Notes under the pieces: model-generated
What the model was told of the DNA's origin: nothing
Database searches by the model: none
The model's input: only the letters and a program-made list of their open reading frames with translations
NCBI RefSeq assembly: GCF_010731595.1
Contig: NZ_AP022582.1
Span: 3,100,001 to 3,164,000 of the forward strand
Length of the DNA stretch: 64,000 nt
From: Mycobacterium seoulense
GTDB lineage: Bacteria > Actinomycetota > Actinomycetes > Mycobacteriales > Mycobacteriaceae
Reading direction: 5' to 3'
Made by a program: the position numbers and the translations under genes
Part shown: one piece after another, positions 1 through 64,000 of the stretch
Position numbering within the stretch: position 1 is the first letter of the stretch
Layout of the letters: the number at the start of each line of letters is the position of its first letter

Positions 1-481
1 CACCGATGATCTTCCCGACGATCATCATCGGCAGCCTGTTGGCCATCGCGCTCATCCACTCGATGCCTCCGCCTCGCGCGCGGGCGTTCCAGATGCCGGC
101 GGCGGTGTCGGCGATGAAGGGCTGAAACGCGCGGATGCGCTTGGCCGCAAGCTGTGGCAACAGCGCCTTCCGATGCGCGGAATGCGCCGGCTCGTCGGCG
201 GTCGCCAACACCTGGGTCGGTCCGCCGAGTTCGCCGATGTGGAAGGCGGTGACGGCGCCACCGGGCTGATACATCATGGTCGCGGTGAGGTTCGACGAGA
301 AGTCGGAACAGCGCGTCACAGCCTCGTTGACCGCTTCCCAACTGCTCACGGCGTAGAAGCCCGAATCGCCGATGCGGTGGACGGGGCCGGCCTCGTGCAT
401 CCGTTTGTAGAGCGGATGCGGGTTCTGGATGAACTCGTCATCGAATAGCGCCAAGCCGAGGCCGCCAGCGTCCGATGTCAT
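1..481 (-). CDS. Cytochrome P450, N-terminal part (runs off left edge)
   Basis: The reading frame starts at the ATG at 479-481 and stays open to base 1, giving about 160 residues beginning MTSDAGGLGLALFDDEF. The pattern DEFIQNPHPLYKRMHEAGPV, then SSWEAVNEAVTRCSDFSSN and DEPAHSAHRKALLPQLAAKR, is the classic P450 N-terminus: proline-rich meander entry, B helix, and the C-helix W/H-x3-R-like segment that contacts a haem propionate. The I-helix and the haem-ligand cysteine lie outside the window, so substrate and subfamily cannot be judged. It is divergent from a TetR gene starting near 661, with a perfect 14-bp inverted repeat between them, which suggests the regulator controls the P450. Confidence in the family is high; the function is unknown. 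Confidence 0.85.
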   Translation of the reverse strand, partial: MTSDAGGLGLALFDDEFIQNPHPLYKRMHEAGPVHRIGDSGFYAVSSWEAVNEAVTRCSDFSSNLTATMMYQPGGAVTAFHIGELGGPTQVLATADEPAHSAHRKALLPQLAAKRIRAFQPFIADTAAGIWNARARGGGIEWMSAMANRLPMMIVGKIIG

Positions 482-620
482 GTCTCAACGCTGAACGGCG
501 AAGGCGCGCAGCGTCAATGGACTGCCCCGAAGTTGCGATCCCGGACCGTCGCGTCGCGACGGCAACGTCTCAGCGGGGGCGACTCACCTGCCCCAATACT
601 GCAATGTGCCGCGAACTTTG

Positions 621-634
621 TCTCAGAACTGAGA
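621..634. promoter_or_regulatory. Candidate TetR operator between P450 and TetR gene
   Basis: TCTCAGAACTGAGA is a perfect inverted repeat (6-bp arms, 2-bp centre) lying 26 bp before the chosen GTG of the TetR gene and about 140 bp before the P450 start. Position and symmetry fit an autoregulatory operator. The assignment is inference. Confidence 0.45.
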
Positions 635-660
635 AGATATTTGTTCAGCGACTCAAGGGG

Positions 661-1215
661 GTGAGGCCCGTGGTTCGCGACGACTGGGTCGTCGGTGGCG
701 ACCGCCGGGCAGCGGCGGCCGATCGCATCTACGCCGCCGCGACCGAACTCGTAGTCCGCGAAGGGCTGGACGCCTTCGACATCGACGCGCTGGCGGCGCG
801 GATCCACTGCTCGAGAGCCACCATCTACCGCTACGCAGGTGGCAAAGCCCAGATCCGGGACGCGGTGCTGATCCGCCTGTCAGCGGGGATCATCGAAACG
901 GTCCGGCGTGCCGTGGACGGGCTGACCGGCCCCGAGCGCGTCATCACCGCCGTCACCGTCGCGCTCGAACAGATCAGGTCCGATCCGCTCCGGCGACTGA
1001 TGCTCGGCCCGGGTAGTTCCCCAGATTTGGGCGAGTTGCATTCCTCGCCGGTGCTCAGTCACCTTGCGGCGGAACTCACCGGAATCGCCGACGACCCCGA
1101 GGCGGCACAGTGGATCGTGCGCGTGGTGTTATCCCTGGCCTACTGGCCGCTCGCGAACAGCCGCGTCGAACGAACGGTGTTGCAACGATTCCTGGCTCCC
1201 GGCTTCACCCAATAG
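661..1215 (+). CDS. TetR/AcrR family transcriptional regulator
   Basis: A protein of about 184 residues. The N-terminal helix-turn-helix is clear: AAADRIYAAATELVVREGLD, then DIDALAARIHCSRATIYRYAGGK, the TetR recognition-helix pattern. The C-terminal ligand domain is not recognisable by subfamily. I chose GTG 661 because AAGGGG lies just upstream; the frame is open back to ATG 475, but that part (475-660) crosses the P450 start and the palindrome at 621-634, so it is probably not translated. The gene is divergent from the P450 and probably controls it and itself. The ligand is unknown. Confidence 0.85.
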   Translation: MRPVVRDDWVVGGDRRAAAADRIYAAATELVVREGLDAFDIDALAARIHCSRATIYRYAGGKAQIRDAVLIRLSAGIIETVRRAVDGLTGPERVITAVTVALEQIRSDPLRRLMLGPGSSPDLGELHSSPVLSHLAAELTGIADDPEAAQWIVRVVLSLAYWPLANSRVERTVLQRFLAPGFTQ

Positions 1216-1246
1216 ATGAATCGAGGCCGTCCGGCGTGCCATCTTG

Positions 1247-1273
1247 TTGACGACCGTCATTGACGATCGTCAA
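1247..1273. promoter_or_regulatory. Tandem palindromic operator ahead of second TetR gene
   Basis: Two adjacent copies: TTGACGACCGTCA (1247-1259) and the perfect 14-bp palindrome TTGACGATCGTCAA (1260-1273). They sit 23 bp before ATG 1296. A third partial copy, ACGATCGTCAA, occurs at 1875-1885, just before the downstream di-iron gene. Two half-turn-spaced palindromes suggest cooperative binding of two TetR dimers; this is inference. Confidence 0.6.
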
Positions 1274-1295
1274 CGAGCAAGGGTACGGTGCCTCC

Positions 1296-1904
1296 ATGCG
1301 GTCGCTTCGCACTCCCTCCGCGGCCCAGGCGACGGTCGGGGGCGTTCGAGAGACCCGGCGACTCGAAACCCGGGCCCGGCTATTCGACGCCGCGTTGGCC
1401 GAAATCGGGCAGCGCGGCGTGGCCGCGGCCGACGTGAGTGCCATCGCCGCGGCCGCGGGCGTGGTGCGGGGAACGTTCTATTTCCACTTCCCGACCAAGG
1501 AGCATGTTCTCGTCGAGTTGGAGCGCAACGAGGAGACTCGGATCATCAGCCAACTCGGCGACGCCCAGGGCGATCTCGTGTCGGTCCTCTCGCAGCTCGT
1601 CGCTCATGTGCTCGATGCCGAACGTCGTTTGGGCGAAGCGGTTTTCCGCGACATGCTGGGTCTGCACTTCTCCTCGTCTCGTCCGGTCGAAGACGAGTTG
1701 GCGCAACACCCGCTCGCGGAGTTCTTGGTCGGGGTGATCGGCCGGGCGCAATCCGCCGGGCAGGTCTCCTCGGATGTAGACGCGGCGGAACTCGGGGTCT
1801 TTTTTCTCACCGGGCTCTTCGCGCTCCTGGCCACCGGGACACACGATGCCGCGCTGTTAAGTCGTTACGTGACAACGATCGTCAAGGGGATGGAGAAGCG
1901 ATGA
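1296..1904 (+). CDS. TetR/AcrR family transcriptional regulator
   Basis: About 202 residues from ATG 1296 (MRSLRTPSAAQATVGGVRET). The HTH reads RARLFDAALAEIGQRGVAAA, then SAIAAAAGVVRGTFYFHFPT and KEHVLVELE, a textbook TetR N-terminus. An upstream in-frame ATG at 1260 would place the start inside the palindromic operator, so 1296 is preferred. The stop TGA (1902-1904) overlaps the ATG of the next gene as ATGA, implying translational coupling. With two operator copies directly upstream, the gene is very probably autoregulated and controls the coupled di-iron protein. Confidence 0.88.
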   Translation: MRSLRTPSAAQATVGGVRETRRLETRARLFDAALAEIGQRGVAAADVSAIAAAAGVVRGTFYFHFPTKEHVLVELERNEETRIISQLGDAQGDLVSVLSQLVAHVLDAERRLGEAVFRDMLGLHFSSSRPVEDELAQHPLAEFLVGVIGRAQSAGQVSSDVDAAELGVFFLTGLFALLATGTHDAALLSRYVTTIVKGMEKR

Positions 1905-2725
1905 ACAACACGAGCATCGAGGGGTACCGGGATTTCCTGGCCCGGCGTGACGGCGAAGCCGACCTGCTCAACAGGCGATTGGCGAATCGCGAGCGGTTCT
2001 TCGACGAACTCGAAGCGAATCCCGTCCGGTCGGCCCGCCCGATCGATCAAGAGACATTCCTTCGCAACCTGCGCCGCCGGCGACCGGAAGCCGGGCTGGA
2101 CAGCAAGATGCTGTTCCTGCTGGCCACGGCCAAGCTGAATCAGGCTGAACGGTTCGGCGTGGGGCTCGGCGAAACCTACGGGCGCAACAGCGATCAGAAT
2201 CTGCCGCCCGAGAACGTCTACCTCGAGCTGGAAGAGCACTACCACACCCGGCTATTGGCCTACGCGCTCGACATCTTTGGCTTGACATTCCAGGTCGTCC
2301 CCCCACCATTCGTGATGCGGCAGTTCGTCAAGACCGGCGTGTTCCTTCCCGAACGGCTGAGCTTTGTCTTCGTCGGAGCCGCGGAGATGGCGGGCTGCAT
2401 CATGTTCGACGAACTACGCCGCGTCGGCATCAAGCTGTTCAGCGACGAACCGGACGTCGCGGAGCGAATTGAACTGCTGTACAGCGAAATCCTGACCGAC
2501 GAGATCGGACACGTGGGTTACTGCGCATCTCGTTGCACCGCCGGCGAGCGCGCGATCATGCGCCGGATCTATCCACTCATCGGACGAATGTTCGCCCGTC
2601 AGACCGCCGAGATCAGCCTCCTGATCGACCCGAAGGCATTGCACGCGCGACTCGGCCGACCCTTCAACATCGATGAGCTCACCGCCGAGCTGGACAACGA
2701 AACGTATCTCGTCACCCACCCGTGA
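1901..2725 (+). CDS. Ferritin-like di-iron protein (putative oxygenase)
   Basis: A 274-residue protein starting MNNTSIEGYRDFLARRDGEA. It carries two E-x-x-H motifs spaced as in helical-bundle di-iron carboxylate proteins: LELEEHYH (E112/H115) and TDEIGH (E201/H204), with further acidic residues nearby. This points to an AurF-like or otherwise uncharacterised di-iron oxygenase; a plain iron-storage role is less likely given the long, irregular N-terminus. It is coupled by an ATGA overlap to the upstream TetR gene and probably regulated by it. Substrate unknown. No other catabolic gene follows in the unit. Confidence 0.6.
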   Translation: MNNTSIEGYRDFLARRDGEADLLNRRLANRERFFDELEANPVRSARPIDQETFLRNLRRRRPEAGLDSKMLFLLATAKLNQAERFGVGLGETYGRNSDQNLPPENVYLELEEHYHTRLLAYALDIFGLTFQVVPPPFVMRQFVKTGVFLPERLSFVFVGAAEMAGCIMFDELRRVGIKLFSDEPDVAERIELLYSEILTDEIGHVGYCASRCTAGERAIMRRIYPLIGRMFARQTAEISLLIDPKALHARLGRPFNIDELTAELDNETYLVTHP

Positions 2726-2816
2726 ACAGTTGGGTCTGCGCGAGCACGGGATCCCGGTACACGGAGTAACGTCATTGGCCGGTCCGGGGAACAAGTAGCG
2801 AACTTCTGGCGGTGCG

Positions 2817-4757
2817 ATGCAGCTGATCTGGCTGAATGTTGCCGATCTGATCGCGCAGGCCGGCGGCGACCCGTGGGCGATCAACCGGAGCCTGCAGGCC
2901 GGGAGCCCGCTCGAGATCTCTCAACTGGCGGGAGCCTTCCACGACGCGGGCCGGTGCACGGCCGAGGCGGACCATGCGTTCGAGCAAGCCCGGCAGCGTT
3001 TCGACGCGGCGTGGAACCACCAGAACGGCGACCACCCGATCAACGACTCCGCCGAGGTGCAGCGCACCGTCAAGTCGCTTGGGGCGCAGTCCCTGCAACT
3101 GCCCAAGATCGCGTCCGATCTGGAAAGCATCGCCGCCGCCCTGGCCGAGGCGCAAAGAGCAGGCGCTCAACAGATCGCCGCGCTGGAACGGCAATTGCAG
3201 CTGCTCGACAAACTGATCGGCGCGGCGATGGAGGATCTCAAAGATCGCAACCTCGACGCGAACAGCCGGTCCCAACTCGAATCGCTGATCAAGGACGCCA
3301 AAGCCGACGCCGCCGACGAGACCAGGGATGCCCTGCACCAGCTGCAGTCGATCCGCGACGGCTACTCCAACACGCTGCAGCAGTCACTGGGTGCCCTGCA
3401 CGGCGACGGATACGACCAGTCGGGTATCCAGGCGGTCGAGGGTCCGCTCTCGCCGGTGCCGGACCTGCCCGACGACCCCACGAAGTTCGCGCAGGTCTGG
3501 AGCACTCTGACGCCCGCGCAGAAAGACCGTGAGTACCAACGGAATCCGTTGATCGGCAACCACAACGGGATGCCCGCAGCGGACCGGGATCACTACAACC
3601 GGCTCGATCTCGCCGACGAACTGGGCCGCGCTCAGGCCGCCGCCGCGCAAGCCGACGCCCTGCGGGCCCAGCATCCCGATTGGGCTGAGGGCAAGAACAT
3701 TCCGGCCCCCAACGAGCCCGGGGCGATCTTCGACGATCGCCTCGCCTACGAGGCGTGGCAACGCCAATACGACGCCGCCCGGGATGGGGCCAAGTACCTG
3801 CCCGACCTGCAGGCCGTCGACAGAACCGTCAAGGCGAGCCCGGACCGCAAGCTCATGCTGCTGGACACCAAGACCGGCAAGCAGGCCCGGGCCGCGATCG
3901 CCGTCGGGGACCCTGACACGGCCACCCACGTATCGGTGACCGCGCCCGGCTTGAACACCACCGTTCGCGGCGCCATCGGCGGCATGGTGTCCGAGGCCAC
4001 CGACGTCAGGAAGGAAGCCCTGCGCCAATTGAACCTGACCCCCGGCCACGAACACGACACCGTCTCGGCGATCGCGTGGATCGGTTATGACCCGCCGCAG
4101 GTGCCGGGGTTCGACGATCTCGGCAAATCGTTCGCCGGTGGATGGGATGTCAGCCACGACGCCGTCGCCCGAGCCGGCGCCCATGACCTGGCCGGCTTCT
4201 ATGACGGGATACAGGCCGCCCACCACGGTGGGCCGGCCGACCTCACCGCGATCGGACACTCCTATGGGTCACTGACCACCGGGCTGGCCCTGCAAGAGCC
4301 CGGCGACCACGGGGTGTCACGGGCGCTGTTCTACGGCTCCCCCGGCATCGAAGCCTCCACACCCCAACAACTGCACCTGCAGCCCGGCCACGTGTTCACC
4401 ATGGAGACCCCCGACGACCCGATCCAATGGACGTACGACGGACCCGCCATCGCCCACGACGTGGCCCCGTTCCTCCCGCCGCCCTTCAGAGACCTCGCCG
4501 AAAGCATCTTGGGCACGGCCGACGCCACCGGCGCCGGCCACTTCGGCCCGAACCCGGCCACCAACCCCAACTTCACTCACCTGGCCACCGGCCCCGCCAC
4601 CGTTCCCGACGGCCACGGGGGCACCCTCACCCTCCAGGACGCGCACGGCCACAGCGATTACCCCCGCTTTCCCGACGGCGGAGGTCTCAGAACGACCAAC
4701 TACAACATCGCCGCCGTCCTCGCCGGACTGGGCGACAAGGCGGTTCCCACGAAGTGA
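2817..4757 (+). CDS. DUF1023-type alpha/beta hydrolase with long helical N-terminus
   Basis: A 646-residue protein. The first ~200 residues are Ala/Gln/Leu-rich and helical (for example ESIAAALAEAQRAGAQQIAA), resembling the WXG100-like or coiled segments that precede DUF1023 domains in actinobacteria. The C-terminal half holds an alpha/beta hydrolase fold with the nucleophile elbow GHSYG (Ser482) and a late H residue in ATGAGHFG or NFTHLATG as possible base. No signal peptide or transmembrane segment is seen. The stop overlaps the GTG of the next gene (GTGA), pairing it with an LppA-like lipoprotein; a similar hydrolase/lipoprotein neighbourhood exists around Rv2542-lppA in M. tuberculosis (from memory). 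Substrate unknown. Confidence 0.75.
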   Translation: MQLIWLNVADLIAQAGGDPWAINRSLQAGSPLEISQLAGAFHDAGRCTAEADHAFEQARQRFDAAWNHQNGDHPINDSAEVQRTVKSLGAQSLQLPKIASDLESIAAALAEAQRAGAQQIAALERQLQLLDKLIGAAMEDLKDRNLDANSRSQLESLIKDAKADAADETRDALHQLQSIRDGYSNTLQQSLGALHGDGYDQSGIQAVEGPLSPVPDLPDDPTKFAQVWSTLTPAQKDREYQRNPLIGNHNGMPAADRDHYNRLDLADELGRAQAAAAQADALRAQHPDWAEGKNIPAPNEPGAIFDDRLAYEAWQRQYDAARDGAKYLPDLQAVDRTVKASPDRKLMLLDTKTGKQARAAIAVGDPDTATHVSVTAPGLNTTVRGAIGGMVSEATDVRKEALRQLNLTPGHEHDTVSAIAWIGYDPPQVPGFDDLGKSFAGGWDVSHDAVARAGAHDLAGFYDGIQAAHHGGPADLTAIGHSYGSLTTGLALQEPGDHGVSRALFYGSPGIEASTPQQLHLQPGHVFTMETPDDPIQWTYDGPAIAHDVAPFLPPPFRDLAESILGTADATGAGHFGPNPATNPNFTHLATGPATVPDGHGGTLTLQDAHGHSDYPRFPDGGGLRTTNYNIAAVLAGLGDKAVPTK

Positions 4758-5326
4758 GCAACAACCGAGCAACCAGTTCCCGCAACCTGCGACGCCACCC
4801 GATCCTGTGCACCGCCGTGGCCGCACTCGCCCTAGCCGCAGGAGGATGCCACGTGTCCCAGCCCTACGCACCCACCCCGCCCAACGACGCCGCCAAGGCG
4901 CTACAGGTGCTCAAGTCCCTGCCCTCGTTCGAGGACACCCAGGCCCAGGTGCAAGCGGCGATGAACGAGATCACCGCCGCCGCAAGCCAAGTGGTTCCCT
5001 CGATCACCTGGGAGACGCCGCAGGAAGGCTCCGGCGACATCTGCGAGCGACCGTACGAGCAAACCGACGGGAAACGGTACTTCCTGCCCGACGCCGTGGC
5101 CGCCAACGTGCCGGTCTCCGAGCAACAGTGGGCGACCATCCAAGAGGCCGCCAAACAGGCGGCCGCCAAGCTCGGCGCGACCGACATGCAGGTGATGCAC
5201 AACAACCCCGGAAACCACGACGTGGGCTTCTACGGCCCCACCGGCATCTTCATCAAAATCGGCTACCGGGGAAACCTCGTCGTCTCGGGCTACACCGGCT
5301 GCCGACTGCCGCGTGACAAGAAATAG
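4754..5326 (+). CDS. LppA-like lipoprotein
   Basis: A 190-residue protein from GTG 4754, which overlaps the preceding stop by 4 nt. The N-terminus has a basic n-region (SSRNLRRHP), a hydrophobic stretch (LCTAVAALALAAGG) and a lipobox-type cysteine (AAGGC), so it should be exported and lipid-anchored. The mature part contains GDICERPYEQTDGKRYFLPD and SEQQWATIQEAAKQAAAKLG, which I recognise as the mycobacterial LppA/LppB family confined to pathogenic mycobacteria. Function unknown. Coupling to the hydrolase upstream suggests the two act together at the envelope. Confidence 0.75.
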   Translation: MSNNRATSSRNLRRHPILCTAVAALALAAGGCHVSQPYAPTPPNDAAKALQVLKSLPSFEDTQAQVQAAMNEITAAASQVVPSITWETPQEGSGDICERPYEQTDGKRYFLPDAVAANVPVSEQQWATIQEAAKQAAAKLGATDMQVMHNNPGNHDVGFYGPTGIFIKIGYRGNLVVSGYTGCRLPRDKK

Positions 5327-5361
5327 CCGGGCGACAAGCGACCCTGACCTGGTCAAACTTT

Positions 5362-5392
5362 GTGGAGCTAAGGGGATTCGAACCCCTGACCT
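5362..5392. repeat. Copy of tRNA-Ala 3' end (putative att site, distal)
   Basis: 31 bp here are identical to 10376-10406, which is the 3' end of the tRNA-Ala gene (T-arm, 3' acceptor strand and one flanking base). The copy has no anticodon arm or 5' half, so it is not a tRNA gene. Its orientation matches the intact gene, as expected when a tyrosine recombinase integrates at a tRNA 3' end and leaves a direct repeat at the far side. Short inverted arms CCTGGTC (5348-5354) and GACCAGG (5393-5399) flank the core and could be integrase core-type sites. Confidence 0.85.
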
Positions 5393-5522
5393 GACCAGGC
5401 AAAGTGCCGTTTCAACTGCGATTTCGCTCCGACTCGGTCCGATTCAGTCCCGCTCGTTACCTGCGGTTTCGTTCTCGGGTATTGACGGCGTCAAGACCGG
5501 TGAAAGGGCGCGGTGTAATTCG

Positions 5523-5672
5523 TCAAACCCGGGAGACGGTGATGTCTGCTTCGGTCAGGCGCGTGTATGCGGCGATGTCGGTGATGGCGATGCGGTGTCC
5601 TCGGGCATCCAGTGGACGGGCGAGGATCTGGACCCACGAGGCCGAAGACTATGCCGGCCGGTCGACACTCAT
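5523..5672 (-). pseudogene. Small frame interrupted by an in-frame amber codon
   Basis: Reading leftward from ATG 5672 gives MSVDRPA, then TAG (5649-5651), then SSASWVQILARPLDARGHRI and AITDIAAYTRLTEADITVSR before TGA at 5523-5525: 49 sense-or-amber codons in one frame. The part after TAG looks protein-like (alternating hydrophobics, a possible helix DIAAYTRLTEADI) and has no start of its own. It lies downstream of the S30AE-like gene. I do not recognise the family. It may be the remnant of a small island gene, or chance. Confidence 0.35.
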
Positions 5673-5749
5673 TGGTCGAACGAAGAGGCGGCAGCACGTC
5701 GGCGCGTGACTGCAACCCTGCGCGTACGGCGCAGACGACACTCGCGCGA

Positions 5750-6166
5750 CTACGGTGCAGGCGGGATGCGATGTCCCTGCGCCGAGGTGCCCGGGTGGCG
5801 GATCGTGTCGTGCCCGAGTTTGCGATTGTGCATGGGTTCGCGCGCCGACTTCTGGTGTTCGAGCTGCCGGATCAACTCATGCTTGGCGTCGTGAAGGGCG
5901 CGCGTGATGTCGCGGTTGTCGGCGACAGCCACGAGCGGCGGGAGACCAGGCAAGGTGGTTCGCAACGTGACGCGCTGCTCCTTGCGGCCGCGATCCTGCA
6001 ACGAGACTTCCAGGCTGATGTCAAGCGGGTCCCGCCGGCCCAGATGCGGCTCGAGCGTAGCCAACGCCTCCAGCACGTACAGACGTTCCTTGGCGACGAA
6101 TCCCGCACCCATGTGCAGGACGCACTCACCGAGCGGATTATGCGTTCTGTCGCGGGACCTTCTCAT
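5750..6166 (-). CDS. Short S30AE/HPF-like ribosome-associated protein
   Basis: A 138-residue protein whose residues ~30-110 match the ribosome hibernation factor/YfiA (S30AE) pattern: a first helix (YVLEALATLEPHL), paired strands (DISLEVSLQDRGRKEQRVTL), then TLPGLPPLVAVADNRDITRA and a second helix ending LIRQLEHQK, equivalent to the LxRQLxKxK end of HPF. The long C-terminal dimerisation domain of mycobacterial HPF is absent, so this is a short type. Such proteins bind the 30S subunit and block translation in stasis. It starts 16 bp after the GH130 stop and probably shares its transcript. Family assignment is by eye. Start ATG 6166 is uncertain. Confidence 0.62.
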   Translation of the reverse strand: MRRSRDRTHNPLGECVLHMGAGFVAKERLYVLEALATLEPHLGRRDPLDISLEVSLQDRGRKEQRVTLRTTLPGLPPLVAVADNRDITRALHDAKHELIRQLEHQKSAREPMHNRKLGHDTIRHPGTSAQGHRIPPAP

Positions 6167-6182
6167 CGTGCTTATGGTGACC

Positions 6183-7679
6183 TCATCTCTGGTGATCTGG
6201 TTGCTGAACGATCGTGGCCAGCAGCTGCCGAAGTGGCGCGGTGGCGATGCCGATGGCGCCGTCGGCGATCCCGTAGGGGATCACCAGGGTGTCGGCGTGA
6301 ACCAGCGCGCCGCAGGAGTAGACGACGTTGGGCACGTAGCCGTTCTGTTCGTCGTGGGAGGGGCTCAGCAGTGGGCGTCGCAGCCGGCCGAGCACCCGGG
6401 TCGGATCGTCGAGGTCAAGCAGAATCGCGCCGATGCTATACGTGCGCATGGGTCCGACGCCGTGCGTGAGCACTAGCCACCCTGCGTCGGTTTCGATTGG
6501 CGGGCCGCAATTTCCGAGTTGCACCGCTTCCCATGCCTCAGCCGGCTGCTGGCAGGGCGACGCGCTCGGCCAGACCGCCAGATGGTCGGCGAAGGCGACG
6601 CTGTTGGTCTCGCGGTCCGATCGCGACACGGCGGCGTAGCGACCGTGTATTCGTCGGGGGAACAATGCCAAACCTTTGTTAGCCGCGGCCTTCCCGACTA
6701 GCGGCCCGGAGGTGAAGGACTGGAAGTCCTTGGTCTTGAGCAGTTGTTGGCTGATGTGGGATCCGCTGTAAGCCGTGTAGGTGGCGTAGTAGGTGACCGA
6801 GCCGTCGTCGTCGACGAAGCGGACGAATCGGGCGTCCTCCATGCCAGCATGCTCGGCCTCCATCGAAGGCCACAGCACACGCTCGGAAACCGATACTTCG
6901 CTGGGGAATTCGACGGCATAGGATCGATCGGCGATCGCACGGATCAGGGCGACCGCGCGCTCCCCGTGTTCGCGGGTGCTTAGGTGGGCCCGGAGATTGT
7001 CGAGTCGCGCGTCGAGGTCGGATCGCGTGAAGCGGTCGCCGAGCGCATCGAGGACGTAGTTTGCGGCCTCGCCGGCATTCCCGATGCGGCCGAGTTCGCC
7101 GCGGAACACCGCGGTCTCGAGCAGCGCGCCCGACGCGCTTCCGGTGGTGGCGAAGCGGGTCGGCTCGTCGATCGTGACCCGGCCCCCAGCGTCGACGACA
7201 CCGGTGCGGAACCCGATGGACGAGCGGTGTCCTTCCCCGATCCCCCGCACGCTCATCACGAATCGCAGGCTGCCTGCCGCCATGACGGTCTGGTCGGGGT
7301 GGGCCACAATGCTGGGGTTGCAGAGCGCCGCCCCCTCGATGGCGTACTCGCTGGTAAAGGTCGCTCCCAGCAACAGCATTCGCGCATCGGAGAGGTGGAT
7401 GTCGGGATCCAGGCGGTCGGCGAGCTCGCGGGCGTGCCGACGGAACGTGCCCGCGAGGTCACGGTGGCGTCCGTCGAAGCGGATGATGATGTCGTCCAGG
7501 GACGACCGAACGTCTTCGTCGGTCAGCGCCAGGATGCGCTTGAGTACCACTCCCGCTCGGGACTCCTGACGCTCGAAGCCCTCCATGCCGGGCACGAAGA
7601 GCTGGGTGATCACCCGCGCCGCATTGGCCGCGATCCGGTGAGGGTCGCGGGTGACGAGCCCGGTGCGCGTCAAAGTCAT
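6183..7679 (-). CDS. GH130-family glycoside phosphorylase/beta-mannosidase
   Basis: A 498-residue protein from ATG 7679 (MTLTRTGLVTRDPHRIAANA). It looks like the long GH130 type: SVRGIGEGHRSSIGFRTGVV in the first blade region, FVDDDGSVTYYATYTAYSGS, LGNCGPPIETDAGWLVLTHG, and HDEQNGYVPNVVYSCGALVH with VIPYGIADGAIGIAT near the end, the closing motif of five-bladed GH130 propellers. The family contains beta-mannoside phosphorylases and a few inverting hydrolases; which one this is cannot be told without a structural alignment of the phosphate-binding residues. The ATG overlaps the stop of the upstream gene (ATGA). No signal peptide, so cytosolic. In the tRNA-Ala islet with a GT4 enzyme. Confidence 0.8.
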   Translation of the reverse strand: MTLTRTGLVTRDPHRIAANAARVITQLFVPGMEGFERQESRAGVVLKRILALTDEDVRSSLDDIIIRFDGRHRDLAGTFRRHARELADRLDPDIHLSDARMLLLGATFTSEYAIEGAALCNPSIVAHPDQTVMAAGSLRFVMSVRGIGEGHRSSIGFRTGVVDAGGRVTIDEPTRFATTGSASGALLETAVFRGELGRIGNAGEAANYVLDALGDRFTRSDLDARLDNLRAHLSTREHGERAVALIRAIADRSYAVEFPSEVSVSERVLWPSMEAEHAGMEDARFVRFVDDDGSVTYYATYTAYSGSHISQQLLKTKDFQSFTSGPLVGKAAANKGLALFPRRIHGRYAAVSRSDRETNSVAFADHLAVWPSASPCQQPAEAWEAVQLGNCGPPIETDAGWLVLTHGVGPMRTYSIGAILLDLDDPTRVLGRLRRPLLSPSHDEQNGYVPNVVYSCGALVHADTLVIPYGIADGAIGIATAPLRQLLATIVQQPDHQR

Positions 7680-8698
7680 TGTGGGACTAGCGAAAAGCGC
7701 CGCGTGTGTTGCAGGGTGGAGATCACCGCGAGGGTCGATTCGGCGCCCTGGTTGAGGTTGACGCACTCAGCGAGCAACCCGTCGAAACCACCACCGGTCT
7801 CCGTGTCCCACATGAGCAACCCGGAGTCGTTGGCGCCCTGGAACCAGGCGGCAGACGACCGGATCCCATCCGGCCAGAGCGGACGCGGATCGGCGGCTGC
7901 GGCGCGTGCGCAGGCGTCGGCGAGGGTGGCCACCTCGATCGGCTGCTGGTCGAAGGCGGGCCGGCTGTCCTGCGGTCCCCGGCCGCCCGCGGGGGCGGGC
8001 GACAGGTGGCCGCCAATCGTTTCGTAGTCGAGCAGCCACTCCAGCAGATCCAGGCCACGCTGTTTCAAGTCCGGGTCGTCCAGCGCGACGCCGGCAGCGA
8101 TCATCGCCTCGGGGAGAATCGCATTCGCGTAGGTGAGCCTTGGCTCGGGCCATGGCCAGTCGGACTTGGTCTCGGGTCTCGCGACCGTGGCGGCGTAGTC
8201 GGTGAGGAGTCGCAGGGCCGCGGAATTACCGGGCTCGACGCTGAGAAGTTCGGCGGCGCCGACGGCGGCGAACGACATCGCCCGCGGCCACGGTGACCTG
8301 GCCTTAGCAGCGCGCTCGAACTGAATCACGGCCAGTCGGCTCACCAGGCTGACGTCGCTGTGGGCGGCGGCAGTGCCGAGCCCCCAGACGCAGCGGCCCC
8401 AGTGGTCGTCTGTGGTGGGCTGGTCGGTCCAATGTCCGACGTGGTCCATCCGGTTGCGGCAGGAGCCGTTGTAGGACTGGGCGTCATTCAAGAACTGCAG
8501 GGCCTTGCGGGCGAGGCCGTTCACGGCACCTGGTGCGTCGGGCTCGCGGGTGGTGACGACGAGCACCCTGGCCATGTCGTCGGTGCAGTACCCGTGCTCA
8601 CGGCGGGGCACGGTCATGCAGGCGTGCTCGAAGGTGGCACGATGGTCCGTCATTCGCAGCAGGTGCGCGAACACCGGGGTGGGCGCGGCGCCGGTCAC
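7676..8698 (-). CDS. Six-hairpin (alpha/alpha-barrel) glycosidase-like protein
   Basis: A 340-residue protein from GTG 8698. The opening HLLRMTDHRATFEHACMTVP followed by RREHGYCTDDMARVLVV is the pattern I associate with the C-terminal half of bacterial proteins in which it is fused behind a GT4 domain. The remainder (DHWGRCVWGLGTAA, PWPEPRLTYANAILPEAMIA, WFQGANDSGLLMWD, GGGFDGLLAECVNLNQGAES) fits an alpha/alpha toroid of the six-hairpin glycosidase clan. The separate GT4 gene directly upstream (GTGA overlap) supports a split version of the fused arrangement. Cytosolic by lack of signal. Catalytic residues not assigned; it may be a glycosidase, an epimerase or a non-catalytic partner. Confidence 0.65.
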   Translation of the reverse strand: MTGAAPTPVFAHLLRMTDHRATFEHACMTVPRREHGYCTDDMARVLVVTTREPDAPGAVNGLARKALQFLNDAQSYNGSCRNRMDHVGHWTDQPTTDDHWGRCVWGLGTAAAHSDVSLVSRLAVIQFERAAKARSPWPRAMSFAAVGAAELLSVEPGNSAALRLLTDYAATVARPETKSDWPWPEPRLTYANAILPEAMIAAGVALDDPDLKQRGLDLLEWLLDYETIGGHLSPAPAGGRGPQDSRPAFDQQPIEVATLADACARAAAADPRPLWPDGIRSSAAWFQGANDSGLLMWDTETGGGFDGLLAECVNLNQGAESTLAVISTLQHTRRFSLVPQ

Positions 8699-9828
8699 GT
8701 CAGCGCGGACTGAGTAGCCAGCAGCCGTTGCGCCACGCCGACGTAGGCGTTGGCGACGACGGGCCAGGCGATCGTCGGGGCCAGTCCGCGGGCTTCGGCG
8801 GCCATGGACTCGGCGACTTGCGGATCGGTCAACAGCCGGCGCAGCGCTGCGACCAGTGCGTCGGGATCGTCGTGAGCAACGACGGTGCCCGCGCCGCTGC
8901 CGAGGAGCTCGACCGCGTGCGGGAAAGCGGTGGCGACGATCGGGCGGCCACTCGCGACGGAGTCGACCAGCACACCGGAGGTGACCTGGTCTTTCGAGTC
9001 GTAGGGCAGGACGACGACGGTAGCCGTCTGGATGAGCGCGGTGAGCTCTTCGGGGGTGCGGTACACGGCGTCGAAGGACACCGAATCGGCGACGCCGAGG
9101 CGTTTCGCGTGCGCGACAAGTGCTTCGCGATATCTTTCCCCCTGCGCGGCGAGGACCTTGGGGTGAGTGCGGCCGGCGATGATGTACCGCGGCGGGTTGG
9201 GCAGGTTCTTGAGCGAAGCCATGGCGTCGATGACCCGCTCGATGCCCTTGCCCGGTCCCAGCAGACCCCAGGTCAACATGGTCGACCGGTCAGGATGGTG
9301 CACGCCATTGGTCCTGGGGAGCGCCGCGCCGTGCGGAATGATGGTGATTTTGTGGCGGTCGACGGCGAAGCCTGCGCACAGGCGTTGGCGGGCCACCTCC
9401 GACATCACGATCACTTGATCGGCCAATGCTATCACCGATTCGAGCACCGAAAGTTGGTGTGGTGTCGGATGTTTGAGCACTGTGTGAACGACGACGATCG
9501 ACGGGACGCGCAATCCGGCCATGATCTGGACGACTTCGTCTCCGTCGGGACCGCCATAGATGCCGTACTCGTGCTGGATGACGGCGACGTCGCTCCGGTT
9601 GAGGAGCTCGAAGGTTGCCTCTACGGACGAAGCCGAGCCGTTGACGAGCTCGCCGGCGACGTTGGGCTCCTCGGAGACGTCACCGTCGGCGATGCGCACG
9701 ACATTGACGTTGGCGCCTCTGGCTGTCAATCCGCCTGCCAGGGCTGCGCTAAAGGTCGCCAGGCCGCATGGTGTCGGCGAATAGGTGCCGAGGATGCCAA
9801 AACTCGGCATGTACGAAAAGTGTTGCAT
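8695..9828 (-). CDS. GT4-family glycosyltransferase
   Basis: About 377 residues from ATG 9828 (MQHFSYMPSFGILGTYSPTP). The N-terminal nucleotide-fold loop GILGTYSPTPCGLATFSAAL is typical of GT4 enzymes in this subgroup. The C-terminal Rossmann fold has TWGLLGPGKGIERVIDAM (donor-phosphate loop) and DQVTSGVLVDSVASGRPIVA in place of the usual E-x7-E motif. An alternative TTG start at 9873 adds 15 residues. It heads the islet operon and overlaps the next gene by GTGA. Donor and acceptor sugars are unknown; the GH130 neighbour suggests mannose or GDP-mannose chemistry, which is inference. Confidence 0.85.
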   Translation of the reverse strand: MQHFSYMPSFGILGTYSPTPCGLATFSAALAGGLTARGANVNVVRIADGDVSEEPNVAGELVNGSASSVEATFELLNRSDVAVIQHEYGIYGGPDGDEVVQIMAGLRVPSIVVVHTVLKHPTPHQLSVLESVIALADQVIVMSEVARQRLCAGFAVDRHKITIIPHGAALPRTNGVHHPDRSTMLTWGLLGPGKGIERVIDAMASLKNLPNPPRYIIAGRTHPKVLAAQGERYREALVAHAKRLGVADSVSFDAVYRTPEELTALIQTATVVVLPYDSKDQVTSGVLVDSVASGRPIVATAFPHAVELLGSGAGTVVAHDDPDALVAALRRLLTDPQVAESMAAEARGLAPTIAWPVVANAYVGVAQRLLATQSALT

Positions 9829-10026
9829 CCCAAAGGGAGCAATCAACGGCTGAAACAACGATGGAACATTCAAAATTATCCCGACTGAACGGTAAATACT
9901 AACGATGGGTCCGGCGTGAGCGGATGCTCGGGCAGATCAGCGTCATAAGCTGAGCCATTCCGGATGGGCTGGGAGTACCAGCACCCCTCACGCTACACCC
10001 TCACCGGCCGAAAGGCGTGGTCTGCA

Positions 10027-10045
10027 CTTTGCGGTCACCGCAAAG
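10027..10045. repeat. Perfect 19-nt inverted repeat
   Basis: CTTTGCGGTCACCGCAAAG: 9-bp arms around a single C. It may be an operator, an excisionase/integrase arm site or the stem of a terminator. It lies within the islet, 330 bp from the tRNA. Confidence 0.6.
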
Positions 10046-10070
10046 GGTTTGCACGATGGCGAGACGCTTG

Positions 10071-10100
10071 CGTTCGGTGTTCTCACGTTCGGTGTTCTCA
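10071..10100. repeat. Tandem 15-bp repeat, two exact copies
   Basis: CGTTCGGTGTTCTCA occurs at 10071-10085 and again immediately at 10086-10100. Two exact abutting copies could be recombinase arm-type sites or simple slippage. There is no further copy nearby. Confidence 0.7.
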
Positions 10101-10375
10101 AACGTGTGTGGATGCCGCCGCGGTTTGGCGCTGTCGAAGACAGTTTTCGTCATACCAGCAGCCTTGGCGCGGCGCTCTGTTGGTCCGACGTTTGGCGCGA
10201 AGCTGAGCCCCACATGGCGAACGCGCACTCCAGCGCCAGCCCTATATCAGTCGGTGCGGATCAGGTCCCGTCACACCTTGCATGGCCACGGCAGCAGATT
10301 TCACGCCGAATCTTGACGGGAGTCTTGACCTGAGGTTCGGGTAAACCGCTTTCGATCCCTGAACCGCTGTCTCCA

Positions 10376-10406
10376 GTGGAGCTAAGGGGATTCGAACCCC
10401 TGACCT
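10376..10406. repeat. tRNA-Ala 3' end repeat (proximal att site)
   Basis: The 31-bp segment identical to 5362-5392. Here it forms the 3' end of the intact tRNA-Ala gene plus one base beyond the discriminator, so integration restored a functional tRNA. Confidence 0.85.
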
Positions 10407-10449
10407 ACTCGATGCGAACGAGTCGCGCTACCAACTGCGCCATAGCCCC
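10377..10449 (-). tRNA. tRNA-Ala, anticodon CGC
   Basis: 73 nt on the leftward strand starting GGGGCTATGGCGCAG. The acceptor stem GGGGCTA pairs with TAGCTCC plus discriminator A. The anticodon stem ACTCG/CGAGT encloses the loop TTCGCAT with anticodon CGC (reads GCG). The T-arm is AGGGGTTCGAATCCCCT. CCA is not encoded. It is the integration site of the islet to its left. Confidence 0.97.
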
Positions 10450-10495
10450 TGATCGCTAGCAGGCTACCAGCCGCGGCCCGAACCGCCGAACCGCA

Positions 10496-11542
10496 CTACT
10501 CGCCGACGGCCCGCGGCAAGTCCCTGGACCAGCCGTAGTGGCGCATCGGCATCGCGTAGTCCAGATGCTCGAAGATTGGGTCCTCGTCGTCGATCTCCAG
10601 AACCACTGCGCCCGGGCGCCGCAGCCGCGACGGCACCACGTCGTAGTCGCGGTCGTAGGCGTTCTCCACGCCCATCCGCGCCCGCGCCATCCGCTGCATC
10701 CGCCGGCGACGCACCTTCTCCTCGATGCGGGTCTGGCGCCGCAGGTAACCCAGGTAGAGCAGGGTCACGGCGGTGGCGGTGCCGCACACCCACCAGGCGC
10801 TGGGCGAGATCTTGAACGCGGCCGTGGCCGAGCCCACCAGCACCACCGCCATCACCATCAGCACGCGCTTGCGGAATTTGTACTTGCGGGCGCTGACGGC
10901 GGCCGCGGTCTTCGCATCGAACCGGCGGCGCCGCGAGGCGTTCCGCGGCACCGGCGCCGGCATTTCCTCGTCGTCGGCTTCCGCCTCGGGCTCCAACCCG
11001 GAGGAGTCCTCGATGTATTCGTAGCCCTCGTCGTCCTCCTCGTCGCCGGCGTGGGCGACGACGTCGGTGTCGGACTCCTCGTCGTCCTCGTCGGCGTCGG
11101 CTTCCTCCTCGACCACCGCAGCGACGCCGGCCGGGAGCGCCTGCGAATCCTCGACGACGTCGACGTCGAGGTACTCGGGCTCGGTGCGCTCGGACGCCGC
11201 GGCCTTCACGACCACCGGACGCAGCTGGCGCAGCTCGTCGGTGTCGTCGTCGCCGCGTTCTTCGTCGTCGTCCTCGTCCGCGGCGAGGTCACGCTCGTCG
11301 TCGAGCACGTTGTCGGCCGCCTCTTCCGGCGGCTGCCAGTCGGGATCGCTGCGGTGCCCGGCGGCCGGACCGCTGCGTTTGATCAGCCGCGACTTCGCCC
11401 CGCCGTTGAGGACCCGGGTGGCCAGGGCCACGTCGCTGGTGCGCCGCACGGCGTCGCGTTTGCTGACGAGCATCGGCACCAAGACGAACAGCCAGAGCAC
11501 TACGAGCGAGATCCACAACAGTGACTGCGGAATGCTTGGCAT
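10496..11542 (-). CDS. GlpR/SepX-like divisome membrane protein (Rv0996-type)
   Basis: 348 residues from ATG 11542 (MPSIPQSLLWISLVVLWLFV). An N-terminal membrane segment (LLWISLVVLWLFVLVPML) is followed by a very acidic, disordered linker of about 150 residues (runs of D/E) and then two more membrane segments (VLMVMAVVLVGSATAAF and WWVCGTATAVTLLYLGYL), ending in a basic then conserved cytoplasmic tail. This architecture and the gene order galU-moeA/glp-rimJ-this match the actinobacterial septal protein called SepX in Streptomyces and GlpR in Corynebacterium, the membrane receptor of the gephyrin-like Glp. It probably links Glp/FtsZ to the septal membrane. Function is by homology and synteny. 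Confidence 0.78.
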   Translation of the reverse strand: MPSIPQSLLWISLVVLWLFVLVPMLVSKRDAVRRTSDVALATRVLNGGAKSRLIKRSGPAAGHRSDPDWQPPEEAADNVLDDERDLAADEDDDEERGDDDTDELRQLRPVVVKAAASERTEPEYLDVDVVEDSQALPAGVAAVVEEEADADEDDEESDTDVVAHAGDEEDDEGYEYIEDSSGLEPEAEADDEEMPAPVPRNASRRRRFDAKTAAAVSARKYKFRKRVLMVMAVVLVGSATAAFKISPSAWWVCGTATAVTLLYLGYLRRQTRIEEKVRRRRMQRMARARMGVENAYDRDYDVVPSRLRRPGAVVLEIDDEDPIFEHLDYAMPMRHYGWSRDLPRAVGE

Positions 11543-11706
11543 GACGACCTGCTCTCTTCGGTTCCGATCCCGCGAGGCCCACCGGTGGCCAACGCGGCCG
11601 GGTTTAAGTGACCAGGACAATTACACACCTGTAATTTCGCTCTCACAAGCACCACGAGTCACTCGTGTCGCGGTAGCCACATGGTGGCCCGGCCGCGAGG
11701 GGTCGC

Positions 11707-12381
11707 TCAGGCCCAGCTCGCGTGCCCGGCGCGGACCAGCGTCGAGGCCACCGATCCGGACACCTCCTCGACGGTGATGGCCATCAGCAGGTGGTCGCGC
11801 CACGCCTTGTCGACCTCGAGGTAGCGCTGCAACAACCCCTCTTGGCGGAACCCGACCTTCCCCAGCACGGCGCGGCTCGCGGCGTTCTCGGGCCGCACGG
11901 TGGCCTCCACGCGATGCAACATCACCGGGCCGAAGCAGTGGTCCAGCCCCAGCGCCAACGCCGCCGTGGCCACCCCGCCGCCGGTCGCCGACCGCGGTAC
12001 CCAGTAGCCGATCCACGCCGACCGCAACGCCCCATGGGTGACGTTGCCGATGGTCAGCTGGCCGCAGAACCGGCCGTCGAGCTCGATGACGTACGGCAAC
12101 ATGCGGCCGGCGCGGGCCTCCGCACGCAGCCCGGAACACAGCGCCGGCCACGCGGCGACCGTGTGCCGGCTCGTCCAATCGGTCTCCGCGCTGGGCTCCC
12201 ACGGCTCGAGGTGCGCGCGGTCGGCCAACCGGATCCGGCTCCACTGCGCTCCGTCGCGCATTCGCACGGCCCGCAGCCGGACCACCCCCGCCGGGACCCG
12301 CAACGGACCGACGTCGAGCGGCCAACCCGGATGACGGGGGTTGGTGCGCAACAGGTTCACGAGCCCGTGGAGTCGGTGCAC
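11707..12381 (-). CDS. rimJ: RimJ/RimL-type GNAT N-acetyltransferase
   Basis: A 224-residue GNAT protein, GTG start at 12381 directly abutting the moeA/glp stop. Motifs: RLRAVRMRDGAQWSRIRLAD (N-terminal strand-helix), AWIGYWVPRSATGGGVATAA (acetyl-CoA pyrophosphate loop, R/Q-x-x-G-x-G/A-like) and HRVEATVRPENAASRAVLGK then VGFRQEGLL, the RimJ-family signature. Likely acetylates a protein N-terminus or a small amine; the target is unproven. It sits between glp and glpR in a conserved unit. Confidence 0.85.
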   Translation of the reverse strand: MHRLHGLVNLLRTNPRHPGWPLDVGPLRVPAGVVRLRAVRMRDGAQWSRIRLADRAHLEPWEPSAETDWTSRHTVAAWPALCSGLRAEARAGRMLPYVIELDGRFCGQLTIGNVTHGALRSAWIGYWVPRSATGGGVATAALALGLDHCFGPVMLHRVEATVRPENAASRAVLGKVGFRQEGLLQRYLEVDKAWRDHLLMAITVEEVSGSVASTLVRAGHASWA

Positions 12382-13671
12382 TTAACCGCGCTGAGCCAAG
12401 AAGGCGACGTCGACGATCTCGCCGGTGCGGACTTGTTCGGCGCCGGTCGGCACCACCACAAGGCAGTTCGCTTCCGCGAGGGTGGCCAGCAGATGGGAGG
12501 ACGCGCCCGGGGCCCCGCCCAGCGCCTGCACGAGGTATTCACCGGTTTCCTGGTCGCGCATCAGCTGGCCGCGCAGGTAGCCCTTGCGCCCGGCGACCGA
12601 CGTGATGGGCGACAGCGTGCGGGCCTGCACGATCCGGCGCATCGGCTGGCGCTTGCCCAGCGAGAGGCGGATCAGCGGCCGCACCATCACCTCGAAGACC
12701 ACCAGGGCGCTGACCGGGTTCGCGGGCAGCAAGAACGTCGGGACGCCGTCGCGGCCCAATTGACCAAAACCCTGGACGGACCCCGGATGCATCGCGACGC
12801 GGACGACTTCCATCTCCCCGAGCTCGGAAAGGACCGAGCGCACCGGCTCGGCCGCGGCGCCCCCGACGCCCGCGATCACCACCACCTCGGCGCGGTTGAT
12901 CTGGCCCTCGATGATCTCGCGGAATTCCTTGGGCTCGTTGCTGACGATGCCGACGCGGTTGACCTCCGCGCCGGCGTCCCGGGCCGCCGCCGCGAGTGCG
13001 TAGGAGTTCACGTCGTAGACCTGGCCGTTGCCCGGGGTGCGCGAGATGTCGACCAGTTCGCCGCCGACGGCCATCACCGTCACCCGGGGCCGCGGATGCA
13101 CCAGCACCCGCTCACGGCCGACCGCGGCCAGCAGGCCGACCTGGGCGGCGCCGATGACGGTTCCGGCGCGCACCGCCACGTCACCGGGCTGCACATCGTC
13201 GCCGGTGCGGCGCACATACGCACCCGATGGCGCCCCCCGCAGAATCCGCACCCGCGTGCTGCCGCCGTCGGTCCAGCGCAGCGGGATGACCGCGTCGGCC
13301 AGCGTGGGGAGCGGGGCGCCCGTATGCACCCTGGCGGCCTGCCGGGGCTGCAGCCGGCTGGGCGTGCGCGCCCCGGCCTCGACGGTCCCCATCACGGGCA
13401 GGACCAGGCCCTCGCGCCGGTCTTCCTCGAGCTCCGCGTCGCCGGGCGGCTCACCCAGACTGTCGGCGCCCACTTCGCCGACGCCCAGCACGTCGACGCT
13501 GCGCACCGCATAGCCGTCGATCGCGGCCTGATCGAAGCCGGGCATCGGACGCTCGGTCACGACCTCTTCGGCACACATCAATCCCTGCGCCTCGGCAATG
13601 GCCACCCGGATGGGCCGCGGTGCCACCGCGGCGGCCGTTATCCGGGCCTGCTGCTCCTCCACAGAACGCAC
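12382..13671 (-). CDS. moeA: MoeA/gephyrin-like protein (molybdopterin molybdotransferase or Glp)
   Basis: A 429-residue protein with full MoeA architecture: domain I/II around RPMPGFDQAAIDGYAVRSVD, the MPT-binding domain III with VMAVGGELVDISRTPGNGQV then YDVNSYALAAAARDAGAEV and VVVIAGVGGAAAEPVRSVL, and a C-terminal beta barrel (FLLPANPVSALVVFEVMVRP). Adjacent rimJ and glpR-type genes make this the probable orthologue of corynebacterial Glp, a MoeA-like protein recruited to FtsZ at the septum by GlpR. In the usual active-site loop a GGxSxGxxD motif is expected; here IAGVGGAAAEPVRS lacks the canonical Asp, which favours the moonlighting Glp role over molybdenum insertion. Confidence 0.82.
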   Translation of the reverse strand: MRSVEEQQARITAAAVAPRPIRVAIAEAQGLMCAEEVVTERPMPGFDQAAIDGYAVRSVDVLGVGEVGADSLGEPPGDAELEEDRREGLVLPVMGTVEAGARTPSRLQPRQAARVHTGAPLPTLADAVIPLRWTDGGSTRVRILRGAPSGAYVRRTGDDVQPGDVAVRAGTVIGAAQVGLLAAVGRERVLVHPRPRVTVMAVGGELVDISRTPGNGQVYDVNSYALAAAARDAGAEVNRVGIVSNEPKEFREIIEGQINRAEVVVIAGVGGAAAEPVRSVLSELGEMEVVRVAMHPGSVQGFGQLGRDGVPTFLLPANPVSALVVFEVMVRPLIRLSLGKRQPMRRIVQARTLSPITSVAGRKGYLRGQLMRDQETGEYLVQALGGAPGASSHLLATLAEANCLVVVPTGAEQVRTGEIVDVAFLAQRG

Positions 13672-13748
13672 AGCGCGCCTCTCTGCCCTGGCGGCCTAGG
13701 CCTCAATGCCCCAGCGGGCGCCGTCGTGGGCCGGGCGTTCAAAGCCGG

Positions 13749-14660
13749 CTACTTCTCGGCCAGGCCTAACCGCGCCACCAACCATCGCCGCAAATCCGGG
13801 CCGTAGTCGTCACGGTCCAATGCAAAGTCAACCGCAGCCTTGAGGTAGCCGCCGGGATTTCCCAAGTCGTGTCGAGATCCGCGATGCACGACGACATGCA
13901 CGGGGTGGCCCTCGGAAATGAGCAAAGCGATCGCGTCGGTGAGCTGTATTTCGCCGCCCACCCCGCGGTCGACGCGGCGCAACGCGTCGAAGATGGCCCG
14001 GTCGAGCACGTAGCGGCCCGCCGCGGCGAACATCGATGGGGCTTCCTCGCGCCTGGGCTTCTCGACCATGCCGTTGACCTTCAGCACGTCGGGATTGTCG
14101 TCGCCGGGTGCCGGCTCGACATCGAAAACCCCGTAGGCGCTGATCTCTTCGGGCGTCACCTCGATGGCGCACAACACCGTGCCGCCGTAGTGTGCCCGCA
14201 CCTTCGACATCGTCTCCAGGACGCCGGTGGGCAGCACCAGGTCGTCGGGCAGCAGCACCATCACGGCGTCCTCGTCGGGAGCCAGCGTGGGCTCCACGCA
14301 ACTGATGGCGTGCCCCAGTCCCAGCGGCTCGGCCTGCACCACGGACTCGACCTTGATCAGCTGCGGCGCGCGGCGCACCTTGTCCAGCATCGCCTTCTTG
14401 CCGCGGGCCTCCAGCGTGCCCTCGAGGACCAGATCCTCGACGAAGTGCGCGACGACACCGTCCTTGCCCTCGGAGGTGATGATCACCAGGCGATCGGCGC
14501 CCGCCTCGGCCGCCTCGGCGGCGACCAGCTCGATGCCGGGGGTATCGACGACCGGCAGCAGCTCCTTCGGCACCGTTTTCGTCGCGGGCAGGAAGCGAGT
14601 ACCAAGACCGGCGGCGGGCACGATCGCCGTATGTGGGACCACCACTTTTGGGCTTGACAT
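13749..14660 (-). CDS. galU: UTP-glucose-1-phosphate uridylyltransferase
   Basis: 303 residues starting MSSPKVVVPHTAIVPAAGLG. The nucleotide-binding signature GLGTRFLPATKTVPKELLPV is present near the N-terminus, with IITSEGKDGVVAHF, LPDDLVLP and GMVEKPRREEAPSMFAAAGR further on, all characteristic of bacterial GalU. It makes UDP-glucose for trehalose, glucan and envelope glycolipid synthesis in the cytosol. Length is normal. It is the first gene of the leftward galU-glp-rimJ-glpR set and is divergent from the 5-FTHF cyclo-ligase gene, sharing a 76-bp promoter region. Confidence 0.95.
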   Translation of the reverse strand: MSSPKVVVPHTAIVPAAGLGTRFLPATKTVPKELLPVVDTPGIELVAAEAAEAGADRLVIITSEGKDGVVAHFVEDLVLEGTLEARGKKAMLDKVRRAPQLIKVESVVQAEPLGLGHAISCVEPTLAPDEDAVMVLLPDDLVLPTGVLETMSKVRAHYGGTVLCAIEVTPEEISAYGVFDVEPAPGDDNPDVLKVNGMVEKPRREEAPSMFAAAGRYVLDRAIFDALRRVDRGVGGEIQLTDAIALLISEGHPVHVVVHRGSRHDLGNPGGYLKAAVDFALDRDDYGPDLRRWLVARLGLAEK

Positions 14661-14668
14661 TGTTCACA
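14653..14668. promoter_or_regulatory. Weak CRP-like site at galU/5-FTHF ligase divergent promoter
   Basis: CTTGACATTGTTCACA matches 8 of 10 defined positions of the mycobacterial CRP consensus TGTGA-N6-TCACA. It overlaps the galU start codon. The divergent pair Rv0992c/Rv0993 is, as I recall, among CRP (Rv3676)-affected genes in M. tuberculosis, but this site alone is weak. Confidence 0.25.
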
Positions 14669-14736
14669 CGATAACCCGAACGCGCATCGCTGATCCGATG
14701 TGGCGCGGGCAAAGACCCGGCTGGAATGGTTGAGGC

Positions 14737-15330
14737 ATGGCGACCACCAGTAAGGCCGCATTGCGTGAGCAGCTGCAGGCGGCCCGGCGCCGCGTTGCCG
14801 ACGTCGTTCGGGCCCGCGAGGCGGAAATGTTGTGCCAGCGACTGGAGGCCGCGGAAAACGTCGTGAGCAGCGGCGGCACGGTGTGCGCCTACGTGCCGGT
14901 GGGCGCCGAGCCCGGGTCGGTCGACATGCTGGACGTGTTGCTGCGCCGGTGCGGGCGAGTGCTGCTGCCGGTTGCGCGCACCACCGCCGGGGACACGCCG
15001 CTGCCATTGCGCTGGGGCGAATATCGGCCCGGGACGCTGACGGCCGCGCGGTGGGGACTGCTGGAGCCGCCGGAGCCATGGCTCCCGGCCACCGCGATCG
15101 CGGACGCCAGCCTGATCCTGGTGCCGTCGCTGGCGGTCGACCGCTCCGGGGTCCGGTTGGGCCGGGGCCGCGGCTTCTACGATCGCTCGCTGGGCGCCCG
15201 CGACCCACACGCGCGGCTGGTCGCGGTGGTGCGCGACGCGGAGCTGGTGGACGATTTACCCGCCGAGCCGCACGACGTACCGATGACCGACGCGCTCACG
15301 CCGCGGGCGGGACTGATCGCCCTGGGATAA
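14737..15330 (+). CDS. 5-formyltetrahydrofolate cyclo-ligase
   Basis: 197 residues. The N-terminal region ALREQLQAARRRVADVVRAR and the C-terminal core DASLILVPSLAVDRSGVRLG then RGRGFYDRSLGA contain the family's ATP/folate signature (GxGxGFYDR, here GRGRGFYDR). It converts 5-formyl-THF to 5,10-methenyl-THF with ATP, a one-carbon pool enzyme that also affects intrinsic antifolate tolerance in mycobacteria. Length and domains are complete. Divergent from galU. Confidence 0.92.
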   Translation: MATTSKAALREQLQAARRRVADVVRAREAEMLCQRLEAAENVVSSGGTVCAYVPVGAEPGSVDMLDVLLRRCGRVLLPVARTTAGDTPLPLRWGEYRPGTLTAARWGLLEPPEPWLPATAIADASLILVPSLAVDRSGVRLGRGRGFYDRSLGARDPHARLVAVVRDAELVDDLPAEPHDVPMTDALTPRAGLIALG

Positions 15331-15363
15331 CACATCGGGAATGAGCGGCGTCACGTGGCGGTT

Positions 15364-15390
15364 CTAGCACTTGAGACGCTAGAGTGCTAA
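15364..15390. promoter_or_regulatory. CIRCE element (HrcA operator) upstream of ruc
   Basis: CTAGCACTT-N9-GAGTGCTAA. The right arm is a perfect CIRCE half-site and the left arm differs from TTAGCACTC only at its two outer bases. It ends 29 bp before the GTG of the zinc-ribbon chaperone gene, a position suited to repression by HrcA and induction on heat shock. Confidence 0.85.
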
Positions 15391-15419
15391 CAGACTTTTG
15401 CAATCATCCGGAGGTTTTC

Positions 15420-15752
15420 GTGCCGACTTACAGCTATCAGTGCACCGAGTGTGACGATCGCTTCGACATCGTGCAGGCCTTCACCGACGATGCGCTGACC
15501 ACCTGCAAGCGCTGCTCCGGGCGGCTGCGCAAGCGCTTCAACTCCGTCGGCGTGGTGTTCAAGGGCAGCGGCTTCTACCGCACCGACAGCCGCGAGTCCG
15601 GCAAGAAGTCGACGACCACCACCAACGGATCCTCGTCGACCGACTCGGGGTCGAGCTCGGGATCGAGCGAGAAATCCTCGTCCAGCGAGAAGTCCGGATC
15701 CGCCGAGAAGTCGAGCAGCAGCGCCACCGCGTCCGCCGCCGCCTCGAGCTGA
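15420..15752 (+). CDS. ruc: FmdB-type zinc-ribbon protein, Ruc chaperone (Rv0991c-type)
   Basis: 110 residues from GTG 15420, preceded by GGAGG at 15410-15414. The N-terminus PTYSYQCTECDDRFDIVQAF then TTCKRCSGRLRK has two CxxC pairs forming a zinc ribbon. The C-terminal half is a low-complexity Ser/Lys/Glu tail, presumably disordered. This matches M. tuberculosis Rv0991c (Ruc), a redox-regulated chaperone that becomes active when the cysteines are oxidised and cooperates with DnaK. The CIRCE site upstream supports HrcA/heat-shock control. Function by homology; the long Ser-rich tail is family-typical. Confidence 0.88.
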   Translation: MPTYSYQCTECDDRFDIVQAFTDDALTTCKRCSGRLRKRFNSVGVVFKGSGFYRTDSRESGKKSTTTTNGSSSTDSGSSSGSSEKSSSSEKSGSAEKSSSSATASAAASS

Positions 15753-15818
15753 CGGGTTATCCACAAACCCGTCGCCGCCGGCATTCGCCGCTGACCGCGG
15801 GGCGCTTACCGTTGCGGC

Positions 15819-16487
15819 GTGGGCGAATCATCGCTGAACCCCAGCCCGTTCAGCCGCCTCTCGACGTGGCTGCGCCCCGATTGGACCAGGACCGTGCTGG
15901 CGCGACGAGTCGCCGCCGGCGGGCTCGTCGTGCTGGCCGGCTTGGCGGCGCTGCGCTCCAACCCCGCCGGTGACTACGCCGAGGTGGTGGTCGCCGACCA
16001 CGACCTACGGCCCGGCGCCGCGCTGACCCCGGCCGATGTCCGCCTCGAAAAGCGTTTGGCCACAACCATTCCCGACGGGGCACGCACCGACGTGGGCGCC
16101 CTGCTCGGATCCACCCTGGCCGGCCCGACCAGGCGCGGCGAGATCCTCACCGACGTGCGGGTGCTGGGCACCCGGCTGGCCGAGTCGACCGCGGGACCCG
16201 GCGCCCGCATCGTGCCGCTGCGCCTGGCCGACGGCGCCCTGATCGACCTGGTGCGCGTCGGCGACGTCGTCGACGTGCTGGCCGCACCGGCGACCGGGTC
16301 ACCGGAGACGCCGCAGGCCGCCCCCAAGGTGGTGGCCACCGACGCCGTCGTGGTGCTCGTGTCGGCCAAGCCAAAGGTCCAGGCCGGCGACGGTGACCGC
16401 GTAGTCTTGGTGGCGCTGCCGGCTCGCGTGGCGAATACGGTGGCGGGTTCGGCGCTGGGTCAGGCGGTGACGCTCACCCTGCACTGA
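15819..16487 (+). CDS. SAF-domain (CpaB/RcpC-like) membrane protein
   Basis: 222 residues, GTG start. One transmembrane segment (VAAGGLVVLAGLAALRSN) is followed by an SAF/CpaB-type domain: VVVADHDLRPGAALTPADVR and LAGPTRRGEILTDVRVLGTR, then IVPLRLADGALIDLVRVGDV and VVLVALPARVANTVAGSALG. Such domains are found in pilus-assembly proteins of the Flp/Tad type, but no pilus genes are nearby, so its role here is unknown. It lies between ruc and mscL in the same direction; corresponds by position to Rv0990c. Confidence 0.7.
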   Translation: MGESSLNPSPFSRLSTWLRPDWTRTVLARRVAAGGLVVLAGLAALRSNPAGDYAEVVVADHDLRPGAALTPADVRLEKRLATTIPDGARTDVGALLGSTLAGPTRRGEILTDVRVLGTRLAESTAGPGARIVPLRLADGALIDLVRVGDVVDVLAAPATGSPETPQAAPKVVATDAVVVLVSAKPKVQAGDGDRVVLVALPARVANTVAGSALGQAVTLTLH

Positions 16488-16553
16488 GCGCCTCGCCGCC
16501 GTCGGCCCTGCAACCGACAGCAAACTCTGTTCAATCCCAGGAAGGACATCTGA

Positions 16554-17012
16554 ATGTTCAAAGGGTTCAAGGAGTTTCTCTCGCGGGGCAACATCGTCGA
16601 CCTGGCCGTCGCGGTGGTCATCGGTACCGCCTTCACCGCGCTGGTCACCAAGTTCACCGACAGCATCATCACGCCGTTGATCAACCGGATCGGCGTCAAA
16701 GAACACTCCGATGTCGGCGTCCTGAAGATCGGCATCGGCGGCGGCCAGACCATCGACTTGAACATCCTGCTGTCGGCCGCCATCAACTTCGTGCTGATCG
16801 CCGCTGTCGTCTACTTCTTCGTCGTGCTGCCCTACAACACGCTGCGCAAGCGCGGCGAGGTCGAGCAGGCGGACGACGCCCAGATCGTTCTGCTCACCGA
16901 GATCCGCGACCTGCTGGCCCAGACCAACGGCGGCTCGTCCGGCAGGCACGGCGAAACCAGCACCACACCCCCGCCGGAGCACGGACCCCGCGCCGACGCC
17001 GAGTCGCAATAA
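16554..17012 (+). CDS. mscL: Large-conductance mechanosensitive channel
   Basis: 152 residues, ATG 16554 with GGAAGGAC upstream. [20 protein letters not shown] is the MscL amphipathic N-helix and start of TM1; the pore-lining TM1 continues [22 protein letters not shown]2 is [20 protein letters not shown], followed by a charged C-terminal bundle and a disordered tail. It is a homopentameric channel releasing solutes on hypo-osmotic shock. Complete and ordinary in length. Confidence 0.96.
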
Positions 17013-17038
17013 TCCCGCAGAGACTGCTTTTCGGGCGG

Positions 17039-17595
17039 TCAGATCTCCAGGCTCGACAGCTGCCCGATGATCTGAGCGGCCAGCGGGTTCAGCGTCGCCA
17101 TGCCATCGCGCACCGCGTACCGGGAGCCCGCCAGGTTCACCACCAGCGTGCTGCCGGACACCCCGGCCAGGCCGCGAGACAGGCCGGCGTCGATGATGCC
17201 CGCGGACAGCCCCGACGCCCGGATGGCCTCGGCGATGCCCAGGATCTCGCGGTCCAGGATCTCGCGGGTCGCCTCCGGGGTGACGTCGCGCGGCGTGACA
17301 CCCGTCCCACCGACGGAGACCACCAGGTCGACCCCGCCGATCACCGCGGTGTTGAGCGCGTTGCGGATCTCCACCTCGTCCGCCGCGACGGCGACCACAC
17401 CGTCGACGACGAATCCCGCCTCGGTCAGCAGCTCGGTAACCAGTGGCCCGCTGTGGTCCTCGTCGCCGTGGGCGGTGCGATCGTCGACCACCACGACAAG
17501 GGCCCGGCCGACCACCAATTCGGCGCCCGTCTCCATGGGTGCCACCGTATAACCGAGCTCCGACAATCCCGCCGCCGAGGGTTCTTCGACTCGCA

Positions 17596-17596
<1 letters not shown>
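17039..17596 (-). CDS. moaB2: MoaB/MogA-type molybdopterin adenylyltransferase-like protein
   Basis: 185 residues. The MoaB/MogA fold signature is clear: RALVVVVDDRTAHGDEDHSG, VDLVVSVGGTGVTPRDVTPE (the GGTG-x6-D MPT loop) and the C-terminal SRGLAGVSGSTLVVNLAGS. The start ATG at 17596 overlaps the pepD stop by one base, placing it last in the mprA-mprB-pepD-moaB2 unit, as in M. tuberculosis Rv0981-Rv0984. It may adenylate molybdopterin, though several moaB/mogA paralogues usually coexist and its location in an envelope-stress operon is unexplained. Confidence 0.88.
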
Positions 17597-19071
<1,475 letters not shown>

Positions 19072-19144
19072 GTCGCTGGGTCGCACTTCCTCTATCTCCG
19101 TTCGGCTCGTCGGCTCGACGGGCTCTCCAACAGTAGCTGCAGAC

Positions 19145-20695
19145 CTACCTTGCCCGCGCGGACTGAGAGTCCACTGAGACAACGTTCGACGGTTCCCGAG
19201 AGTTCGCCTCGTCGGTGGCCACCGGAACGGTGGGATCGGCGCCCGGTTCTCCCTCGGCGTTCCCGGCACCGGACGCCGGATACGTCGAGGGCGGCATCGG
19301 CCGGCCGGGCAGCAGGACGTAAAACGAGGTCCCCGGCGGCTGTCCGCCCGGCACGGTGTCCTCGACACGAAGCAATCCACCGTGATTCAGCACGACCTTC
19401 TTGACGATCGCCAGCCCCAGGCCGGAGCCCGGCATGGCGCGCGCGGTCGTCGAACGGTAGAACCGCTCGAACACCAGGCGGCGTTCGTGCGGTGGGATGC
19501 CCGGGCCGTGGTCGGACACCACCAGCTCCGCGTGCGACGGGTCGAGCTGCCGCATGGTGACGCCGACCCGCCCCCCCGGCGGGCTCCACTTCGCCGCGTT
19601 GTCCAACAGGTTCAGCACCGCGCGCGAGAGCCCGGCGGCGTCGCCGAACATCTGCCAGGGCGTCACGTTGACGTCGAAGTGAATGTCGTTGCGGCGCCGC
19701 CTGACTCGCTCCAGGCTGCGATCGACCACCTCGGACATGTCGACCGGTTCGTGCACCACCTGGCCGGCGTCGTCGCGGGTGAGGTCCACCAGATCGCCCA
19801 CCAGCGTGGACAGTTCCTCGATCTGGGCCAGCACGTCGGCGCGGAGCTCGACCATCTCCTGCTCGGGCAGCCGCGGCGCTCCCGGCTCCATGGAAGCCAT
19901 CAGCAGCTCGACGTTGGTGCGCAGGGACGTCAGCGGGGTGCGCAATTCGTGTCCGGCGTCGGTGACCAGCCGCGCCTGCCGCTCGCGGGATTCGGCCAGC
20001 GCGCGCAGCATCAAGTTGAATGCCTCGGTGAGCCTTGCCAATTCGTCGCTACCGAACACCGGGATGGGACGCAGGTCGTCGGTGCGCGCCACCCGTTCCG
20101 CCGCCTCGGTCAGACGCCCCACCGGGCGCAACCCAGCCCTGGTGACCATGCCGCCCGCCACCGCGGCGACCGCGACACCGATGCCGCCCACGATCAGCAG
20201 CACCAAGCGCAACTTGGTCATCACCGCCTCGGTCGGCTTGAGGCTCTTGGAGATCAGCAGCGAACAGCCGTTGGGCAAGTGGATGGCCAGGACCCGTTGA
20301 TCGAACGCGGTGCGCCGGGACATGAACAGATCACCGCGGATCACCGCCTTCTCGGGCGCACCGACGGGCAACGTCTGACCCGGCTGCTGCGCGGTGTAGA
20401 TCGAGTGGCCCGGGTTCACCAGCATCGCATTGACATCCGAGTAGGCGGTGCCTTCGATGGCCTTGCCGGGGTCAGCGGCCAGTGAACCGCTGGCGATCAG
20501 CAGCTGCGCCCGGCTTTGCAGCTGGTTGTCGATATCGCTATACAGCGCAGCCGAAATCACCGCGTACACGGCGAATGCCATCAGCACGACGACCATCGCC
20601 ACCATCGACATCGCCAGCAGCATGACGCGCCACCGCAGCGACAACGAACTGGCGGCGCGCAGCGGAACGCGTTGGGGCCGTTGGTACCGGATCAT
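19145..20695 (-). CDS. mprB: Sensor histidine kinase MprB
   Basis: 516 residues. Two membrane segments (VMLLAMSMVAMVVVLMAFAV and LVLLIVGGIGVAVAAVAGGM) bracket an extracytoplasmic domain of about 120 residues; then HAMP (GLRPVGRLTEAAERVARTDD), HisKA with phospho-acceptor H249 in DAGHELRTPL, and HATPase with N box (LLDNAAKWSPPGG), G1 (SDHGPGIP) and G2 (GSGLGLAIVKK). It senses envelope stress (unfolded protein via DnaK is reported) and phosphorylates MprA. Located 16 bp after mprA on the same strand. Complete. Confidence 0.96.
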   Translation of the reverse strand: MIRYQRPQRVPLRAASSLSLRWRVMLLAMSMVAMVVVLMAFAVYAVISAALYSDIDNQLQSRAQLLIASGSLAADPGKAIEGTAYSDVNAMLVNPGHSIYTAQQPGQTLPVGAPEKAVIRGDLFMSRRTAFDQRVLAIHLPNGCSLLISKSLKPTEAVMTKLRLVLLIVGGIGVAVAAVAGGMVTRAGLRPVGRLTEAAERVARTDDLRPIPVFGSDELARLTEAFNLMLRALAESRERQARLVTDAGHELRTPLTSLRTNVELLMASMEPGAPRLPEQEMVELRADVLAQIEELSTLVGDLVDLTRDDAGQVVHEPVDMSEVVDRSLERVRRRRNDIHFDVNVTPWQMFGDAAGLSRAVLNLLDNAAKWSPPGGRVGVTMRQLDPSHAELVVSDHGPGIPPHERRLVFERFYRSTTARAMPGSGLGLAIVKKVVLNHGGLLRVEDTVPGGQPPGTSFYVLLPGRPMPPSTYPASGAGNAEGEPGADPTVPVATDEANSREPSNVVSVDSQSARAR

Positions 20696-20711
20696 CGTCG
20701 AATGCGGCTCA

Positions 20712-21398
20712 TCACGGCGGTGTCTCGCGAAGGACGTAGCCCACGCCGCGCACGGTGTGAATCAGCCGTGGCTCCCCGTCGGCCTCGGTCTTGCGGCGCA
20801 GGTAGCCGACATAGACCTCGAGCGCGTTGCCGGAGGTGGGAAAGTCGAATCCCCACACCTCCTCCAGGATCCGGCTGCGCGTAAGCACCCGGCGCGGGTT
20901 GGCGATCAACATTTCCAGCAAGGCGAATTCGGTGCGCGTCAGGCTGATCTGGCGTTGCCCCCGGGTGACTTCGCGGGTCACCGGGTCCAGCGTCAGGTCC
21001 GAGAACGTCATGGCCACCGAGTCGGCGTCGTCGTCCGGCTTGGTGCGGCGCAGCAGCGCCCGCATCCGGGCCAGCAGTTCCTCCAGGGCGAACGGCTTCG
21101 GCAGGTAGTCGTCCGCGCCGGCGTCCAGCCCCGCGACCCGCTCGGAGACCGAATCGCGGGCCGTGAGCACCAAGATCGGCAGGTCGTCGCCGGTGCTGCG
21201 GAGCTGACGGCACACCTCGAGGCCGTCCAGTCGCGGCATCATCACGTCGAGGACGAGCGCGTCGGGCCGGTCGCTGGCGATCATCTCGAGCGCCTCCAGC
21301 CCGTCATGGGCCAACTCGACCGAGTAGCCATTGAAGGAAAGCGACCGGCGCAGCGACTCACGCACTGCGCGATCGTCGTCGACGACCAGTATCCGCAC
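20712..21398 (-). CDS. mprA: Response regulator MprA (OmpR/PhoB family)
   Basis: 228 residues starting [20 protein letters not shown]. Receiver domain with acidic pocket D7-D9, phospho-acceptor D51 in ALVLDVMMP, Thr in VLTARD and Lys in LPKPF; winged-helix output domain with [20 protein letters not shown] and [20 protein letters not shown]. With MprB it controls persistence and envelope-stress genes including sigE, sigB and pepD. A direct repeat in its own promoter (21421-21438) looks like an MprA box, consistent with autoregulation. Confidence 0.96.
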
Positions 21399-21420
21399 GG
21401 AGCTAGTGTCGTCCCGGCGC

Positions 21421-21438
21421 CTGAGAGCGGGCTGAGAG
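21421..21438. promoter_or_regulatory. Candidate MprA box upstream of mprA
   Basis: CTGAGAG occurs at 21421-21427 and 21432-21438, 11 bp start to start (one helical turn), 23 bp upstream of the mprA ATG. MprA is known to bind two loosely conserved direct-repeat subunits in its own promoter. Match is by eye. Confidence 0.6.
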
Positions 21439-21464
21439 GCGCGCCGGGTGTTTGCCGAGATTAA

Positions 21465-21638
21465 CTAACGCCGGTCCAGGTCGATCAGACCGAGGCGGGC
21501 GGCCTTGAGCAGCCGGCGGGGCACCTTGTGCTTCTGGCCGGCGACCGTCACACCGACGAGTTCCGTCTTGGTGGCCTTCCACTGCGCGCGACGGCTACGG
21601 GTGTTCGCGCGCGACATCCTGCGCTTGGGTACGGCCAT
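21465..21638 (-). CDS. rpmF: 50S ribosomal protein L32
   Basis: 57 residues from ATG 21638: [20 protein letters not shown], then [20 protein letters not shown] and a C-terminus ending LGLIDLDRR. Highly basic, with the conserved VPKRR start. It has no cysteine pairs, so it is the zinc-independent type. Located directly upstream of mprA in the same direction (66-bp gap, with the MprA-box-like repeat between). Confidence 0.95.
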
Positions 21639-21800
21639 GGTCGGGCCTAACTCCTCGTGTCGGGGGCTTGTCGCGCGGCGTGGCCGGTGCGGCCGAACGT
21701 GCGACGATTGCCACCAGGATAGTCGGTGGCCTGCCGGGCACCAAAACGAAGCCCGCGGGCGCCGAGGGGCGTCCTTGACGTGACACCGGCGCGACCCGCT

Positions 21801-21816
21801 AACCTACCGGTTGGTT
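21801..21816. promoter_or_regulatory. Candidate operator for the atuA-like operon
   Basis: AACCTACCGGTTGGTT is a 16-bp inverted repeat around ACCGGT with one mismatched pair, followed by further TTGG repeats. It lies 44 bp before the first gene of the six-gene catabolic operon, where a TetR-type repressor would be expected to bind. The regulator is not encoded in the neighbourhood. Confidence 0.4.
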
Positions 21817-21859
21817 GGTTGGTTTGCGCTCACCGGTGAAACGCAGATGGGAGGACTGC

Positions 21860-23569
21860 ATGGCCCCTACCACTGCTCGCGACGCGGTCCGGATCGCGAA
21901 TTGCTCCGGCTTTTACGGTGACCGGTTGTCGGCGATGCGCGAAATGCTGACCGGCGGCGACGTGGACTACCTCACCGGCGACTACCTGGCCGAACTGACC
22001 ATGCTGATTCTAGGTCGCGACCGGATGAAGCATCCCGAGCGCGGCTACGCCAAGACCTTCCTGACCCAGCTCGAGGACTGCCTGGGCGAGGCCCGCGACC
22101 GGGGTGTCCGCATCGTCGCCAACGCCGGCGGCCTCAACCCGGCCGGGCTGGCCGACGCGATACGCGCCCTGGCCGAGCGCCTCGGCATCCCCGCCCGGGT
22201 GGCCCACGTCGAAGGTGATGACCTGCTGGCGCGCGCCGCCGAACTCGGGCTGGGCACCCCGCTGACCGCCAACGCCTACCTGGGCGCGTGGGGCATCGTC
22301 GACTGCCTGGGCGACGGCGCCGACGTGGTCGTCACCGGCCGGGTCACCGACGCCTCGGTGATCGTCGGGGCGGCCGCGGCGCACTTCGGCTGGGACCGCA
22401 CCGACTATGACCGGCTCGCCGGCGCTGTGGTCGCCGGGCACGTCATCGAGTGCGGCGTGCAGGCGAGCGGCGGCAACTACTCCTTCTTTACGGAAGTCCC
22501 CGACCTGACCCACGCTGGCTTCCCGCTGGCCGAGGTGCACGCCGACGGCTCGTCGGTGATCACCAAGCACCCCGGCACCGGCGGCCTGGTCAGCGTCGAC
22601 ACCGTCACCGCGCAGCTGCTCTACGAGATCACCGGCGCGCGCTACGCCAACCCCGACGTCACCGCCCGGATGGACACCGTCGAACTGTTCGCCGAGGGCC
22701 CCGACCGGGTGCGCATCAGCGGCGTGCGCGGCGAGCCGCCGCCGCCCACGTACAAGGTGTCGCTGAACAGCATCGGCGGATTCCGCAATGCGATGACCTT
22801 CGTGCTGACCGGGCTGGACATCGAGGCCAAGGCCGAGTTGGTGCGCCGGCAGCTCGAGGCCGCGCTGACCGTCAAACCCGCGGAGCTGCAGTGGTCGCTG
22901 GCCCGCACCGACCACGCCGACGCCGACACCGAGGAAGCCGCCAGCGCGCTGCTGCACTGCGTGGTCCGCGACCCCGATCCCGCGAACGTCGGGCGCCAGT
23001 TCTCCTCGGCGGCCGTGGAATTGGCGCTCGCCAGTTACCCGGGTTTTCACGTGACCGCCCCGCCGGGTGACGGTCAGGTCTACGGCGTGTTCACCGCCGG
23101 CTACGTCGATGCCGATGAGGTGTCGCACGTCGCGGTGCACACCGACGGCACCCGCACCGACATCCCTTGTGCCAACCAGACTTTGGCGTTGGCACCCGCC
23201 GATCCCCCGCCTTTGCCGGAGCCGTTGCCCGCCGGGCCGACGCGGCGGGTGCCGCTGGGCCGCATCGCGGGGGCGCGCAGCGGTGACAAGGGCGGCTCGG
23301 CCAACGTCGGGGTCTGGGTCCGCACCGACGACCAATGGCGCTGGCTGGCCAACACGCTGACCGTCGAGCTGCTCAAGGAGCTGCTGCCGGAAGCGGCGGA
23401 GTTCGACGTGACCCGCCACGCGTTACCGAACCTGCGTGCGGTCAACTTCGTCATCGACGGCATCCTCGGCCAGGGCGTCGCTTATCAGGCGCGCTTCGAT
23501 CCGCAGGCCAAGGGACTGGGTGAATGGTTACGCGGCCGCCATGTCGACATCCCCGAAAGGCTGTTATGA
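21860..23569 (+). CDS. AtuA-family (DUF1446) acyclic terpene utilisation protein
   Basis: 569 residues from ATG 21860 with GGGAGG at 21849-21854; an earlier in-frame start (21815) has no ribosome site. Domain features: VRIANCSGFYGDRLSAMREM, DYLTGDYLAELTMLILGRDR, VRIVANAGGLNPAGLADAIR and DVVVTGRVTDASVIVGAAAA, the DUF1446 core, then a C-terminal AtuA-like segment with GARSGDKGGSANVGVWVRT. AtuA is essential for citronellol/geraniol growth in Pseudomonas but its reaction is unknown. Its stop overlaps the fadE13 start (ATGA). Corresponds by order to Rv0976c. Together with the carboxylase genes it argues for terpenoid or branched acyl-CoA catabolism. Confidence 0.85.
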   Translation: MAPTTARDAVRIANCSGFYGDRLSAMREMLTGGDVDYLTGDYLAELTMLILGRDRMKHPERGYAKTFLTQLEDCLGEARDRGVRIVANAGGLNPAGLADAIRALAERLGIPARVAHVEGDDLLARAAELGLGTPLTANAYLGAWGIVDCLGDGADVVVTGRVTDASVIVGAAAAHFGWDRTDYDRLAGAVVAGHVIECGVQASGGNYSFFTEVPDLTHAGFPLAEVHADGSSVITKHPGTGGLVSVDTVTAQLLYEITGARYANPDVTARMDTVELFAEGPDRVRISGVRGEPPPPTYKVSLNSIGGFRNAMTFVLTGLDIEAKAELVRRQLEAALTVKPAELQWSLARTDHADADTEEAASALLHCVVRDPDPANVGRQFSSAAVELALASYPGFHVTAPPGDGQVYGVFTAGYVDADEVSHVAVHTDGTRTDIPCANQTLALAPADPPPLPEPLPAGPTRRVPLGRIAGARSGDKGGSANVGVWVRTDDQWRWLANTLTVELLKELLPEAAEFDVTRHALPNLRAVNFVIDGILGQGVAYQARFDPQAKGLGEWLRGRHVDIPERLL

Positions 23570-24714
23570 ATCTTTGGACGACGCCGGAGCGCGAACAGCT
23601 GCGAAAGACGGTGCGCTCCTTCACCGAACGCGAAATCCTGCCCCACGCCGACGAGTGGGAGCGCACCGGCGAGCTGCCGCGCGACCTGCACCGGCGCGCC
23701 GGGGCGGCCGGCCTGCTGGGCGCGGGATTCCCCGAGGCGGTGGGCGGGGGCGGCGGTGACGGCGCGGACGCGGTGATCATCTGCGAAGAGGTGCATCAGT
23801 CCGGCGCGCCGGGCGGGGTGTTCGCCTCGCTGTTCACCTGCGGCATCGCGGTGCCGCACATGATCGCGTCCGGCGATCAGCGGCTGATCGACGAGTTCGT
23901 CCGGCCCACGTTGGCCGGCGACAAGATCGGCGCGCTGGCCATCACCGAGCCCGGCGGCGGCTCGGACGTCGGGCACCTGCGGACGTCGGCGGTGCTGGAC
24001 GGTGATCACTACGTGGTCAACGGCGCCAAAACCTACATCACCTCGGGGGTGCGCGCCGACTACGTCGTCACCGCGGTGCGCACCGGCGGGCCCGGCGCGG
24101 CGGGGGTTTCGCTGCTGGTGGTCGAGAAGGGCACACCCGGTTTCGAGGTGAGCCGCAAGCTGGCCAAGATGGGGTGGCGGTCCTCGGACACCGCCGAGCT
24201 GTCCTTCGTCGACGCACGGGTGCCGGCGGCCAACCTGGTGGGCGCCGAGAACAGTGGGTTCCTGCAGATCGCGCAGGCGTTCGTTTCGGAGCGGATCGGG
24301 CTTGCCGCGCAGGCGTATTCGAGCGCACAGCGGTGCCTGGACCTGACGGTGCAGTGGTGCCGCGACCGGGAGACCTTCGGGCGGCCGCTGATATCCCGGC
24401 AGCCGGTACAGAACACACTGGCCGAGATGGCCCGCCGCATCGACGTCGCCCGGGTCTACTCCCGCCACGTGGTCGAGCGTCAACTCGCCGGCGAGACCAA
24501 CCTGATCGCCGAGGTGTGCTTCGCCAAGAACACCGCCGTGGAGGCGGGGGAATGGGTGGCCAACCAGGCCGTCCAGCTGTTCGGCGGCATGGGCTACATG
24601 GCCGAATCCGAAGTCGAACGCCAGTACCGGGACATGCGGATCCTGGGCATCGGCGGCGGAACCACCGAAATCCTGACCTCACTGGCCGCGAAAACGCTGG
24701 GGTATCAGTCATGA
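23566..24714 (+). CDS. fadE13: Acyl-CoA dehydrogenase FadE13
   Basis: 382 residues from ATG 23566 (MNLWTTPEREQLRKTVRSFT). FAD/substrate motifs: GALAITEPGGGSDVGHLRTS, VNGAKTYITSGVRADYVVTA, QAFVSERIGLAAQAYSSAQR and the C-terminal signature ERQYRDMRILGIGGGTTEIL, where E of TTEI aligns with the catalytic base of short/branched-chain dehydrogenases. Oxidises an acyl-CoA to the enoyl-CoA. Overlaps both neighbours by 4 nt. In an Atu-type scheme it would take the AtuD/AtuF-linked oxidation step before carboxylation. Confidence 0.92.
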   Translation: MNLWTTPEREQLRKTVRSFTEREILPHADEWERTGELPRDLHRRAGAAGLLGAGFPEAVGGGGGDGADAVIICEEVHQSGAPGGVFASLFTCGIAVPHMIASGDQRLIDEFVRPTLAGDKIGALAITEPGGGSDVGHLRTSAVLDGDHYVVNGAKTYITSGVRADYVVTAVRTGGPGAAGVSLLVVEKGTPGFEVSRKLAKMGWRSSDTAELSFVDARVPAANLVGAENSGFLQIAQAFVSERIGLAAQAYSSAQRCLDLTVQWCRDRETFGRPLISRQPVQNTLAEMARRIDVARVYSRHVVERQLAGETNLIAEVCFAKNTAVEAGEWVANQAVQLFGGMGYMAESEVERQYRDMRILGIGGGTTEILTSLAAKTLGYQS

Positions 24715-26306
24715 CCACTTTGCAATCCGCGCTGGACCCGAGCTCCCCCGCCTACGCCGACGCGGCGTCGACGGCGACCTCGCGCCTCGACGAGATCGGG
24801 GCCGAGCTCGCCAAAGCCCTTGCCGGCGGCGGCCCGAAGTATGTCCAGCGCCACCACGACCGCGGCAAGCTGACCGCCCGCGAACGCATCGAGCTCCTCG
24901 TCGACCCGGACTCCCCGTTCCTGGAGCTCAGCCCGCTCGCGGCATGGGGCAGCGCATTCACGGTCGGCGCCAGCACAGTCACCGGAATAGGCGTGGTGTC
25001 GGGCGTCGAATGCCTGATCGTCGCCAACGACCCCACCGTCAAGGGCGGCACCAGCAACCCGTGGACGCTGCGGAAGATATTGCGGGCCAACCAGATCGCC
25101 TTCCAGAACCGGCTGCCCGTCATCTCGCTGGTGGAATCCGGTGGGGCGGACCTGCCCACCCAGAAAGAAATCTTCATCCCCGGCGGGCAGATGTTCCGCG
25201 ACCTGACCCGCCTGTCGGCGGCCGGCATCCCCACCATTGCCCTGGTTTTCGGTAACTCCACCGCCGGCGGCGCCTACATCCCCGGCATGTCCGACCACGT
25301 CGTGATGATCAAAGAACGTTCGAAAGTGTTCCTGGCCGGTCCCCCGCTGGTGAAGATGGCCACCGGCGAAGAATCCGACGACGAATCACTGGGCGGCGCC
25401 GAAATGCACGCCCGCATATCGGGTTTGGCCGACTACTTCGCCGCCGACGAGCTCGACGCCATCCGCATCGGGCGCCGCATCGTGGCCCGGCTGAACTGGC
25501 GCAAAGAGGGCCCCGCGCCCGGGCCCGTCACCGACCCACTGTTCGACGCCGAGGAGCTCATCGGCATCGTGCCGGCGGACCTGCGCATCCCGTTCGACCC
25601 GCGCGAGGTGATCGCCCGCATCGTCGACGGCTCCGAATTCGACGAATTCAAGGCCATGTACGGGTCGTCGCTGGTCACGGGCTGGGCCCGGCTGCACGGC
25701 TACCCGTTGGGCATCCTGGCCAACGCGCGCGGCGTCCTGTTCAGCGAGGAGTCGCAGAAGGCCACCCAATTCATTCAGCTGGCCAACCGCTCCAACACCC
25801 CACTGCTGTTCCTGCACAACACCACCGGCTACATGGTGGGTAAGGACTACGAGGAGGGCGGGATGATCAAGCACGGCTCGATGATGATCAACGCCGTCTC
25901 CAACTCGACCGTCCCGCACATCTCGCTGCTGATCGGCGCGTCGTACGGGGCCGGCCACTACGGCATGTGCGGCCGCGCCTATGACCCCCGGTTCCTGTTC
26001 GCCTGGCCCAGCGCCAAATCCGCGGTGATGGGCGGTGCCCAGCTCGCGGGCGTGCTGTCGATCGTCGCCCGGGCCGCCGCCGAAGCCCGCGGACAGCAGG
26101 TCGACGAGGAGGCCGATGCCGCGATGCGGGCGGCGGTCGAGGGGCAGATCGAGGCGGAGTCGCTGCCGTTGGTCCTGTCCGGCATGCTCTACGACGACGG
26201 GGTGATCGACCCGCGCGACACCCGCACGGTGCTGGGAATGTGTCTGTCCGCCATCGCCAATGGCCCGATCAAGGGGACGTCGAACTTCGGCGTCTTCCGG
26301 ATGTGA
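24711..26306 (+). CDS. accD2: Acyl-CoA carboxylase beta subunit AccD2 (carboxyltransferase)
   Basis: 531 residues starting MTTLQSALDPSSPAYADAAS. Carboxyltransferase fold: KLTARERIELLVDPDSPFLE, SLVESGGADLPTQKEIFIPG, FGNSTAGGAYIPGMSDHVVM and PLLFLHNTTGYMVGKDYEEG, plus SYGAGHYGMCGRAYDPRFLF, all typical of 3-methylcrotonyl-/geranyl-CoA carboxylase beta chains. It transfers CO2 from biotin of AccA2 to an acyl-CoA. ATGA overlap with fadE13. Substrate unproven: methylcrotonyl-like versus geranyl-like cannot be decided by eye. Confidence 0.93.
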   Translation: MTTLQSALDPSSPAYADAASTATSRLDEIGAELAKALAGGGPKYVQRHHDRGKLTARERIELLVDPDSPFLELSPLAAWGSAFTVGASTVTGIGVVSGVECLIVANDPTVKGGTSNPWTLRKILRANQIAFQNRLPVISLVESGGADLPTQKEIFIPGGQMFRDLTRLSAAGIPTIALVFGNSTAGGAYIPGMSDHVVMIKERSKVFLAGPPLVKMATGEESDDESLGGAEMHARISGLADYFAADELDAIRIGRRIVARLNWRKEGPAPGPVTDPLFDAEELIGIVPADLRIPFDPREVIARIVDGSEFDEFKAMYGSSLVTGWARLHGYPLGILANARGVLFSEESQKATQFIQLANRSNTPLLFLHNTTGYMVGKDYEEGGMIKHGSMMINAVSNSTVPHISLLIGASYGAGHYGMCGRAYDPRFLFAWPSAKSAVMGGAQLAGVLSIVARAAAEARGQQVDEEADAAMRAAVEGQIEAESLPLVLSGMLYDDGVIDPRDTRTVLGMCLSAIANGPIKGTSNFGVFRM

Positions 26307-26311
26307 GCCCC

Positions 26312-28348
26312 ATGGTTACTCGAGTGCTGGTCGCCAACCGCGGCGAGATCGCCCGCCGGGTGTTCGCCACCTGCCGGCGGCTGGGCCTGGGCACCGTCGC
26401 CGTCTACACCGACCCGGACGCCGCCGCGCCGCACGTGGCCGAGGCCGACGCCCGCGTGCGGCTGCCCAAGGCCAACGACTACCTCAACGCCGAGGCGATC
26501 ATCGCGGCCGCCCGCGCCGCCGGCGCCGACGCGATCCATCCGGGTTACGGGTTCCTCTCGGAGAACGCCGAATTCGCGGCGGCCGTGCAGGGCGCGGGCC
26601 TGACCTGGATCGGGCCGCCCGTGGACGCGGTGCGCGCGATGGGCTCCAAGATCGAGTCCAAAAAGCTGATGGCCGCCGCCGGGGTGCCGGTGCTCGACGA
26701 GCTCGACCCCGACGCGGTCACCGAGGCGCAGCTTCCCGTCCTGGTCAAGGCCTCCGCCGGTGGCGGCGGCCGCGGGATGCGGGTGGTGCGCGAATTGTCC
26801 GCCCTGGCGGGCGAAGTGGAGGCGGCCCGCCGCGAGGCGCAGTCCGCGTTCGGCGACCCGACCGTGTTCTGCGAGCGCTACCTGCCCACCGGGCACCACA
26901 TCGAGGTGCAGGTCATGGCCGACACGCATGGGACGGTGTGGGCCGTCGGGGAACGGGAATGCTCCATCCAGCGCCGGCACCAGAAGATCATCGAGGAGGC
27001 CCCCTCCCCCCTGGTCGAGCGCATACCGGGCATGCGGGACAAGCTGTTCGACGCGGCCCGCCTGGCCGCCGGGGCGATCGGCTACACGGGCGCCGGGACC
27101 GTCGAGTTCCTCGCCGACGACGACGGCGAGTTCTATTTCCTGGAGATGAACACCCGGCTTCAGGTCGAGCACCCGGTGACCGAGGAGACCACGGGCCTCG
27201 ACCTGGTCGAACTGCAGCTCGCCGTCGCCGACGGCGACCGCCTCGACGCCGAACCTCCCATCGCTCAAGGGCATTCGGTCGAGGCCCGCCTGTACGCGGA
27301 GGATCCCGCCCAGGGCTGGCAGCCGCAGGCCGGGCGCGTGCACCGCGTCGACGTGCCCGCGGTCCGGTCGCGATTCGGCACGCTGGGGCAGCGGACCGGC
27401 ATCCGGCTCGATTCGGGCATCGTCGCCGGTTCCACCGTCTCCATTCACTACGACCCGATGCTGGCCAAGGTGATCTCGTACGCGCCGACCCGCCGGCAGG
27501 CGGCGCTCGTGCTCGCCGACGCGCTGGCCCGCACCCGGCTGCACGGCCTGCGCACCAACCGTGAGCTCCTGGTCAACGTGCTGCGCCACCCCGCGTTCCT
27601 CGACGGCGCCACCGACACCGCGTTTTTCGACACGCACGGTCTTCGGCGACTGTCGGCTCCCCTGGCCGACGCCGCCGCCATCCGGTTGTCCGCGATCGCC
27701 GCGGCGCTCGCGGAAGCCGCGCATAACCGCGCGACCGCGCCAGTCCTGGGGTCACTGCCCAGCGGCTGGCGCAACCTGGCGTCCGGCTATCAGGTGAGGA
27801 CATATCGCGACGCCGACGGCGGCGAGCATCGGGTCGAATACCGCTTCACCAGAACGGGAGTACTGTTCGCCGACGACGAGCCGGTCCGGCTGGTCTCGGC
27901 CACGCCGGACGAGGTCGTGCTGGCCGACGGGTCCGGGGTGGCGTGCGGCTTCGCCGTCGCGCGATACGGGGACGACGTCTACGTCGACTCGGCGCGCGGG
28001 CCCGTCCACCTGGTCGCGCTGCCGCGTTTCCCGGAGCCGGGCTCGGCCGTCGAACGGGGTTCGCTGGTAGCGCCCATGCCCGGCAACGTGATCCGGATCG
28101 GCGCGGCGGTCGGCGACACCGTCGACGCCGGCCAGGCGCTGATCTGGCTCGAGGCGATGAAGATGGAACACACCATCACCGCGCCGACCGACGGCGTCCT
28201 CGCCGAACTCAACGTCAAGACCGGCCAGCAAGTCGACGTGGGCACCGTCCTCGGAGTGATCGCAAGCGCGGCGGAGCCGGGCGCAGCGGGTCACGACCAT
28301 CCAAACCTCGGAGTGATCGCAGCGCCGCAAGCAGAAGGAGATTCGTAA
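26312..28348 (+). CDS. accA2: Acyl-CoA carboxylase alpha subunit AccA2 (biotin carboxylase/BCCP)
   Basis: 678 residues from ATG 26312; GTG 26303, which overlaps the accD2 stop as GTGA, is an equally possible start three codons earlier. Biotin carboxylase ATP-grasp: VLVANRGEIARRVFATCRRL, KASAGGGGRGMRVVRELSAL, GERECSIQRRHQKIIEEAPS, EMNTRLQVEHPVTEETTG. The C-terminal BCCP domain has EAMKMEH with biotinyl K617. After BCCP there is an unusual extension: a 16-bp direct repeat (28249-28264 and 28306-28321) around a dispersed-repeat-like segment adds about 19 residues. Pairs with AccD2. Confidence 0.94.
   Translation: MVTRVLVANRGEIARRVFATCRRLGLGTVAVYTDPDAAAPHVAEADARVRLPKANDYLNAEAIIAAARAAGADAIHPGYGFLSENAEFAAAVQGAGLTWIGPPVDAVRAMGSKIESKKLMAAAGVPVLDELDPDAVTEAQLPVLVKASAGGGGRGMRVVRELSALAGEVEAARREAQSAFGDPTVFCERYLPTGHHIEVQVMADTHGTVWAVGERECSIQRRHQKIIEEAPSPLVERIPGMRDKLFDAARLAAGAIGYTGAGTVEFLADDDGEFYFLEMNTRLQVEHPVTEETTGLDLVELQLAVADGDRLDAEPPIAQGHSVEARLYAEDPAQGWQPQAGRVHRVDVPAVRSRFGTLGQRTGIRLDSGIVAGSTVSIHYDPMLAKVISYAPTRRQAALVLADALARTRLHGLRTNRELLVNVLRHPAFLDGATDTAFFDTHGLRRLSAPLADAAAIRLSAIAAALAEAAHNRATAPVLGSLPSGWRNLASGYQVRTYRDADGGEHRVEYRFTRTGVLFADDEPVRLVSATPDEVVLADGSGVACGFAVARYGDDVYVDSARGPVHLVALPRFPEPGSAVERGSLVAPMPGNVIRIGAAVGDTVDAGQALIWLEAMKMEHTITAPTDGVLAELNVKTGQQVDVGTVLGVIASAAEPGAAGHDHPNLGVIAAPQAEGDS
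28249..28321. repeat. 16-bp direct repeat in the 3' end of accA2
   Basis: CCTCGGAGTGATCGCA occurs at 28249-28264 and 28306-28321, 57 bp apart and in the same reading frame. The intervening DNA includes a copy of a dispersed 30-bp repeat (28261-28290), suggesting an insertion with target duplication that lengthened the protein tail. Confidence 0.7.
28261..28290. repeat. Dispersed 30-bp GC-rich repeat, copy 1
   Basis: CGCAAGCGCGGCGGAGCCGG followed by GCGCAGCGGG. It matches 60528-60557 at 27 of 30 positions. This copy is inside the end of accA2. It looks like a REP-type dispersed element. Confidence 0.6.
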
Positions 28349-29515
28349 ATGACCGACACCAGCTTCATCGAGAGCGAGGAGCGCAGGGCGCTGCGCAAGT
28401 CCGTGGCAGCGTGGGCCGCCAACTACGGAAGCGAGTACTATCTGAAGAAGGCCCGCGCACACGAGCACACCGACGAATTGTGGTCGGAGGCGGGCAAACT
28501 CGGGTTCCTGGGGGTGAACCTTCCCGAGGAGTACGGCGGCGGGGGCGCCGGCATGTACGAGCTGTCGCTGGTGATGGAGGAGATGGCGGCGGCGGGCAGC
28601 GCGCTGCTGCTGATGGTGGTGTCGCCGGCGATCAACGGCACCATCATCAGCAAGTTCGGCACCGAGGACCAGAAGAAGCGGTGGATCCCCGGCATCGCCG
28701 ACGGAACCCTGACGATGGCCTTCGCCATCACCGAGCCCGACGCCGGCTCCAACTCGCACAAGATCACCACCACCGCCCGCCGCGACGGCAGCGACTGGAT
28801 CCTCAAGGGCCAGAAGGTCTACATCTCCGGTATCGACCAGGCGCAGGCCGTGCTCGTGGTGGGCCGCACGGAGGAGGCGAAGACCGGCAAGCTTCGCCCC
28901 GCCCTGTTCGTGGTGCCCACGGACGCGCCCGGATTCAGCTACACGCCAATCGAAATGGAGTTGATCAGCCCCGAACGGCAGTTCCAGGTCTTCCTCGACG
29001 ATGTCCGGCTGCCGGCCGACGCGCTGGTCGGTTCCGAGGACGCCGCGATCGCGCAGCTCTTCGCGGGCCTGAACCCCGAGCGGATCATGGGCGCCGCCAG
29101 CTCGGTCGGGATGGGACGGTTCGCCCTGGAGAAGGCCGCCGACTACGTCAAGACCCGACAGGTGTGGGGCACGCCGATCGGCGCGCACCAGGGACTGTCA
29201 CATCCGTTGGCGCAGTGCCACATCGAGGTGCAACTGGCCAAGTTGATGATGCAGAAGGCCGCCACGCTCTACGACAGCGGCGACGACGCGGGCGCGGCCG
29301 AGGCGGCCAACATGGCGAAATACGCTGCGGCCGAGGCGGCTACCCGATCGGTCGACCAGGCCGTGCAGTCGATGGGCGGCAACGGGCTGACCAAGGAGTA
29401 CGGCGTCGCCGCCATGCTCGCCTCGGCCAGGCTCGGGCGGATCGCTCCGGTGAGCCGCGAGATGGTGCTCAACTTCGTGGCGCAGACGTCGCTCGGGCTC
29501 CCCCGGTCGTACTGA
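28349..29515 (+). CDS. fadE12: Acyl-CoA dehydrogenase FadE12
   Basis: 388 residues; ATG directly follows the accA2 stop. Motifs: GKLGFLGVNLPEEYGGGGAG, TMAFAITEPDAGSNSHKITT, WILKGQKVYISGIDQAQAVL, and a C-terminus VDQAVQSMGGNGLTKEYGVA with GRIAPVSREM, where the Glu of SREM aligns with the usual catalytic base. A second dehydrogenase beside FadE13 suggests two oxidation steps in the pathway (before and after carboxylation/hydration, as in AtuD/AtuF-type schemes). Confidence 0.92.
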   Translation: MTDTSFIESEERRALRKSVAAWAANYGSEYYLKKARAHEHTDELWSEAGKLGFLGVNLPEEYGGGGAGMYELSLVMEEMAAAGSALLLMVVSPAINGTIISKFGTEDQKKRWIPGIADGTLTMAFAITEPDAGSNSHKITTTARRDGSDWILKGQKVYISGIDQAQAVLVVGRTEEAKTGKLRPALFVVPTDAPGFSYTPIEMELISPERQFQVFLDDVRLPADALVGSEDAAIAQLFAGLNPERIMGAASSVGMGRFALEKAADYVKTRQVWGTPIGAHQGLSHPLAQCHIEVQLAKLMMQKAATLYDSGDDAGAAEAANMAKYAAAEAATRSVDQAVQSMGGNGLTKEYGVAAMLASARLGRIAPVSREMVLNFVAQTSLGLPRSY

Positions 29516-30297
29516 TGGAGACGCTGGTCGACTACGCCGGTCCCGCCGAGACCGGCGGCCCGTTCGCGCGGTTGACGCTCAATTCGCCCCACAACCGCAA
29601 CGCGCTCTCGACCGCGCTCGTCGAGCAGTTGCATCAGGGGCTGCGCGACGCGGCGGCGGACGCGGCGGTGCGCGCGGTGGTGTTGGGGCATGCCGGCAAC
29701 ACCTTCTGCGCGGGCGCCGACCTCAGCGAGGCCGGGTCGCCATCATCGGCATACGACATGGCCGTCGCCCGGGCGCGCGAACTGACGGCGGTGCTGCGGG
29801 ACATCGTCTCCTCGCCGCTGCCGGTGATCGCCGCCATCGACGGGCATGTGCGCGCGGGCGGGTTCGGACTCGTCGGCGCCTGCGACATCGCCGTCGCCGG
29901 GCCGCGCAGCACCTTCGCCCTGACCGAGGCCCGAATCGGCGTCGCCCCGGCGATCATCTCGCTGACGCTGCTGCCGAAACTGTCTCCGCGGGCCGCGGCG
30001 CGCTATTACCTGACGGGCGAGACGTTCGACGCCGCCACGGCGGCGGACATCGGGCTGATCACGATGGCGGCCGAGGACGTCGACGCCGCGGTGGGCGGAC
30101 TGCTCGCCGACGTGGGCCGCGGTTCACCCCAGGGGCTCGCGGCCTCCAAGGCGCTGACCACGGCGGCGGTGCTGGAAGGGTTCGACCGTGACGCCGAACG
30201 GCTCGCCGAAGAGTCGGCGCGGCTCTTCGTATCCGACGAAGCCCACGAGGGCATGCTGGCGTTCCTGCAGAAGCGCGCTCCCAGCTGGGCGAGTTAG
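29515..30297 (+). CDS. echA7: Enoyl-CoA hydratase EchA7
   Basis: 260 residues from ATG 29515, overlapping the fadE12 stop by one base (TGATG). Crotonase fold: [20 protein letters not shown] (oxyanion-hole segment and acid position) and HVRAGGFGLVGACDIAVAGP, then TFALTEARIGVAPAIISLTL. Last gene of the operon; hydrates or isomerises the enoyl/glutaconyl-type CoA product. Corresponds by order to Rv0971c. A citE/HMG-CoA lyase-like gene that follows in some genomes is not seen here. Confidence 0.9.
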   Translation: METLVDYAGPAETGGPFARLTLNSPHNRNALSTALVEQLHQGLRDAAADAAVRAVVLGHAGNTFCAGADLSEAGSPSSAYDMAVARARELTAVLRDIVSSPLPVIAAIDGHVRAGGFGLVGACDIAVAGPRSTFALTEARIGVAPAIISLTLLPKLSPRAAARYYLTGETFDAATAADIGLITMAAEDVDAAVGGLLADVGRGSPQGLAASKALTTAAVLEGFDRDAERLAEESARLFVSDEAHEGMLAFLQKRAPSWAS

Positions 30298-30403
30298 CCA
30301 GGTGTCAAACAACGCCCGCGTGCCGAACCCGCAGGTGCGGCGCGAGGTTGCAGTTTGACCAATCCTCTTGCAGCAAAAGCTGGACGTCGTAGGCTCGTGG
30401 GTG

Positions 30404-31006
30404 ATGAGCAACCCGGCGCAACGCGATGCGAAGGACACGCGCGACGAATCGTCGCGCGCGGCCGACACTGATCGCATCCAGCTGGCGCAGTTGCTGGCCT
30501 ACGCGGCCGAGCAGGGTCGCCTGCAGCTCAAGGACTACGAAGACCGTCTGACCAGGGCGTACGCGGCGACCACGTACGCCGAACTGGACCAGCTGCGAGA
30601 CGATCTGCCGGGCGCGCCGATCAACCCGCGCCGCGGCGGCAAGCCCAACCCGGCGCCCTCCACACTCCTGCTGGCGCTGCTGAGCGGGTTCGAGCGGCGG
30701 GGCAGGTGGAACGTGCCCAAGAAGCTGACCACGTTCACGTTGTGGGGCAGCGGGGTGGTGGATCTGCGCTACGCCGACTTCACCTCGACCGAGGTCGACA
30801 TCCACGCGATGTCCATCATGGGGGCGACGAAGATTTTGCTGCCGCCCGAAGTCAACGTCGAGATTCACGGCCGCGGAGTGATGGGCAACTTCGACCGCAG
30901 CGTCCTCGGCCAGGGCACCCCCGGGGCGCCGAAGGTGAACATTCGCGGCTTTTCGCTGTGGGGCGCTGTCGGCATCATCCGCAAGGCCCGCCGGCCCCGC
31001 GGTTAG
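30404..31006 (+). CDS. DUF1707 (SHOCT-like) protein with LiaF-like C-terminal domain
   Basis: 200 residues from ATG 30404 (GTG 30401 also possible). The N-terminal DUF1707 motif DTDRIQLAQLLAYAAEQGRL, then LKDYEDRLTRAYAATTYAEL, is followed by a C-terminal beta-helical cell-wall-active-antibiotic-response/LiaF type domain (TLWGSGVVDLRYADFTSTEV, IHGRGVMGNFD). No membrane segment. It corresponds to Rv0966c in length. Function unknown; LiaF relatives modulate envelope-stress two-component systems, so a link with envelope sensing is possible. Its stop overlaps the convergent aldo/keto reductase stop. Confidence 0.75.
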   Translation: MSNPAQRDAKDTRDESSRAADTDRIQLAQLLAYAAEQGRLQLKDYEDRLTRAYAATTYAELDQLRDDLPGAPINPRRGGKPNPAPSTLLLALLSGFERRGRWNVPKKLTTFTLWGSGVVDLRYADFTSTEVDIHAMSIMGATKILLPPEVNVEIHGRGVMGNFDRSVLGQGTPGAPKVNIRGFSLWGAVGIIRKARRPRG

Positions 31007-31851
31007 CCGGGCACGTAGTCGAACTTGTCGGGGTTGGGCCCGTTCCTACCCGCTTCACCCTTGTCCAGGGCTGAGATCGCGTCCATGTCGGAGTCATCCA
31101 GTTCGAAGTCGAAGAGCTCGAAGTTCTCCTTGACCCGCTCCGGGGTCACCGATTTGGGGAACACGATGTCGCCGCGCTGAATGTGCCAGCGCAACACCAC
31201 CTGTGCCGCCGATTTGCCCCGCGCGTCGGCGATGCGGTTGATCACCGGATCGCCGAGCACCTTGCCCTGCGCGATGGGCGCCCAGGCCTCGGTGGCGATG
31301 CCGTGCTCGCGCCCGTACGCCCTGACCTTTGTGTTGCCGAAGTACGGATGCAGCTCGATCTGATTGACCGACGGGACGGTGTCGGTTTCCTTCGCGAGCC
31401 GATCCAGGTGCGCGACTTGGAAATTCGAGACACCGATGCTACGGGCGCGCCCGTCGCGCGCGAACTCTTCGAACACCTTCCAGGTCGACACGAAGTCGCC
31501 GTCGTAGAGGGTGGGCAGCGGCCAGTGGATGAGGAACAGGTCGACGTAGTCGGACTCCAAGGCCTTCAGCGTTTGGTCGAAGGCGCGGCGCGCGTCGTCG
31601 GGTTTGTGGAAGCCGTTGTTGAGCTTGCTGGTGACGAACACCTCGGCGCGGTCGAGACCGGCGTCCCGGATGCCTTGTCCGACTTGCTTTTCGTTGCCGT
31701 ACATCTCGGCGGTGTCGATATGCCGGTAGCCGATCTCGAGCGCGGTCTTGACCGCAGCCGCCGTCTGGTCGGGCTTGATCTGGAACACACCGAAGCCGAG
31801 CTGCGGAATGCGCACACCGTCGTTGAGTTCGATCGTGGGAACGTTGCTCAT
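31003..31851 (-). CDS. Aldo/keto reductase
   Basis: 282 residues from ATG 31851 with AGGAGGAG upstream. Full AKR barrel with tetrad D46, Y51 (IDTAEMYGNE), K76 (VTSKLNN) and H109 (FLIHWPLPT), and the NADPH site FPKSVTPERVKENFELFDFE near the C-terminus. Reduces small carbonyl compounds such as methylglyoxal or dicarbonyls with NADPH; exact substrate unknown. Close in type to mycobacterial AKRs such as Rv2971. Monocistronic, convergent with the DUF1707 gene. Confidence 0.93.
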   Translation of the reverse strand: MSNVPTIELNDGVRIPQLGFGVFQIKPDQTAAAVKTALEIGYRHIDTAEMYGNEKQVGQGIRDAGLDRAEVFVTSKLNNGFHKPDDARRAFDQTLKALESDYVDLFLIHWPLPTLYDGDFVSTWKVFEEFARDGRARSIGVSNFQVAHLDRLAKETDTVPSVNQIELHPYFGNTKVRAYGREHGIATEAWAPIAQGKVLGDPVINRIADARGKSAAQVVLRWHIQRGDIVFPKSVTPERVKENFELFDFELDDSDMDAISALDKGEAGRNGPNPDKFDYVPG

Positions 31852-31917
31852 GCATCTCCTCCTTCTTTCGTCCATGTACCCGCTCGAGCGCGCACCTATC
31901 CCTTGAGCGACGGCGGT

Positions 31918-33906
31918 CTAACGGCGGCGCGACCGGAGGTAGTCGCCCACCACGGCCGCACCGAGGCCGTCGAGATCGGGCACCACCACGCGCCCCTCGA
32001 CGCGCCGCGCGACCTGATCGATGAAGCGGGCCAGGCCGGGATCGGTGCCCAGCCGGAAGATGGTGACCTGCGCGCCCAGGCGGGCCATGTCGTCGAATCC
32101 GCGCACGGTGTGCGCGATGGTCCGCGGATGCGGCGGGTAGTCGAAAAACACCGTGGTGCCCTCACCTTCGAAATCCTCCAGGTGAGCGGTCGGCTCCCCG
32201 TCGGTCACCACGAGGACGACGGGCTGCGCGTTGGGATGCCGGCGAAGGTGCCGGCCGGCCAACGCCAGGGCGTGATGCAGGTTGGTGCCCTGCTCGTAGA
32301 CGCCCTCGAGGCCGGTGAGCTCGGCGGCGGTCACCGTCCGGGCGTAACGGCCAAACGCGATGATCTGCAAGGCGTCCGAGCGAAATCGTGTGCACACCAG
32401 GTGGTTGAGCGCCAGCGCCGTCTGCTTCATCGGCAGCCAGCGGTTCTCCATCACCATCGAGAACGACGTGTCGACCAGCAGCGCCACCGCCGCCTGGGTG
32501 CGCGTCTCGGTCTCGGAGACCTCGACGTCGTCGACGGTGATCTTCATCGATCCGGCACCGCCGTCCGGTGCGGCCGTTCCCGCCTGCCGCAGCACGGCGT
32601 TGGTGAGCGTGCGGGAAATGTTCCACGGCTCGGTGTCACCGAACTGCCACGGCCGGGTGGCGCCGGTGAGTTCGCCGGCCGCTCCCGCACGCCGATGGTC
32701 CCGCTCGCCGCGCCGGCCGGAAAGCTGTTGCGCCACATCGCGTAGCGCCGTCTCGCCCAGCCTGCGCATGGCCTTCGGCGAGAGCCGCCACTGGCCGTCG
32801 GAGCCGCGGTCCAGGAATCCCTGGTTGACCAGTGCGCGTTCCAATTCGGCGAGCGTGCGGGCGTCGACGGCGGCCTGGTCGCCGAGCTGGCGGGCCAGCG
32901 CGTCGAGGTCGACGTCGTCCATGGTGGCGCCCGGGTAGCTCTGCGAGAGCTGCTCGGCCAGCTGCTCGAGCTCGGCGACGTCGGCCAGCGCCTGGGTGCC
33001 CTCGCCCATGCCGAACGGGTTGTCGCCGGAGAACTGTTCGGACCCCGTCCAGTCCTCCCCCGGCCGGGCGGCCTGCAGGTGCGCGTCGAGCCGGTTCAGC
33101 GCCTGCATCAGCGATGGCGAGCCGAATGCCTGCTGCGCCAACGCATCCAGCTCGGCGCGCTGGTCCGGGCTCAGGCTGTTGCGGAAACGTTGCGCGGCCG
33201 CGGCGCGCTTGGCCAGCGAGTCCAGCAGCTCGTCGACGTTGCGCGGGTTCTCCGGGAAGAACTCGCCGTGTTTGTCCATGAAGTCTTCGAAGTCCTGCTG
33301 GGTGTCCGCACCGCGGGCGTGCTTGTCCAGCAGCTCGTTGAGGTCGTTCAGCATGTCGTTGACGCGCTGGCGGTCCTCGTCGGTGGCGCCCTGCAGAGCC
33401 TCCTTCATGCCGGCGAAGCGTTGATCGAGCATCTCGCGGCCAAGCAGATCCTTGATCTGGTCGTACTTCTCGCGGGCCTCGTTGCTGCGCCAGTTGTAGT
33501 CGGAGAGCTCTTGGACGGCCTTGGCCGGCGACGCCGGCAGGGCGTCGAGCTGCAGTTCGCCGAACCGGGCGTCGTCGTCGAGCGCGCGGGCCAGTTCTTT
33601 GCGTTCGGCCAGCACCGCCTCGTCGAGCAGCTTCTTGATCTCCTGCAACGTGCCATCTAAATTGTTGCGGCGCAACAACTCCCGTCGGCGCCGGTTCGCT
33701 TCGGCCGCCAGCCGGTCGGCGCCGGTCATGTTCTTGGTGCCGCGGCGCAGCAACTCGGACAGCGCGCGGCGCGGCGACGTGCCGGCCATCACGTCCTGCC
33801 CGATCTGCTCGAGGGCCTCGCGCAGATCCACCGGCGGGGCCAGCGGGTCGGGCCCGCCGGTATACGCCGAGTAGCGTAGACGGTGCCCCTTAAAAGGTTC
33901 AGCCAT
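31918..33906 (-). CDS. VWA-domain protein (partner of MoxR-type ATPase)
   Basis: 662 residues from ATG 33906 (MAEPFKGHRLRYSAYTGGPD). The N-terminal ~450 residues are charged and helical, including a region rich in Asp/Glu/Arg/Gln repeats (EREL/QDFEDF-like coiled segments). The C-terminal ~190 residues form a von Willebrand A domain with a complete MIDAS: DTSFSM (DxSxS), GTNLHH (Thr) and VTDGEP (Asp). No signal peptide, so cytosolic. It overlaps the upstream MoxR-type ATPase gene by 8 bp; corresponds to Rv0959. Such AAA+/VWA pairs act as metal-dependent or chaperone-like insertion machines; the client is unknown. Confidence 0.85.
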   Translation of the reverse strand: MAEPFKGHRLRYSAYTGGPDPLAPPVDLREALEQIGQDVMAGTSPRRALSELLRRGTKNMTGADRLAAEANRRRRELLRRNNLDGTLQEIKKLLDEAVLAERKELARALDDDARFGELQLDALPASPAKAVQELSDYNWRSNEAREKYDQIKDLLGREMLDQRFAGMKEALQGATDEDRQRVNDMLNDLNELLDKHARGADTQQDFEDFMDKHGEFFPENPRNVDELLDSLAKRAAAAQRFRNSLSPDQRAELDALAQQAFGSPSLMQALNRLDAHLQAARPGEDWTGSEQFSGDNPFGMGEGTQALADVAELEQLAEQLSQSYPGATMDDVDLDALARQLGDQAAVDARTLAELERALVNQGFLDRGSDGQWRLSPKAMRRLGETALRDVAQQLSGRRGERDHRRAGAAGELTGATRPWQFGDTEPWNISRTLTNAVLRQAGTAAPDGGAGSMKITVDDVEVSETETRTQAAVALLVDTSFSMVMENRWLPMKQTALALNHLVCTRFRSDALQIIAFGRYARTVTAAELTGLEGVYEQGTNLHHALALAGRHLRRHPNAQPVVLVVTDGEPTAHLEDFEGEGTTVFFDYPPHPRTIAHTVRGFDDMARLGAQVTIFRLGTDPGLARFIDQVARRVEGRVVVPDLDGLGAAVVGDYLRSRRR

Positions 33907-35284
33907 ATACGGTTTGGCCCTCCCCGGACACCTTGTCGATCCGCTTGGCCAGGTAGAGGGCCTCCAGCGCGAGCTCCAGCGCCGCGGCGCGCTCACCCTC
34001 GGAGCGGGCGTTGACCTTGGCCGCGATCTTCTCCACCACCGGCAGCGCCGGAACCGCGGCCAGCACGTCCTTGGCCGACACCCGCTCGCCCGTGGTCACC
34101 GCCGAACCACCCTCGACCGCGGACACCAGCGACCCGACGTCGATGCCGCCCAGCACCCGCGACGCGGTGTCGGCCGTGGCCCGGCGCAGCAGGTGCTCGA
34201 GCACGGCCTGCTCGCGGCCTTCCTCACCGGATTCGAATTCCAGTTTGCCGCGCAGGACGTCGATCACCGTGCCGAGGTCGACCACGCGGGCCACCGGGTC
34301 GGTCTCCCCCAGCACCGCGCCGCGGTGGCGGGCGGCGGCCGCGACGGTTTCGGCGGCGGCGATCGCGAACCGTGCCGACACCCCGGAGCGCTGATCGACC
34401 GAATTGGACTCCCGCAGATACCGGGCGAACCGGGCGATCACCTGCATCAGGTAGTCGGGCACCTGCGCGGACAGGTGCGCCTCCTGCACGATCACGCCCA
34501 CCTCCGCGTCGAGCTCCAGCGGGTAGTGGGTGCGGATCTCGGCGCCGAACCGGTCCTTGAGCGGGGTGATGATGCGGCCCCGGTTGGTGTAGTCCTCGGG
34601 GTTGGCGCTGGCGACCACCAACACGTCCAGCGGCAGACGCAGCGTGTACCCGCGGACCTGGATGTCGCGCTCCTCCATCACATTGAGCATCGAGACCTGG
34701 ATGCGCTCGGCGAGGTCGGGAAGTTCGTTGACCGCGACGATGCCGCGGTGGGCGCGCGGGATCAGCCCGTAGGCGATGGTTTCCGGGTCGCCGAGGCTGC
34801 GGCCTTCGGCGACCTTGATCGGGTCGATGTCGCCGACGAGGTCGGCGACGCTGGTGTCCGGCGTGGCCAGTTTCTCGGTGTAGCGCTCGCTGCGGTGCCG
34901 CCACTCCACCGGCAGGTCGTCACCCAGGGTGGCGGCCTTGCGGATGGACTCCGGCGTGATCGGCGAGTAGGGGTGCTCGCCCAATTCCGCCCCGGCGATC
35001 ACCGGCGTCCACTCGTCGAGCAGCCCGACCAGCGCGCGCAGGAGCCGCGTCTTGCCCTGGCCGCGCTCGCCGAGCAGGACGAAGTCGTGGCCGGCGATCA
35101 GTGCCCGCTCCAGCTGGGGCAGGACGGTGTCGTCGAAGCCCAGGATCCCTGGCCAAACCTCGTCGCCCTCAGCCAACGCGGTCAGCAGGTTTTCCCGGAT
35201 TTCCTGTTTGACTCCCCGTTCGCGATGGCCGGCGGCACGCAGTTCGCCGACGGTGCGGGGCAGATTACTGGGTGATGGCACCAC
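33899..35284 (-). CDS. MoxR/magnesium-chelatase-like AAA+ ATPase
   Basis: 461 residues, GTG start at 35284 (a second GTG is the next codon). Walker A GERGQGKT at residues 72-79; Walker B-like GIVAVNELPDL; sensor region VVASANPEDYTNRGRIITPL; then IKDRFGAE-type arginine-finger segment (LKDRFGAEIRTHYP) and a C-terminal lid domain. Resembles ChlI/BchI and MoxR proteins. Pairs with the VWA protein downstream. Function in mycobacteria is undescribed to my knowledge; corresponds to Rv0958. The gene lies next to purH but in an independent context. Confidence 0.88.
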   Translation of the reverse strand: MVPSPSNLPRTVGELRAAGHRERGVKQEIRENLLTALAEGDEVWPGILGFDDTVLPQLERALIAGHDFVLLGERGQGKTRLLRALVGLLDEWTPVIAGAELGEHPYSPITPESIRKAATLGDDLPVEWRHRSERYTEKLATPDTSVADLVGDIDPIKVAEGRSLGDPETIAYGLIPRAHRGIVAVNELPDLAERIQVSMLNVMEERDIQVRGYTLRLPLDVLVVASANPEDYTNRGRIITPLKDRFGAEIRTHYPLELDAEVGVIVQEAHLSAQVPDYLMQVIARFARYLRESNSVDQRSGVSARFAIAAAETVAAAARHRGAVLGETDPVARVVDLGTVIDVLRGKLEFESGEEGREQAVLEHLLRRATADTASRVLGGIDVGSLVSAVEGGSAVTTGERVSAKDVLAAVPALPVVEKIAAKVNARSEGERAAALELALEALYLAKRIDKVSGEGQTVYG

Positions 35285-35325
35285 TCCAAAGTACGCGGTG
35301 CGGAATGGCTACACGCGCCGAGCGT

Positions 35326-36909
35326 TCAGTGGGCGAAGTGGCGGGCCCCGGTGAGGTACAACGTGACGCCGGCGTTGGCTGCCGCCGCGGTCACCTCGTC
35401 GTCGCGCACCGACCCGCCGGGGTGCACGACCGCCTTCACCCCGGCTGCGGTCAGCGTCTCGAGCCCGTCGGGGAACGGGAAGAAGGCGTCCGAGGCCGCG
35501 ACCGCGCCGCGCACCCGGTCGCCGCCGCGTTCGACGGCCAGCCGTGCGGCGTCCACCCGGTTCACCTGCCCCATGCCGACGCCGATGGTGGCGCCCCCAC
35601 CGGCGATGACGATGGCGTTCGACTTCACCGCGCGGCACGCCCGCCACGCGAACACCAGGTCGGTCAGCGTCGCCGGATCCGCCGGGGACCCCGTCGCCAG
35701 CGTCCAGTTGGCCGGGTTGTCGCCGTGCGCGTCGAGCTCGTCACGTTGCTGCACCAGCAATCCTCCGCTGATCGGCCGCAGCTCGGTGCCACCGGTCAGC
35801 GGCTCGGAGGCCACCAGTACCCGGATGTTCTTCTTGCGGGTCAGGGCCTCCAGAGCCTCGGGCGCGTAGGCGGGCGCGATGATGACCTCGGTGAAAATGG
35901 TGCTCACGTACTCGGCCATCTCGAGGCTGACCTCGGTGTTGGCCGCGATGACGCCGCCGAAGGCGCTCAGCGGATCGCATTCGTGGGCCTTGCGATGCGC
36001 GTCGGCCACCGATTCCGATGAGATCGCAATCCCACAGGGGTTGGCGTGCTTGATGATGGCGACGCAGGTCTCTTCGTGATCAAAGGCGGCCCGCCAGGCC
36101 GCGTCGGCATCGGTGAAGTTGTTGTACGACATCTCTTTTCCGTGCAGCTGCTCGGCCTGTGCCAGGCCCGGCCAGGCGCCGGGGTCGCCGTAGAGCGCCG
36201 CCTGCTGGTGCGGGTTCTCGCCATAGCGCAGCATCGTCGAGCGGCGCCAGCTGCGCCCCAACCACTTCGGGAACGCCGTCGGCGGGTGCTCGGGCGCCAG
36301 CGTCGACTCCATCCAGCCCGCCACGGCGATGTCGTACTCCGCGGTGTGCTGAAACGCCAACGCCGCCAGCTTTTTACGCTCGGCGAGGGTGAAGCCGCCG
36401 TGCCGAACTGCCGCGAGCACGCCGTCGTAGCCGCGCGGGTCGGTGATCACCGCCACGCTGGGATGGTTCTTGGCGGCCGCGCGGACCATCGACGGCCCGC
36501 CGATGTCGATCTGCTCGACGCATTCGTCGATGCTGGCGCCGGAGTCGACCGTCTCGCTGAACGGATACAGGTTGACGACGACGAGTTCGAAGGCGGCGAT
36601 CCCCAGTTCCTCGAGCGCCGCGGCGTGCTCGGGTTTGCGAAGGTCCGCCAGCAGGCCGGCGTGCACCCGCGGATGCAGCGTCTTGACCCGGCCGTCGAGC
36701 ACCTCGGGGAAGCCGGTCAGCTCCTCCACCCGGGTGACCGGAATCGCTTTGTCGGCAATGGTCTTCGCCGTCGATCCGGTGGAGACGATCTCGACGCCCG
36801 CGTCCGCCAGCCCCCGGGCGAGTTCGACGAGGCCGGTCTTGTCGTAGACGCTGATCAACGCGCGCCGGATCGGCCGTTTCGCCGTCTCCGGCCAGTCGTC
36901 GGTGCTCAT
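35326..36909 (-). CDS. purH: Bifunctional AICAR transformylase/IMP cyclohydrolase
   Basis: 527 residues. N-terminal IMP cyclohydrolase (MGS-like) domain: [61 protein letters not shown]-terminal AICAR formyltransferase: [60 protein letters not shown]. Catalyses the last two steps of IMP synthesis. Its start overlaps the purN stop by 4 nt (ATGA). Confidence 0.97.
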
Positions 36910-37553
36910 CGCTTGCTCGCCTTTCGTCCGATCGTCGCCGTTCTTCCGACCAGGGTCAGGCCGCCGGTCGCGATCTCGGCCACCACGTCCACCAGAAGCT
37001 TGCGCTCCGTGACCTTGATGCGTTCATGCAGGGTATCGACGTCGTCGCCGTCGAGCACCGGCACCGACTGCTGAGCCAGGATCGGCCCGGTGTCCGTCCC
37101 GGCGTCCACCAGGTGCACCGTACAACCTGTGACCTTGACGCCGTAGGCCAACGCGTCGGCCACTCCGTGCGCACCCGGGAACGCCGGCAGCAGCGCCGGA
37201 TGCGTATTGATCACCCGTCCGTAGAACCGCGAAAGGAATTGCGGGCCAAGTATTTTCATGAATCCCGCCGACACCACCAGGTCGGGCGAGTGCGCGGCGG
37301 TGGCCGCGGTGACGGCCGCGTCCCAAGCGGCGCGGTCGGGGTGATCGCCGAGCCGCGCGGTGAATGTGGGCAGCGCGGCCCCCGCGGCGATCTCGGTGGC
37401 CAGGCAGTCGCGATCGGCGCCGACCGCGACCACCCGGGCCGGGTAGTCCCCGACGGCGGCGTCGAGCAGGGAGCTCAGCAGCGACCCGGTGCCCGATGCC
37501 AACACCACCACCCGCGCCGGCGCGCTCGGGGGGACATGGAGCGGTTCGGCCAC
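36906..37553 (-). CDS. purN: Phosphoribosylglycinamide formyltransferase
   Basis: 215 residues. Motifs: [60 protein letters not shown] and [20 protein letters not shown], with the catalytic N-H-D triad of GART-type N10-formyl-THF transferases (N in RVINTHP, H in INTHPA, D in AGTDTG). Third step of purine synthesis. Precedes and overlaps purH; follows perM by 21 bp. Confidence 0.96.
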
Positions 37554-37574
37554 AACGAGAGAGCCTAGTGGGAG

Positions 37575-38978
37575 CTACTCTCCGGGCTCGCGGTCGGTCG
37601 CGGTCGGATCCGCCTCGTCGGGGGGCGGGGCGTCGTCGGGGGGCGTGGGGACGTCGTCGCCGCCGACCGGTGCGTCGTCGTCGCTGACCAATGCGTCGTC
37701 AGCGGCGAAATCGTCGGGATCGACGAAACCGGCCGACGGCTCCTCGGCGGGCTCGTCGCCCGGCTCGTCGAACGCCCCCGCAAAGTCCGCGGGGCCGGCC
37801 GCGGCGGGCGCGGGCCTGGGCCGCCGGGGCCGGGCCCTGATGCCGCCGGTCATCACCAGGGTGATCCCGCCCACCACCGAGAACCAGAAGAACACCCCGA
37901 TCAGCAGGGCGCCCTGGTCGACGCCGACATCGCCGAAGTTTCCCAGCCGGCCGCTGCCGCCGTACGCGAGCAAGGACATCGCCAGCGCCCCGACGACCGA
38001 GGCGACCAGGAGCTTGGCCATCGCCGGGATCAACGGCAGCGCACGCCGGGCGCACTGCTGTCCGACCGCCACCCCGGACGACGCGCCGATGATGAGCAGG
38101 GCGACCCACACCGGCCCCAGCGGCGGCCGGGGGGCCGCGGCCAGGATCGGCAGCGCCGGGATGTCGCCGCCGAAGACCGTGAACGAACTGAACGTCGCGA
38201 AGCCCAGGTGAGCACTCGACCCGACCGCCATGGCCGAGGTGCCGACGATGACGTTGGGGGCGTACAGGATCGACAGCACCGTGAGGCTGAACTGCCCGAA
38301 TATCGAATCGGTGATCCCGTAAAGATCCTGCATCGTCGCCCAGTGGACCACCAGCGATGCCGCCGTGACCATGCCGGAGAGCCCGAGCAACGCCAACACC
38401 CCGGCCGACGCGGCACGCAGAGCGTCGCCCAGCCACAACGGCAGCGACGACGCCACCAGCACCCGCCGTCCCACCTGCGACCACACACCGAGGGCGGCGC
38501 CGAGCGCATGCACGACGAGCACGCTGGCGAACGCGCGCAGCGCGCTGGGCGTCTGCAGCTCGGTGATCACCGACGACGCGTCGTGGATCACGGCCAGGGC
38601 GATCGCGGCGATCAGCAGGGGCCCGCCGAGCGCCGACGCGACCACCCAGCGGACCACCAGCCACGAGGAATACGGAGAGGTGGCCCGGGCCGTGCTGCGC
38701 GCCGTGGCCCAGATCATCAGCAGCACCGGCAGCAGCGGCAGCGCGCCGAGTTCGCGCCCGCCGATGGAGATCGGCACCTGGTGCACGCCGAGCCACATGC
38801 TGGCGATCGCGCCCAGCGCCCCGGTCATGTCGCTGTTGGCGATCAACAACTGCAGCAACGTGACCGCGGCGATGATGACCAGGGCCACCATGGCCGGGCC
38901 GAACGCGACCCGGACAAGGTCACGCGCCTGGCGGGCGCCCGCCGGCCGGCTGTCCTCGCCTTCCGACACCCTTTTCAC
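37575..38978 (-). CDS. perM: Polytopic membrane protein PerM (DUF6350)
   Basis: 467 residues. About ten transmembrane segments between residues ~30 and 380, for example [40 protein letters not shown] and [20 protein letters not shown], then an acidic, proline-rich cytoplasmic tail of ~90 residues ([20 protein letters not shown]). Matches Rv0955 (PerM), which interacts with the divisome (FtsB) and is needed for persistence and low-magnesium growth. Upstream of purN in the same direction. Strong by size, topology and synteny. Confidence 0.85.
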
Positions 38979-39017
38979 TCTCGGCGCACGTCCCGACTCA
39001 GGCGCGAAGGCGCACCG

Positions 39018-39908
39018 TTAGGACGGCGCGGGACCAGACGGCGACGAAGGCGACTGCTGCTCCTGGCCGTAGGGCTGCTGGCCCCCGGCCTGGTTGGAGT
39101 AGTTGGGCGCCGAGCCCTCGGAGCCGGCTCCGGGCGCAGGCGGCGGGCTGAAGCTGGGGAAGCCGGTGGGCGGCGTGGACGGCCCCTGCTGCGCGGCCTG
39201 TTGGGGTCCGGACTGCGGCGCGGGCTGCGCGCCGAAACCGCCGGTCGGGACCGCGCTTTGGGTCGGGGCCTGGCTGGCCGGATATCCGCCGTACTGCGAT
39301 CCGTACCCGGGGTGTTGCGACTGCTGGCCGCCCGGCTGACCGTAGTAGGGCTGCTGGCCGTACTGCCCGTATTGCCCGTACTGGCCGTACTGGGCGTATG
39401 GGTCGTATTTCGGCCGCGGCGCCGGCGCGGTGATCACGCCCGCGTCCAACAGAACGACGACGACGGCGGCGATCGCCTGGAGCACGCTGCACGCCACCAG
39501 GGGCCACATCGCCCAGCCGATCGCGACGCCGGTGGGCAGGTTGATGGTCTCGGTGATGGCCAGCAGCCCGCCCAGCACCGCGATGACCGCGACGATGCCG
39601 GCGTAGCTCTTGGCCTTGGGCAGCAGGCTCAGCCCGGCCAGCAGCGCGGCCAGCAGCGCGACGATGACGGCGGTACCCGCATCGCCGGCGCGGCCGCCGA
39701 CGCCCGGGCCGAGGTCGGCGCCGACGGTGAACGTCGGCCCAAAGTTCAGCAGGTACACCGCCAGGCCGAGCACGACCACCGCGATGTTCAGGTAGAGCGG
39801 GAGCTTGGTCGTGCCGTCGTCGTCCTTGGTGAACGACGGTGTGGCGCCCGCGTAGGACCCCCCGGGCGGCGCGGTCGAGTATCCGGGGCTGCCGGGCGAG
39901 TAGGTCAT
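39018..39908 (-). CDS. Rv0954-type divisome membrane protein (34-kDa antigen family, DUF5336)
   Basis: 296 residues from ATG 39908. Four transmembrane segments ([76 protein letters not shown]), then a Pro/Gln/Gly/Tyr-rich tail with YGQ repeats ([20 protein letters not shown]). Corresponds to Rv0954, reported as a member of the cell-division complex, and to the 34-kDa antigen of M. paratuberculosis. It follows an apparent repeat-rich region upstream (39930-40029) and is divergent from the F420 oxidoreductase gene. Confidence 0.88.
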
Positions 39909-39956
39909 GGCTCCTCCTGTTGCTTCCAGTGCCTTGAAGTGCCTTGCGGGCGCCAC

Positions 39957-40029
39957 GGTTGCGTCGCGACGCTGTGCTTGCGGGCGCGCCGTTCCATAAA
40001 CGCCGTGCCCGGCGGTTGCGTTGCGACGC
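39957..40029. repeat. 16-bp imperfect direct repeats between Rv0954-type gene and F420 oxidoreductase
   Basis: GGTTGCGTCGCGACGC (39957-39972) and GGTTGCGTTGCGACGC (40014-40029) differ at one base; the first contains a perfect 12-bp palindrome GCGTCGCGACGC. A 10-bp tandem AGTGCCTTGA/AGTGCCTTGC precedes at 39929-39948. These may be operator sites or a small intergenic repeat; no family assigned. Confidence 0.5.
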
Positions 40030-40162
40030 GATCGATCAACCACGCTAGCGCACTTCGGAACGCCCGTGCCGTGGCGACCGGCTTCGGCACCAGACCGCCG
40101 TCGATCCGCGAAGCGGGCCGCACCGGGGTCGGCCGCCACCGCGGCGGCTTGCTCAGCGGAGG

Positions 40163-40176
40163 TAGAACACGTTCTA
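40163..40176. promoter_or_regulatory. KstR operator upstream of F420 oxidoreductase
   Basis: TAGAACACGTTCTA is a 14-bp inverted repeat fitting the KstR consensus TNNAACNNGTTNNA at every defined base. It lies 9 bp before the ATG at 40186, so repressor binding would block the promoter or start. An identical 14-mer occurs at 59602. Confidence 0.85.
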
Positions 40177-40185
40177 ATTCTCCCC

Positions 40186-41034
40186 ATGGATTACGGGCTT
40201 GTGCTTTTTACCAGCGACCGTGGCATCTCTCCGGCGTCGGCCGCGAAGCTTGCCGACGAACACGGCTTCACGACCTTCTACGTGCCGGAACACACCCACA
40301 TCCCGATCAAGCGCGAGGCGGCGCACCCGACGACTGGCGACGCGTCGCTGCCCGACGACCGCTACATGCGGACGCTAGACCCATGGGTAAGCCTGGGCGC
40401 CGCGTGCGCCGTGACCTCGCGGGTGCGGCTGTCCACCGCGGTGGCGCTGCCGGTCGAGCACGACCCGATCACGTTGGCGAAAAGCATTGCGACCCTCGAC
40501 CATCTGTCCGGCGGCCGGGTCAGCCTGGGCGTCGGGTTCGGGTGGAACACCGACGAGCTCGCCGACCACGGCGTGCCCCCCGCTCGGCGCCGCACGATGC
40601 TGCGCGAGTACATCGAGGCCATGCGTGAGCTGTGGACCAAAGAGGAAGCCGCCTACGACGGCGAGTTCGTCAAGTTCGGGCCCAGCTGGGCGTGGCCCAA
40701 GCCCGTCCAGCCACACATTCCCGTGTTGGTCGGCGCGGCCGGGACCGAAAAGAACTTCAAGTGGATCGCCCGCAGCGCCGACGGCTGGATCACCACCCCG
40801 CGCGACTTCGACATCGAGGAGCCGGTGAAGTTGCTGCAGGACACGTGGGCGGCCGCCGGCCGCGACGGCGCCCCGCAGATCGTCGCGCTGGACTTCAAGC
40901 CGGTCCCCGAGAAGCTGGCCAAATGGGCCGAGCTAGGGGTGACCGAGGTGCTGTTCGGCCTGCCGGACCGCGCCGAGGACGAGGTCGCCGCCTACGTCGA
41001 GCGGCTCGCGGGCAAGCTCGCCGCCCTCGTCTAG
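40186..41034 (+). CDS. LLM-class F420-dependent oxidoreductase (Rv0953c-type)
   Basis: 282 residues from ATG 40186, only 9 bp after a KstR palindrome, so the transcript may be nearly leaderless. Luciferase-like TIM barrel: [80 protein letters not shown] and [13 protein letters not shown]420 is the probable cofactor given the family in mycobacteria. KstR control links it to cholesterol/sterol side-chain degradation, though its reaction is unknown. Confidence 0.88.
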
Positions 41035-41042
41035 GCGCGAAG

Positions 41043-42563
41043 TCAGGCCAACGTGCAGCGGTTGCCGTAGTCGAACGAGCGCACCCGCACCGAGTGCCCG
41101 AGCGGGTCGCCGTCGATCAGCAGCGCGATCAGTTCGTCGTCTTCGGTGGTCGACAGGAACCGGCTGCCGCCGTCCAGCCGGCCGATGACGATCCCGGTGC
41201 GGCGGCCGTCGTCGCGGCGCACCGTGTAGGTCTCGACGGTGCCGACACCGTCGGCGTGCTCGGTCACGGGCACGGTCGGCCAGTCGGCGACCTGCCGCTG
41301 CGCTTGCGCGCTGCGGTCGGGCTGCCACTCCGCCGGAGTGCTGCAGTACACGCCGACCGAGTACTTGCTCAGGATTCCGCCGTTAGCGCCGACGAGGCCG
41401 TATTCGCCGGGCGCGCTTCGCAATTGCGCGACGGTCTCGGCGACCGCATGCATGGAGTAGTTGTTGCCGGCGCCGCCGAAGAACGGCAGCCCGCCGGTCA
41501 GCGTCAGGCCGCGCGGGTCGTCGGGCGCGATGCCCATGCCGTCGCAGATGTTGAACACCGGCACCGGAAAGCAGCTGTACAGGTCGAACGTGGCGATGTC
41601 GTCGACGCCGGCGCCGGCCATCGCGAGCGCCTCGCGCACGGCCAGGACGGCCGACGGGGCGTGTCCGAGATCCGGGCGCTCCAATAGGGCCTGCTCCTCC
41701 AGGTCGGCGTGGCCGTGCAGGTACACCCAGTTCTCCTGGGGCACCCCGAGGCGACGCGCCGCCCCGACCGACATCAGCAGCGCCGCCGCGCCCTGGTTCA
41801 CCTGGTCACGGGCGACCATCAGCCGCGGGTACGGCTCCGCGATCATCCGGTTGCGCTCGGTCACGGTGACCAGCTCGTCGGCCGTGCGTTCCACCGGCGC
41901 GGCGGCGAACGGATTGCTGGCCGCGACCTTGGTGAAGGGCGCGAACAGCTCGCCCATCCGCCGCCGGTATTCGGCCGGTCCCAGCCCGGTCCCGGCCCGC
42001 CTTGCGTTTTCCAGCAGCGCGTACTGGATCGGCGCGCTGGTCAGCCCGTGACTGACGGTGTAGCGCGAAACGAGCTTCTCGATCCCCTGGCCCCGGTCTT
42101 CCAGATCGCCGTCGACCGTCTCGGTGAAGTCGGGCCGGGCTTCGGCTTTCGCGAAGTAGCGCAACGTCGAGGTGGCATCCGAGCCGAACACCATCGCGAC
42201 CTGCGAACGGCCCGCCGCGATCTCCCCCGCCAGCTCGCTGATCAGGTGCTGCGGCCCCTGTCCCCCAACGATTTCCAGGATCGCACGGGCCGGCGAAGCG
42301 CCGATGCGGTTGGCCACGGACCGCGGGTAGTTGTTCGACCGCCCCAGCGGGGCATTGATCACACCCGAGATCTCGAACTGCCGCACGCCGGCCACGGTGT
42401 CGATGGCCGCCGCAACGTCCTCGGCAGCACAGTCGTCGACGGCGGCCCGGGCCGCCGCGGCGGCCAGCTCGACGGGCGACATCCCGCGATAGGTGGGGTC
42501 GTCGATGCGCTCGGCGGCCTGCCCCACGCCGACGACGACGGGGGTGTTCGGGTCGAGATTCAT
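41043..42563 (-). CDS. Thiolase-like acetyl-CoA acetyltransferase (Rv1867-type)
   Basis: 506 residues. Thiolase-superfamily core with NPFAAAPVERTADE, VNQGAAALLMSVGAARRLGV, DDIATFDLYSCFPVPVFNIC, and a GGLPFFGGAGNNYSMHAVAE then GLVGANGGILSKYSVGVYCS region equivalent to the glycine-rich C-terminal active-site loop. The usual catalytic Cys in a G-G-C-x-S/T-G context is not evident near the N-terminus, so it may be a SCP2/thiolase relative with altered chemistry. A C-terminal ~110-residue OB-like domain follows. Convergent with the F420 gene. Possibly lipid or sterol-related. Confidence 0.78.
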   Translation of the reverse strand: MNLDPNTPVVVGVGQAAERIDDPTYRGMSPVELAAAAARAAVDDCAAEDVAAAIDTVAGVRQFEISGVINAPLGRSNNYPRSVANRIGASPARAILEIVGGQGPQHLISELAGEIAAGRSQVAMVFGSDATSTLRYFAKAEARPDFTETVDGDLEDRGQGIEKLVSRYTVSHGLTSAPIQYALLENARRAGTGLGPAEYRRRMGELFAPFTKVAASNPFAAAPVERTADELVTVTERNRMIAEPYPRLMVARDQVNQGAAALLMSVGAARRLGVPQENWVYLHGHADLEEQALLERPDLGHAPSAVLAVREALAMAGAGVDDIATFDLYSCFPVPVFNICDGMGIAPDDPRGLTLTGGLPFFGGAGNNYSMHAVAETVAQLRSAPGEYGLVGANGGILSKYSVGVYCSTPAEWQPDRSAQAQRQVADWPTVPVTEHADGVGTVETYTVRRDDGRRTGIVIGRLDGGSRFLSTTEDDELIALLIDGDPLGHSVRVRSFDYGNRCTLA

Positions 42564-42615
42564 AGACCCACTATGTACCTCGGGGCCGCTCCCGGTCTAA
42601 TCGGGGGCCGGCCCG

Positions 42616-43518
<903 letters not shown>

Positions 43519-43530
43519 TCGTTGGCTCCC

Positions 43531-44694
43531 TTACTTGTTCGCCAGCTCGGCGGCTTTGTCGGCACCGGCGTCCATGGTCTCGGCCTGGATCACCAGCGGG
43601 TGGTTGGCTTGGGCCAGGATTCGGCGGCCTTCGTCGACGTTGTTGCCGTCGAGCCGCACGATGAGCGGCTTGTTGGCCTCGTCACCGAGCATGTTCAGCG
43701 CGGTGACGATTCCGTTGGCGACCGCGTCGCACGAGGTGATGCCCCCGAACACGTTCACGAAGACGCTCTTGACCTGCTTGTCGTTCAGGATGACGTCGAG
43801 GCCCGCGGCCATGACTTCGGCCGACGCGCCGCCGCCGATGTCCAGGAAGTTGGCCGGCTTGACGCCGCCGTGCTTCTCACCGGCGTAGGCGACGACGTCG
43901 AGCGTGGACATGACCAGGCCCGCGCCGTTGCCGATGATGCCGACCGCGCCGTCCAGCTTGACGTAGTTGAGGTCGTGCTCCTTGGCCTTGAGCTCCAGCG
44001 GGTCGGTGGACGCGCGGTCCTCGAACTCGGCGTGCTCCGGGTGGCGGAAGTCGGCGTTGGCGTCCAGCGTGATCTTGCCGTCCAGCGCCAGGATCTGGTC
44101 CTTCGGATCGCGCACCAACGGGTTGACCTCGACCAGGGTGGCGTCCTCGGCGACGAAGAGCTCCCACAGCTTGTTGATGGTCACCGCCGCCGCGTCGAGC
44201 ACCTCGGCGGGCAGGTGGCCCTGCTCGGCGATGGACCGCGCGGTCGCCAGGTCGACACCCGTGACGGCGTTCACCGGGACCTTGGCCAGCCGCTCCGGCT
44301 TGGTGGCGGCGACCTCCTCGATCTCCATGCCGCCCTCGACCGAGCACATCGCCAGGTAGGTGCGGTTGGCCCGGTCCAGCAGGAAGGAGATGTAGTACTC
44401 CTCGGCGATGTCACTGGCCTCGGCGACCAACAACTTCTTGACGACGTGGCCCTTGATGTCGAGGCCGAGGATGTTCTTGGCGTGTTCGTAGGCGTCTTCC
44501 GGTGTCGCCGCGTACTTGACGCCACCGGCCTTGCCGCGGCCGCCGACCTTCACCTGCGCCTTGACCATCACCGGCCGGCCGATTTCGGCGGCGATGTCCC
44601 GAGCGCCCTCGGCGGTGTCGGTGACCCGGCCCGGCGTAGTCGGTACGTTGTGCTTGGCGAACAATTCTTTTGCTTGATACTCGAAAAGGTCCAT
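43531..44694 (-). CDS. sucC: Succinyl-CoA synthetase beta subunit
   Basis: 387 residues. ATP-grasp: [100 protein letters not shown]. Binds nucleotide and succinate; partner of SucD. First gene of the sucCD unit, divergent from the M23 peptidase gene, with a CRP-like site in the 248-bp gap. Confidence 0.97.
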
Positions 44695-44851
44695 GGACTC
44701 TCTGTCTTCGTTCGACTCAACTGCTTGGCCTCTTGATGGGCGGTGCCGCGTTCGGCAACTCGCACGGACGAACTGTATCCACTGGCCAACGGGCCCTTAC
44801 CGCCGCGTCCGGCGATGTGGCACAGCTCACGGGATGCCCGGATACCCGGTT

Positions 44852-44867
44852 CGTGACCCAAATCACA
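44852..44867. promoter_or_regulatory. CRP-type site between sucC and M23 peptidase gene
   Basis: CGTGACCCAAATCACA matches the CRP consensus TGTGA-N6-TCACA at 9 of 10 defined positions. It lies 157 bp upstream of sucC and 75 bp upstream of the peptidase gene. A weaker second site TGTGGCACAGCTCACG is at 44816-44831. In M. tuberculosis the equivalent pair (Rv0951/Rv0950c) is, as I recall, affected by CRP (Rv3676). Confidence 0.55.
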
Positions 44868-44942
44868 ATTTCGATCGGATTGCTCGACGAGGTTGCCAGT
44901 TCCGCGAGTTAGCGGATACCGTCTCAGGGTCCAGATAACGTT

Positions 44943-46067
44943 ATGGTCACGATACGAGGACATTTCAGCTTGTCCCAGCACCGTTTAGCTCCTTCAACTG
45001 CTGAAACAGCAGGCGTGGTGAGGGTTGGGCGCGCCGCGGGCGGCCGGGGGATTGAGCCCCATCGCAACGAAGTCACCGAAATCCTGCCCCTCGACGGCTT
45101 CGACTTCGACGACCTGGAGTGGCGCGACGAGGTCAGCGAGCTCGGCGACCTCGACTACAGCAACGACTCCACCTTCGACAACGAAGCGCAGGTGTTGCTG
45201 GCCCCGGAGCTGGACGACCTGAACGAGGCCGACGACCCGGTCACGCTGTGGCTGGCCGCGCCGCCGACCGAGGTGCTCCCCCGCGTGGTCGTGGCATCGG
45301 CATCCGAGCGGCGTCTGGCTCGCGCGCACACCACCGACGTCGTCGGGGTGGCACGCCGCGGCGGCCAGCATCGCAAACAACCGACCAGCGCGGCCAGGGG
45401 CCGCCTGATGATCTCGGCGATGGCCGCCGGCGCGGCCGCCGCGGCGGCCCACACCGCCACCAGCCATGCCGACACCCCCAAGACCGAGGCCGTGCTGACC
45501 GCGAACGCGTCGGCGCTCACCGGGGGGTCGGGCAACAACACCATCCGCGGCGCCCAGGTGGTCGCGCTCGAGCCGGCGGCGACCGCCGCGGTGCACAACC
45601 AGGAACTCGCCAAGGGCGTCGCGTTCGCCAACGACCGCGCCCAGCGTGAGGCCCGGTTGCAGCAGCCGCTCTACGTGATGCCGACGAAGGGCATCTTCAC
45701 CTCTAACTTCGGCTACCGCTGGGGCGTGCTGCATGCCGGCATCGACCTGGCCAACTCGATCGGAACACCCATCTACGCGGTGTCCGACGGCGTCGTCATC
45801 GACTCCGGGCCTGCCGCCGGCTACGGGGCGCTGGTCAAACTGCGCCACGCCGATGGCACGGTGACGCTCTACGGCCACGTCAACACCACGCTGGTCAGCG
45901 TCGGGCAGCGCGTGATGGCCGGCGACCAGATCGCCACCATGGGCAACCGCGGTAACTCCACCGGCCCCCACCTGCATTTCGAGGTGCTGCAGGGTGGCAC
46001 CGAACGAATCGACCCGGTCCCGTGGCTGGCTAAGCGGGGTCTCATGGTGGGTAACTACGCTGGTTGA
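44943..46067 (+). CDS. M23-family (LytM-type) peptidase
   Basis: 374 residues. An acidic N-terminal region ([20 protein letters not shown]) precedes a hydrophobic segment ([20 protein letters not shown]) that may be a signal anchor; then the M23 metallopeptidase domain: [20 protein letters not shown] (first Zn ligands H/D), [20 protein letters not shown], and [15 protein letters not shown] (HxH Zn motif). Cuts peptidoglycan cross-links or is a regulator of such enzymes. Corresponds to Rv0950c. ATG at 44943 overlaps a 10-bp palindrome (ATAACGTTAT, 44935-44944); an internal start is possible. Confidence 0.85.
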
Positions 46068-46068
46068 G

Positions 46069-46647
46069 GTGACCGAGCCCAACCAACCACCTCCCGGTCC
46101 GCAACCGTCCGAGTCCACGTCGCCGTCGGACTCCAAAACGCGGATCATCCGCCGCGCACCCACCGGGCCGCTGCCGGTAGCGCCGGAATCCCCGACCACC
46201 CACATTCCCCCGCAGGCCCCGCCCTATCCGGGCGCTCCTCGCGCGGGCGGTCGAGCGATCTACGGTGCGCCCGCCAATGAGCCAAGCGCCCGCACGGCCG
46301 TCGCCGCCTGCGCCGTCAGCATCATCAGCGGGTGGGCCACATCGGTGGTGGCCACCGACCTGATCGCCGGCTGGTGGCGATCCGACCGGTTGTTCTGCAT
46401 CGCCGTCGCGTTCTTGGCCCTGGTCTTCGCGGTCACCACCATTTCCGGCGTGATCGCGTTGCTGCAGCGTCGGCCCCTGGGGCGCTACCTCATCGCGGTC
46501 GGCGCCGTGGTCGCCGTGCTGACCTATCTGGGTGTGTTCATCGCCGGCGCCCGGGTGGCGTGGATAGTGCACCTGCTGCCGCTCCTGCCGATCGCCAGCG
46601 TGGTGCTCGCGATGCACCCGCGAACCAAACGCTGGCTGGAGGCCTGA
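46069..46647 (+). CDS. Small proline-rich membrane protein
   Basis: 192 residues from GTG 46069, two bases after the peptidase stop, so probably co-transcribed. An N-terminal Pro/Ser-rich cytoplasmic segment (TEPNQPPPGPQPSESTSPSD) is followed by about four hydrophobic helices (ACAVSIISGWATSVVATDLI, FCIAVAFLALVFAVTTISGV, LIAVGAVVAVLTYLGVFIAG, IVHLLPLLPIASVVLAM). No family recognised. Location next to the M23 peptidase suggests an envelope role. Confidence 0.7.
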   Translation: MTEPNQPPPGPQPSESTSPSDSKTRIIRRAPTGPLPVAPESPTTHIPPQAPPYPGAPRAGGRAIYGAPANEPSARTAVAACAVSIISGWATSVVATDLIAGWWRSDRLFCIAVAFLALVFAVTTISGVIALLQRRPLGRYLIAVGAVVAVLTYLGVFIAGARVAWIVHLLPLLPIASVVLAMHPRTKRWLEA

Positions 46648-46649
46648 CC

Positions 46650-46740
46650 CGGCCCGACCGGGCCGCGGCGGCCGACCATTAGGCGACTTTGGAATCCGAT
46701 ATCACCCGCGATATCACATTCCCGGACCGCTTCATGGTCC
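46650..46740. terminator. Hairpins and direct repeat between convergent genes
   Basis: Directly after the membrane-protein stop: CGGCCCGACCGGGCCG (46650-46665, stem 6 bp with a 4-nt loop). Then a direct repeat GATATCAC at 46698-46705 and 46710-46717, and GGACC-N7-GGTCC (46724-46740) before the end of uvrD1. No U-run follows, as is usual in mycobacteria. The stretch may end both converging transcripts. Confidence 0.45.
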
Positions 46741-46771
46741 GGAGGCCAGCAGTAGGCCAGCGACCGGGCCG

Positions 46772-49105
46772 CTAGAGCTTGCTGATCGGGGCGTGGTTGT
46801 GCATCAGCTTGACCCGTCCCGCGCTGCCGAAATCGATGAGGGACATGGCGGATTCACCGACCCCGGAAACTTCCTCGACCCGTCCCAGCCCGTACTTGTC
46901 GTGCGTCACCCGGTCGCCCGGCTCGAGCACCAGCAGCGGGCGCTTACCCGCGCCCGAGCGGGTCGGGGCCGCGCGCGGGGTGCCGAACCGGCCGGCGCCG
47001 CTCACCGGCGCGCTGAACGAGGGGGCCGGCGCGGTGCGCCGCCACTCGATGAGTTCCTGCGGAATCTCCCGCAGGAAGCGGGATTCCGGGTTCAGCATGG
47101 GCTGGCCCCAGGAGGACCGCACGACGGCCCTGCTCACATACAGCCGCTGACGGGCGCGGGTGATGCCGACGTAAGCCAGCCTCCGCTCCTCCGACAGTTC
47201 GACCGGGTCGTCCAGCGCCCGCATGTGCGGGAACATCCCGTCCTCCCAGCCGGTGACGAACACCACGGGGAACTCCAGCCCCTTGGCCGTGTGCAGCGTC
47301 ATCAAGGTGACCATGCCGGCGTCGTTCTCGGGTATCTCGTCGCTGTCGGACACCAGCGAGACGCGTTCCAGGAATTCGGCGAGCACACCGGTGTCCGGCA
47401 CGTCTTCGTCGGCCGGGGCCTGCAGCGACTCGCCCAGCGCGGCGGCGTTGGCCCGGTCGGTGCTGAATTCGTGTGCCACGCTGACGAGTTCGTTGAGGTT
47501 GTCCAAGCGGGCCAGCTCCTGCGGGTCGGTGGAGGACTCCAACTCCCGCCGATAGCCGGTACGTTCGAGCACCGATTCGACCAGATCACCGAGATCTTCG
47601 TCGAGGCGGCCCCTGAGTTCGTCGAGCAGCTCGACGAACCCGGCGATCGCCTTCTCCGCGCGTGAATTGAGCATCGGCACTTTGCCTTCGGCGGCGGCCA
47701 TCAGCGCGTCGGCGAAACTCGCGCCGGTGTTCTCGGCGTACACCGCCACGCAGGCCTCGGCACGATCCCCGATCCCGCGGCGCGGGGTGTTGAGGATGCG
47801 CCGCATGCTGACCGCATCGCCGGGGTTGTCCAGCACCCGCAGATAGGCGACGATGTCGCGGATCTCTTTGCGCTCGTAGAAGCGCACTCCCCCAACGACT
47901 TTGTAGGGGATGCCAGCGCGAATGAACACCTCTTCGAAAGACCGCGACGAATTGTTGGTGCGGTAGAACACCGCCACGTCGTTGTAGGTGATCTCGCCCC
48001 GATCGGCGAGCGCGTCGATCTCCTCGGCCACGAACCTGGCCTCGTCGTGCTCGTTGTCCGCGACGTAGCCGACGATCAATTCGCCGGCGCCGGCGTCGGT
48101 CCACAGCCGCTTGTCCCGGCGTCCGGAATTGCGGGCGATCACCGAGTTGGCGGCCGACAGGATGTTCTGCGTCGAGCGGTAATTCTGTTCCAGGAGAATG
48201 GTTATCGCGTCCGGGTAGTCGCGTTCGAAGTCCTCGATGTTGCGGATGGTCGCACCGCGGAACGCATAGATCGATTGATCGGCGTCACCGACCACGCACA
48301 ATTCCGCCGGCGGCACGTCGTCGGACGACTCCGCCGCGCCGTGACCGACCAGTTCCCGCACCAGCACGTACTGCGCGTGGTTGGTGTCCTGATACTCGTC
48401 GACCAGGACATGACGGAACCGCCGCCGGTAGTGCTGAGCGATCTGCGGGAAGGCCCGCAGCACCGCGACGGTCTCGCCGATCAGGTCATCGAAGTCCAGC
48501 GCGTTCGCCGCACGCAGCCGCCGCTGGTACTCGCCGTAGACGGAGGCCACGGTGCGGCTCAGGTCGTCGGAATCATCCGTCAGTTTGGCGACCGCATCGC
48601 CGGGGTCGATCAGCTCGTTCTTCAGGTTGGAGATCGCGTTGGCCAGCAGCCGGGGCGAGTAGCGCTTGATGTCGAGCCCCATGTCGCGCCCGATCATCTG
48701 CAGCAGGCGGCGGGAATCGTCGGCGTCATAGATCGAGAAGTTGGAGTTGAGCCCTTCGATCAACGACGCCTGGTTGCGCAGGATGCGCACACAGGTCGAG
48801 TGGAAGGTGGACACCCACATGGCGCGGGCGCGGTTGCCCACCAGCCGTACCACACGTTCGCGCATCTCGGCCGCGGCCTTGTTGGTGAAGGTGATGGCCA
48901 GAATTTGGCCCACCCCCACGCCGCGCGCCGCGATGAGATAGGCGATGCGGCGCGTCAGCACCGCGGTCTTGCCCGACCCCGCCCCCGCGACGATCAACAG
49001 CGGCGAGCCCTCGTGCACCACCGCCTGGCGTTGTTGCGGATTGAGGCCTTCGAGCAGCTGATCTGCTTCGGAGGCCAGATTGGCATCGGTTACGTACACA
49101 CTCAT
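46772..49105 (-). CDS. uvrD1: ATP-dependent DNA helicase UvrD1
   Basis: 777 residues. Superfamily 1A helicase: Walker A GAGSGKT (residues 41-47), motif Ia ITFTNKAAAEMRERVVRLVG, motif II DEYQDTNHAQY, motif III GDADQSIYAFRGA, motif IV FLEQNYRSTQNI-like (LLEQNYRSTQNILSAANSVI), motif V TLHTAKGLEFPVVFVTGWED, motif VI EERRLAYVGITRARQRLYV. A C-terminal Tudor-like tail (HDKYGLGRVEEVSGVGESAM) matches UvrD1/PcrA. Unwinds DNA in nucleotide-excision repair; in mycobacteria stimulated by Ku. Convergent with the membrane-protein gene. Confidence 0.96.
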   Translation of the reverse strand: MSVYVTDANLASEADQLLEGLNPQQRQAVVHEGSPLLIVAGAGSGKTAVLTRRIAYLIAARGVGVGQILAITFTNKAAAEMRERVVRLVGNRARAMWVSTFHSTCVRILRNQASLIEGLNSNFSIYDADDSRRLLQMIGRDMGLDIKRYSPRLLANAISNLKNELIDPGDAVAKLTDDSDDLSRTVASVYGEYQRRLRAANALDFDDLIGETVAVLRAFPQIAQHYRRRFRHVLVDEYQDTNHAQYVLVRELVGHGAAESSDDVPPAELCVVGDADQSIYAFRGATIRNIEDFERDYPDAITILLEQNYRSTQNILSAANSVIARNSGRRDKRLWTDAGAGELIVGYVADNEHDEARFVAEEIDALADRGEITYNDVAVFYRTNNSSRSFEEVFIRAGIPYKVVGGVRFYERKEIRDIVAYLRVLDNPGDAVSMRRILNTPRRGIGDRAEACVAVYAENTGASFADALMAAAEGKVPMLNSRAEKAIAGFVELLDELRGRLDEDLGDLVESVLERTGYRRELESSTDPQELARLDNLNELVSVAHEFSTDRANAAALGESLQAPADEDVPDTGVLAEFLERVSLVSDSDEIPENDAGMVTLMTLHTAKGLEFPVVFVTGWEDGMFPHMRALDDPVELSEERRLAYVGITRARQRLYVSRAVVRSSWGQPMLNPESRFLREIPQELIEWRRTAPAPSFSAPVSGAGRFGTPRAAPTRSGAGKRPLLVLEPGDRVTHDKYGLGRVEEVSGVGESAMSLIDFGSAGRVKLMHNHAPISKL

Positions 49106-49700
49106 GTTGGTCCAAACTTACCGCCGCCCACCGACGCAACGCGCCAAGGCGTCAGACCAGGCTAGTGCCCGGGCGGCGCGTCGGCGGGCAGATCGCGGCC
49201 GCAACAACGGGTGTTTCGCAATCCAATACGCGCCGCGTTTTCAAATGCCGTGCAATTACACCCGTGTCGAAAAAGCCGCATAATCCCGCCGGGGTTTGCG
49301 CATCCGTCAAATCCGGCACTGTTCCCCGCAATACTCAATTTCGCCCCCAAATAAGGAATTCCACACCGGCAAGCAACCGCGGCACGGGGGTCGCCGCGAC
49401 CGAAGGCCGAGCGCTCCCGGCCCACCGCGACGCCGTAATGGCCAGCTCACGAATGCCTTTTTGCGCGTGACCTGTTATTAGTGGCACACTCGTTTGGTGC
49501 TCAACGCGCAGTCCGATCGGCAGCCCCGCACCCCGAACTGCCGTCGATTTTTCTACGGGTACCGATTAGCGGTCCCCGTGGTCTAGCTGCTTTCGTCAGA
49601 GCCCCGTGGTCCGCTTCCGGACCGGGGCTCGTCTCTTGTGAGGCCCGAAACCGGATGAGACCACAACCCCCACATCCCGAGAAATGCGGAGTTAGCAGAG
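49106..49700. other. Long intergenic region before chorismate mutase
   Basis: 595 bp without a recognisable gene. The segment 49210-49350 is noticeably AT-richer than its surroundings. A strong hairpin lies at 49599-49630. A possible promoter is around 49460-49480 (CTGTTATTAGT). The stretch of codons before ATG 49701 that would encode MRPQPPHPEK (ATG 49654) is in a different frame from the enzyme. Confidence 0.5.
49599..49630 (+). terminator. Strong bulged hairpin in chorismate mutase leader
   Basis: GAGCCCC (49599-49605), bulge GT, GGTCCG (49608-49613), loop CTTC, CGGACC (49618-49623), GGGGCTC (49624-49630): 13 base pairs with one bulge. It ends 70 bp before the chorismate mutase start. No long T-run follows, so it may be an intrinsic terminator, an attenuator or an mRNA leader element. 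No obvious aromatic-rich leader peptide precedes it. Confidence 0.5.
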
Positions 49701-49988
49701 ATGAAGGTTGAGACGGTGGAAACCCCCGAGACCGCCGACCCCGGAGAGTTGAGCATCGACGAGTTGCGCCACGAGATCGACCGCTTGGACGCCGAGATCC
49801 TCGCCGCGGTGAAGCGGCGCACCGAGGTGTCCCAGGCGATCGGCAAGGTACGGATGGCATCCGGCGGCACGCGGCTCGTCCACAGCCGCGAGATGAAGGT
49901 GATCGAGCGCTACAGCGAGCTCGGTCCCGACGGTAAGGACCTGGCGATCCTGCTGCTGAGGCTGGGCAGGGGCCGGCTCGGCCACTGA
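49701..49988 (+). CDS. Chorismate mutase (AroQ-delta, intracellular)
   Basis: 95 residues from ATG 49701 (MKVETVETPETADPGELSID). The all-helical AroQ signature LRHEIDRLDAEILAAVKRRT then EVSQAIGKVRMASGGTRLVH and SREMKVIERYSELGPDGKDL is nearly identical to Rv0948c, ending LGRGRLGH, the tail that inserts into DAHP synthase. Converts chorismate to prephenate in Phe/Tyr synthesis; poorly active alone and activated by complex formation with AroG. The start corresponds to the shorter form of Rv0948c; the N-terminal extension annotated in M. tuberculosis is out of frame here. Confidence 0.95.
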   Translation: MKVETVETPETADPGELSIDELRHEIDRLDAEILAAVKRRTEVSQAIGKVRMASGGTRLVHSREMKVIERYSELGPDGKDLAILLLRLGRGRLGH

Positions 49989-50040
49989 GGCCCGCCGCGC
50001 CCGGCTAGGCCGCGCTTGCGACCGTCACTAGGGTCGGAGT

Positions 50041-51705
50041 ATGGCCACCGTGCAAAGCCTCCCCGACATCACCGCCACGCCAGCGTGGGATGCCCTGCGC
50101 AGGCACCACGAGCAGATCGGCTCGACCCATCTGCGCCAGTTGTTCGACGAGGATCCCGACCGCGGCCGCGAACTGAACGTCTCGGTCGGCGACCTCTACA
50201 TCGACTACAGCAAACACCGCATCACGCGAGAGACGCTGCGGCTACTCATCGATCTGGCGCGCACGGCTAACCTCGAAGAGCGTCGCGACCAGATGTTCGC
50301 CGGCGCGCACATCAACGTCTCGGAGGACAGGGCGGTGTTGCACACCGCGCTGCGACTGCCCCGGGACGCCGAACTGATCGTCGACGGCCGCAACGTCGTC
50401 GAGGACGTGCACGCCGTGCTGGACCGGATGGGTGACTTCACCGACCGGTTACGCAGCGGTGAATGGACCGGGGCCACCGGGAAAAGAATCAGCACCGTGG
50501 TCAACATCGGCATCGGCGGATCGGATCTGGGTCCGGTGATGGTCTATCAGGCGCTGCGCCACTACGCCGATGCCGGGATCTCGGCCCGCTTCGTCTCGAA
50601 CGTCGACCCCGCCGACCTGATCGCCACCCTCGCCGACTTGGACCCCGCCACAACGCTTTTCATCGTAGCGTCGAAGACGTTCTCCACGCTGGAAACCCTG
50701 ACCAACGCGACTGCGGCGCGCCGCTGGCTGACCGACGCGCTCGGCGACGCCGCGGTGGCCAAGCATTTCGTGGCTGTTTCGACCAACAAGCGACTGGTCG
50801 ACGACTTCGGCATCAACACCGACAACATGTTCGGCTTCTGGGATTGGGTCGGCGGACGGTACTCGGTCGACTCGGCGATCGGCCTGTCGGTGATGGCGGC
50901 GATCGGCAAGGAGGCCTTCGCCGATTTCTTGTCCGGATTCCACATCGTGGACCGGCATTTCACGACCGCCCCGCTGGAATCCAACGCGCCGGCGCTGCTC
51001 GGGCTGATCGGGCTGTGGTACTCCAATTTCATGGGCGCCCAATCGCGCGCGGTGCTGCCCTATTCCAACGACTTGGCGCGATTCGCGGCGTATCTGCAAC
51101 AGCTGACGATGGAATCCAACGGCAAGTCGACCCGCGCCGACGGCACACCGGTTACCACCGACACCGGCGAAATCTTCTGGGGCGAGCCGGGAACCAACGG
51201 CCAGCATGCCTTCTACCAATTGCTGCACCAGGGCACCCGGCTGGTGCCGGCCGACTTCATCGGCTTCAGCCAGCCCCTCGACGACCTACCCACCGTCGAG
51301 GGCACCGGCAGCATGCACGACTTGCTGATGAGCAACTTCTTCGCCCAGACCCAGGTGCTGGCGTTCGGCAAGAGCGCCGAGGAGATCGCCGCCGAAGGCA
51401 CGCCGGCCGACATCGTGCCGCACAAGGTGATGCCCGGCAACCGGCCGTCGACCTCGATCCTGGCCGACCGGCTCACCCCGTCGGTGCTGGGCCAGCTGAT
51501 CGCGCTCTACGAGCATCAGGTCTTCACCGAGGGCGTCATCTGGGGCATCGACTCGTTCGACCAGTGGGGCGTGGAACTCGGCAAGACGCAGGCGAAAGCG
51601 CTGCTCCCGGTGATCACGTCCGACAACTCGCCGGCGCCGCAGTCGGACAGCTCGACCGATGCGCTGGTCCGCCGCTACCGGACAGAGCGCGGGAGGGTCA
51701 GCTAA
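50041..51705 (+). CDS. pgi: Glucose-6-phosphate isomerase
   Basis: 554 residues. PGI signatures: [75 protein letters not shown] and the C-terminal [20 protein letters not shown]. Interconverts glucose-6-P and fructose-6-P in the cytosol. Full length. Follows the chorismate mutase gene by 52 bp with its own start ATG. Confidence 0.97.
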
Positions 51706-51711
51706 GCGCGC

Positions 51712-52326
51712 TCAACCAGTTCGACTCATGACGTCGGAGCCGAGCCGCCGCACGAAAGTGCGCAACCGGTCGACGGTCGCGGTCTCCGGCTCGCTCAGGT
51801 GCAGCTGCAGCAGTTCGCGTCCGGCGGCGTGCAGGATCCGCGCGGTGTATTCGGGGTCGTGCACGTGGGGATTGGTGCGCAGCAGCTCGGTGACGAAGAA
51901 CTCCAACACGACGGCCTGCGATTGAGCCAGCCTCGCATACAACTCCGGTGGAGCGCCCTGCGGCGGGAACAAGAACAGTCGCCACGTTGCCGGGTGGGCG
52001 TCGACCGCGGCCAGGACGCCGTCGAACGCGACCACGAGTGACTGGTCCTCGGCGACGGCATCCAACCCCGAGACCGCCTCGGCGAACTGGGCGCCGGCCC
52101 GGGCCGCCTCACGGTCGATCAGTGCGACGAAGAGTCCCGCCGGGTCGCCGAACAGCTGATAGATCAACGACCGATTGATGCCGGCCGTCTCGGCGATGCG
52201 GTTCGGTGTTGCCGCGTGGAACCCCTCGGCGTCGACGATCGTGTGCGTGACATCGAGTATCTGCTGGCGCCGGCCTTCGGCGGTCATGCGCCGCTTCGGG
52301 TTGCCCACACTCACGCTTGACAGCAT
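51712..52326 (-). CDS. TetR/AcrR family transcriptional regulator
   Basis: 204 residues from ATG 52326 (MLSSVSVGNPKRRMTAEGRR); GTG 52314 is an alternative. HTH: RRQQILDVTHTIVDAEGFHA then RIAETAGINRSLIYQLFGDP. The C-terminal domain is not assigned. The ATG lies at the edge of a 41-bp palindrome (52326-52366) shared with the divergent MpaB-family gene, so it almost certainly represses both. If the repressor covers the palindrome, GTG 52314 may be the real start. Confidence 0.85.
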   Translation of the reverse strand: MLSSVSVGNPKRRMTAEGRRQQILDVTHTIVDAEGFHAATPNRIAETAGINRSLIYQLFGDPAGLFVALIDREAARAGAQFAEAVSGLDAVAEDQSLVVAFDGVLAAVDAHPATWRLFLFPPQGAPPELYARLAQSQAVVLEFFVTELLRTNPHVHDPEYTARILHAAGRELLQLHLSEPETATVDRLRTFVRRLGSDVMSRTG

Positions 52327-52366
52327 AACTAACGACTTGTGAGTATTGCTCACAGATTGTTAGTTA
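52326..52366. promoter_or_regulatory. 41-bp palindromic operator between TetR and MpaB-family gene
   Basis: TAACTAAC (52326-52333) pairs with GTTAGTTA (52359-52366), and TGTGAG (52338-52343) with CTCACA (52349-52354), all symmetric about 52346. Outer and inner arms suggest two overlapping TetR dimer sites. It covers the whole divergent promoter region between the two genes. Confidence 0.8.
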
Positions 52367-52379
52367 ATGGGAGGCAGCG

Positions 52380-53699
52380 ATGGTCACGTACTACCCCGAA
52401 CTCGCGCGGCGGGTCCGCAGCCAGCGCGACCTGCTGCCCGACCTCTACGGAGATTTCGACTTCGACAGGCGACCGGATCGCCTGGCCACCGAGCCCGACG
52501 CCGACTCCGCCCTGCCCACCTGGATCGCCGACCGCGCACGGATTCTGGAAGACGACCGCGTCGTCGAGTTGATGAGCACGGCCACCCTGCTCGGCGACGT
52601 CGTCGCGGATCCCTATGCGGCCCTGATGAACTCGCACAGCGTCACGCACCTGATCGACATGCTCAAGACGGCCTGCCGCGAGGGAATCGAGGCGGTGGCC
52701 GACGCGCCGCCCGAACTGGCGGCGTTCATCACCGCCATGGAGGCCACCCCGGGGTGGATCGACTTCGACCTGGTCCGGGAGGGTGCTCGCCAAGAACGCA
52801 TCCCCGCGGCGCTGCTGGCCCCATTCATCACGCGCGGGGCCTTCATCGCGACTTTCACCAACACCTACGCAGCGCTGCCGATGGCGCTGACCGGAGCGCT
52901 CTCGGGCAAGCGGGCAGCGCGCCGCGTCAACGAGACCGCCAGCTTCTTCGCCGTCACCACACTGCCCGGCGCGCTGGACCGCTATGGCCCCGGCTTTGAA
53001 GCCGCCGCGATGGTTCGGCTGATGCACTCGATGGTCCGCTACAACGCCCTCAAGAGATCCGACAAGTGGGATACAGCGATCTACGGCATGCCGGTACCCC
53101 AGGTCGACCAGATGCCCGCCGGGATGATCGGCCAGTACCTGCTGGCCCGCCGGGCGCGTCAACAGGGCCGGTCGAAGTTCACCGCCGCAGAACGCGCCGT
53201 CATCGAATTCGCCAGGTATCGCTGCTTTCTGCTCGGGTTGCCGGAGGAGCTGCTGCCCGCGGAACCCGCCGACATCATCCACGTCATGCACGCGCGCTCG
53301 GCACTGCTGCGCCACGGGTTCGACAGCATCTGCCAAGAACTCGTCCGCGGCACGATGGCGGCCTATCTGCGCCCCGACACCACACTGTTCGACCGTTGCG
53401 CCGAGGCGGTCGAAAAGAGTTTCAGCAAGCTCACGTTCGTTCGCACCTTCTGCAACGGCGACCGGGAGATCGCCGAGGCCATGGGCGTCTCCATGGGGCC
53501 GACGGATCTGCTGCGCGTCGCCCTCACCGCGCCATTCATCATCGGACGGTTCAACGTCGTGAGCCAGGCCAGCCGAATTCCCGTGCTCCGCGACATCACC
53601 GACGCCTATGTGATCGGGTTGCTCAAGCTGCGGCTAGCGACTTATGGAAAGCCTGAATTCACTACCGATGCAACGCATTACACGCCCGTACCGCACTAG
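52380..53699 (+). CDS. MpaB/Lcp-family (DUF2236) oxygenase-like protein
   Basis: 439 residues. The DUF2236/latex-clearing-protein region is recognised by RARQERIPAALLAPFITRGA-type helices, NETASFFAVTTLPGALDRYG and the conserved MVRLMHSMVRYNALKR (R-x-x-H-x3-R, around the haem-binding His of this family). The long N-terminus (YYPELARRVRSQRDLLPDLY) is typical. Family members bind b-type haem and oxidise unsaturated polymers or peptides; mycobacterial ones are uncharacterised. Divergent from a TetR gene and sharing its palindromic operator. Confidence 0.72.
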   Translation: MVTYYPELARRVRSQRDLLPDLYGDFDFDRRPDRLATEPDADSALPTWIADRARILEDDRVVELMSTATLLGDVVADPYAALMNSHSVTHLIDMLKTACREGIEAVADAPPELAAFITAMEATPGWIDFDLVREGARQERIPAALLAPFITRGAFIATFTNTYAALPMALTGALSGKRAARRVNETASFFAVTTLPGALDRYGPGFEAAAMVRLMHSMVRYNALKRSDKWDTAIYGMPVPQVDQMPAGMIGQYLLARRARQQGRSKFTAAERAVIEFARYRCFLLGLPEELLPAEPADIIHVMHARSALLRHGFDSICQELVRGTMAAYLRPDTTLFDRCAEAVEKSFSKLTFVRTFCNGDREIAEAMGVSMGPTDLLRVALTAPFIIGRFNVVSQASRIPVLRDITDAYVIGLLKLRLATYGKPEFTTDATHYTPVPH

Positions 53700-54449
53700 C
53701 TAGGCGAACCACTTGGTGAGCGGGGGCGGCAGCACCCGCATCACCTGTACCAGCGGCGCCCACGGCCACCACGGCACCGCCGCCCGGCCGGACTCGCGTT
53801 CGATGGCCGCGACGAGCGCGTTGACGCCAGTCTCGTTGTCCACCATTAACATTGTGCTGTTCGACTTGGCGGTCATCTCCGACTCGATGTACCCAGGTTC
53901 GATGACCGACACTTTGATCGGGCCCCTGGCGTACTCGGCGCGCAGCGATTCACCCAGCGAGCTCAACCCGGCCTTGCTCGCGGCGTAGGCGGCCTTGACG
54001 CCGGGCACTCCCTTGTTGCCGAGCACCGATGAGATCAGCACCAGATGACCCGAACCGTTCTTGTTGAACATCTCCAGCGCGGTCTCGATCTGCACGAGCG
54101 CGGCCACCAGGTTGGTCTCGATGGTCGCCTTGTTGGCCCACAACTTGCCCGAGCCGAGCTTGGCGCCCTTGCCGATGCCGGCGTTTACGATGACCCGGTC
54201 GATGCCGCCCAGCTCGTCACTCAGTTCGCCGAAGACCTTCGGCACCTGTTCGTGGTCGTTGACGTCCAACGCGGCGACGGCGATCTTGATGCCGGGATAC
54301 CGTTGCGACAGCTCGGCTTTCAGCTCGTCGAGCCGGTCGGTGCGTCGGGCGCACAACGCCAGGTCGCGGCCCTTGGCGGCGAAGGCGCGCGCCATGCCGG
54401 CGCCCAGGCCGGAGCTGGCGCCCGTGATGAGAATCTTCTGACGAGTCAC
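53700..54449 (-). CDS. Short-chain dehydrogenase/reductase (Rv0945-type)
   Basis: 249 residues from GTG 54449 (VTRQKILITGASSGLGAGMA). Rossmann motif TGASSGLG, NAG at VIVNAGIGKG, catalytic Ser in LISSVLGNKG and Y-x3-K in AAYAASKAG, so a complete classical SDR, NADP(H)-preferring by ARRTDR after the second strand. Substrate unknown. Convergent with the MpaB-family gene; separated by 29 bp from fpg on the same strand. Confidence 0.92.
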   Translation of the reverse strand: MTRQKILITGASSGLGAGMARAFAAKGRDLALCARRTDRLDELKAELSQRYPGIKIAVAALDVNDHEQVPKVFGELSDELGGIDRVIVNAGIGKGAKLGSGKLWANKATIETNLVAALVQIETALEMFNKNGSGHLVLISSVLGNKGVPGVKAAYAASKAGLSSLGESLRAEYARGPIKVSVIEPGYIESEMTAKSNSTMLMVDNETGVNALVAAIERESGRAAVPWWPWAPLVQVMRVLPPPLTKWFA

Positions 54450-54478
54450 CCGGGCAGCATAGCGACCGCGGCCGTCGC

Positions 54479-55342
54479 CTACTTGAGCAGCCGCGACATC
54501 CGCCGGTCGGCCAGCACCTTGCCACCGGTCTGGCACGTCGGGCAGTACTGAAAAGACTTGTCGGCGAAGGAAACTTCGCGCACGGTGTCCCCGCACACCG
54601 GGCAGGGCAGACCGGTGCGCGCATGCACCCGCAGTCCGGAGCGCTTCTCGCCCTTGAGCGTGGCCGCCCCCTGGCCCACGGATCGGCTCACGGCGTCCCG
54701 CAGGACGGACACCATCGCGTCGTGCAGGGTGGTGAGCTGCTCGTCGGTGAGCTTGCCCGCGGTGGCGAACGGCGAGATCTTGGCCACGTGCAGGATCTCG
54801 TCGCTGTAGGCGTTGCCGATGCCGGCGATCACTTTCTGGTCGGTGATGACCGTCTTGATCCGCCCGGTATTGCCGGCCAGCAGTCCGGCGAGATCGTCGG
54901 CGCTGAGCTCGAGGGCGTCGGGGCCGAGGGCGGCGATCCCGGGCACCAGTTGCGGATCGTCGACGAGCCACACGGCCAGCCGCTTCTGGGTGCCGGCCTC
55001 GGTGAGGTCGAAGCCCGGCGCCTCGCCGGGCGCGCCGAGGTGCACCCGCAGCGCGATCGGGCCCTTGCCCGGCCGCAGCGGCGCCGCGGCCAGCTTGTCG
55101 GACCAGCGCAGCCAGCCCGCCCGCGACAGGTGGGTGATCAGGAACAGCTCTCCCGCCTGCAGCCCGAGGTACTTGCCCCAGCGCTGGGCCCCGGTCACGG
55201 GTCGGCCGTGCAGCGCGGTGGGCGGCGGGTCGAAGGTTTTCAGCACGGACAGCGCGCCGACATCGACGCGACCGATCGTCAAGCCGACGGCATGGCGGCG
55301 TAGATGGTCGGCCAGCGCTTCGACCTCGGGCAGTTCGGGCAC
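54479..55342 (-). CDS. Fpg/Nei-family DNA glycosylase (full-length Rv0944-type)
   Basis: 287 residues from GTG 55342. N-terminal PELPEVEALADHLRRH carries the catalytic Pro2-Glu3; the H2TH region ITDQKVIAGIGNAYSDEILH and a four-cysteine zinc finger (CPVC...QYCPTC) complete the enzyme. Excises oxidised bases with AP-lyase activity. In M. tuberculosis the counterpart Rv0944 is a short remnant; here it is complete. It follows cobF by 5 bp on the same strand. Confidence 0.92.
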   Translation of the reverse strand: MPELPEVEALADHLRRHAVGLTIGRVDVGALSVLKTFDPPPTALHGRPVTGAQRWGKYLGLQAGELFLITHLSRAGWLRWSDKLAAAPLRPGKGPIALRVHLGAPGEAPGFDLTEAGTQKRLAVWLVDDPQLVPGIAALGPDALELSADDLAGLLAGNTGRIKTVITDQKVIAGIGNAYSDEILHVAKISPFATAGKLTDEQLTTLHDAMVSVLRDAVSRSVGQGAATLKGEKRSGLRVHARTGLPCPVCGDTVREVSFADKSFQYCPTCQTGGKVLADRRMSRLLK

Positions 55343-55347
55343 GCCCT

Positions 55348-56100
55348 TCAGTCTGCCGGTCTGAGTAAATAGGTGTCCATGATCCAGCCGTGGCGCGCCC
55401 GCGCCTCGGCCCGCAGCGCCGCGATGCGCGGGCCGACCTCGCCCACGGTGCCCGTCACCAGCAGCTCGTCGGCGGTGCCCAGGTAGGCGCCCCACCAGAT
55501 CCGGGTGCGCGGCGGGCAGACCTGGAAGGAGCATTCGGCGTCGAGCATGACGACCGCGGACCCGTGCAGCCCGTGCGCGCGCAGCTTTCGGCCGGTGGTG
55601 ATGAGGACCGGTTCACCGACCTCGTTGAGCGGGACGCGGTGCCGGGCCGTCAGCGCCTGCACCGCGGTGATGCCGGGGATGACATCGAAGGTGAACTCGA
55701 GCTCGGCGGCTTCGGCCTTGATGGCGTCCAGGATGCGCAGCGTGCTGTCGTACAGCGACGGGTCGCCCCAGGCCAGGAAGGCCCCGACCCCGTCGGGGCC
55801 CAGCTCGTCGGCGATGGCCGCGGCCCAGACCCGCGCCCGCGCGGCATGCCAGTCGGCAACGGCCTCGCGGTAGTCGGGATCGGCCGACCGCTTGGGGTCG
55901 GGCAGCTCGACGAAGCGGTAGCCCGGGTCGCGGATGAACCGGGCGCAGATCCGCCGTCGCAGCGCGACCAGGTCGCTTTTCGTCTCGCCCTTGTCCATCG
56001 CGAAGAACACGTCGGTGTCGTTGAGCGCGTCGATCGCCTGAACGGTCAGGTAGTCGGGATCACCGGCGCCGATGCCGATGACGTGGATATGCCGGCTCAC
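55348..56100 (-). CDS. cobF: Precorrin-6A synthase (deacetylating) CobF
   Basis: 250 residues from GTG 56100, preceded by GGAGG. SAM-dependent tetrapyrrole methylase signature: HVIGIGAGDPDYLTVQAIDA at the N-terminus, FLAWGDPSLYDSTLRILDAI (GDP loop) and DVIPGITAVQALTARHRVPL. CobF methylates C1 and removes the C1 acetyl in the aerobic B12 pathway. The gene is missing from the M. tuberculosis complex but present in M. canettii and most other mycobacteria, so this locus shows the ancestral layout. Divergent from the AurF-like gene. Confidence 0.93.
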   Translation of the reverse strand: MSRHIHVIGIGAGDPDYLTVQAIDALNDTDVFFAMDKGETKSDLVALRRRICARFIRDPGYRFVELPDPKRSADPDYREAVADWHAARARVWAAAIADELGPDGVGAFLAWGDPSLYDSTLRILDAIKAEAAELEFTFDVIPGITAVQALTARHRVPLNEVGEPVLITTGRKLRAHGLHGSAVVMLDAECSFQVCPPRTRIWWGAYLGTADELLVTGTVGEVGPRIAALRAEARARHGWIMDTYLLRPAD

Positions 56101-56171
56101 GACTGCCTCCCGATGCTCGTTGCCCGCCACATTGCCGAATCGCAACCGTCGACCCCTAGTCGGGTCCACAA

Positions 56172-56191
56172 GTACCCAGTACCATGGGTAC
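56172..56191. promoter_or_regulatory. Inverted repeat in cobF/AurF-like divergent promoter
   Basis: GTACCCA-GTACCA-TGGGTAC: perfect 7-bp arms around 6 bp, overlapped by a second symmetry GTACC-ATG-GGTAC. It ends 31 bp before the AurF-like start. Candidate operator for an unidentified regulator; no B12 riboswitch is seen in this 122-bp gap. Confidence 0.5.
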
Positions 56192-56222
56192 CGTCTGCAG
56201 CTCCCAACGAAGGGACCCCGCG

Positions 56223-57128
56223 ATGACCTCAGCTGTGAAGCCAGGTGGGCCGAGTCGTGAAGAGTTCTCCGAGCGCCTGCTCAGGGGCTCGGTGAAGAAG
56301 TCCTACGAACCGATCGTCGACATCGACTGGGACGCCCCGCTGGACCCCGACAAGTTCTACCTGCCGCCGCGGCTGGTGTCGCTCTACGGGACGCCGATGT
56401 GGGACGAGCTGACCCGCGAACAACAAATCGAGCTGTCCCGCCAGGAGCTGGTCAACACGCTCTCGGCCGGGATCTGGTTCGAGAACATGCTCAACCAGTC
56501 GCTGCTGCGCACGATCCTGCACGAAGACCCCACCAGCTCCTCGACCCACTACAAGCTGACCGAACTCGGTGACGAGACCCGTCACATGGTGATGTTCGGC
56601 AAGGCCATCGAGCGCATCGGCGCAAAGCCGGTGCGGCCAAGGCTGTTTCACCGCATGATCATCAACGCGCTGCCGCTGGCGTTTCAGCGGGGCTCGATGT
56701 TGTGGGTGGCCGCCCTGATCGGCGAAGAGATCTTCGACTCGCTGCAGCGGCAGATGATGGACGACCCCGAGTTGCAGCCGATCATCCAGCGGCTCATGCG
56801 AATTCACGTCACCGAGGAAGCGCGCCACATCCAGTTCGCCCGCGACGGCGCCCGCAAACGCGTCGCCGAGATGCCCCGGCTCAACCGCTGGTTCATGGCC
56901 AACATCAATGGGCTGGGCGGGTACTTCTTCAACTACCTGTTCAGCAACCCGATCCCGTATGCGCGCTCCGGCCTGGACCCGAAGCGGGCGCGACGGATCG
57001 CGCGGACCAGCCCGCATCGCCGCGACATCCAGGTCGCCGGTTTCGCCCCGCTGGCGGCGTTCCTGACCGAGGTGGGCCTGCTGGGCCCCATCGCCCGCCG
57101 CGGCTGGAAGCGCAGCAGATTTCTGTGA
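56223..57128 (+). CDS. AurF-like di-iron oxygenase
   Basis: 301 residues from ATG 56223 (MTSAVKPGGPSREEFSERLL). The helical-bundle di-iron ligands are visible as SRQELVNTLSAGIWFEN, ELGDETRHMVMFGKAI (E-x2-H), LIGEEIFDSLQRQMM and HVTEEARHIQFARDGARKRV (E-x-x-R-H). Close to AurF-domain proteins, which oxidise amines or unsaturated substrates. Translationally coupled (GTGA overlap) to a monooxygenase-like/DUF4873 protein. Divergent from cobF. Substrate unknown. Confidence 0.8.
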   Translation: MTSAVKPGGPSREEFSERLLRGSVKKSYEPIVDIDWDAPLDPDKFYLPPRLVSLYGTPMWDELTREQQIELSRQELVNTLSAGIWFENMLNQSLLRTILHEDPTSSSTHYKLTELGDETRHMVMFGKAIERIGAKPVRPRLFHRMIINALPLAFQRGSMLWVAALIGEEIFDSLQRQMMDDPELQPIIQRLMRIHVTEEARHIQFARDGARKRVAEMPRLNRWFMANINGLGGYFFNYLFSNPIPYARSGLDPKRARRIARTSPHRRDIQVAGFAPLAAFLTEVGLLGPIARRGWKRSRFL

Positions 57129-58357
57129 CGCGGCCGCGCGACCCCGCCGAGCCCCGCCACCCGATAGCCATCCTCGGCGCGCACCCCGGCGTCCAATCGG
57201 CGTTGCTGCGCGCCGGTGTCAGCGATTTCATGGCCCTCGACGGGCCGGCCGCCGAGGTCCGGTCGAGGTTCGACGAGGGCACCGACACCTGGATGCTGAC
57301 GACGGCCGGCGGCGAGGATGTGCGGGCGCGGGCCGTCATCGCCGCGGACCGGCCGCCCTTCGTCCCTTGGCTGCCGGACATCGCCGGCCGCGACGCCTTC
57401 CTCGGCGAGTCGTTTCACGCTGCCGAGTGGGCTCCCGGCTTCGATCCGTCCGGCAAGCGCCTCGCGGTGGTGGGCACCGACGCCACCGCCGGCCACCACA
57501 TCGGCCGGCTGATCCAGACGGCGGCATCGGTCACCGTCTTTCCCCTGTCCCCGCGCCGCGTGGTCACCGAGGTCCCGCTGTGGTCGACCCGGGTCCGACG
57601 CTGGCTGGGCCGCCGCGTCCGACCGACCGCCGAGCGCCCTTCGGTCAGCGTGGCCGGGTCGGCGATCGAGGCCGTGACCGCGTCGGGCATCGGCACTCAC
57701 GACGGCGTCGATCACCCCGTCGATGCCATCGTCTACGGCACCGGGTTCTCGATCCGTGACGAGCCGGCCGATGACACGCTCGTCGGCGCCGGCGGGCTGA
57801 GCATCCGGCAGGCATGGCAGGACGGCATGGAGCCGTTCTACGGCGTGGCGGTTCGCGGCTTCCCCAATTACTTCTTCATCACCGGGCCCGACGCCGGCGC
57901 CCAGGCGCGCTACATCGCCGAATGCCTCCGGCTGATGAAGCGCACAGCCAGCCGCCGCATCGAGGTGCGCTCCAGCAGCCTGCGAGTCTTCAACGAGCGG
58001 GCGCAGCTGACGCCCGACCCGGCCCCTCCGGTGGCGTCCGCCTTCGACCTGTCGTCCGCCGCGCCCGATCGCGACGACACCTATGACGGCGCGGCGACAC
58101 TGGAAATCGCCGGCGCCACCCATCCCGTGCGCGTCCGGCTGACCGGCCACCTCGACCCGATCGACGGCCGCTACCACTGGCAGGGGACGGTGTTCGGTTC
58201 GCCGTCGCGGCCCCTGCCGGACGAGGTGCTCAGGCAAACGCGGTCCGCGACGTTGACGGTGGGCCGGCGCAGCGCCGCCGCGCGGATCGTTGAGCAAACG
58301 CCGTGGGGGACGCACTCGGTGACCGGGGTGGGTGCGCCGCCGTACGCGCGCAACTGA
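57125..58357 (+). CDS. Degenerate flavin-monooxygenase-like protein with DUF4873 domain (Rv0943c-type)
   Basis: 410 residues from GTG 57125, overlapping the preceding stop by 4 nt. It aligns with flavin-containing/Baeyer-Villiger monooxygenases, but the FAD loop GxGxxG is replaced by LGAHPGVQSALLRAG and the segment that normally follows it is missing, so FAD binding is doubtful. The NADP-like loop VVGTDATAGHHIG and the late motifs (VDAIVYGTGFSIRDEP, FPNYFFITGPDAGAQA) are kept. The C-terminal ~100 residues match DUF4873 (YDGAATLEIAGATHPVRVRL, DGRYHWQGTVFG). Corresponds to Rv0943c, which is truncated in M. tuberculosis. Confidence 0.78.
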   Translation: MTRPRDPAEPRHPIAILGAHPGVQSALLRAGVSDFMALDGPAAEVRSRFDEGTDTWMLTTAGGEDVRARAVIAADRPPFVPWLPDIAGRDAFLGESFHAAEWAPGFDPSGKRLAVVGTDATAGHHIGRLIQTAASVTVFPLSPRRVVTEVPLWSTRVRRWLGRRVRPTAERPSVSVAGSAIEAVTASGIGTHDGVDHPVDAIVYGTGFSIRDEPADDTLVGAGGLSIRQAWQDGMEPFYGVAVRGFPNYFFITGPDAGAQARYIAECLRLMKRTASRRIEVRSSSLRVFNERAQLTPDPAPPVASAFDLSSAAPDRDDTYDGAATLEIAGATHPVRVRLTGHLDPIDGRYHWQGTVFGSPSRPLPDEVLRQTRSATLTVGRRSAAARIVEQTPWGTHSVTGVGAPPYARN

Positions 58358-58373
58358 CATTCGCGCTGCTCAT

Positions 58374-58392
58374 CGCGCCGTTTTGCGGCGCG
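58374..58392 (+). terminator. Hairpin after the monooxygenase-like gene
   Basis: CGCGCCG-TTTTG-CGGCGCG, a 7-bp GC stem with a 5-nt loop, 16 bp after the stop. There is no T-run, so its terminator role is uncertain but position fits. Confidence 0.5.
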
Positions 58393-58677
58393 TTCCGGGC
58401 GTTTGGTCGCCCCGAGAAAGTGGTAACCCCGGGGGATGCGCGTGCGGCGCAGCGGATTCGAACAACATGGTGGGCGCGGTAGTGGCGGGGGCCTCGAGCG
58501 GGTGGGGACGGGCACGCGACTCACTCCTATCGCGTTGCGTGCCGCGCGCGTCCGGTACACCATCCCCCCAAAGCCGCGCTTTCCAATGGCGTGCAGGCCG
58601 CTCGACCCGAATTAGACTTTTGCCGCTGAGGGCGGATACTCAAGCAGTTGGCCCGGCAGTAATTTCGAGGAGTGGCG

Positions 58678-58803
58678 ATGGAACCGGACGACAGGACCCA
58701 GCCGGCAAGCCGTATTGCGACGTCCCCGTCGTTTCTGATCCAGCCGCGTGTCCGGTCGCCGCGCCACCCTCGGCCGTCGACGGCGAAGGGGCCGCGGTGG
58801 TGA
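58678..58803 (+). CDS. Possible small upstream protein coupled to the STAS-HATPase gene
   Basis: 41 codons from ATG 58678, preceded by GAGGAG at 58667-58672, an excellent ribosome site. The product (MEPDDRTQPASRIATSPSFL...) is basic in its second half and matches nothing I know. Its TGA (58801-58803) overlaps GTG 58800 of the next gene. It may be a regulatory leader frame, or the true start of the next gene after a sequencing or natural frameshift. Confidence 0.35.
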   Translation: MEPDDRTQPASRIATSPSFLIQPRVRSPRHPRPSTAKGPRW

Positions 58804-59564
58804 GCAGCGTAGCTGAATCCCCCAGCACACTGGCCGTCGCGACGCGGACAGATCAATCGGTGGTCATCCTGACGGTCGACGGTGCGCTCGACACCACCAA
58901 TTCCGCGGCTCTACGCGACCACATCTTGAAGGCCACGCTGGACGGGCCCACCGCCGTCATCGTCAACGTCTCCGCCCTCAAGGTCCTCGCCGAATCGGCG
59001 TGGTCGACGTTCATCGGCGCACATTGGCAGATTCGCGACAATCCGAACGTTCCGGTCATGCTGGTCTGCGCGCACCGCGGCACGCGGGAGGCGATCACCC
59101 GCAGCGGCGTCGCCTACTTCATGCCGGTGTACTCGACGGAGAAGGCGGCGATGAAGGCGCTCAGCCAGCAGAGCCGGCGTGCCGTGCGTCGCGCCGACGC
59201 GCAGCTGCCCGCCGACCTGACCAGCCTGCGGGAATCACGCCGCCTGGTCCGTGAGTGGCTCACCGCGTGGTCGCAGTCCACGCTCATCCCCGTCGCGTTG
59301 GTGGTGGTCAACGTGTTCGTCGAGAACGTGCTGGAGCACACCGCCAGCGTTCCGGTGGTCCGGATCGAGAGCCATGGCGCGACGGCGACCATCGCGGTGT
59401 CCGACAGCAGTCATGCCCCGGCCGTGCGGCTGCCGTCGCCGGCGAAGGGCATCGACGTGTCCGGCCTGGCGATCGTCGACGCGTTGTCACGCGCGTGGGG
59501 CAGCACGTCCACCTCGGCGGGCAAGACGGTGTGGGCGGTCATCGGCCCCGAAAACCAGCTCTGA
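58800..59564 (+). CDS. STAS and HATPase domain protein (anti-sigma/antagonist type)
   Basis: About 254 residues from GTG 58800 (GTG 58797 is equally possible; the frame is open further upstream). N-terminal STAS domain (SVVILTVDGALDTTNSAALR, IVNVSALKVLAESAWSTFIG), with Ser in the place of the usual phosphorylated residue, then a C-terminal HATPase-like domain (VVNVFVENVLEHTASVPVVR, the N-box, and KGIDVSGLAIVDALSRAWGS). Such a fusion of anti-anti-sigma and anti-sigma-type kinase modules suggests a self-contained switch for a SigF/SigB-type factor. Ends 37 bp before a KstR site; corresponds by order to Rv0941c. Confidence 0.72.
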   Translation: MSSVAESPSTLAVATRTDQSVVILTVDGALDTTNSAALRDHILKATLDGPTAVIVNVSALKVLAESAWSTFIGAHWQIRDNPNVPVMLVCAHRGTREAITRSGVAYFMPVYSTEKAAMKALSQQSRRAVRRADAQLPADLTSLRESRRLVREWLTAWSQSTLIPVALVVVNVFVENVLEHTASVPVVRIESHGATATIAVSDSSHAPAVRLPSPAKGIDVSGLAIVDALSRAWGSTSTSAGKTVWAVIGPENQL

Positions 59565-59601
59565 CGCCTTATTGTGCTGGGAACCCGGGCACGGGTAGAA
59601 C

Positions 59602-59615
59602 TAGAACACGTTCTA
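59602..59615. promoter_or_regulatory. KstR operator upstream of F420 oxidoreductase (Rv0940c-type)
   Basis: TAGAACACGTTCTA, identical to 40163-40176 and fitting the KstR consensus at every defined base. It lies 38 bp before GTG 59654. Rv0940c is, as I recall, a known KstR-regulon member in M. tuberculosis. Confidence 0.88.
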
Positions 59616-59653
59616 ATCTCGTGTGACGACCCGTTTCCAGGAAGGCAGATGAC

Positions 59654-60520
59654 GTGCGGTTCACTTACGCGGAGGCGATGACCGACTACCGGTACTACAT
59701 CCCACTGGCCCAGGCGGCCGAGGCCGCCGGCTACCACGCGATGACGATCGCCGACAGCATCGCCTACCCCTTCGAGTCCGACTCGAAATACCCCTACACC
59801 CCCGACGGGGATCGCGAGTTCCTGGACGGCAAGGAATTCATCGAAACCTTCGTGCTGACAGCGGCATTGGGCGCGGTGACGACGAAGCTGCACTTCAACT
59901 TCTTCGTCCTCAAGCTGCCCATCCGGCCGCCGGCGCTGGTGGCCAAGCAGATCGGTTCGCTGGCCGCGCTGACCAACAATCGGGTGGGCTTCGGTGTCGG
60001 CACCAGCCCGTGGCCGGAGGACTACGAACTGCTGGGCGTGCCGTTCGCCAAGCGCGGCAAGCGCATGGACGAATGCATCGAAATCATCCAGGGGCTCACC
60101 AGCGGCGACTACTTCGAATTCCACGGCGAGTTCTATGACATCCCGAAGACCAAGATGACCCCCGCTCCGACCCAGCCCATCCCGGTCCTGATCGGCGGGC
60201 ACGCCGACGCGGCGCTGCGCCGGGCGGCCCGGCTGGACGGCTGGATGCACGGCGGCGGCGACCCCGAAGAACTCGACGGGCTCATCGCCAAGCTCAAGCG
60301 GTACCGCGAGGAAGCGGGCAAGACCGGGCCGTTCCAGATTCACGTCATCTCGGCCGACGCCTACACCGTGGACGGCATCAAACGCCTCGAAGACAAGGGC
60401 GTCACCGACGCCATCGTCGGCTTCCGCATCCCCTACATCAAGGGCAAGGACACCGAGCCGCTGGAGAACAAGATCCGCAACCTCGAGATGTTCGCCGAGA
60501 ACGTCATCGCGAAGGTGTAG
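59654..60520 (+). CDS. LLM-class F420-dependent oxidoreductase (Rv0940c-type)
   Basis: 288 residues from GTG 59654, preceded by GGAAGG. Luciferase-like barrel: [80 protein letters not shown] and [21 protein letters not shown]420 likely as cofactor. The KstR palindrome upstream ties it to sterol catabolism control; its reaction is not known. Confidence 0.9.
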
Positions 60521-60527
60521 CGGCGGT

Positions 60528-60557
60528 CGCAAGCGCCGCGAAGCCGGGCGCGGCGGG
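60528..60557. repeat. Dispersed 30-bp GC-rich repeat, copy 2
   Basis: CGCAAGCGCCGCGAAGCCGG followed by GCGCGGCGGG, in the 58-bp gap between two convergent genes. 27 of 30 positions match 28261-28290. A REP-like dispersed element. Confidence 0.6.
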
Positions 60558-60578
60558 CCGCCGCCGTCGGGCCCACCG

Positions 60579-61385
60579 TCACAGCGGATCCCACTTCGGC
60601 GCTCGCTTCTCCCGGTGCGCCTTGGCCGCCTCGGCCGGGTTGTTCGTGAAGCCGCTGAGGATCTGGGTGCGGTTCTCGATCTCGATGGCATGCCGCAAAC
60701 TGGGCGCATCCAACGCGGCGTTGAGGCCGGTCTTGGTCTGCCAGACGCCGTAGGCGTTGTTCTCGGCGATCGAGCGGGCCATTTTCAGCGCGGCCGCCAT
60801 CAGGCCGTCGGGGGCCACCACCTCGTGCACCAGCTTGATGCGGTAGGCCTCGGCCGCGTCGATGATGCGGCCGGTCAGCATGAGTTCCCGGGCCACTCCC
60901 GCGCCGACGATCTTCGGCAGCAGGTAGCTGGTGCCCATGTCCATCGACGAGAAGCCCGCCTTGATGAACGCCGAGGAGAACCGGGCCCGATCGGAGGCGA
61001 CCCGGACGTCGCAGACCAGCGCGAAGGCCAGCCCTCCCCCGACGGCCACGCCGTTGACCGCGGCGATCACCGGGATGGGCAGCTCGTAGATGCGGGTGAA
61101 CAGCTCCGCCAGGCGGACCTGCGAGTCGTAGTTGACCTTGAACGGCGGGGTGGACGGACTGGGTTTGGTCCACGGCTCGCCGGTGCCGCTCAAGTCCGCC
61201 CCCGCGCAGAATCCGCGTCCGGCGCCGGTCAGGATCGCGGCGCGGAACTCGCCGCCGCCCAGCGCGTCCAAGGCATGGTCCACGCCGTCGATCAACGCCC
61301 CGTCGATGGCGTTGAGGCGCTCCGGCCGGTTCAGCGTGATGCGGGCGATGCCGTCTTCGACGGTTTCCAATTCCACTGCGGGCAT
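60579..61385 (-). CDS. Enoyl-CoA hydratase/isomerase family protein
   Basis: 268 residues ([20 protein letters not shown]). Crotonase fold: [60 protein letters not shown]. Glu positions for hydratase chemistry are not clear ([11 protein letters not shown] has no Glu), so it may be an isomerase or other crotonase. Convergent with the F420 gene; divergent from the methyltransferase gene. Confidence 0.85.
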
Positions 61386-61460
61386 GGCAGAAACCGTAGG
61401 CGACGCGGATGTTCACTGAGGGGCATACGGTGGTTTGGCCGCCACATCGAAGGAGAAGCC

Positions 61461-62378
61461 ATGGCACGAACCGAAGGTGACAGCTGGGACCTGGCCAACA
61501 GCGTGGGCGCGACGGCCACCATGGTCGCCGCCGCCCGCGCCGCCGCGAGCAAGCGTCCGCAGCCGGTCATCACGGATGACTTCGCCGAACCGCTGGTGCG
61601 TGCCGTCGGATTGGACGTGTTCACCAGGCTCGCCAGTGGCGAACTCGATCCCGACGACCTCGAGAAGGACGTCGGCTTTCACCGGATGGTGGACACGTTC
61701 GCCGCCCGCGCCCGGTATTTCGACGACTATTTCGCCGCGGCCGGGCAGGCGGGGCTGCTCCAGGTGGTCATCGTGGCCTCAGGGCTGGATTCCCGCGCCT
61801 ACCGGCTGCGCTGGCCGATCGGGACGACGGTCTACGAAATCGATCAGCCCGAGGTGATCGCGTTCAAGGCCGCGACGATGTCGGAGATCGGGGCGGCACC
61901 CACCGCCAAGCTCCGCGAGGTCGGGATCGATCTGCGCGAGGATTGGCCGGCGGCGCTGCAGGAGGCGGGCTTCGATCCGGCCCATCCCACGGCGTGGCTC
62001 GCCGAGGGCGTGCTCATCGGATGGCTCCCGCCGGAGGCCGAGATCCGACTGCTGGACTCCATCATCCCGCTGTCGGCCGAGGGCAGCCGGTTCGCCGCCG
62101 ACTACGGCACGGTGACCGGCACCTCGCCGGCGGCCCAGGAACAGGCTCGGCTGATGACCGAGGGCTGGCGACGGCAGGGACTCGAGATGGACCTGACCAG
62201 CTTGACGTATCCAGGCGAACACACCGACGTCGCCGCGCATCTGCACGCGAACGGCTGGGAAACCACCGAATCCCGGCTCGCCGACCTGTTCGCCGCCGCC
62301 GGGTTGCCGGAGTTGGGGCCGTCGGCGTTGCAGGTCCCGTCCACCACGATCAAATTCGTTCGGGCCGTGCGGCTTTAG
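61461..62378 (+). CDS. Class I SAM-dependent methyltransferase (TIGR00027/LCMT-like family)
   Basis: 305 residues, ATG 61461 with AAGGAGAAG upstream. Family pattern: [80 protein letters not shown] (SAM-binding acidic strand end) and [20 protein letters not shown]. This family is much expanded in mycobacteria and most members have no known substrate; some O-methylate small or lipid acids. Divergent from the crotonase gene. Confidence 0.88.
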
Positions 62379-64000
62379 GCGCGCTTGGCCAGCCACTCGG
62401 CCTGCATCACCAGTAGGGCCATGACCTCCAGCTGCGGGGTCTCCGGGTCGAGCTCGCGGTACCGCTGATAGACGTTGACGACGACGCGCTCGGCGTCCAG
62501 CCAGGACGCGTACTCGCCGAGATCGATGGTGTCGGCCGCCTCGGACCACGTCAGGCCGCGGCGGTAGGCGGCCTCGGCTTGTTCCGAGACGTGGGCGAGA
62601 TACCCACGCACAGCACGGATTCCGTCGGGATCACTGACGGGGCCATGTCCTGGCACCACCGTCGGCGCGTCGAGCGCGATCATCGCATCGCACGCGGCGA
62701 TCCAATTGGCGATCGGGCCGGCCCACACGATCGGGGTGCAGCCGATGAACAGCAGGTCGCCGCCGAACAGCACCCCGGCATCGGGCACGTGCACCACCGA
62801 ATCCGCGGCGGTGTGCGCGGGACCCAGGTTCAGCAGGTCGACGCGCCGCCCGCCCACCTCGATGGTCAGCTCGCGGCCGAACGTCTGATCCGCGTTGCGC
62901 ACCGTGATGCCGCTGAAGTCGAAGTACCCGAAGCGATCTCGGGTGTAGGGGGTCGCGACCGGCCCGAGGTTCGCGGTCTGCGCCATCGCCAGCATCTCGG
63001 GAGCCATCCCGTGTGCGATCTCGTCGGCCGTTCCCCGCGCCGCGATGATCCGCACGGAGGGGGCCAGCAGCTGGTTGCCGTGGGTGTGGTCGCCGTTGGA
63101 GTGGGTGATCAGCGCGTCGGTGATGGGCGCCGACGAGGTGATGTCGCGCATCGCGGTGAGCATCTCGCGGGTCAAGGCCAGGTCGAACAGGGTGTCGACG
63201 AGCAGGGACGCCCCATCGCCGGCGACCAGCCCGGCGTTGCTCCAGCCGTAACCGCCGTCCGGCAACGTCCACGCCCACACCCGGTCGGCGACCGCGTGCA
63301 GGCCGCGGGTGTAGGGCACCTTGGCGGGCGCTCGGTTGACCCGCCGCGGGGCGGGCGCGGCGTCCGGATTGGGCCGAACGGCCAACGGGTGTGGTGCGGG
63401 ACCGGCACGCACGGTTTGTCTGGTCTCCCCGAGCCCCTGGACCTGGAGCGTGACGACGTCGCCGTCGCGCAGCCAGCCCGGGAACGAGTCGAGCGCCGTC
63501 GGATCCAGATGCTCGACCAGTGTGCAGGTCGGCACGGTGCCCGAGCCGATGACGTCGCCGGGGACGAGCGTCACGCCGCGCGAGGCGTAGGAGATGACTT
63601 CGCCGAAGGTCCAATCCATTTGGGCGGTCGACCCCGACCCGATCACGGCGTCGTTGACCAGGGCGGTCACCCGCAGGTCCAGCCTGCCGTCCCGCCGGTA
63701 GGGTTCGAGTTCGTCGGGCGTCACCAGGAATGGGCCCAACGTGACGCCGCTGTCTTTGCCCTTGCCCTGCCCGATCCCCAGTTGGCTCTCCAGTTGCTGC
63801 AGGTCGCGGGCGGACCAGTCGTTGAAGATGGTGTAGCCGATGATGGCCCGCTCGGCCTCGTCCACCGTGAGGTCCCGCCCGCCGGTTCCAATGATCGCCG
63901 CAATCTCCAATTCGAAGTCCTGCCAAGCACTTCCGGGCGCGGTCGGGGCATCGTCGTAGGGTCCCAAAACCGTTGCCGGGCAGGCGAAGTAAAAGGCCGG
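62375..64000 (-). CDS. Fusion of FAH-family hydrolase/isomerase and metallo-beta-lactamase domains (runs off right edge)
   Basis: The frame is open to the window end (visible part ~541 residues). The first part, from [16 protein letters not shown], is the C-terminal half of a fumarylacetoacetate hydrolase/2-hydroxyhepta-2,4-diene-1,7-dioate isomerase domain ([54 protein letters not shown]). A Pro-rich linker leads to a metallo-beta-lactamase fold ([11 protein letters not shown] metal motif, [33 protein letters not shown]). The second His of HxHxDH is replaced by Asn (HSNGDH), a known subfamily variant. Corresponds to Rv0939, a bifunctional protein. Probably a meta-cleavage-type catabolic enzyme. 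Confidence 0.85.

Follow-up and report, generated by a model that had tools for sequence, protein, structure and literature searches.

The window, 64,000 nt of the Mycobacterium seoulense contig NZ_AP022582.1, contains an islet of 5,014 bp bounded by exact 31-nt copies of the 3' end of a tRNA-Ala(CGC) gene (spacing 5014), in which four leftward genes code for a GT4 glycosyltransferase, a six-hairpin-type protein (SHP), a long GH130 enzyme and a short S30AE/HPF-like protein (Table 1). The GT4/SHP and SHP/GH130 pairs overlap by 4 nt each (8695–8698 and 7676–7679) and the S30AE-like gene begins 16 nt after GH130, coordinates that bear out the operon-like layout proposed in an earlier note. A longer GTG start for GH130 (7766) appeared in the ORF list; ATG 7679 was preferred because the same 4-nt overlap results, and the TTG start of GT4 at 9873 agreed with that of relatives.

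Table 1. Features of the islet and its borders, in window coordinates
Feature	Position	Strand	Evidence
att-like direct repeat, 31 nt, distal copy	5362..5392		identical repeat; comparison with relatives
Fatty-acid desaturase gene remnant, downstream of the cassette	5541..5714	-	DNA match to two L157 genes, both PF00487
S30AE/HPF-like short protein, 138 aa	5750..6166	-	PF02482 20.3 bits, below 23.7; HPF fold
GH130, long form, 498 aa	6183..7679	-	PF04041 115.5 bits, cut-off 26; residues
SHP, six-hairpin-type, (alpha/alpha)6-barrel glycosidase-like protein, 340 aa	7676..8698	-	
GT4 glycosyltransferase, 392 aa	8695..9873	-	PF00534 64.4 bits, cut-off 26.4
Conserved leader element (model R1), ending directly before the GT4 TTG start	9874..9994	-	118.1 bits; no Rfam match
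-10-like TAGCGT (TANNNT) opening the conserved element	9990..9995	-	sequence and alignments; putative role
att-like direct repeat, 31 nt, copy at tRNA 3' end	10376..10406		100% identical to 5362-5392
tRNA-Ala(CGC), integration target	10376..10449	-	ARAGORN; Rfam RF00005

In line with the earlier placement of the four genes in a roughly 5-kb tRNA-Ala islet, the islet DNA had no match in 18 of 19 relatives at the same tRNA (about 1.5 kb compared on that side), the exception, L188, matching the last islet stretch (10285–10375). In ten of the 19 the match continued from the tRNA end 9–34 nt into the left flank (e.g. L179, 5336–5392), short matches as expected of an empty site. Att-like repeats at a tRNA 3' end together with an apparently empty site in relatives, albeit with short flank matches, mark a tRNA-targeted integrative islet. 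No integrase gene lay between the repeats, where the content was the four genes and two gaps of less than 0.6 kb. Plasmid origin was rejected, as 72,556 plasmid records gave no near match.

The conserved leader element

Between the putative promoter and the GT4 start codon, mostly TTG, lies a conserved element of about 116 nt that carries the Shine-Dalgarno-like stretch GTCGGGAT. Among 32 mycobacterial cassettes sampled (GH130-bearing genomes among G000–G117; read by hand, assuming that the 118 genomes searched are G000–G117), 28 had it on their 5' side and the other four (G020, G021, G032 and G106) gave no match; in G097, a copy precedes GH130 itself. In all 29 survey loci (L215–L243, the best matches), the element ended 1–7 nt before the GT4 start, measured to the longest ATG-, GTG- or TTG-initiated frame nearby, and this start was TTG in 28. 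Model R1 was trained on 34 rows of alignment A8, which match it by construction. The first search with it covered 68 sources, 24 of these being cassette loci from outside the mycobacteria; L064 and L066 were absent from it and entered a later search. Among the 63 matches in the 118-genome search, loci were available for the window copy and 29 others; 24 further places were examined (two being repeats of those loci); four were in the M. seoulense genome; and seven were placed at cassettes by coordinates alone.

The element also recurs outside the cassettes: it stands 5' of lone GT4 genes, and the M. seoulense genome holds five copies at E ≤ 1e-5. Further matches, mostly of weaker score or looser spacing, lay near genes coding for another S30AE protein, fatty-acid desaturases, a proton P-ATPase, a GAF-ANTAR protein, a GAF histidine kinase, STAS and CRP-type proteins. 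Scores ranged from 16.8 to 74.8 bits at these non-GT4 genes versus 52.9 to 121.9 bits at GT4 genes, and many non-GT4 matches sat 62–690 nt from the next start. Two frames of 114 and 271 aa behind leader copies had no Pfam or NCBIfam match.

Several observations suggest that the element acts as RNA. In pair counts, 87.6% of cells were paired, compared with 21.5–41.5% when the pairing was slid, and a CCCGA/TCGGG pairing over the Shine-Dalgarno-like stretch was kept in 90.6% of cells, in a helix that hardly varies. In the model-fitted alignment A9, nine of 19 pairs changed on both sides, a value reached by 1 of 500 shuffles. On the opposite side, covariation in the sequence-only alignment was modest (score reached by 31 and both-side changes by 43 of 500 shuffles), and the window leader folded alone gave a z of -1.29. 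A tentative alternative is that the element is a DNA control region, namely a promoter and operator served by a shared regulator, rather than a structured leader RNA; its opening with a -10-like box, conservation chiefly in sequence and the weak RNAalifold consensus fold energies (-2.8 and -2.4 kcal/mol) are all consistent with this. Yet the element runs about 115 nt beyond that box to end at the Shine-Dalgarno-like stretch and start in all 29 best-matching survey loci, its pairs persist where slid controls fail, and the pairing that covers the Shine-Dalgarno-like stretch is retained, though nearly invariant.

Known regulatory classes gave no assignment. Rfam 15 returned nothing over gathering in L065, L068, L071, L074 and L160, only the tRNA and a sub-threshold tmRNA-like match across 5200–10600, and only matches far under gathering for two leaders at E ≤ 5. 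One GAF-ANTAR gene lies near an S30AE gene and another near a leader copy, for which reason ANTAR-target RNAs were considered. Such RNAs consist of two hairpins with A1/G4 hexaloops; none of 47 leaders had two hexaloop hairpins and eight had one (shuffles: mean 5.35, range 2–10), and the candidate was rejected. DosR control was likewise discarded, the best match to the DosR box having 7 mismatches of 20 among 36 upstream regions (three of them of second GT4 genes), as was a conserved upstream ORF, since by eye the linker lengths differed by non-multiples of three and no third-position bias was evident.

GH130 and its partners

The GH130 protein passed the curated PF04041 cut-off (Table 1), and N121, R145, D282, R353, H406, R412, Y414 and D473 were invariant in 125 of 125 long GH130 sequences (some rows being overlapping copies of one locus), in agreement with its earlier identification as GH130 and with an active site in place; K335 was kept in 124. 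Its best PDB sequence matches were 9fj8 (E 1.9e-47), 7fip (5.3e-44) and 5b0p (5.6e-39), among the beta-1,2-mannobiose and 1,2-beta-oligomannan phosphorylases Teth514_1789, Teth514_1788 and Lin0857. Through 9fj8 and 7fip, D282 and D473 align with the mannose-binding/catalytic pair Asp92 and Asp281 of Teth514_1788, and mannose-binding Asp residues of Teth514_1788/1789 are described in the available parts of PMC4264767 and PMC4599007. N121 is a candidate for Asn28 of Teth514_1788; it belongs to an invariant NP motif that the alignments with solved structures do not reach. With three basic phosphate-binding residues taken as the mark of a phosphorylase, R353 and H406, both invariant, align with the R and H of characterised enzymes. 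The marker used for beta-1,2 specificity was the Lys equivalent to BT3780 Lys199; among the rows compared, the K335 position is Lys in 9fj8, 7fip and 5b0p, all three of them beta-1,2 enzymes, and Arg in the beta-1,4 enzyme TM1225. Conservation of the residues that bind mannose, N121 among them as a candidate, and of a lysine apparently of the beta-1,2 type makes it likely that GH130 is a cytosolic beta-mannoside phosphorylase. Unlike Teth514_1789, Teth514_1788 and Lin0857, it is about 500 aa long and has an extended, conserved N-terminal part outside the local alignments, carries EDAR in place of their EDPR motif, and is partnered by GT4 and SHP.

These partners accompany it widely. Among at least 80 loci, of which 52 had enough flank, the complete trio was present in 46 of the 52, in about ten phyla by record titles (15/17 mycobacterial, 14/16 other actinobacterial and 17/19 loci from other phyla, among the loci listed). 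GT4 and SHP were fused in all 17 listed non-actinobacterial trios. Both the fusion and the co-occurrence elsewhere had been anticipated; the trio is not confined to mycobacteria. The islet GT4 had weak PDB matches only (best 1.4e-5). For SHP, 7tem was the only convincing PDB sequence relative (E 6.5e-24) and also the best fold match; by title this is the putative exported protein YPO2471, listed with no assigned function. No paper was found for the name 'pesticidal protein Cry7Aa'. Gene calling in the neighbourhoods was rough, with names given only to profile-checked genes, and no sugar-nucleotide or mannose-phosphate gene was a constant neighbour among cassette loci. At one cassette (L149), phosphomannomutase-type and MFS genes lie nearby but beyond the tRNA, and probably outside the cassette.

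The S30AE-like protein

The short protein fell below the PF02482 cut-off (Table 1), and 17 of 20 members of its family matched PF02482 at E ≤ 0.01 (best 2e-5). With the predicted model (pLDDT 74.9), Foldseek ranks 1–25 were all hibernation-factor/protein Y entries (E 3e-5 to 4e-3), which upholds the S30AE-like identity. The earlier note had also tied the cassette to translational shut-down through this protein, a link that found no support in that form, as the protein is not a constant partner: read by hand from match tables, the gene adjoins 29 of 114 mycobacterial cassettes (118 genomes with a GH130 match minus G189, G275, G325 and G355, with fragmentary or distant GH130) and none of the 35 non-mycobacterial loci listed. 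Of 51 genomes with the gene, 29 had it at most 3 kb from a GH130 of near full length, four (G033, G097, G179 and G185) had GH130 on the same contig 9–21 kb away, one (G189) had it beside a GH130 remnant, and 17 had no GH130 match. The protein is thus an optional cassette member, and the shared leader makes the better case for a connection with stress physiology. The mycobacterial factors MPY (RafS) and RafH share the S30AE fold but are two-domain proteins, according to the available part of PMC10799931, whereas the islet protein has one domain; judged by sequence, it is a further, mobile type beside them. Two longer S30AE frames elsewhere in the genome (234 and 369 aa) resemble MPY/RafH by eye.

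Proposed function of the cassette

We propose, with a probability of roughly one half, that the mobile islet carries a single transcription unit devoted to beta-mannoside metabolism in the cytosol, induced by stress under the shared leader. GT4, a retaining enzyme using NDP-sugars, would supply a glycoside core or primer; since a GT4 is expected to form alpha links, the beta-mannoside would not be its direct product. The long GH130 would extend or phosphorolyse beta-linked mannose on the GT4 product, in exchange with alpha-mannose-1-phosphate, and SHP, as the (alpha/alpha)6 glycosidase-like partner of GT4, would trim or cleave the product. That this product may be a small reserve or compatible solute, as the earlier note supposed, is an inference. 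The one-domain HPF-like protein accompanies the trio in a quarter of mycobacterial cassettes. The leader, placed between promoter and start codon, would control the cassette jointly with other GT4 and stress-type genes, probably acting as RNA close to the ribosome-binding site. If so, a widespread uncharacterised carbohydrate system, in about ten phyla by record titles, would gain testable chemistry. More speculatively, the leader might be an undescribed mycobacterial cis-regulatory RNA that masks or frees the ribosome-binding site. The genes under it (cassettes with a GT4 that make beta-mannosides, and genes for desaturases, hibernation factors, the proton ATPase and sensor kinases) would form a regulon for dormancy or for cold and desiccation, and the trio, spread by a mobile islet, would produce a new kind of beta-mannoside reserve or protectant in bacteria. 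If the main proposal holds, mycobacteria would also gain a candidate stress regulon at the RNA level, seemingly separate from that of DosR, in which sugar metabolism is linked with membrane desaturation and ribosome hibernation.

That the cassette salvages external beta-mannosides, a role proposed for the GH130 cluster of Thermoanaerobacter, is an unlikely reading, although PMC8950772 and PMC4264767 present the known GH130 phosphorylases as catabolic. Transporter-type neighbours were few (most often an ABC ATPase, in 4, and MFS in 2 of 61 loci with called genes, under strict clustering and rough gene calls), and the constant partner is a glycosyltransferase, with a second GT4 family in 22 of the same 61. 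In the Thermoanaerobacter GDP-mannose salvage cluster GH130 also adjoins GT4, but an ABC transporter, GH5 and mannose-1-P guanylyltransferase are present and the available part of PMC4264767 names no SHP. Synthesis and recycling of beta-1,2-mannan by a GH130-like fold are described for the Leishmania mannogen system (GT108), which is eukaryotic and of a separate family, the available part of PMC8950772 not mentioning GT4 or SHP partners. The one second-GT4 protein compared, which comes from a cassette outside the actinobacteria, is close to the glucosylsucrose synthase TeGSS (7fg9, E 2.3e-88; PMC9909042, available part), and is a different protein from the islet GT4. Within the proposed mannoside pathway, SHP might instead act on sugars as a 2-epimerase, in the manner of the AGE/cellobiose 2-epimerase type, and would then be a natural companion for a mannoside phosphorylase; we give this little weight. 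Least probable is that the islet represents cargo in decay, retained by chance, with the S30AE gene as a passenger, as the optional S30AE gene, the desaturase remnant and an internal deletion of GT4-SHP and most of GH130 in G189 might suggest, since reading frames are intact, active sites invariant and the leader conserved, and even G189 retains the leader (115.1 bits) and a stop-free S30AE frame of 89% identity.

The GT4-SHP-GH130 cassette and its relatives

The four leftward genes described by the earlier note, coding for a GT4 glycosyltransferase, a six-hairpin-type protein (SHP), a GH130 enzyme and an S30AE-like protein, were re-established on the single 5.53-Mb contig of this genome (see table), and the observed cassette is real. 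Near-full-length relatives of the GH130 were present in 114 of 396 genomes of the same genus and in 13 of 395 other genomes drawn from the phylum (L032-L044). A wide scan of one genome per species (84,980 species) retained at least 80 loci, and the matches listed belonged, by record title, to Actinomycetota, Spirochaetes, Planctomycetota, Verrucomicrobia, Desulfobacterota, Gammaproteobacteria, Bacteroidetes, Myxococcota, Fibrobacter, Gastranaerophilales and others. The neighbourhood search proposed earlier recovered the complete GT4-SHP-GH130 trio in 46 of the 52 sufficiently flanked loci among these listed matches, and the suggested fusion of GT4 and the six-hairpin domain in other bacteria was likewise found there: both were fused in all 17 non-actinobacterial trios and separate in all 29 actinobacterial ones. 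The exceptions were L071 and L073 (GT4-GH130 without SHP), L090, L129 and L140 (a partner missing or diverged) and L138 (both partners missing). Locus L176 (G185:C2), whose genome is equal in size to the contig of L073, carried GT4-GH130 without SHP and, about 13 kb away, a second set, GT4-SHP-S30AE-desaturase, without GH130, each set having its own leader (see below). Among the 19 listed loci of other phyla, 12 contained a further GT4 and ten a second GH130. The one such GT4 tested (L099:4805-5836) was near the glucosylsucrose synthase TeGSS (E = 2.3e-88), an enzyme described in an excerpt of PMC9909042; because of this closeness, a sucrose-like or glucosyl acceptor is hinted at. As far as we searched, the cassette is uncharacterised: neither a mycobacterial GT4-SHP-GH130 trio nor such a leader was found described in the open-access PMC literature.

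Features of the window, and leader copies in its own genome and in genome G203
Feature	Position	Orientation	Score (bits)	Context
GT4	8695-9873	leftward		
SHP	7676-8698	leftward		
GH130	6183-7679	leftward		
S30AE-like	5750-6166	leftward		
Direct repeat, left copy	5362-5392			
Direct repeat, right copy	10376-10406			
Own-genome leader 1				at cassette
Own-genome leader 2	671,876 (genome position)			at lone GT4
Own-genome leader 3				1 nt 5' of 114-aa frame
Own-genome leader 4				about 690 nt 5' of desaturase
Own-genome leader 5				24 nt 5' of 271-aa frame
Own-genome leader 6 (weaker)			16.8	2 nt 5' of alpha/beta hydrolase, then desaturase
G203 leader			73.4	0 nt 5' of SHP+S30AE
G203 leader			26.4	0 nt 5' of STAS protein
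G203 leader			45.5	126 nt 5' of desaturase

A conserved leader 5' of GT4

The most valuable part of the analysis, absent from the earlier note, is a conserved leader 5' of GT4 that opens with a -10-like TAGCGT and closes beside the start codon. It places GT4 cassettes and some stress-type genes behind a common 5' sequence. A covariance model built from 34 leaders gave 44 matches across 68 sources; 24 of these sources were non-mycobacterial cassette loci, none of which matched at E<=0.1. The leader had no match in Rfam. Five copies were found in the own genome at E<=1e-5, besides a weaker sixth, whose arrangement recurs in G203 (L170; 25.2 bits, 7 nt 5' of the alpha/beta hydrolase, with a desaturase behind it). 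A survey of the genus yielded 63 matches in 39 of 118 genomes; besides the window, the loci of the best 29 of these 63 were retrieved, and all 29 leaders lay 1-7 nt 5' of a GT4-family gene, 28 of them with TTG starts. This pairing was also seen in genomes without GH130 (e.g. G002, G055 and G065). Thirteen of 24 further leader places (2 repeats) preceded GT4; among the other 11, one lay 2 nt 5' of a 66-aa frame and the remainder 62-284 nt 5' of the next gene. In this last group, two genomes had P-type ATPase genes there (leaders at 74.8 and 60.6 bits; the ATPase of the former fits the proton-efflux model), and the other genes were those of an SRPBCC protein, GAF-ANTAR, a GAF-HisKA_3 kinase, a CRP-type regulator, a desaturase, the GH130, a 169-aa frame of unassigned type and an S30AE protein that exceeds its Pfam cut-off (26.4 bits); matches at such loose spacing are weaker evidence. 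At L247:2024-2356, two divergent leader matches (42.1 and 39.5 bits) lie about 100 nt apart, one of them preceding an SRPBCC (polyketide cyclase-type) gene.

Structural support for the leader as an RNA is moderate. The fold model comprises a P0 hairpin and P1 (UCCGG/CCGGA) around P2 (UCAGC/GCUGA) and P3 (GAGC/GCUC). In the sequence alignment, 87.6% of cells were paired, versus 21.5-41.5% in slid versions, and of 500 shuffles 2, 43, 6 and 31 equalled or exceeded the observed values for cells paired, both-sided pair changes, further pair types and covariation score, respectively; with the model-fitted alignment, which leans towards structure, these numbers were 0, 1, 0 and 0. RNAalifold consensus energies were weak, and the window leader's own fold was unremarkable (z = -1.29). 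A CCCGA stretch is able to pair with the Shine-Dalgarno-like UCGGG, a possible switch. Action as an RNA is a candidate role of the leader, and the sugar product of the cassette is putative.

GH130 and S30AE-like proteins

The best solved-structure matches of the window GH130 were beta-1,2-mannoside phosphorylases, and the tested positions were fully or almost fully conserved among relatives. Excerpts of the literature name three mannose-binding residues (PMC4264767) and a lysine for beta-1,2 links, and give the lack of three basic phosphate-binding residues as a trait of the hydrolases (both PMC4599007). K335 of the window enzyme aligns with Lys in three beta-1,2 enzymes; Arg occupies this position in TM1225 and in the one short GH130 tested from the other-phylum loci, that of L118, to which TM1225 was nearest. 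Because of these structure matches, the conservation and the K335 alignment, phosphorylase activity is more probable for the enzyme than hydrolase activity, with a predicted beta-1,2 linkage.

The window S30AE-like protein scored under the Pfam cut-off, yet its proposed S30AE-like nature was supported: 17 of 20 relatives do match, and the 25 best structural matches of the predicted model were hibernation-factor entries. A short S30AE-like gene occurred in 51 of 396 genomes. The noted adjacency of a sugar cassette and a hibernation factor recurred in 29 of these but is not a constant tie, as 17 of the 51 had no GH130; in some GH130-less genomes the genes close to it included GAF-ANTAR, GreA-type and wax-ester-synthase ones. 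The own genome has two longer S30AE genes, judged by eye to be like MPY and RafH (excerpt of PMC10799931), and a disrupted second short copy (G000:C1:4025726-4026102, L175) among desaturases and leader copies. At L154:7610-8815, a GH76 (alpha-mannanase family) gene lies directly 3' of the S30AE-like gene.

The islet at tRNA-Ala

The cassette does lie on an islet at tRNA-Ala, bounded by an exact 31-nt direct repeat identical to the 3' end of tRNA-Ala(CGC); no integrase was found between the two copies. Among 19 relatives fetched (L179-L197) out of 61 matching genomes, the available tRNA flank gave no match to islet DNA in 18, and L188 matched the islet solely at 10285-10375; in 10 of the 19 the match continued beyond the end of the tRNA over 9-34 nt of the left flank of the window. 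When 20 other cassette loci were compared, L061, L062, L063/L151 (one contig), L148, L149, L152, L153 and the decayed L164 had tRNA-Ala genes or 25-33-nt repeat matches at a distance of 0.04-5.5 kb from the cassette, so the association is recurrent. The stretch 5541-5714 is similar to two fatty-acid desaturase genes of one relative, and desaturase frames occurred in 32 of 198 loci (overlapping in many cases), frequently directly 3' of GH130 or S30AE; since 8 desaturases in the own genome match above the Pfam cut-off, some of these neighbours may be due to chance.

In L164 (G189:C18, 5012-5803), a natural internal deletion took GT4-SHP and most of GH130; the leader remains, as does a stop-free S30AE-like frame (89% identical). 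Candidatus Mycobacterium methanotrophicum (NZ_CP097320.1) has two cassette copies, L061 and L062, the latter with leader and GT4 parted by about 0.9 kb of extra DNA. Left of the islet, window positions 2817-5326 hold the gene of an LppA lipoprotein (PF16708) and that of an alpha/beta hydrolase whose N-terminal domain is helical (PF22905).
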